Positions 1-20,792 of a DNA stretch of 20,792 nt are shown one piece after another. The notes under the pieces were generated by a model. The model saw nothing but the letters and a program-made list of their open reading frames with translations, searched no databases and was not told the DNA's origin. Source of the DNA: a virus; the IMG/VR virus record IMGVR_UViG_3300048834_000297, positions 1 through 20,792 of that record. One strand, given 5' to 3'. The translations under genes and the position numbers were made by a program. Every line of letters begins with the position of its first letter. The first letter of the stretch is position 1.

Positions 1-41
1 CGGATCACCCGCGCTAGTTCCTGTTCGATGGCGCTGCTCAT
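1..41 (-). CDS. Start of a truncated early gene, unknown product
   Basis: Only the first 13 complete codons are present (MSSAIEQELARVI), and the gene runs off the left edge. The ATG overlaps the TGA of the gene to its right in an ATGA junction, the standard arrangement in this operon. The predicted N-terminus is helical and charged. Too little is visible to assign a family, so the start is supported by context and the function is unknown. Confidence 0.55.
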   Translation of the reverse strand, partial: MSSAIEQELARVI

Positions 42-325
42 GCGGGCCGTCCTGGCTCGGTCGTGCGGTCGTTGGCCTGCCCGAGCAACTGCCCGTCTGC
101 GCCGACGATCTCTTGGGGTGGCCCGATGTAGTCGTGAACGTGGTTGGCACCGTTTGCGGCGTCACGGGTGAACAACGCCAACGCGAGGGTCGCGTGAGTC
201 AGCGCCCGCGTCGCCATCGCTTGGCCGGTGGCCTGGTCAGCGCCGTCGCCGTAGATGTAGTGGTCGGCGCGGATGTCGAGTTCGATCGCCTTGGCGGCGT
301 GGTCTTGTGCGCTCATCTGGCTCAT
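38..325 (-). CDS. Small early protein of unknown function (95 aa)
   Basis: I do not recognise this 95-residue protein. Its first 55 residues are Ala-rich and probably helical; the motif RADHYIYGDGADQATGQAMA around residues 19-38 looks like the most structured part. The last 30 residues are probably disordered. There is no signal peptide or membrane segment. A good Shine-Dalgarno (GGAGGT) lies 7 bases before the ATG. The start overlaps the upstream stop by 4 bases, and the stop overlaps the next gene in the same way, so it is translationally coupled in the early operon. Confidence 0.75.
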   Translation of the reverse strand: MSQMSAQDHAAKAIELDIRADHYIYGDGADQATGQAMATRALTHATLALALFTRDAANGANHVHDYIGPPQEIVGADGQLLGQANDRTTEPGRPA

Positions 326-726
326 GCGGGGTACCTCCAGCTTAGGTTCGACTCAGCGATGTTCGCCATGTCGGTCAGGTCGTATTCACAGGCGTCCAGC
401 AGCGCAAGGTCGGCGTCGATAGCGACCAACTCACGGTCAATACGGGCGATGGTGTGGGCGGGGTTCTGCGTGGCGATGTGGTCGATGGCTTGCTCGCCAA
501 AGGCGCTTAGGCGTGCGACGAAGCGATCAAGGGCGTCTTCGTCGGTGATCCACGCCGCCTCCGCTACTTCTCGTTCCACCAGTAGCGATTCACGGTGCGC
601 GATGATGCGGGTACGAAGGTCGGCGGTCATGGGGCGGCAGCGTGGATGACCCTCACCGTGGCCGTAGTGCCCGCATTTCAGGTTGTCGCACGTCTCGGTG
701 TCGTGAGTGCAGACAGAGCACCTCAC
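322..726 (-). CDS. DUF6221-like protein with N-terminal Cys/His cluster
   Basis: A 134-residue protein. The central segment (HIATQNPAHTIARIDREL, about residues 83-100) matches the signature of DUF6221, a small actinophage family of unknown function in which a DP/NP-A-x-x-x-R-x-h-x helix precedes a run of helical turns. The first 30 residues hold four Cys and several His (CSVC, C13, CGHYGHGEGHPRC), consistent with a small zinc knuckle. The start is a GTG in a GTGA overlap with the upstream stop; an internal ATG at 630 would drop the Cys cluster. Family assignment is from recall of the motif; function is unknown. Confidence 0.7.
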   Translation of the reverse strand: MRCSVCTHDTETCDNLKCGHYGHGEGHPRCRPMTADLRTRIIAHRESLLVEREVAEAAWITDEDALDRFVARLSAFGEQAIDHIATQNPAHTIARIDRELVAIDADLALLDACEYDLTDMANIAESNLSWRYPA

Positions 727-1145
727 GACTCGTCTCCGAACACGATGCGCCCGACCTTGATGTTGGACAGATGCTCGGCGCGGTGCCAGCGATAGTGGCG
801 GATAAGGGTGGCGGAGCGCCAGCAGTTGTCTGGGTCATCTGTCAGCAGCAGCACCACGTCAACGACGCTCACCCCGTCCCGCGTCACCGTTGCCTTGATC
901 ACCGATCCCGGTTCCGTGGGCAGCGGATCATCCAGCACCGTGACAGAGGTGAGAAACGACGAGGCGGTGCCGTGGGCGTCACGCACATCAGCCCCGGACC
1001 CCGTGATCCACAGGCGATTCGCCGAGGGTGCGGCGAGGACACCCTCGGACGCCCACGATGTCGCGCCGGACTCGTACTCCACCCGTACACGCTGACCAGC
1101 GCGCAGGTTCTTGACTTGCTCAGTGAGTGTCTGCGAGTCGTTCAT
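723..1145 (-). CDS. Conserved actinophage beta-rich protein, unknown function
   Basis: A 140-residue protein predicted to be mostly beta. It has an N-terminal strand pattern (LRAGQRVRVEYESGATSW) and a later DDPLPTEPGSVIKATV segment. The 'PTEPGSVI' motif recurs in small hypothetical proteins of actinobacteriophages, often encoded near replication genes, and no biochemical role is known to me. There are no membrane segments. It is coupled to both neighbours by 4-base overlaps. The PTEPGSVI motif is the main reason to regard it as a real, conserved gene. Confidence 0.75.
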   Translation of the reverse strand: MNDSQTLTEQVKNLRAGQRVRVEYESGATSWASEGVLAAPSANRLWITGSGADVRDAHGTASSFLTSVTVLDDPLPTEPGSVIKATVTRDGVSVVDVVLLLTDDPDNCWRSATLIRHYRWHRAEHLSNIKVGRIVFGDES

Positions 1146-1519
1146 GCCGGTACCCCTTCCACGTCATCAGTCCCCAGCGGTGGCCACGGCAGCGACGCTC
1201 CTGCGGCCGCTAGTGCGTGTTCCAGGTCATCGATGCGGCCCCGCAACTGCCCGTTGGCGCGTTCGAGGTCGGCGTTCTCCTGCTCCAACGCCACCGCCCA
1301 GCGGATTGCGCGTTCGCGTTCGTCGGTGCGTTCAGCGATCCGCTCCACCTGCTGCGCGATCACAGCGCCACGAGTCAGGTCGATCCCTTCCAGCTCATCG
1401 ACGCGATCCACGAGGCCGTTCAGCGTCTCGTTGAGGGCGTGGTACTCGGTGGTGGGCATGGTGACCCATCCGGGAGCGTCGAGCGGTTCGGACTGTGGGC
1501 GGCGGCGGAACGGGTTCAT
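1142..1519 (-). CDS. Coiled-coil protein of unknown function (125 aa)
   Basis: Residues about 28-105 show heptad-like Leu/Ile spacing rich in Glu, Arg and Gln (for example VDELEGIDLT and LEQENADLERANGQLRGRID). This predicts a long alpha-helical coiled coil between a basic, Pro-containing N-terminus and a Pro-rich C-terminus. It is probably a homo-oligomer or scaffold, but no family is recognised. AAGGGA lies 7 bases before the ATG, and the start overlaps the stop of the replication protein gene. Confidence 0.72.
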   Translation of the reverse strand: MNPFRRRPQSEPLDAPGWVTMPTTEYHALNETLNGLVDRVDELEGIDLTRGAVIAQQVERIAERTDERERAIRWAVALEQENADLERANGQLRGRIDDLEHALAAAGASLPWPPLGTDDVEGVPA

Positions 1520-2298
1520 GCGGGTTCCCTTCGGAGTCCTGCAGCAACCTCAGAGGCGCAGGTAGGGCAGGGCTGGGTCTGATGAGGATGTTCAGGGCAC
1601 TTGGAGCGTGCGGAGTCGATCGGCGTGGGGAGGGCTTGCCAGCCACCAATCCACGCCTTCGCGTGCTGGGCGGGGTTGTCAGCGCGGTGCTGAGCTTTGG
1701 CAGAGCGGACGAGCGCAAGCGGGCCGTGGATGCGCAGGAGGTCGCAGATCGTCGCGGCGTCCTTGGCGCTGAGGCGGTCGAAGCGAGCCGTGAGGTTCGC
1801 TTCCCGGCATCGGCGTTCGAGGTCGCGGAGCGGTTCGGGTGTGGATGAGGTTGGACGTGCGGCGGCCTGCTGCTGCGGTTCATTACGGTTCATTACGGTT
1901 CGCCTGCGGTGGGCTTCCGGGGTGCCCTGCGGTGGGCTTCCGGGGTGCCCTGCGGTGGGCTTCACCCCTGCGGGCGCCCGCAGCCCTGCGGTGGGCTTCC
2001 GGGGTTCGGTGGGCTTTTCCACAGGCTCAGGTGACGCTGCCTCGTCACACAGAACGGTGATCAGTGATGTACGTCCGGGGCGCTCAGTGATGCGAATCAA
2101 CCCATCAGTGGCGAGCCGGTGAATCCAGGTACGCGCCTGTCGTTCGGAGATGCGGCAACGCTGCCCGATGGTCGAAGCTGATGCCCACGTCACCCCGTCG
2201 TCGTGTGCCTGGTCCGCCAGTGACACCAGGACCAGCATCGCCGTGGGGTCCATGCGGGGTGCGTGCTTCCACACCCAGGACGAAACGTGAACGCTCAT
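1516..2298 (-). CDS. Helix-turn-helix replication protein (replisome organizer-like)
   Basis: A 260-residue protein. Residues about 5-85 form a winged helix of the HTH_36 type (MDPTAMLVLVSLADQA, then a recognition-helix region SERQARTWIHRLATDGLI). This domain is typical of phage and plasmid replication initiators. Residues about 95-150 are a Pro/Gly/Thr-rich linker, and a second helical domain and a Cys/His tail (CPEHPHQTQPCPTC) follow. The linker is encoded by 23-base DNA repeats that pass through all three frames. That suggests the DNA, not the peptide, is under selection, as with origin iterons inside lambda O. The start at 2298 is chosen because it forms an ATGA overlap; a longer frame to 2400 runs into the HNH gene. 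It probably recruits the host replisome. Confidence 0.72.
   Translation of the reverse strand: MSVHVSSWVWKHAPRMDPTAMLVLVSLADQAHDDGVTWASASTIGQRCRISERQARTWIHRLATDGLIRITERPGRTSLITVLCDEAASPEPVEKPTEPRKPTAGLRAPAGVKPTAGHPGSPPQGTPEAHRRRTVMNRNEPQQQAAARPTSSTPEPLRDLERRCREANLTARFDRLSAKDAATICDLLRIHGPLALVRSAKAQHRADNPAQHAKAWIGGWQALPTPIDSARSKCPEHPHQTQPCPTCASEVAAGLRREPA
1876..1901. repeat. Tandem 10-base repeat, relatively AT-rich, beside the iterons
   Basis: CGGTTCATTA occurs at 1876-1885 and 1886-1895, followed by CGGTTC at 1896-1901. It lies within the replication protein gene and borders the 23-base repeats. Its A+T content is higher than the surroundings, as expected of a DNA unwinding element next to iterons. 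The repeat itself is observed; the unwinding role is inferred. Confidence 0.7.
1905..2016. repeat. 23-base direct repeats (candidate origin iterons)
   Basis: The core TGCGGTGGGCTT starts at 1905, 1928, 1951 and 1987, and a shorter copy CGGTGGGCTT lies at 2007-2016. The first three are spaced by exactly 23 bases, which is not a multiple of three, so each copy encodes different amino acids. Between copies 3 and 4 is a perfect 16-base palindrome, CTGCGGGCGCCCGCAG (1968-1983). Phase-independent repeats inside a replication-protein gene resemble the lambda origin within gene O. An expansion of a low-complexity linker is the alternative. Confidence 0.75.
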
Positions 2299-2792
2299 CC
2301 TGACATCAGGTGGTCGCGCGCCCCATCCCCTCGAACTCGGTTGCAGTGCGCGCACAGCACGCGCAGGTTGGCGCGTGTGTTGGTACCGCCCTGGGACCAC
2401 GGGACGATGTGGTCAATCTCAAGACCCGCCGTGTTGTCACACCAGTCACACACACCCTGGGACAGGACCGAGGCCTTGACGCTCGCCGGTATTGGCTTGC
2501 GCTTGGGCCTTAGGTCTGCGCGCGTGAGGTCACCTGTGAGTTCGGTGAGCGCGTTCAGGCTGTAGGTGATGCGGGGAGCCGATCCGTGGACGCGGAGAAC
2601 CCCGAGCTCAATGAGTTCGTGGATGGCTTCACTAGTCCAGGCAGTGCCAGGGTCGATGGAGTTGTCCCCGTTTAGGGCGCGTTGTGCGCTGCATTCAATC
2701 CAGACCCTGAATGCTCCGTCTGAAAGGTGGCGCGAAGCCTCAATGAAGTCTTCCCTGAATCGGAAGTACGCCATCGCGTGGTCGCGGGCCAT
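2295..2792 (-). CDS. Winged-helix/HNH endonuclease protein next to replication gene
   Basis: A 165-residue protein with two parts. Residues about 7-75 resemble the 'LSDGAFRVW' N-terminal domain found in actinophage replication-region proteins (SRHLSDGAFRVWIE, then HELIELGVLRVHG). Residues about 105-160 form a classical HNH nuclease: CDWC, the catalytic LEIDHIVPWSQGG, NLRVLCAHCN. The two CxxC pairs should bind structural zinc, and the His of DHI is the general base. It probably nicks or cuts DNA in replication or processing. The start at 2792 forms a TGATG overlap with a small upstream ORF; ATG 2774 is an alternative. The frame is open upstream to a TAA near 2880 but lacks a start codon there. 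Confidence 0.82.
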   Translation of the reverse strand: MARDHAMAYFRFREDFIEASRHLSDGAFRVWIECSAQRALNGDNSIDPGTAWTSEAIHELIELGVLRVHGSAPRITYSLNALTELTGDLTRADLRPKRKPIPASVKASVLSQGVCDWCDNTAGLEIDHIVPWSQGGTNTRANLRVLCAHCNRVRGDGARDHLMSG

Positions 2793-2842
2793 CAGATCGG
2801 CCCATTTCCGGTGGTGCTGAACAGGTGGCGGGTAGGCTTCAC
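2792..2842 (-). CDS. Possible 16-residue leader ORF upstream of the HNH gene
   Basis: A GTG at 2842 preceded by a strong Shine-Dalgarno (AAAGGGGG, 5-base spacing) opens a 16-codon frame, MKPTRHLFSTTGNGPI. Its TGA overlaps the HNH ATG as TGATG. This could be a leader peptide that couples translation to the HNH gene. The ribosome-binding site is the best in the interval, but the peptide has no recognisable relatives. Confidence 0.35.
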   Translation of the reverse strand: MKPTRHLFSTTGNGPI

Positions 2843-2943
2843 GCCAGCCCCCTTTCGATAGGTCCGAAAGAGCGGGTTAGAAGCCGTCGAGTGTTTGCGC
2901 ACTTGGCGGCTTCGCCCATTCTCCCACAGGTTGCCGACTGCAT
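2839..2943 (-). CDS. Possible 34-residue small protein
   Basis: An ATG immediately after the TGA of the 109-aa gene opens a frame of 34 codons (begins MQSATCGRMGEAAKCANTRR). Its TGA overlaps the next GTG as GTGA. Two Cys and several Arg are present. Together with the 16-codon ORF it tiles an otherwise empty 150-base gap in a continuous chain of overlaps, which is the main reason to list it. No homolog is recognised, and it could be chance. Confidence 0.33.
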   Translation of the reverse strand: MQSATCGRMGEAAKCANTRRLLTRSFGPIERGLA

Positions 2944-3273
2944 TCATGCGACGCGCTGCCCCTCTGTACGTGCGTGGCGCCCGACTTGATGTGCTGCGAC
3001 CTCGTGTGCGAGGGCCGCGCGACGGCTAGCGGTGATGTAGTCGTCCTCAACCTCGATGCGTTCCAGCATCCGTTCGGCCCAGAACTGTGCTTCGTCGTCA
3101 CGGATCGCTGATCGCTTCACCCGGTTCCGGGAGTCGAAGAGCGCGCGTAGGTGTTCGTTCTCCACCCGGAGGCGTTCGTTCTCGGCTTCGACGGTGCGAC
3201 GTCGGCCATGTTCTGCGGCGGCACGGTCCAGGGCGCCGCGGAGTTCTTGGGGCGTAGGGACGGCGAGGCTCAT
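2944..3273 (-). CDS. Coiled-coil protein of unknown function (109 aa)
   Basis: Residues about 20-50 are a short Glu/Arg-rich coiled coil (RRTVEAENERLRVENEHLRA), followed by a second helical region (FWAERMLERIEVEDDYI) and an Ala/His-rich C-terminus. No catalytic motif, membrane segment or known family is visible. The ATG directly follows the TGA of the lysozyme-like gene, so translation is probably coupled. It may be an oligomerising accessory protein of the early operon, but that is a guess. Confidence 0.68.
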   Translation of the reverse strand: MSLAVPTPQELRGALDRAAAEHGRRRTVEAENERLRVENEHLRALFDSRNRVKRSAIRDDEAQFWAERMLERIEVEDDYITASRRAALAHEVAAHQVGRHARTEGQRVA

Positions 3274-4083
3274 TCAGTACCACCCCTTGGCGCCGAACGC
3301 GGCCCACGCCTTGCACGGCGTTCCATAGCGACCGTCGATGTACGACAGCCCGCGATCGACTTGCTTACGGGCCGGGGTTCCGTGCGGCAGATACGCCAGT
3401 TGTGGGATGCCGTAATACTTCGATCCGGCACGGTGAGCGGTGGGATTCCAGCCCGACTCCCGCCACCACAGTTTGTGAAGGCACGAGAACTGCGACGAGC
3501 TGAGCAGCGACCGGGCATAGATCAGGGCGTCACACGAGTAACCCTTGGACCGTGGCCCACCGAACGGCGGATTGGGGCAGCCGATGACCTTCGGCGGGGT
3601 GTAGCCACCGACACGTTCGGGAACATCGACCCGCTGCGTGGAGCGTGCGGCCCGTTCGACGTACCGCGTGCGCCATTCGGTGACCGGCACCGTCACCGGG
3701 GGCTGGGTGCGCTCTTCCACCACGATCCGATCCCGTGGCACGCCGATCAACTCCGGCTCCACAGAGTTGCGGCCTAGTGCGACACCGACGAACGTGGCAG
3801 CGGCCAGCAGGGACAGGGCAGCCACCATCACCAGCAGCCCGGTTGCCACGCCTCCGTCATCGAGGTGGATGCGGACGTGGGTGCGGATACGCAGCCGGAC
3901 GGGATGGTCCCCGGTGGCGTTGGTGATGTGCGCTACCCCAGCAACGCCGGAGGTGCGGGGCAGGGGACGCCAGGAGGTGAGGGTGCCGGACAAGCCATCA
4001 GGGGTGAGGACGGTGATCCTGCGTCCGACGTGTTCGTCAGCGATCAGGCCATCAGCAGCGACGTCGATCCAAGGGGTGGTCAT
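3274..4083 (-). CDS. Membrane-anchored lysozyme/transglycosylase-like protein
   Basis: A 269-residue protein in three parts. Residues 1-78 are a beta-rich cytosolic domain. Residues about 81-103 (TGLLVMVAALSLLAAATFVG) are one membrane helix. After a stalk, residues about 183-269 form a lysozyme-fold SLT/goose-type domain: ALIYARSLLSSSQFSCLHKL, then WWRESGWNP with the likely catalytic Glu at 209, YGIPQLA, and a terminal GWY. Four Cys lie in the exterior part (169, 184, 201, 257) and could form disulfides. It should act on peptidoglycan outside the membrane. The position in the early operon, far from the lysis cassette, is unusual. The start at 4083 is chosen for the ATGA overlap. Confidence 0.78.
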   Translation of the reverse strand: MTTPWIDVAADGLIADEHVGRRITVLTPDGLSGTLTSWRPLPRTSGVAGVAHITNATGDHPVRLRIRTHVRIHLDDGGVATGLLVMVAALSLLAAATFVGVALGRNSVEPELIGVPRDRIVVEERTQPPVTVPVTEWRTRYVERAARSTQRVDVPERVGGYTPPKVIGCPNPPFGGPRSKGYSCDALIYARSLLSSSQFSCLHKLWWRESGWNPTAHRAGSKYYGIPQLAYLPHGTPARKQVDRGLSYIDGRYGTPCKAWAAFGAKGWY

Positions 4084-4445
4084 GCGACAGCCCCCATGAT
4101 TGAGCCGCCGAGTTCCCACGCGACGCGGCAGGACTCGTTGCCGCAGTACCGCAGCGGACCGTCGTGGCCTTCGGTGTCGTGGGCGCGGATGACGAGGCGG
4201 ATCAGGTCGTCCAGGTGTGGTGCGTTGCGCCCGACGTAGGGGCAGTCGCTGTCGGAGTGTTCGCAGTCACCCTCGTCATGCCAGCCGGTCCAGCGCAGAG
4301 CCTCCTCGCACTGGTCGGTGTCGTCCTTGTAGTGGAAATCTTCCAGGACCGTCTCGATGATCTCCGCGACCATCTCCGGCGATGCCTCGCCCGTGAACTC
4401 AACGGTCGGGTGCGCGTACTTCCAGGTGATGGTGAAGTCGCTCAT
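4080..4445 (-). CDS. Acidic Cys/His-rich early protein, unknown function
   Basis: A 121-residue acidic protein (begins MSDFTITWKYAHPTVEFTG). After a beta strand region, a helix (MVAEIIETVLEDFHY) leads into a Cys/His-rich segment (DCEHSDSDCPYVGR; later RYCGNESCRVAWE). Two CxxxxC-type clusters and nearby His may bind zinc. It is not a family I can name. The start at 4445 (MSDF) gives an ATGA overlap with the upstream gene and is preferred over an alternative four codons earlier. Confidence 0.7.
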   Translation of the reverse strand: MSDFTITWKYAHPTVEFTGEASPEMVAEIIETVLEDFHYKDDTDQCEEALRWTGWHDEGDCEHSDSDCPYVGRNAPHLDDLIRLVIRAHDTEGHDGPLRYCGNESCRVAWELGGSIMGAVA

Positions 4446-4729
4446 GCGCCCACCCACTCAGCGCACGCACTCCCACGGACAGTCGGACGCTTGGACGGTG
4501 CGTACCCGGCACGGACGATCAGGCCGCGTCGCTGCGCTTCCTTGAACGCTGCGCCCCACCATGCGGGACGCTCAGGCTCAGCCAGCCCGGTGGACAGCAC
4601 TAGGTCGTAGGCCTGGAACGTGCGGCCAGTCAGGGCCAAAGCTTCGATGGCTTCGAGGCATCCGGCGAGCCACCAACTGTCAACGTGGTCGGAGGTGTTC
4701 GGCGGGTCGAAGAGGGTGGGCTGGTTCAT
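4442..4729 (-). CDS. Small winged-helix-like phage protein with N-terminal QPTLF
   Basis: A 95-residue protein. The C-terminal half (PAWWGAAFKEAQRRGLIVRAG, then a Ser/Arg-Pro segment ending EWVG) matches a widespread phage hypothetical family ending in a 'GYxPSxRPSRHxSxxxVW'-like stretch, thought to be a winged helix. At the N-terminus, MNQPTLFD contains QPTLF, which fits the bacterial sliding-clamp-binding consensus Q-x-x-L-F. A role at the replication fork is therefore possible. Family recognition is by motif; the clamp motif is a hypothesis. Confidence 0.72.
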   Translation of the reverse strand: MNQPTLFDPPNTSDHVDSWWLAGCLEAIEALALTGRTFQAYDLVLSTGLAEPERPAWWGAAFKEAQRRGLIVRAGYAPSKRPTVRGSACAEWVGA

Positions 4730-5067
4730 CGTCGGCCTACCAAGGTCAGGGCGCGGCGACCATCGCGAGCCAGGACGCCCTTGCGCATCAGCCGTGACAG
4801 GACGTGCGTGACGGTCCCGACTGACGACCAGCCAAGTTGGTCAGCGATCTGTCGGAGCGTGGGCTGGTCGCGCTCGGAGATACGTCCCGTGATGAACGCC
4901 AGCGTCATGCCTTCGCGTCGGCTCAGGGAGCGGTCTACGCGCCCGTAGGACTCGTGGCCGCACGCATCGCAGGTGAACGCGTCGCCGTAGTGCTGCTCCG
5001 GGCGTCCGGGGCGCATCCCGTCGCAGTGGTCGCACCATCCGAGTGCGCGGTATCGGTACTCGCTCAT
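4726..5067 (-). CDS. Zinc-ribbon and winged-helix DNA-binding protein
   Basis: A 113-residue protein. Residues 12-40 contain CDHC and CDAC, a four-cysteine zinc ribbon. Residues about 45-105 are a winged helix of LexA N-terminal type: PTLRQIADQLGWSSVGTVTH, then VLSRLMRKGVLARDGRRALT, ending with a wing strand. There is no protease domain. It probably binds DNA and may regulate phage or host transcription. ATGA overlaps on both sides place it in the early operon. Confidence 0.75.
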   Translation of the reverse strand: MSEYRYRALGWCDHCDGMRPGRPEQHYGDAFTCDACGHESYGRVDRSLSRREGMTLAFITGRISERDQPTLRQIADQLGWSSVGTVTHVLSRLMRKGVLARDGRRALTLVGRR

Positions 5068-5327
5068 GACGCACCCCCGAACCGCTTCTCAAGTTCGTCG
5101 GCGATTCCAGTTCCGTAGACCTTCATCAATGCGCGGCAACTGACGTAGAGCAGGAGCGCCGTCCCCGTGATCGGGAAGGCAATGGCGATGATCGCTGCGC
5201 CCATGAGGAGTACCCCGGCGTCGACCGAGTCGACTCGTCCGATATCAGCCAGCCAGTTACCAACAAGGGCAGCGGTCCAGCCGTACCAAGTGGCGAGGAA
5301 CGCCGCAGCGATCAGCAGCCAGATCAC
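5064..5327 (-). CDS. Small membrane protein, two predicted helices
   Basis: An 87-residue protein starting at a GTG in a GTGA overlap. Residues about 1-25 (MIWLLIAAAFLATWYGWTAA) and 40-66 (VLLMGAAIIAIAFPITGTAL) are membrane helices, and a basic/acidic tail (KVYGTGIADELEKRFGG) probably lies in the cytosol. No family is recognised. The next gene in the operon is also membrane-anchored, and the two may act together. Confidence 0.72.
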   Translation of the reverse strand: MIWLLIAAAFLATWYGWTAALVGNWLADIGRVDSVDAGVLLMGAAIIAIAFPITGTALLLYVSCRALMKVYGTGIADELEKRFGGAS

Positions 5328-5632
5328 GACGCACCCCCGTCCACGACGGTCAGGCCCCGTGTGCGGGCCTTGTTCATGGCCTCCGTGACGACGCGGGCGA
5401 CCTCTTCTGGGTCAGCGTCAGAGGCCTTGACGTTGATGACCAACGACGGGTGGCAGCCCTTGAGTGCCTTGCGAGTGTCGTCGTGGGCGTTGCGCTCGAA
5501 CATCAACGCCTCGAACGTCTTGGCGTGGTTGCGCTTGGTTGCTTCGTGGGCGGCGTACCACCACAGCGACGTGAACAGGGCGGTGAGGCCGCAGCAGAGC
5601 GCGCCCCAGAGGATGACGGGGAGGGTGTTCAT
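5324..5632 (-). CDS. Membrane-anchored protein with helical tail
   Basis: A 102-residue protein. Residues about 4-26 (LPVILWGALCCGLTALFTSL) form one membrane helix, followed by a charged helical region (EATKRNHAKTFEALMFERN). A C-terminal segment, SLVINVKASDADPEEVARVV, has the beta-strand-then-helix pattern seen at the C-termini of some tape measure proteins. That resemblance is superficial and I do not assign a function. The start at 5632 is preferred because it overlaps the upstream stop in ATGA; a longer frame to 5671 enters the neighbour. Confidence 0.7.
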   Translation of the reverse strand: MNTLPVILWGALCCGLTALFTSLWWYAAHEATKRNHAKTFEALMFERNAHDDTRKALKGCHPSLVINVKASDADPEEVARVVTEAMNKARTRGLTVVDGGAS

Positions 5633-5901
5633 CGGGCCACCCCGATCCACGGATTGATGCGTTGCAGCCACTCGTCCGGCTTGTGGTCTGCAAGGTGCTG
5701 CCTCATGTCGCGGGCGGCACGGGTCGCTGTCTGCTCCGCATGTACGCGCGCCAGGGTGTCGCCACTCATCCCGAACACCGAGCCGAGAGCGTCACTGACC
5801 AGGACAGGCGGGACACTGATGACGTGCTCGCAGATCGGGCAGCACAAGATCTCGGCACTCAGCATGGTTCGCTCGATGATGAAACGGTCGTCGGCGTTCA
5901 T
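5629..5901 (-). CDS. Small C2H2-like zinc-binding protein
   Basis: A 90-residue protein with a CPIC pair (residues 21-24) and a distal HLADHKPDEWL. This spacing, CPxC followed by a helix and HLxxH-P-xEW, is typical of a small phage/actinobacterial hypothetical family that probably binds one zinc ion. There are no other domains. It may bind nucleic acid, but that is unproven. It is translationally coupled to both neighbours. Confidence 0.72.
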   Translation of the reverse strand: MNADDRFIIERTMLSAEILCCPICEHVISVPPVLVSDALGSVFGMSGDTLARVHAEQTATRAARDMRQHLADHKPDEWLQRINPWIGVAR

Positions 5902-6080
5902 GCGTCACCGCCGTCATCGAGTTCGGTGTAGCGGTATCCGGGCGGGGCCTTCGGCACGGCCTCCACGGCGGTACCAGCGGTAGCGATTGCGCGACGACCG
6001 CGAGGTGTGAAACGTCGCCACCACGGGTCGGTGCGGAACTTGAGCGTGACCGTGACGTGGATCTTCGGAGCGGCAGCCAT
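5898..6080 (-). CDS. Short basic protein of unknown function (60 aa)
   Basis: A 60-residue protein (begins MAAAPKIHVTVTLKFRTDPW). It has a beta strand, then a basic segment (WRRFTPRGRRAIATAG) and an acidic tail. The ATG at 6080 is preferred over a GTG at 6089 because it forms a TGATG overlap with the small gene upstream. No family is recognised. Confidence 0.62.
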   Translation of the reverse strand: MAAAPKIHVTVTLKFRTDPWWRRFTPRGRRAIATAGTAVEAVPKAPPGYRYTELDDGGDA

Positions 6081-6211
6081 CACGACCACCTGCCCGACAG
6101 GAACGCCCGCTCAGAGCGCGAGGCGGGACGTAGACCCCGGTAGGCGTCGGCCCCAAGGATCAGGTCGGCGCAACGATTGCCGAGCAGGACAAGGGCGGCT
6201 AGGTACGTCAT
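6080..6211 (-). CDS. Small hydrophobic/basic protein (43 aa)
   Basis: A 43-residue frame (begins MTYLAALVLLGNRCADLILG) fills the gap between the HNH gene and the 60-aa gene. It starts in an ATGA overlap with the HNH stop and ends in a TGATG overlap with the next ATG. The junction pattern on both sides matches the rest of the operon, which supports it as a real gene. The first 20 residues are hydrophobic and could form a marginal membrane helix; the remainder is Arg/Ser-rich. Function is unknown. Confidence 0.6.
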   Translation of the reverse strand: MTYLAALVLLGNRCADLILGADAYRGLRPASRSERAFLSGRWS

Positions 6212-6543
6212 GCGGCACCTTCAATCTCGTCGCTGAACGTGAGCCAGCCGACGAACGCAAGGACAGGAGTGGTGGGGGCGTCCTCAACCGAGCGCAGGAG
6301 GTAGCCGGTTTCGCGGGCCTCGTCACGGTGGGACTCGATATATCCGTGGCATCCGGTAGTGCCGGTGCCGCACAAGGTCAAGAGGTTCGCCATGCCGTTG
6401 ATGCGCGGGTCGTTCGTGCCACCCATCTGGCGGGGCTTGCGATGGTGGATCGAGTACGGGATGTAGGTGACGTTCTGACCGCAGCAAACGCAGGCCTCGT
6501 TGTCGCGGGCCAGGACGGCGGCGCGCACCTTGCGGGGGATCAC
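6208..6543 (-). CDS. HNH endonuclease
   Basis: A 111-residue protein. A basic N-terminus (MIPRKVRAAVLARDNEACVCCG) leads into the HNH fold: CVCC, then YSIHHRKPRQMGG with the catalytic His pair, NLLTLC, and GCHGYIESH. The paired Cys motifs and terminal H-xx-H bind zinc or metal as in phage HNH families. It lies beside the recombination genes rather than the terminase, so a role in recombination or DNA processing fits better than packaging. No group I intron or intein surrounds it. Confidence 0.85.
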   Translation of the reverse strand: MIPRKVRAAVLARDNEACVCCGQNVTYIPYSIHHRKPRQMGGTNDPRINGMANLLTLCGTGTTGCHGYIESHRDEARETGYLLRSVEDAPTTPVLAFVGWLTFSDEIEGAA

Positions 6544-6899
6544 GCTTCGCCCCGTCCTGCGACGGCGTAGGCCTGACGAACCGACGCCCCCAACGATTGG
6601 AGGGCGCGAAGCTCAGACTCCACAGCCTTCGCGGTGCGGTCGGCGTAGCGGTAGGCAACGTCAGCGGCGTCACGGACAGCGCGGGCCTCAGACGTTTCGA
6701 TCTCGGCGGCGAACTTCTTCTCGTGTGCTGCTCCGTCGTGGGCGAGGTACGCCTGCGCGTAGGCACGGTCGTAGGAGCGATCGCAGTCCAGGAACGCGGC
6801 GTAGGTTTCGGAGCAGACCTTCACGCCCTCAGCGATGCGGTTCGCGCACTTACGGATCGCGGCTTCGATCTGGACCGGGTTCAGAACCTCGTCAGTCAT
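6540..6899 (-). CDS. Conserved helical protein of the recombination cluster
   Basis: A 119-residue, almost entirely helical protein. The start at 6899 (MTDEVLNPVQIEAAI) is preferred because the long N-terminal extension to 7034 is Arg-rich shadow sequence. The C-terminal half (TAKAVESELRALQSLGASVR) matches small proteins that commonly accompany phage ssDNA-annealing genes; their function is unknown to me. The overlap with the upstream gene is 8 bases. It may be an accessory factor to the annealing protein. Confidence 0.7.
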   Translation of the reverse strand: MTDEVLNPVQIEAAIRKCANRIAEGVKVCSETYAAFLDCDRSYDRAYAQAYLAHDGAAHEKKFAAEIETSEARAVRDAADVAYRYADRTAKAVESELRALQSLGASVRQAYAVAGRGEA

Positions 6900-7431
6900 C
6901 GGTGGCCTCCGATGCCGGGATGATCTGGACCGTGACGCGGCCCTTCTCCTTGTGGCAGTACTCATCCGGATCGATGCCGTGCTCGCGCAACTTCGTGGTC
7001 CGCCACGACGGTCGGGCGCACGCCACGAGCGCATCGCGCAGCGCCCACGTCATCGCGTTCGGTTCGCACAGTTCCCCGGTGGACTCATCCACCACCGGCC
7101 CCGAGGTGACCTTGCGGACGAGATCGGCGGTGAGGCCGTCGTTGTCCCACTTCGTGCGGTCAGCACCGAACCGGCGTTCAGCGACCCACTCATTCGACAG
7201 CGCGATCCGATTCCCTGCCGTCCGTGGCCATGCCCGTGCGGCAGCGTCCTCGAGGGCGCGTTCGATGGTGGCCAGTTGCTGCCGTGCCGTGCGTGCATCA
7301 CGGAGCAGGGTGATGAGGGCGATGTCGTCGCCGTCCACCTGTCCGATGAGGCGGTCGATGTCGTCGTGCAGCGCGGCGACGGCTTCGACAGCCGGGGTGA
7401 ACGTCTCGGTCTGGAACGTCTGGGCGCTCAT
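6892..7431 (-). CDS. Conserved actinophage protein, unknown function (179 aa)
   Basis: The N-terminal 60 residues are helical (VEAVAALHDDIDRLIGQVDG). The middle and end match a familiar actinophage family: VAERRFGADRTKWDNDGLTA, ARPSWRTTKLREHGIDPDEY, then GRVTVQI. The family is usually encoded between recombination and replication genes and has no known activity. The motif HGIDPDEYC is its clearest signature. No membrane segments or catalytic motifs are obvious. Confidence 0.75.
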   Translation of the reverse strand: MSAQTFQTETFTPAVEAVAALHDDIDRLIGQVDGDDIALITLLRDARTARQQLATIERALEDAAARAWPRTAGNRIALSNEWVAERRFGADRTKWDNDGLTADLVRKVTSGPVVDESTGELCEPNAMTWALRDALVACARPSWRTTKLREHGIDPDEYCHKEKGRVTVQIIPASEATDD

Positions 7432-7946
7432 GCGGCAGCCGCCTTGACCTCGATACCGCGTGCGCGGATCGCGTCGGCCTCATCGAACCGGGCCAAAGCC
7501 ACGGCCTGGGCGTGGAGGGACAGCAGCAGATCAACGTCGTTGATGTCGTCAAGCTGACGGATGGCGGCGTCGTAGTCGGCGGTGGAGCGGTTGTGCGACA
7601 GGTCTTCCTTCGACCACAGATCTAGCGCGACACCGAAGCGCATGGCGGCGTTGCGGAGCGCGTCCGAGACGAGTTGCTTGGCGCTGTTGGACCCATCCCC
7701 TACGCCTACGCGGGTGATGCCGCAGACGGTGAGCCTGATCCACAGGTTCCCGCTCGCGTCCAGGGCGGGCAGGCCGTTGGCGTCAGTGGCGAAGGGTTCC
7801 CACGTCCACTCGGGATCGACCTGGATCAGCCGGTCGGTCACGGCGGCGTGGCCCACGTAGTCGAGCATCATCCCGGCCTTGGGCAGTTTGCCGATGACGG
7901 CGGGCGGGAACGGTTCGCGTAGCGCCTTCGCCTGCTCCGGGGTCAT
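7428..7946 (-). CDS. ERF/Rad52-like single-strand annealing protein
   Basis: A 172-residue protein. Residues about 5-115 have the pattern of the Rad52/ERF annealing superfamily: LREPFPPAVIGKLPKAGMML, YVGHAAVTDRLIQVDPEWTW, a beta strand (GNLWIRLTVCGITR), VGVGDGS, then AKQLVSDALRNAAMRFGVAL. Such proteins anneal complementary ssDNA during phage recombination and end repair. A short C-terminal helical segment follows. The neighbours (HNH, helical accessory protein) fit a recombination module. The exact subfamily was not resolved. Confidence 0.75.
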   Translation of the reverse strand: MTPEQAKALREPFPPAVIGKLPKAGMMLDYVGHAAVTDRLIQVDPEWTWEPFATDANGLPALDASGNLWIRLTVCGITRVGVGDGSNSAKQLVSDALRNAAMRFGVALDLWSKEDLSHNRSTADYDAAIRQLDDINDVDLLLSLHAQAVALARFDEADAIRARGIEVKAAAA

Positions 7947-8155
7947 GCGTCCACCGCCGCAGGCACGAACGGCACCGGGTCATCAGCCTCGGGGAACTCC
8001 GTCAGCCCCAACTGGTCGATGACGTGGGTGTGGATCGTGTTCAGCAGGTCAGCGGCGAACGGCAGCCGGAACGACTCGGCGGTCCGCATGAGCCGCAACA
8101 GGTCGTCAGCGAAGGCTTGCGCCTCTCGCCGGTCGGCCTCGGTTTGTGTCATCAT
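7943..8155 (-). CDS. Small helical protein upstream of the annealing gene
   Basis: A 70-residue acidic, helical protein (begins MMTQTEADRREAQAF) with a central amphipathic helix (FADDLLRLMRTAESFRLPFA). The start is placed at 8155 because AAGGA lies 7 bases upstream, while an alternative at 8188 has no such site. It is the first gene after the structured 183-base gap, so its translation may depend on that leader. No family is recognised. Confidence 0.65.
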   Translation of the reverse strand: MMTQTEADRREAQAFADDLLRLMRTAESFRLPFAADLLNTIHTHVIDQLGLTEFPEADDPVPFVPAAVDA

Positions 8156-8338
8156 CTTGCTGTCCTTCCGTTGCTGCGGTTGGGCCAATCCCCCGGACGT
8201 TCGACCCGTCGCGGGGGTCTTTCTTTGTCCGTGGGCCGGATGCGTTCCGGGCTCTCCGACCCACGGACGAGGGGTTCCTGGCGGGGCTAGGACGAGCCGC
8301 GTCGCGGTACAGGCACGACGTGAACCCCGCCAGGAAGA
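8156..8338. other. Structured non-coding gap with three consecutive inverted repeats
   Basis: I see no supportable gene here. Three inverted repeats follow each other. CCCCCG/CGGGGG (8190-8195, 8212-8217) is followed on the plus strand by TCTTTCTTT. GTCCGTGGG/CCCACGGAC (8227-8235, 8260-8268) has a 24-base loop. TTCCTGGCGGGG/CCCCGCCAGGAA (8275-8286, 8325-8336) is a perfect 12-bp stem with a 38-base loop. The first could be a plus-strand terminator; together they could form a regulatory leader for the recombination genes. Confidence 0.6.
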
Positions 8339-8473
8339 TCAGGGGGCGGCAGGCTCAATCGCCCACACGCGGCGGGAGACGCGGTACACGCGCTGCCGTC
8401 GTCCGGTGCGGGTGGCGATCTCGCTGGCCCACTCCACGGCCTTGATGAGGTCGGAGTAGTCGAAGGGAGTCAT
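8339..8473 (-). CDS. Small basic protein (44 aa)
   Basis: A 44-codon frame (begins MTPFDYSDLIKAVEWASEIA) with an Arg-rich second half (TRTGRRQRVYRVSRRVWAIE). The ATG overlaps the TGA of the ParB-like gene in ATGA. A helix followed by basic beta strands suggests a tiny nucleic-acid-binding fold, but no family is recognised. It is the last gene before the structured gap. Confidence 0.6.
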   Translation of the reverse strand: MTPFDYSDLIKAVEWASEIATRTGRRQRVYRVSRRVWAIEPAAP

Positions 8474-8979
8474 GCGGCACCGCTCGCGGCGTCAGAGTCG
8501 GCAGTCGTGACGGCGCCCGCGCGGACAGCCGCGTCGATGGAGCCGTGCGCTTCGAGTAGGTCCGTCAGCCACGGGCCGACGTGTTCGACCATCAGGTCGG
8601 TGGAGCGCACGACCTTCTCGCGGTTAGCGATGCGCTCCTCAACGATGCGGGACACGTCGTTGGCGTCCAGGGCCTGGGCTTCGTTGGTGATGGCGGGACC
8701 ATTTGGTCCCATCGCGCGCACAGTTTCGGACGCCTCAACAAGTCGGTTGACGTGACGCTGACTGAGGTTCCACCTGTCGCGGCAGTACGCGTCGAACGTC
8801 GCGTAGCCCTCGCGGTACAGGCGGGCATCGCGGATGCGGGCCAGGGACTCCCCGACCTCCACGAACGTCGCCAGGCCGCGCTCGATGACGCACTCAGCGG
8901 CGGTCAGGTCGCCACGCTCGACGGAGGTCAGGCCGTCCACGATCTCGCCGGTCGTGGTGTCCACGAGTTCGGCGCTCAT
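8470..8979 (-). CDS. ParB/DUF3102-like DNA-binding protein
   Basis: A 169-residue protein. The segment VIERGLATFVEVGESLARIR and DARLYREGYATFDAYCRDRW, with an HTH-like LSQRHVNRLVEASE, is a well-known module of phage and plasmid proteins (often annotated as ParB-like or DUF3102, or as the N-terminus of phage methyltransferases). Here there is no methyltransferase domain. The C-terminus is helical and ends in an acidic/Ala tail. It probably binds DNA; regulation or segregation are possible roles. It is coupled to the excisionase gene by ATGA. Confidence 0.75.
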   Translation of the reverse strand: MSAELVDTTTGEIVDGLTSVERGDLTAAECVIERGLATFVEVGESLARIRDARLYREGYATFDAYCRDRWNLSQRHVNRLVEASETVRAMGPNGPAITNEAQALDANDVSRIVEERIANREKVVRSTDLMVEHVGPWLTDLLEAHGSIDAAVRAGAVTTADSDAASGAA

Positions 8980-9149
8980 GCCGCTTCACCCAGCAGGCGG
9001 TCGATCTCGGCCTGCGAGATGCGGAAGTGGCCGGTGGGCAGCAGTACGGCCTTGATGTGGCCCGCTTCGATCCAGCGCCGGATGGTTACCGGGTGGACGG
9101 CCAGCAGTGTCGCCGCCTCCGTCGTGGTGTGCAGGGTCTTGGTCGCCAT
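8976..9149 (-). CDS. xis: Excisionase-like helix-turn-helix protein
   Basis: A 57-residue protein of the HTH_17/MerR-like excisionase family. It begins MATKTLHTTTEAATLL; the motif is AATLLAVHPVTIRRWIEAGH, then the wing (LLPTGHFRIS) and a final helix (AEIDRLLGEAA). It is the first gene of the leftward early operon and diverges from the repressor, so it is probably lytic-specific. It may direct the integrase to excision and also act as a Cro-like regulator. A TAGGTT hexamer 7 bases before the ATG suggests a leaderless mRNA. Name assigned by domain and context. Confidence 0.8.
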   Translation of the reverse strand: MATKTLHTTTEAATLLAVHPVTIRRWIEAGHIKAVLLPTGHFRISQAEIDRLLGEAA

Positions 9150-9261
9150 GTGGAGGAACCTAACACTATGACGAACTACCGATACAACGACCTACTAAGG
9201 CAACACGGTCACGGTTGGGTAACAAGGTTTCATTAGTACGTGATTGGGGTACCTTGTCGTC
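9150..9261. promoter_or_regulatory. Divergent promoter/operator region of the genetic switch
   Basis: This 112-base gap separates the leftward excisionase gene from the rightward repressor gene and is visibly more AT-rich than its surroundings. TAnnnT hexamers stand close to both start codons: TAGGTT (minus strand, 9162-9157) and TACCTT (plus strand, 9250-9255). An inverted repeat ACAAGGT/ACCTTGT (9222-9228, 9251-9257) overlaps the candidate repressor promoter. A 16-base-spaced direct repeat ACGAMCTAC occurs at 9171 and 9187. Promoter positions are inferred; -35 boxes are weak. Confidence 0.5.
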
Positions 9262-9597
9262 ATGAGCACACAACCTAAGCACGGCTGGCTTCCCCAGGGC
9301 ACGTTCATCGAACGGCTCTTCCTAGTCCGCGCACACATGGGGTGGAATCGCAAGGAAGCGGCTCTAGCGAGCGGCATTCCCTACGCGACATGGCGCACGT
9401 GGGAGGTCGGCGGGTCGATGCCCTCAGACCTCGATGCCACGTGCCGAAAGATTGCCCACGCGAGCGGGTGCGACTACGTATGGCTGATGACGGGCCACGT
9501 GTCGGAACGACCAGGGCCGGATGGCTTGTCAGCCTCTAGATGTATTCAGCCATTCGGCCCGACTCCCGCGCTAGAACTGGTAACGCTCGCAGCCTAA
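9262..9597 (+). CDS. Helix-turn-helix phage repressor (candidate immunity repressor)
   Basis: A 111-residue protein. Residues about 16-78 are an XRE-type HTH: GWNRKEAALASGIPYATWRT, WEVGGSMPSDLDATCRKIAH, then CDYVWLMTG. The domain is the size of a small immunity repressor. The C-terminal 30 residues are extended and end in ...LAA, like an ssrA tag, which would mark the viral form for ClpXP. It is followed after 33 bases by the integrase. The start at 9262 is chosen over a TTG at 9244; there is no strong Shine-Dalgarno, consistent with leaderless translation. Confidence 0.78.
   Translation: MSTQPKHGWLPQGTFIERLFLVRAHMGWNRKEAALASGIPYATWRTWEVGGSMPSDLDATCRKIAHASGCDYVWLMTGHVSERPGPDGLSASRCIQPFGPTPALELVTLAA
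9514..9560. repeat. 13-bp inverted repeat in repressor 3' end (candidate attP)
   Basis: GGGCCGGATGGCT (9514-9526) and AGCCATTCGGCCC (9548-9560) are inverted copies with one mismatch, separated by 21 bases. The near-central TCTAGA (9535-9540) is itself palindromic. It is the most obvious dyad next to the integrase gene and lies where integration-dependent phages place attP. The arms are farther apart than a usual tyrosine-recombinase core, so the attP call is tentative. Confidence 0.4.
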
Positions 9598-9630
9598 GGC
9601 TCCCGATGAACTGTGCCGAGGGAGCATCCC

Positions 9631-10503
9631 ATGACACGCACCGGGGAGGCGGTCGTAGACCGCCATGTCGAATACATGCACATGCGGGGACTCGCAGAGG
9701 GAACCGTACAGATGCGCCGTAGCGTCCTGTCACGGCTCTCTGAACACTTAGGCGGGCCGGTCTTGTACGCCACCCGCGATCAGCTCGTGGACTACTTGCA
9801 GATCCGTATGGGGCAAGTCGTCCCCGCGACACGACGGAATGACGTGACGCACCTGAGGGCGTTTTACGGGTGGTGCCTTGACGAGCGGCTGCTGATGCAC
9901 TCCCCCGCCGAACGGCTCCCGACACCCAGGGCCACGCACTACCTCCCCCGGCCCATGCCCGAGGGCCGGTTCGCGGAAGCCTTGCGCAACGCCGATCCGG
10001 CGACATGCGCGATCTTGTCCCTCGCCGGATTCGCTGGACTCAGGGCGTGTGAGATCGCTCTGCTGGACTGGTCCGAGATCAACCTTGACGAGCGGGTACT
10101 GAGAGTGGCCAGGGGTAAGGGTGGCCGGTCACGCGTCGTGTTCATCTCCGACCCGCTCGCAGACTCGCTGGCAGCCCTGCCGCACAGGATCGGCCCCGTC
10201 ATCCCACCGCTTCGGGCACACGGCTACTGCACCGCGAACTCCATCACCAAGCGCGCCTCCCGCTACCTCGCTGAGTGCGGGATACCTGACCGGCTCCACA
10301 CGTTGCGGCACCGGTTCGCCACGGCCGCCCTGCAAGGGACCGGCGACCTACGCGCCGTGTCGGAAGCGATGGGGCACGTCTCGATGAACACCACGGCCAT
10401 CTACGCCAGGGCCAGCGTGTCGAGCGTTGAGCAGGCCATGGTCGCGGCTGCGACGATCGGCGCGGTGGGCGGTTTGGCTGAGGTCGTCGCAGGAATCGCC
10501 TAA
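9631..10503 (+). CDS. int: Tyrosine integrase
   Basis: A 290-residue tyrosine recombinase. An N-terminal SAM-like core-binding domain (about 5-90) precedes the catalytic domain: GLRACEIA (Arg138), RGKGGRSR (Lys163), HTLRHRF (His223, Arg226), GHVSM (His249) and AIYA (nucleophile Tyr258). It mediates integration and, with the excisionase-like protein, excision. The size is XerC-like and shows no extra arm-binding domain. ATG 9631 is preferred over a GTG at 9613 because AGGGAG lies just upstream. The C-terminus is Ala/Gly/Val-rich and ends in AGIA, possibly a weak degron. Confidence 0.9.
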   Translation: MTRTGEAVVDRHVEYMHMRGLAEGTVQMRRSVLSRLSEHLGGPVLYATRDQLVDYLQIRMGQVVPATRRNDVTHLRAFYGWCLDERLLMHSPAERLPTPRATHYLPRPMPEGRFAEALRNADPATCAILSLAGFAGLRACEIALLDWSEINLDERVLRVARGKGGRSRVVFISDPLADSLAALPHRIGPVIPPLRAHGYCTANSITKRASRYLAECGIPDRLHTLRHRFATAALQGTGDLRAVSEAMGHVSMNTTAIYARASVSSVEQAMVAAATIGAVGGLAEVVAGIA

Positions 10504-10524
10504 CTCGCGCTAGGGTCCGGCGTC

Positions 10525-10839
10525 ATGAGCGACGTACTCCGAGCCGAGTTGGCAGGCGCCGCCGCACAAGGCGGCACGATCATCTACCAGGATGAGACGC
10601 AGGCCGTGATCGAGTACCGGCAGCGGACCGGCGTGATCGCCGGGATGGTCGGCACGTTTGCATCCCTGTTCCTCGCGGTGCTGATCGGGGCTGCGGTTGG
10701 TGCGGCATCGCCCGAAGTCGGATTGATCGTCGTGGTCGTGCTGGCGATCGCGGGCCTGGTGTTCACCTGGCGCACCAGTGTCCGCAGGTTCCGAGTGTGG
10801 GTCGATGAGGCTGGGGCGGTTCAGGTGCATAAGGCCTAA
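10525..10839 (+). CDS. Membrane protein downstream of integrase
   Basis: A 104-residue protein. Residues about 35-60 (RTGVIAGMVGTFASLFLAVL) and 64-80 (GLIVVVVLAIAGLVFTW) are membrane helices; the N-terminal 34 residues and C-terminal tail are soluble. It follows the integrase after 21 bases and ends before a strong terminator, so it could be expressed from the lysogen. A role in superinfection exclusion is plausible but unproven, and no family is recognised. An independent promoter was not identified. Confidence 0.72.
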   Translation: MSDVLRAELAGAAAQGGTIIYQDETQAVIEYRQRTGVIAGMVGTFASLFLAVLIGAAVGAASPEVGLIVVVVLAIAGLVFTWRTSVRRFRVWVDEAGAVQVHKA

Positions 10840-10852
10840 CCAACGACGAATA

Positions 10853-10887
10853 GCCCCGCCCCCGACCCGAAGGTCGAGAGGCGGGGC
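10853..10887. terminator. Strong hairpin terminator between convergent operons
   Basis: GCCCCGCC (10853-10860) pairs perfectly with GGCGGGGC (10880-10887), and an inner stem CGACC-CGAA-GGTCG (10863-10876) extends it. It lies between the end of the rightward membrane gene and the end of the leftward endolysin. There is no clear poly-U tract on either side, as is common in high-GC actinobacteria, so a bidirectional terminator is inferred. Confidence 0.75.
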
Positions 10888-10907
10888 CTCGTCCGTTCTG
10901 AGGGGTG

Positions 10908-11681
10908 CTACAGGCCGAGCCTGCGCCAGGTGTGCGCGCCGACCTTGCCTGACACCTTGATGCCGTTGGACCACTGGAAGATCGACACCTTCGCCGCGGT
11001 GATCGGTCCGAAGTGGCCGGTCTGGCGCACCCCGAGCCGCTTCTGGATACGACGAACGGCTGCACGGTCGAATACGTCAGCGCGGCCGTCATGCTGCGTC
11101 CTCGACGGCTTGCGCCAGAACACGTGCCCCTTGGGCAATGGGAACGAGCTCTTTGGTGTCTGCGCAGCGATCTGCTTGGTGATGTGTCCGCGCACCTTGG
11201 TCAGGTTGTTGCGGATGTCAACCTTGCGTGGACCGGCGTAGTCGGTGTGGCGGATGACGCGGCCCGCATCCCAGCCGTACAGGCGGCACAACGCCGCAAC
11301 GCCCTTCACCAGCGACAGGTACTGCGCCCCAGTGATTGGCGCGTTACCCAGGTGCGACACCTCGATGCCAATCAGGAACTCGTTGCCGCTGTCCTTCGGG
11401 ATGACCAGGCCGCGAGAGTTCCACCGCCCGTAGCCCGCATGGTTAGCCCGGCCCGTGGTGATGACGTGCCACGTGCCATCGGGCGCCAGGTACAGCTGCG
11501 ACAGCGGGCCAGGGATCCCGGCGCGACCGCGGGTGACGACGCCAAGGTCGCCGGGAGCCTTGCCGGCGGTGTGATGCAGCAGGATGCCGCGCGGTGGGCC
11601 GAACGCGAACGGACGTCCAGGCACCGGCTCGTCGACAACCTTCAGCCCTGCCCGACGCAGTGCGCTGCCCCAGGTGCTCAC
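10908..11681 (-). CDS. Endolysin: N-acetylmuramoyl-L-alanine amidase
   Basis: A 257-residue lysin with two domains. Residues about 25-165 are an amidase-2/PGRP fold: RGILLHHTAG with metal ligand His36, a substrate region (NHAGYGRW), IGIEVSH, RHTDYAGPRKVDI with His145 and Asp155 as the other zinc ligands. Residues about 205-257 are a PG-binding-1 domain (AAVRRIQKRLG, GHFGPITAAKV, GKVGAHTWRRLGL). It cleaves the amide bond between MurNAc and the stem peptide. The GTG start at 11681 overlaps the holin stop in GTGA. The longer open frame upstream is not coding. Confidence 0.88.
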   Translation of the reverse strand: MSTWGSALRRAGLKVVDEPVPGRPFAFGPPRGILLHHTAGKAPGDLGVVTRGRAGIPGPLSQLYLAPDGTWHVITTGRANHAGYGRWNSRGLVIPKDSGNEFLIGIEVSHLGNAPITGAQYLSLVKGVAALCRLYGWDAGRVIRHTDYAGPRKVDIRNNLTKVRGHITKQIAAQTPKSSFPLPKGHVFWRKPSRTQHDGRADVFDRAAVRRIQKRLGVRQTGHFGPITAAKVSIFQWSNGIKVSGKVGAHTWRRLGL

Positions 11682-11932
11682 GCTTCGAGCCCGTCCTCCG
11701 GCGTGCCCTTCAGCCAGGCCGGGACCAGGCCGCGGTCCTCGAGCTCGTTGAGCACCTTGCTCACAGCTGCGGTGACGGCAGCCAGCGTGAGCAGGATCGC
11801 CACGATGCGCCCCTTGTAGGGGAACTCCTCCGGCAGGGCAGCAGCAACGCCCGCGAGCAGCGGGATCGTGACGACCACGGCGATCAGGCCCTGGTACAGC
11901 GTGCGCAGCGCGCGACGCGTCGACTCGGTCAT
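11678..11932 (-). CDS. Holin-like membrane protein
   Basis: An 84-residue protein. After a basic N-terminus (TESTRRALRTLYQG) come two hydrophobic stretches, LIAVVVTIPLLAGVAAAL (about 16-33) and GRIVAILLTLAAVTAAV (about 41-57), then a charged C-terminus. Size, topology and position directly before the endolysin are those of a phage holin. GAAGGGA lies 7 bases before the ATG. It would permeabilise the membrane and release the amidase; the assignment rests on context. Confidence 0.75.
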   Translation of the reverse strand: MTESTRRALRTLYQGLIAVVVTIPLLAGVAAALPEEFPYKGRIVAILLTLAAVTAAVSKVLNELEDRGLVPAWLKGTPEDGLEA

Positions 11933-11947
11933 GGGTGGTTCCCTTCG

Positions 11948-12266
11948 TCAGGTTCGGCGGGGCATGGGGAAGCGAGCCAGCACGTCGGCGGGCGTTGGGT
12001 CGTCGGAGGCGAAGCAGGGCTCGTCGAGCAGGTCGTCCCAGGCGTTGGGTGCGAAGCTCGATCGCGTCGGCGGCTGTCTGCTCGTGCGGTGTGCGCGGAT
12101 GGCCGGCCAGGCGCACTGGTGCGGTGGAGTCCTGCAGGACGGCGCGCGCCTGGTCGAGATAGCCGCGGTCCCCGCTGGCGGCGTACATGCCGATCAGGGC
12201 GTCGGCCTGCTTGTTGGCCAGGACCAGCGCGGCGAAGCGGGAGGCGAGGTGCTCGACGGCATCCAT
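11948..12266 (-). CDS. Frame-interrupted protein upstream of the holin
   Basis: ATG 12266 has a strong site (GGAGG, 6 bases upstream). Its frame reads sensibly for about 70 residues (VEHLASRFAALVLANKQADA, RGYLDQARAVLQDSTAPVRL, EQTAADAIEL). Near 12050-12075 coding character moves to the +1 frame, which reads SSFAPNAWDDLLDEPCFASD and ends PMPRRT at the TGA 11948. No start codon opens that second frame, and 319 bases is one more than a multiple of three. An extra base (sequencing or genuine) or programmed frameshift is implied. The product would be about 105 residues, function unknown. Confidence 0.5.
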
Positions 12267-12282
12267 CGCTCACCTCCGTGCG

Positions 12283-12385
12283 GGCGCACCGGGCGCAGGT
12301 CATCGAGGCGCGAGGGAACCGGCACGCCTCATCGGGGGACGACCTTCACCAGGCCTCGCGGGCAGGTGTTGACGCCCGGTGCGCC
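12283..12385 (-). ncRNA. Candidate structured RNA (three-way-junction inverted repeat)
   Basis: GGCGCACCGGGCG (12283-12295) and CGCCCGGTGCGCC (12373-12385) form a perfect 13-bp outer stem. Inside it, AGGTC/GACCT (12297-12301, 12341-12345) encloses GAGGCG/CGCCTC (12305-12310, 12325-12330), and CACC.GCC/GGC.GGTG (12347-12368) forms a second hairpin. The nested helices make a three-way junction within a 103-base gap between co-directional genes. No poly-U follows. Function is unknown; a DNA element is also possible. Strand is given as that of the surrounding transcript. Confidence 0.5.
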
Positions 12386-12387
12386 GT

Positions 12388-12690
12388 CTAGGGGAGCGGG
12401 TGCGCCTCGTCGAGGCGGCCCGTCAGGATGTCGACCTTGTCGCTGAGCGCCCCGACCTCTTCACGCACCACGTCACGTATCTCGTCTCTGGCCTTGCGGA
12501 TCGTGAAACGCAGCAGCCATCCGGCGGGGACCGCAACTGTGGCGCAGATGCCCAGGACTACCGCGACGAACTGCGCGTTGCGCAGCGTCCCCTCGGATAC
12601 GGCCAGGACCGCTCCGGTGACGACGGGCAGCGCGGTCAGTCCAGCCCCGGTGATCGCGGCCAGGAGTGTGGCTTCCCCCCGCTGGCTCAT
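12388..12690 (-). CDS. Small membrane protein, holin-like, in lysis cassette
   Basis: A 100-residue protein. Residues about 7-30 (TLLAAITGAGLTALPVVTGA) and 40-60 (FVAVVLGICATVAVPAGWLL) form two membrane helices, followed by a charged amphipathic helix (RKARDEIRDVVREEVGALSD) resembling a coiled coil. This topology matches the DUF2746-like accessory lysis proteins found near actinophage endolysins. The ATG overlaps the stop of the distal tail gene. Two small membrane proteins in one cassette may cooperate in hole formation. Confidence 0.72.
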   Translation of the reverse strand: MSQRGEATLLAAITGAGLTALPVVTGAVLAVSEGTLRNAQFVAVVLGICATVAVPAGWLLRFTIRKARDEIRDVVREEVGALSDKVDILTGRLDEAHPLP

Positions 12691-14513
12691 TCCGACAACT
12701 CCACATTCATCGTGAGCGAATCAACCGACATCGACACCGAGTAGCCCTGGATGTGGCCGAACGCGGACGTGCCGCCCGTCACGCCGGATGGCAGGCCGGT
12801 GATCTCGCAAAATGTGCCCAGCGACTTGTTCAGCGGAACCCACCGCGAGGACGCGAAGTTCTCGCTGGTGAGGACATCAACGGTTACGCCCCGCAGTCCG
12901 GGTGGTTGCGCGACGGCGCGGGCCAACACGCGGTCGGCGTAGTCCTCCAGGAGCGATTGGGAACCGGCAACGATGCCCTGCCTGGACTCGCCCACGATGC
13001 CGTCTGACGCGACGGAGGTGGCGTCCTCGCGGTACACCGAACCCGCCGTGGTGCCCTCCACGGTGAGGACGTTGAAGAATCCGTCGGCGTCGGACGCATA
13101 CTCCAGGCCGTCCAGCAGATCCCCCGCAGCGGTGAGCGTCAGATCAACCGGCGCCGAGTAGGCGTCGTAGCCGTAGTAGCGGAGGTCGTTGTTCTGATTG
13201 GCGTGGAACACCCCGCCCTCAGCCTCAGCGATCTCATCGAAGCACGCCAGCAGATCCTTACCTGCTGTGACCTGACCGCCCACCGTGAACCCGGAGGTCA
13301 CATCTGCCGCCGTGAACGACACTGAACTGTCCACATACTCCAGCAGGCGCTCCACGCGCTGCGTGACGGTTTGCCCGCTGCGCCCGTTGATGCCCGCGTT
13401 GTAGATGGCGCTCAGCTCGGATGAGGTCACCGCGTAGGACGGGTAGACCGCCACCCCTGCGAACGATGCGGAGCAGCCGTAGGTGGGTTGGTCGGTTGAC
13501 CAGTTCCACACCCCGCCGATGGTGAGGCGGCGGTCCGTGGAGCCGATAGTCCTCGTAGTGCCGGTGGAGGATGTGTAAGTGGCGCCGTCCACATACATGA
13601 ACAGCCGGGTGCCCGTGGTGTCGGTGCCCATCGCCACGAAATGCCAAGCGTCATCCACCATGCCGACACCCGTGGCCGGGGAAGTGGAGCGGGTCAGGGT
13701 CATCGTGTTTGACGAGTCGTTCCTGACTGTCAGGGTTAGCGCCCCCGCGCCGCTCAGGAACAGTTGCATGTACCCGTTGCCCGAGGACTGCCGGTCCATG
13801 TTCAGTAGGTAGCCCGCCGACGTAGCGCGGAACCAGAACATCACCGTGCCGTTAGCGCCGGGGTTGAACGTGACCGGCGACACCAGGACCGGCCCGACAA
13901 GGTTCGTTGGGTCGTCGGGGACGATCTTTATCGACCCCTGCATGAACGGCGGTGCGTCCTGCTCGAACTCGTGACTGCCCGCCTTGCCACCCAGGAACCC
14001 GCCACGGATCTCGATGGGGTCCGCAGACTCATCCCGCCACGCCGCCCACTCATCACCACGGGTGGCGTTCAGGTCGGACATCGGCCAGCACGCCGACCCG
14101 GTGTTCGCCAGCGCCACCAGCGTCGCTTCCTCAATCGCCATCGACTGAATGCGGGTCTGCGACAGCGACTTGAGAATGTCCACACACTCAACGACCGCTA
14201 CGACCTGGCTACGGTTGAGCTGGACGGTAGTTGAGTCAACTACCCCCGTGAACACGGTTTGCGTGTCCACCTTGATCCGCACCGCAACTCGGTCCAGCAC
14301 GGTCGGGTAGTAGGGGCTGTAAATGTTGCCAGGGCTGAACCGTCCATCCGAGTTGTCGAGCGTGAACGAAGCCGTCCCCGTCGCTGCTGGGGAGAAGGCC
14401 CGCGAGCGCCCACGGCGGAACTCGATGGACGAACCCTTGACCAGCACATAGTCGGACACGTCTACCCAGGAGCCGCCCAGGTAGAACTCAACGGTGTAGT
14501 CGGGGGCTGCCAT
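12687..14513 (-). CDS. Distal/minor tail protein with LamG-like insert
   Basis: A 608-residue protein directly downstream of the tape measure. Residues 1-150 have the beta-rich start typical of actinophage minor tail proteins (SSIEFRRGRSRAFSPAATGT, TLDNSDGRFSP). Residues about 190-375 resemble a LamG/concanavalin-like jelly roll (NGTVMFWFRA, DDAWHFVAMG, TGTRLFMYVDG, RLTIGGVWNW). Residues 380-608 are again beta-rich (RVERLLEYVD, GGVFHANQNNDLRYYGYDAY). It probably forms the tail tip and, through the jelly roll, may bind host surface glycans. The ATG at 14513 overlaps the tape-measure stop as TGATG. Confidence 0.82.
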   Translation of the reverse strand: MAAPDYTVEFYLGGSWVDVSDYVLVKGSSIEFRRGRSRAFSPAATGTASFTLDNSDGRFSPGNIYSPYYPTVLDRVAVRIKVDTQTVFTGVVDSTTVQLNRSQVVAVVECVDILKSLSQTRIQSMAIEEATLVALANTGSACWPMSDLNATRGDEWAAWRDESADPIEIRGGFLGGKAGSHEFEQDAPPFMQGSIKIVPDDPTNLVGPVLVSPVTFNPGANGTVMFWFRATSAGYLLNMDRQSSGNGYMQLFLSGAGALTLTVRNDSSNTMTLTRSTSPATGVGMVDDAWHFVAMGTDTTGTRLFMYVDGATYTSSTGTTRTIGSTDRRLTIGGVWNWSTDQPTYGCSASFAGVAVYPSYAVTSSELSAIYNAGINGRSGQTVTQRVERLLEYVDSSVSFTAADVTSGFTVGGQVTAGKDLLACFDEIAEAEGGVFHANQNNDLRYYGYDAYSAPVDLTLTAAGDLLDGLEYASDADGFFNVLTVEGTTAGSVYREDATSVASDGIVGESRQGIVAGSQSLLEDYADRVLARAVAQPPGLRGVTVDVLTSENFASSRWVPLNKSLGTFCEITGLPSGVTGGTSAFGHIQGYSVSMSVDSLTMNVELSE

Positions 14514-16705
14514 CACGCCATCCGGATCGAGCCGCGACGGATTGCCCGACCAACAGCGTCCTCGACCCAGCGGGCCACGTCATCCTTGCTCCCGATGACG
14601 CCGGAGACGTTGACCACGACCGTGGGACCACCGCCTGACGACACTCCGATGCGCGGGATGATGGTGCCGCTCCGATCCGGGACGAACAGTTCCGCGCGCT
14701 TCTCGCCCACGATGTACGCCTGGCCAGCGCGGACGGGGCCACCGCTAGCGCGCCCGGGGATGCGTGCGCCGAACTCCTGCTGCTCGGTCCGAGCGTTCGG
14801 GTTGATCACGACATTTGGAAGGTTGCTACTCGCCCAGGCGGAGAAGGATGCGATCTTGCGACGCGCTTCCTTGTCATCGAACTTGGCCTTTGTGGGGACG
14901 ACCTTTGGGATCAGCCCGTACTTGTCGGCCAGCCGCTGCGCCTTGTCGCCCGTGAGCCCGGCGGCGCGAGCGGCACGAATGAACGCGTCGCGTCCCTTGC
15001 TGAGCTGGACGTTGGCGTCCTTCTGCGACCCGCTGACCTCGAACGCCGCGACTGCCGCGTCGCGCGCAGACTCGGCGATCCCACGCAGGGCGTCCTTGTT
15101 CGCGCGCCCCTTCTCAGTGTTGCCATCCAAGGTGCGACCGTTGTCCTTGACCGACTCAGTGAACGAGTCGACGGATGCCTGGAAGCGGTCCTGCGCCGCA
15201 TCGACCGTCAAGTAGCCGCCGCCGAGCTGGTCGAGCTGGGCGCGGAACGCCTTGACCTTGTCCTCAGCAGTGGCCATCGAGTCGTTCAGGACGTCCTGCG
15301 CCTGGGCAGTCTTCTCGGTGCCGTCCTTGGCCTTGACGTTCGAGTTGTAGAACTCGACCAGGCCGTCGGACGCGCGACCCACGCCCTGGCTCAGGTCGAT
15401 CCCGGTGGTCTCAGCCAGGCGCTCAGCCTCGCGAGTCGTGATGCCCAGTCGGGAGGCTGTGAGCTCGAAGACGCTGTCGGTCTTCCGGCCGGTCTCCTCG
15501 ATCTGTCGCTGGTACTCGGTGACCTGGTCGTCGATGTGCTTGAAGCCGTTGGTGAAGCGGAAGCCGAACGACTCCGCGCCGTCAGACAGGGTGTCCCACA
15601 CGCCGCTGCCGTTGTTGAGGTCCTCCTGCTTCTGGCGCAGCTCGTTGAACTTCTCCACCGTGTCGCCCAGAGCCTGACGACTGCCCGAGGATGCGAATCC
15701 CTCGATCGCCTCGTCGAGTTCGGAGCGCATCTCGGCCGCTGAGTTGGACGTGGCGATGGCTGCGGCACCGATGGCCGCCAGTGCGGTCGCAGTGGCGGCG
15801 AATCGGGCCTGACCCTTGTCGAGGTCCTTGATGAAGCCGACCATGTCCTGTGCCATGTCGGCTATGCGTGGACCGGCCACAACTGCTGCGCCCCCCAGGG
15901 CGACGACCTGCACGACCGTCTTCTGGGTCGCGGGCTCCATCTCGGTGAACACACCGAGCAGGTCCGTGAACGTGCCCACCGCCGTCTTTGCGTAGGGCAA
16001 CAGGAACTGCCCCAGCTGCGCCTGAGCGTCCTGCCACTCCGCCGAGAGAGTGCGCTGCGAGTTCGCCAGCCCGTCAGCGGTGCGGGCGAAGTCACCCTGG
16101 GCGTCGGTGGTCTGCTTGTAGATCGCAGCCTGAGCCGCCAGCACCTTGTTCTGCGGGGTGAGGGCGTCCTTCGTGGTCTTGATGAGGCCGAGCGCCATCG
16201 CCTCTTGCTTGAGCGTGGCGTCGTCAAGCAGCACGCCGTATGCCCTGATCGGCTCGGCTTCACCGCGCAGCGCGGCACCGATGGCCTCGATGGCCTGCTC
16301 GGGCGAGGTGTTGTTGAACGAGGCCAGGTCTGAGGCCAGAGTCGTGAACTCGGTCGAAAAGCCAGCGAGCTCGTCACCAGTCAGCCCGGCCGACTTGCCG
16401 AAAGTGGCGAACGTCGCGGCGGCGCTCATGGCCACGGTCTTCGACTGACCGATGGACTTGGCCGCCTGGTCCCCGAACTCCTCCACCTTGCCGGCGGAGT
16501 CCCCGAAGATCACGCCTACCTTGGACTGCGTCTCCTCGAGGTCCGACGCCGCTGTGATGGCCTGCTTGGCGAACACGGCGATGCCGGCAGCAGCCACCCC
16601 GGCGGCGATGTTGCCGACTGAGGCGAAGGAGTCGCCGACCTTGTCGAGGTTCTTCGACGCCTTGTCGACGGCGACGATGTTGACCTTCAGGTTCGACGTG
16701 GCCAT
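14513..16705 (-). CDS. Tape measure protein
   Basis: A 730-residue, mostly helical protein following the tail assembly chaperones. It starts with a typical N-terminus (SNLKVNIVAVDKASKNLDKV) and a hydrophobic segment (GNIAAGVAAAGIAVFAKQAI). A TP901-type region (LEETQSKVGVIFG, AGLTGDELAGF, NNTSPEQAIEAIGAALRGEA) follows, then long amphipathic repeats and a Gly-rich C-terminus (TVVVNVSGVIGSKDDVARWV). It sets tail length; at about 1.5 A per residue, roughly 110 nm is expected. No peptidase or lysozyme domain is visible within it. Confidence 0.92.
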   Translation of the reverse strand: MATSNLKVNIVAVDKASKNLDKVGDSFASVGNIAAGVAAAGIAVFAKQAITAASDLEETQSKVGVIFGDSAGKVEEFGDQAAKSIGQSKTVAMSAAATFATFGKSAGLTGDELAGFSTEFTTLASDLASFNNTSPEQAIEAIGAALRGEAEPIRAYGVLLDDATLKQEAMALGLIKTTKDALTPQNKVLAAQAAIYKQTTDAQGDFARTADGLANSQRTLSAEWQDAQAQLGQFLLPYAKTAVGTFTDLLGVFTEMEPATQKTVVQVVALGGAAVVAGPRIADMAQDMVGFIKDLDKGQARFAATATALAAIGAAAIATSNSAAEMRSELDEAIEGFASSGSRQALGDTVEKFNELRQKQEDLNNGSGVWDTLSDGAESFGFRFTNGFKHIDDQVTEYQRQIEETGRKTDSVFELTASRLGITTREAERLAETTGIDLSQGVGRASDGLVEFYNSNVKAKDGTEKTAQAQDVLNDSMATAEDKVKAFRAQLDQLGGGYLTVDAAQDRFQASVDSFTESVKDNGRTLDGNTEKGRANKDALRGIAESARDAAVAAFEVSGSQKDANVQLSKGRDAFIRAARAAGLTGDKAQRLADKYGLIPKVVPTKAKFDDKEARRKIASFSAWASSNLPNVVINPNARTEQQEFGARIPGRASGGPVRAGQAYIVGEKRAELFVPDRSGTIIPRIGVSSGGGPTVVVNVSGVIGSKDDVARWVEDAVGRAIRRGSIRMA

Positions 16706-16852
16706 CTACGCCCCCTTGTTCCTGGCATCGACGTAGGCGCGCAGGCCGTCGAACTCGTCAGCGGTGAGCAGGGACATCTCCCACGGGCGGATGCCGAGGA
16801 TCTCGGCGAAGAGCCCGATGTAGGACTGCGTCAGTCGTTCGCGGGTGAGGCC
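16706..16852 (-). CDS. Second tail assembly chaperone, reached by -1 frameshift
   Basis: A 48-residue coding segment in the -1 frame relative to the first chaperone (LTQSYIGLFAEILGIRPWEM, DGLRAYVDARN). It ends at TAG directly before the tape-measure ATG. It has no good start codon of its own; the longer open frame upstream to 16942 is Arg-rich shadow. In siphoviruses this product is made as a C-terminal extension of the first chaperone by programmed frameshift. The slip site was not resolved, and 16852 marks where coding character becomes clear. Confidence 0.65.
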   Translation of the reverse strand, partial: GLTRERLTQSYIGLFAEILGIRPWEMSLLTADEFDGLRAYVDARNKGA

Positions 16853-17175
16853 TCCCCGGCTTCGACGCCGGGCGTCGGAGGGTCCGCCTGCTCGTCGTCG
16901 CCGACGTCCTCGCTGTCGTCCTCCCAGCGACGCTTGCCCCACTCACTGAGCGGGAACTGCACGTCGCGGAACTTGACATCCTCGCCCTCCCGTCGAAGCG
17001 CCAGAGCAACCAGCGCCGTGATCGAGGGGACGTCGTACTCGTCGAGCTTCTTGAAGAAGTCGAGGAACGGGTGGCTGGTGACCTTCTCGATCTCAATGGC
17101 CTCGACGTTGAGGATCGATTCGAAGTCGACGGTCAGCGGGCGCCCGTTGTACGTGAAGTGCAGGATGCGAGCCAT
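16831..17175 (-). CDS. First tail assembly chaperone
   Basis: A 114-residue protein between the major tail protein and the tape measure, the invariant place of the tail assembly chaperone. Residues about 1-80 are folded (ILHFTYNGRPLTVDFESI, EAIEIEKVTSHPFLDFFKKL, DVPSITALVALALRREG) and the tail is acidic and disordered (EDDSEDVGDDEQADPPTPGV). Part of the product probably frameshifts into the adjacent -1 frame near its C-terminus. AAGGGGA lies upstream of the ATG. It prevents premature aggregation of the tape measure. Confidence 0.82.
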   Translation of the reverse strand: MARILHFTYNGRPLTVDFESILNVEAIEIEKVTSHPFLDFFKKLDEYDVPSITALVALALRREGEDVKFRDVQFPLSEWGKRRWEDDSEDVGDDEQADPPTPGVEAGEASPAND

Positions 17176-17210
17176 CGCGGTGGTTCCCCTTGTTGCTCGT
17201 GGAATGACGA

Positions 17211-17237
17211 AGCCCCCCGACCCGACGCCGGGGGGCT
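17211..17237 (-). terminator. Hairpin between major tail and chaperone genes
   Basis: AGCCCCCC (17211-17218) and GGGGGGCT (17230-17237) form a perfect 8-bp stem with an 11-base loop, followed on the minus strand by TTCGTC. It sits in the 77-base gap between the abundant major tail protein and the chaperone gene. A partial terminator that lowers chaperone expression is the usual explanation for this position. Confidence 0.7.
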
Positions 17238-17252
17238 GGTGACGACCTACCG

Positions 17253-18293
17253 TCAGAGCGTGGTGTCGGTGTTGACCTGGCGGATCTGGAACGTGTTGTG
17301 CGAGGAGCCCTGCTCCTCGACGACCTTCGCCACGACCTTCTGCCCCGTGGTGTCAGCGCCGTCCCCGTCGAGGTCGGGGATCTCGAACTTGACCTTCGGG
17401 ATCGTGATCTCGAACAGGTTGTAGTGCGCGCCGGTGATGAGGGACCCCGTCCACGCGATCTGCAGCGCAGTCGAGGTGTTCGCGGCCGCGAGGTCGTAGA
17501 TGACCGCACGGTCCAGGTAGTCCATGTCGAGCTCGACGGCGTACTCGGCCAGGGCGTTGCGGACCTGCTCAGCCTTCACGCCGGCGGCGTTCGCGTAGAA
17601 GCGCTCGGTGTTCATGGGGTCGGAGCCCTTGACCGTGACGCCCTTGACCCCGCTCAGCGCCGTGGGCGAGGTCAGTGAGGTCTTGCCGCTGGACGTCGCA
17701 GGTGTGCCACCGATGTTGACAGCCATCTGCACGCCGGTGAACTGCTCGGTCACCGGGAAGGAGGCGGTGGCCAGCGCAGTCGCGGTGACCTCGTCCCAGC
17801 CGTCGAAGTCGACGCTGAGTTCGGCGATCCCGTCGACGCTGCACGAGAGCTCCCAGGCGGGGATCTTGCAGCCGCGCCAGGTGTAGGGGTTGACCGTGCC
17901 GTCCAGGCGGACCACGCCCTGCTGGATCGTCAGCGACGAGCCCGCAGACTGCTTGTCACCGGGGGTGGCGACGTACTCATACGCCGATCCTGTGAGCACG
18001 GTCGGCGTCGACTGGGACGCGCCCAGCATCGCGCGCACCAGCGTGCCCAGGCCCTTGCTGACCAGGTTCGTCGAGAACTGCCCCGACACCGACTTGGTGG
18101 TGTGGACGTGGCGGCCCTCCTGCGGGAACAAGCGGCCCGCGTTGATGCCCTCGCCCTGCACCATCGTGATGTCCAACTTGCCCGCCTTGGCTGGCCCGTT
18201 GATCACCGCGAACTTGGTGGGCGTGACCGCCGTGCCAGGCGTGGACTCCACGCCCCAGCCGAGCTGTCCTGCCTGACCGCTACCCAGCGCCAT
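17253..18293 (-). CDS. Major tail (tube) protein
   Basis: A 346-residue protein with the beta-rich pattern of siphovirus tail tube subunits. It begins MALGSGQAGQLGWGVESTPG and continues VTPTKFAVINGPAKAGKLDI. Later segments include VSGQFSTNLVSKGLGTLVRA and LFEITIPKVKFEIPDLDGDG. Position (after the tail terminator, before the chaperones) and size agree. AAGGAG lies 6 bases before the ATG and overlaps the stop of the small gene upstream. The GQ-GWG-E-TPGTAVTPT opening is a common signature of actinophage tube proteins. Confidence 0.88.
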   Translation of the reverse strand: MALGSGQAGQLGWGVESTPGTAVTPTKFAVINGPAKAGKLDITMVQGEGINAGRLFPQEGRHVHTTKSVSGQFSTNLVSKGLGTLVRAMLGASQSTPTVLTGSAYEYVATPGDKQSAGSSLTIQQGVVRLDGTVNPYTWRGCKIPAWELSCSVDGIAELSVDFDGWDEVTATALATASFPVTEQFTGVQMAVNIGGTPATSSGKTSLTSPTALSGVKGVTVKGSDPMNTERFYANAAGVKAEQVRNALAEYAVELDMDYLDRAVIYDLAAANTSTALQIAWTGSLITGAHYNLFEITIPKVKFEIPDLDGDGADTTGQKVVAKVVEEQGSSHNTFQIRQVNTDTTL

Positions 18294-18296
18294 GAC

Positions 18297-18458
18297 TTAC
18301 TCCTTGTCCTTCTTGGTGGGGGCCAGAACCTCGTAGAGGTCCTCGGGCCAGGCGTTGTTCTTGAACGTTGCGACGTCGACCTCGAACACCTCGTCGACGT
18401 CGACCAGGCGGCCGAGGATCACGCGGGGCTCGGGCGCGAGGTTGCGGACCTTGGGCAT
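18297..18458 (-). CDS. Small protein between tail terminator and tube genes
   Basis: A 53-codon frame (begins MPKVRNLAPEPRVILGRLVD) with AGGAG 6 bases before the ATG. It is acidic in the middle and ends with a basic tail (APTKKDKE). Similar short proteins precede the major tail gene in many actinophages, but no function is known to me. The ribosome-binding site and neat spacing (TAA, 3 bases, next ATG) support it as real. Confidence 0.68.
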   Translation of the reverse strand: MPKVRNLAPEPRVILGRLVDVDEVFEVDVATFKNNAWPEDLYEVLAPTKKDKE

Positions 18459-18467
18459 CAGTTGCTC

Positions 18468-18953
18468 CTAGATGCGGTAGACGGCGTCGAGGGTGACCGG
18501 CATCGCCACACGGACGCCGGACGAGTCGGTGAACTGCTGCAGCGACCCAATCCCCAGACCGAGCCTTTGCAGGCCGGGCAGGGCAAGTGGGTCAGGGACG
18601 GCACGCAACGCGTTGTCGATGGCGTTCCAGACCGACTCGACCAGATCTCGGGCTGCCGCGTAGTCGTTGTCGCCGTCCGTGGCCCAGATGGCGATCGGGA
18701 CCGACAGGCGCTCCTCGCGTGTCCCGGGCTGGGTGCGCGGGATGGAGATCTCGTCGTGCTCGATGGTGATTGCGGCGTCCTCGGCCTCATCGCCGATGTT
18801 GTCGCCGCCGACGACGACGTAGACCTTCGGGGCATCGTGCGTGGACACCGGGCCGTCGTACACCGGCACGCCGTTGCCGTCCGGGGCGCTCAGTCCCGAT
18901 GCGGAACGCAGCACCATCACCAGGCCGTTCATGACATCGAACAGGCGCGTCAT
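18468..18953 (-). CDS. Tail terminator protein
   Basis: A 161-residue protein. Residues 1-60 (MTRLFDVMNGLVMVLRSASG, then APKVYVVVGGDNIG) and the strand pattern in the C-terminal part (LSVPIAIWATDGDND, AARDLVESVWNAIDNALRAV, RVAMPVTLDAVYRI) match tail terminator/neck proteins of siphoviruses. These cap the tail tube before joining the head. The gene sits between the connector and the tube gene, as expected. The start overlaps the connector stop as ATGA. Confidence 0.78.
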   Translation of the reverse strand: MTRLFDVMNGLVMVLRSASGLSAPDGNGVPVYDGPVSTHDAPKVYVVVGGDNIGDEAEDAAITIEHDEISIPRTQPGTREERLSVPIAIWATDGDNDYAAARDLVESVWNAIDNALRAVPDPLALPGLQRLGLGIGSLQQFTDSSGVRVAMPVTLDAVYRI

Positions 18954-19771
18954 GCGATGCCCGGAATCTCATACGGGGCGATCAGCTCGAGAACCCGGTT
19001 CGGCATGGAGTAGCCCTGACCGGCGATGAACTCTTCCTCCCGCGCCCTGCCCTGCTGCCCGCGCTGCGTCTTCCACAGGTGCCGGATCAACTCCAGGACC
19101 GCCTGCCGAAGATCGGCGGGGATGGAGGTACGCCCAGCGGTGTAGGTGACAGAGACGTTGCCGTACCCGTCCGCCCACGTTGCTCGTGAATAGCCCGAGG
19201 TGCGGGTGAGAACCCCGCCCCCAGGGGACAGGGTGAACCCGGTCACGGATGTGCCGTTCTCGGTCACGGTGTCCACAGCGATGACCGGCGACTGGCGCAG
19301 GACGATCCCGGACACGCCGCCGTTGTGAACCTCCGTCACCGGCCTGCGGGTCAGTGGACCCACGCGCGCTTCGATCGCTGACTGTGCGGCGTTGATGAAC
19401 GCGGTCAACTCTCCATCTCGAGCCAAGTCGTCCCCGACCATGTTCAGGTGCGCCCGAACTTCGGACAGCGACACCGCTGGGGCAACGGTGTGGTCATCGA
19501 CACTGAACGTGTCCTCAGCCGCCGAAGCGTTCAGTCCGGTGGCTTGCCAGTACACGCCGTGATGGCCGACCTGGGTCGGGGTGTACTGAACCTCGTACAC
19601 ACCCGTGGCGGTGTTGGTGACCGACCCCGACGTCGTCGTCCCATCGGGGCGAGTGATGACGCACGTCACGGCTGTGGCGTTCGCCGGGGCTGATGCGGTG
19701 TCGTAGGTGTAGAAGTACAGCCGCACGACTGATCCGAGGGTGGCCCCGCCTGAGCCGGAGATGATCGGCAC
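18950..19771 (-). CDS. Head-tail connector with N-terminal Ig-like domain
   Basis: A 273-residue protein, longer than most connectors. Residues about 8-90 are a beta sandwich resembling an Ig/CARDB-type domain (SVVRLYFYTYDTASAPANAT, TGVYEVQYTPTQVGHHGVYW). Residues about 97-170 match the gp6-like connector fold (SLSEVRAHLNMVGDDL, ELTAFINAAQSAIEARVGPL), followed by a beta region and a helix (LRQAVLELIRHLWKTQ). The GTG start forms a TAGTG overlap. It should join portal to tail; the extra domain may decorate the neck. No separate head-tail stopper gene is seen between it and the terminator. Confidence 0.78.
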   Translation of the reverse strand: MPIISGSGGATLGSVVRLYFYTYDTASAPANATAVTCVITRPDGTTTSGSVTNTATGVYEVQYTPTQVGHHGVYWQATGLNASAAEDTFSVDDHTVAPAVSLSEVRAHLNMVGDDLARDGELTAFINAAQSAIEARVGPLTRRPVTEVHNGGVSGIVLRQSPVIAVDTVTENGTSVTGFTLSPGGGVLTRTSGYSRATWADGYGNVSVTYTAGRTSIPADLRQAVLELIRHLWKTQRGQQGRAREEEFIAGQGYSMPNRVLELIAPYEIPGIA

Positions 19772-19971
19772 TACGCCCTCCCGGTGGTGGAGCGGGTCAG
19801 GGATCGGCCCGAGGTGGACCGGCCTTGCCCGAGGTCAGTGGTGGAGCGCGAAGGTCCGATGCCGGTGGTGGAGATCCCCGCGACGGTGGGTTCACTCGGG
19901 CCGGTGTCGAGGAATCCGTTCCACGTCTGCGGCCCGTTCCACGGCTGCGGGTTGTTCCACGTCAGGGCCAT
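19771..19971 (-). CDS. Short Trp/Asn- and Ser/Thr/Arg-rich protein
   Basis: A 66-residue protein. The start is MALTWNNPQPWNGPQTWNGF, with a repeated W-N-x-P-Q-x-W-N pattern, and the second half is a low-complexity Ser/Thr/Arg/Gly run (RSTT...GRST...RSTT). The coding DNA contains matching short repeats. There are no membrane segments. It may be a flexible structural accessory protein, but it is not recognised. Its TAG overlaps the GTG of the connector. Confidence 0.62.
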   Translation of the reverse strand: MALTWNNPQPWNGPQTWNGFLDTGPSEPTVAGISTTGIGPSRSTTDLGQGRSTSGRSLTRSTTGRA

Positions 19972-19975
19972 CGGG

Positions 19976-20209
19976 TCAGTCCTTGCGTCGTGGTTTCTGC
20001 CAGAGGATGTGCCAGACGAACCAGCCGATGAACCCCAGGAACGCGCCCTTGATGACGGGGTGAAGGCCGACCAGCCAGCGCAGCGATTCGGTCAACGTGT
20101 CCCCGGAGTCGGGGTCGGTAAGCGCGATGGCCTCGGGGACACCGAACGCGGCAACGCCGAAGATCAGCAGCCAGTACAGGAACCAGCGGCGCTTAGGCGG
20201 TGATGTCAC
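19976..20209 (-). CDS. Small membrane protein in the structural operon
   Basis: A 77-residue protein starting at a GTG in a GTGA overlap. It has a basic N-terminus (TSPPKRRW), a membrane helix (FLYWLLIFGVAAFGVPEAIA), a short loop and a second helix (IKGAFLGFIGWFVWHILWQK), and ends KPRRKD. Two helices and a charged tail resemble a small holin, though it is far from the endolysin. An alternative start at 20269 would enter the upstream gene. Function is uncertain. Confidence 0.7.
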   Translation of the reverse strand: MTSPPKRRWFLYWLLIFGVAAFGVPEAIALTDPDSGDTLTESLRWLVGLHPVIKGAFLGFIGWFVWHILWQKPRRKD

Positions 20210-20658
20210 TTGAGTGCCGCGATCAGCGCGACGACGTCGGTGGATTCCTGGCAGCGTTGCAGCATCCACCGCTCCTGGTCAGCGAGCGGGTCGGTGCGAA
20301 CCGGCAGGGCTTTCGATGCGAGGAGCGCCGACTCGACGCGGGACAGCAGCGCGAGTCGGGTGGGTACGTCGAACGCGCCGTACTGCCCCGACGAGGCGAG
20401 GAACGCGCGGGCGTCCTGGTTCCAGTCGATGATGTCCTCGGTGAGGGAGAACATCTCCTGACGGAGCGTTTCGGCCTGAGCGGCAGCACCGGCGTTCGCT
20501 TGCCGCGCCTGCTGATTGACCTCGCAGCGCACCCGCTCAACGTCGGTGAGGGGTCGGGTTAGCGTGATGTTGCCTTCCGCATCTCGCTCCGTGGCAACCC
20601 CGGCCTCGGGGTCCAGGTCGATGGTCACACCCGCCGCAAGGTGAACGGTTTCGATCAT
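20206..20658 (-). CDS. Structural-region protein, unknown function (150 aa)
   Basis: A 150-residue protein. The first 35 residues are beta (TVHLAAGVTIDLDPEAGVAT, NITLTRPLTD) and the rest is helical (RQEMFSLTEDIIDWNQDARA, TRLALLSRVESALLASKAL). Such mixed, mostly helical accessory proteins are often encoded beside phage fibre or capsid genes, but I do not recognise a family. It overlaps both neighbours by 4 bases. Confidence 0.7.
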   Translation of the reverse strand: MIETVHLAAGVTIDLDPEAGVATERDAEGNITLTRPLTDVERVRCEVNQQARQANAGAAAQAETLRQEMFSLTEDIIDWNQDARAFLASSGQYGAFDVPTRLALLSRVESALLASKALPVRTDPLADQERWMLQRCQESTDVVALIAALK

Positions 20659-20792
20659 CCCTTCACCTCAAACGCCATCGCAGCCAGGGAGCCAGCCGCG
20701 TTCGTGTCTTTCAGATAGATGCCAGGCTTTAGCGCGGTGTAGATGGTGGACACGACGAATGAGCCGTAACCCCCGGCGCCATCATCGAAGGT
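20655..20792 (-). CDS. C-terminus of a probable jelly-roll structural protein
   Basis: Only the last 45 residues are visible; the gene continues beyond the right edge. They alternate beta strands and Gly turns (GGYGSFVVSTIYTALKPG) and end with GSLAAMAFEVKG. The closing AMAFEVKG strand is typical of trimeric jelly-roll or C1q-like phage fibre/decoration domains. It could be a capsid decoration, fibre or receptor-binding protein. Partial sequence limits certainty. Confidence 0.6.
   Translation of the reverse strand, partial: TFDDGAGGYGSFVVSTIYTALKPGIYLKDTNAAGSLAAMAFEVKG

What the first reader, a model, noticed from the sequence alone, without database searches (positions are those of the whole stretch)
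9262..10503. Possible integration-dependent immunity switch (repressor-attP-integrase)
The small HTH repressor is followed by the integrase with a 33-base gap, and the excisionase-like gene diverges from it. The repressor ends in ...VTLAA, like an ssrA tag. In mycobacteriophages BPs and Brujita, attP lies inside the repressor gene and the viral form carries a C-terminal degron, so only integration yields a stable repressor. The same layout, gene order and C-terminus are seen here. No other intergenic space next to int is large enough for attP.
Basis: partly seen in the sequence, partly recalled or inferred. Interest (0 to 1): 0.8.

Follow-up and report, generated by a model that had tools for sequence, protein, structure and literature searches.

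The report
Phage repressor–integrase immunity switch, Brujita-like
A fragment of a phage of Gram-positive, high-GC (actinobacterial) bacteria carries a repressor and an integrase laid out like a known genetic switch in which inserting into the host chromosome trims a self-destruct tag off the repressor; it is probably another member of that known group, but the insertion site that would prove it could not be found.

Summary
The window has a 111-aa HTH repressor (9262-9597, +) ending ...VTLAA, a 33-nt gap, a tyrosine integrase (9631-10503, +) and a divergent excisionase/Cro-like gene (8976-9149, -). The repressor is homologous to repressors of known or predicted integration-dependent immunity phages (Brujita/Babsiella, Bowser/Schnabeltier; 45-52% identity over aa 1-88 only). 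The BPs-type repressor (Angel) is far more distant (25%) and ends -DKAS, so this is Brujita-like, not BPs-like. The integrase is arm-less.

Relatives in host genomes support the mechanism but also limit it. In six prophages a host tRNA lies antisense over or beside the repressor's end. In one rebuilt lysogen (M. canariasense) integration swaps ...SVSFAA for ...RSSTD. In two others the stop codon lies inside the core, so the repressor does not change. Layout alone is not proof.

In the window, attP is not located. The repressor tail carries no tRNA 3' end (Brujita control rings in 34/41 genomes; the window tail is at chance level in about 1,800 genome look-ups). A 20-nt match to the start of a host ettA gene is an intriguing but chance-level lead. 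Verdict: probably a new member of a known kind; the switch itself is unproven.

The parts
9262..9597 (+). Immunity repressor (111 aa, HTH), viral form ending ...VTLAA; homologue of Brujita gp34 / Babsiella gp34 / Bowser gp40
9496..9597 (+). Repressor tail after the conserved WLMTG motif: diverges from all relatives, loses the GC3 coding signature (18/33 vs about 0.8 elsewhere, p about 0.001), ends in the ssrA-like LAA; expected place of attP (inferred)
   Evidence: no tRNA core:
9598..9630 (+). 33-nt gap between repressor and integrase, with a purine-rich GAGGGAG that may serve as int ribosome-binding site (by eye); alternative place for attP
9631..10503 (+). Tyrosine integrase (290 aa), arm-less: SAM-like core-binding domain starts at aa 10; R138, K163, H223-R226, H249, Y258 (approximate numbering from motif positions); C-terminus ...VVAGIA, not an AA tag
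8976..9149 (-). Divergent excisionase/Cro-like HTH_17 protein (57 aa), homologue of Babsiella gp35 and Bowser gp41
9150..9261 (.). Divergent promoter/operator region; inverted 7-mers ACAAGGT (9222-9228) / ACCTTGT (9251-9257) are a weak operator candidate
   Evidence: 11-mer found 4x in the window with up to 1 mismatch, 1.7 expected
9537..9556 (-). Weak attP-core candidate: 20 nt identical to the first codons of ettA in genome G723 (CGAATGGCTGAATACATCTA, ATG start, M A E Y I Y)
   Evidence: E 0.003 per genome, chance level over the genomes searched
10525..10839 (+). Small membrane protein after int, in the position of Babsiella gp32

Best explanation
A Brujita-type integration-dependent immunity cassette in its viral form. 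Shown: repressor homology, gene order, arm-less integrase, -LAA end, and the same switch visible by sequence in at least one related lysogen. Inferred: repressor and integrase are made from one promoter; the viral repressor is degraded through its LAA end (ClpXP or similar); the integrase recombines a short non-tRNA attP core, lying in the last ~100 nt of the repressor gene (9496-9597), with a host attB; this replaces the repressor's last residues by host-coded ones (a nearby stop), giving a stable repressor of roughly 85-100 aa that shuts the divergent early promoter. Low or unstable integrase sets how often lysogeny occurs.
For: Homology to repressors of phages with known or predicted integration-dependent immunity, confined to the domain before the tail. 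Same cassette in Babsiella and Brujita. Arm-less integrase, as expected where attP must fit in a coding sequence (PMC9262239). Related prophages have a host tRNA antisense over or just after the repressor end (L014 Thr, L015 Asn, L017 Arg, L018 Lys, L021 Met, L027 Thr), with the same core next to an integrase in four of these genomes (L015, L017, L018, L021). Joining the two ends of the M. canariasense prophage turns ...VRSSTD into ...SVSFAA. In all five AA-ending viral forms with a recognisable tRNA core (Brujita, Babsiella, GMA5, L040, joined L018) the core lies inside the repressor gene before the AA. AA ends: 11 of 23 viral forms, 0 of 12 prophage forms (Fisher p 0.005; not corrected for kinship). 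Non-tRNA attP inside a repressor is known in M. abscessus MabC, MabN, MabO and MabH prophages (PMC8092301).
Against: attB not found (at chance level). No tRNA core, although most of the group uses one. Of four confidently joined relatives, two (L017, L021) keep the same repressor before and after integration, so the layout can exist without the switch. AA ends are common in this phage (about 4 of 33 other genes). The integrase lacks an AA tag.
Confidence: 0.62

Rival explanations
1. Same cassette, but attP lies at or after the repressor stop (for example in the 33-nt gap or the start of int). Integration does not change the repressor; immunity is ordinary, and LAA only sets repressor turnover or is incidental.
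For: Tersicoccus (L017) and Microcella (L021) relatives: the core contains the stop codon and the repressor is the same in both states. AA ends have a base rate of about 12% here.
Against: Those two relatives lack an AA end; AA-ending relatives with a visible core have it upstream of the stop. Only 33 nt of gap are available. The GC3 loss covers the repressor tail.
Confidence: 0.22
2. The cassette is decayed or uses its recombinase for something other than chromosomal integration; the repressor-integrase proximity is inherited but the att function is lost, as has been suggested for one of Bowser's integrases.
For: No attB found; attB also never found for Bowser and Schnabeltier (PMC4982277, PMC5559632).
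Against: Integrase catalytic residues and the repressor domain are intact; the host is unknown and genomes were sampled thinly, so failure to find attB is weak evidence.
Confidence: 0.08
3. A specific form of the best explanation: attB is the 5' end of host ettA. The core (9537-9556) restores ettA codons 1-6, the phage supplies a GGGAG ribosome-binding site 9 nt before the ATG, and the host supplies a TGA that ends the repressor as ...SASRCIQPFE (99 aa), removing GPTPALELVTLAA.
For: 20-nt exact match; gene confirmed as EttA; integration over a host gene's RBS and start is published for attB-12/attB-13, used by MabC and MabN prophages with this immunity type (PMC8092301).
Against: E 0.003 per genome, about what chance gives over the genomes searched; 2 of 27 such hits fall on a gene start anyway; a comparable recurrent match lies mid-gene in aconitase, where integration would destroy the gene; the tetranucleotide profile does not single out that genome.
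Confidence: 0.08

Closest known systems
Brujita / Babsiella (mycobacteriophage Cluster I) integration-dependent immunity
   Same: Homologous repressor (47% identity in alignment A1), arm-less integrase, divergent excise/Cro-like gene, gene order; Babsiella also has a membrane protein after int
   Different: Their attP core is a tRNA 3' end inside the repressor; the window has none. Their integrases end in -AA; the window's ends in -GIA.
   Same: Layout and proposed logic
   Different: Repressor only 25% identical (E 0.001); C-terminus -DKAS instead of -LAA; attB in a tRNA-Arg (PMC9262239)
Gordonia phages Bowser / Schnabeltier (Cluster DB), predicted integration-dependent immunity
   Same: Among the closest annotated repressors (46-51%), AA-tagged, and, like the window, no recognisable tRNA core or attB
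   Different: Longer repressor tails; about 0.5 kb between repressor and int; integrases end in -AA
M. abscessus MabC / MabN / MabO prophages (e.g. prophiGD53-3, MabN)
   Same: attP in the repressor with non-tRNA attB and short cores; prophiGD53-3 integrase about 35% identical to the window's; integrases without AA tag
   Different: Repressors without ssrA-like tags; different host

Membership tests
Integration-dependent immunity systems (Broussard et al. 2013) | Repressor and integrase adjacent and co-directional, divergent from an excise/Cro-like gene | tested here: met
Integration-dependent immunity systems (Broussard et al. 2013) | Repressor homologous to a known member's repressor | tested here: met
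   (Brujita, Babsiella, Bowser); only marginally to BPs-group Angel
Integration-dependent immunity systems (Broussard et al. 2013) | Arm-less tyrosine integrase | tested here: met
   290 aa, core-binding domain from aa 10, best fits XerA/XerC/XerD-type models
Integration-dependent immunity systems (Broussard et al. 2013) | ssrA-like C-terminus on the viral repressor | tested here: met
   VTLAA by sequence; degradation itself not testable; AA base rate about 12% in this phage
Integration-dependent immunity systems (Broussard et al. 2013) | attP within the repressor gene | tested here: inconclusive
   No attB found in about 1,800 genome look-ups
Integration-dependent immunity systems (Broussard et al. 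2013) | attB/attP core derived from a tRNA 3' end (typical, not universal: MabC, MabN, MabO and MabH differ) | tested here: not met
   (19 bits vs 41-57 bits in Brujita, Babsiella, GMA5, L040), control
Integration-dependent immunity systems (Broussard et al. 2013) | AA-type tag on the integrase (typical, not universal) | tested here: not met
   ...VVAGIA
Integration-dependent immunity systems (Broussard et al. 2013) | Truncated prophage repressor stable and immune; full-length form not | not testable with these tools
   needs lysogens or expression

The most novel reading that the evidence does not exclude
An integration-dependent immunity switch whose attB is the start codon of the conserved translation-factor gene ettA: integration would at once give ettA a phage ribosome-binding site and promoter and give the repressor a host-encoded stop that removes its LAA tag, so that immunity and host ettA expression become coupled.
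Probability: 0.08. Interest if true: 0.55.

Novelty: new member of a known kind. Interest (0 to 1): 0.3.

Why it matters
It extends a known but uncommon switch (integration as the trigger of immunity) to an uncultivated actinobacterial phage with a very divergent integrase (at most about 38% identity to anything found) and no tRNA core. The relatives collected here show something useful: the repressor-attP-integrase layout occurs both with and without a change in the repressor on integration, so annotating the switch from layout alone will overcall it.

Tried and rejected
tRNA-derived core in or near the cassette: rejected in the repressor tail and int start (control). Aconitase (acnA) match at 9568-9590, seen in several genomes: mid-gene, biologically implausible as attB, explained by chance plus gene conservation. 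ettA start match: kept only as a lead, since 2 of 27 chance-level hits fall on a gene start. Fecal 'Bacteriophage sp.' records MT835831/MT837334 with ettA at one end looked like prophage borders but have 75% GC, no integrase, and look like bacterial chromosome. Imperfect inverted repeats as integrase core sites: none above shuffled sequence. Region after int (10480-10930): hits cluster on a GC-rich transmembrane stretch, not an att site. Host inference by tetranucleotides: no clear answer. Exact 20-mers of the tail in viral contigs: only the twin contig. The joined pairs L024/L091 (integrase on the wrong strand) and L019/L103 (no integrase found) were not relied on as examples, though their ends are included in the census.

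Full report
What is there. The window (an IMG/VR record of 20,792 bases) is a fragment of a siphovirus-like phage: head-tail connector, tail tube, tape measure, other tail genes and endolysin run on the minus strand, then the immunity cassette on the plus strand, then early genes including a single-strand annealing protein on the minus strand. A second contig, IMGVR_UViG_3300048588_000123, is 100% identical over 16.9 kb.

What the genes are. The repressor matches PHROG 2328 (E 1.5e-19) and, at 45-52% identity, repressors of Gordonia phages Bowser and Schnabeltier, Mycobacterium phages Babsiella, QueenHazel and Xula, and Arthrobacter phages Popper and Elesar, and Brujita. The listed alignments stop near residue 88. 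The remaining tail shares nothing convincing with any relative and has lost the GC3 coding signature (18/33 vs 60/78 in the domain and 0.81 in int; p about 0.001), as expected if DNA sequence rather than protein is under selection there; this is suggestive only. Similarity to the BPs-type repressor (Angel gp33) is marginal (25%, E 0.001), and Angel ends -DKAS. The integrase has the catalytic R, K, HxxR, H and Y motifs. With 290 aa and a core-binding domain from aa 10 it has no room for an arm-binding domain. It is very divergent: best known phage relatives about 35%, best genome match 38%.

What relatives do. One scan of genome contigs and one of viral contigs with a repressor alignment gave 11 and 34 loci. 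Viral-type loci have repressor then integrase. Prophage-type loci have the repressor at one border and no integrase after it. In L014, L015, L017, L018, L021 and L027 a host tRNA gene lies antisense over or just after the repressor's 3' end, and in four of these genomes (L015, L017, L018, L021) the same core is found beside an integrase. Joining the ends: L018 (Mycolicibacterium canariasense) ends ...KVRSSTD as prophage and ...LASVSFAA as virus, the textbook switch; L015 changes from ...QQPFG to a longer ...PAVSGF; L017 (Tersicoccus) and L021 (Microcella) do not change because the stop codon lies in the core. Thus the layout does not by itself imply the switch. The C-terminus is informative: 11 of 23 viral forms end in AA against 0 of 12 prophage forms (p 0.005, not corrected for relatedness), and every AA-ending viral form with a recognisable core has that core upstream of its stop. 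The window, ending TLAA, belongs to that class.

Where is attP? A library of 87 actinobacterial tRNAs finds the core at 41-57 bits in Brujita, Babsiella, GMA5 and L040, and only 19 bits in the window tail. As control, Brujita's tail rings in 34 of 41 genomes of the order of M. canariasense. The window tail gave 8 hits in 397, 6 in 396, 3 in 299, 2 in 380 and 2 in 348 genomes at thresholds where about 8, 4, 3, 0.8 and 0.7 are expected (some genomes recur between calls). So there is no tRNA core, and no attB in the sample. This does not exclude integration-dependent immunity: M. abscessus MabC, MabN, MabO and MabH prophages use non-tRNA attB sites, with cores of typically 3-25 bp, some over a host gene's ribosome-binding site and start codon (PMC8092301), and no attB was found for Bowser or Schnabeltier (PMC4982277, PMC5559632).

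A lead. One chance-level hit deserves recording: 9537-9556 (minus strand) is identical to the beginning of ettA (CGA plus the first 17 nt of the gene) in genome G723 (EttA by NCBIfam). If that were attB, the repressor would end ...SASRCIQPFE with a stop just after the core, losing VTLAA, and the phage would supply GGGAG 9 nt before the ettA ATG. It is what a MabC-like site would look like, but the statistics do not support it: about this many 20-nt matches are expected, 2 of 27 such hits fall on gene starts, and a recurrent match of similar quality lies mid-gene in aconitase. Tetranucleotide profiles do not favour this genome as host.

Conclusion. The most likely reading is a Brujita-type integration-dependent immunity cassette in viral configuration, with a non-tRNA attP in the repressor tail (confidence about 0.6). 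The steps shown are homology, order, an intact junction, the LAA end, and a related lysogen that switches by sequence. The steps inferred are attP position, degradation, and truncation on integration. It is a new member of a known kind, with the switch itself unproven.

Noticed in passing
L017 about 4286-4323; L021 about 4252-4297: Relatives in Tersicoccus and Microcella keep the repressor/tRNA-core/integrase layout but the repressor stop codon lies inside the core, so integration leaves the repressor unchanged.
   Followed up: partly
L014 655-1260: In Mycobacterium sp. NS-7484 the prophage repressor frame reads on through the antisense tRNA-Thr for about 200 codons in all, an extended rather than truncated form (or a decayed one).
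   Followed up: no
window 3899 / L002 1-34: The twin contig IMGVR_UViG_3300048588_000123 is 100% identical over 16.9 kb but its first 34 bases differ from the window left of 3899; assembly end or a real junction.
   Followed up: no
L005 2989-3432 and 5614-5859: Arthrobacter phage Popper has the window's repressor homologue annotated as 'Cro protein' plus a second repressor/integrase pair; the annotation of gp41 as Cro is probably wrong.
   Followed up: no
L019 4318-5816; L148 1501-2525; L197 10399-14642: ettA lies near a tRNA-Arg(TCT) in several actinobacterial genomes (Tersicoccus, G723, and apparently Arthrobacter), and a family member in Arthrobacter sp. Leaf141 ends about 1.5 kb from ettA.
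   Followed up: partly
MT835831.1, MT837334.1 (L189, L190): Fecal 'Bacteriophage sp.' records (75% GC, ettA at one end, no integrase) look like bacterial chromosome rather than phage.
   Followed up: partly
window 7428-7946: Single-strand annealing protein (phrog_3290, E 7.6e-53) in the early region.
   Followed up: no
window 12687-14516: 609-aa tail-region protein with a concanavalin/laminin-G-like domain (PF13385, E 8e-11), possibly host binding.
   Followed up: no
window 6208-6543: 111-aa protein with a weak match (E 5e-6, aa 9-66) to the start of the DpdF defence model in PADLOC.
   Followed up: no
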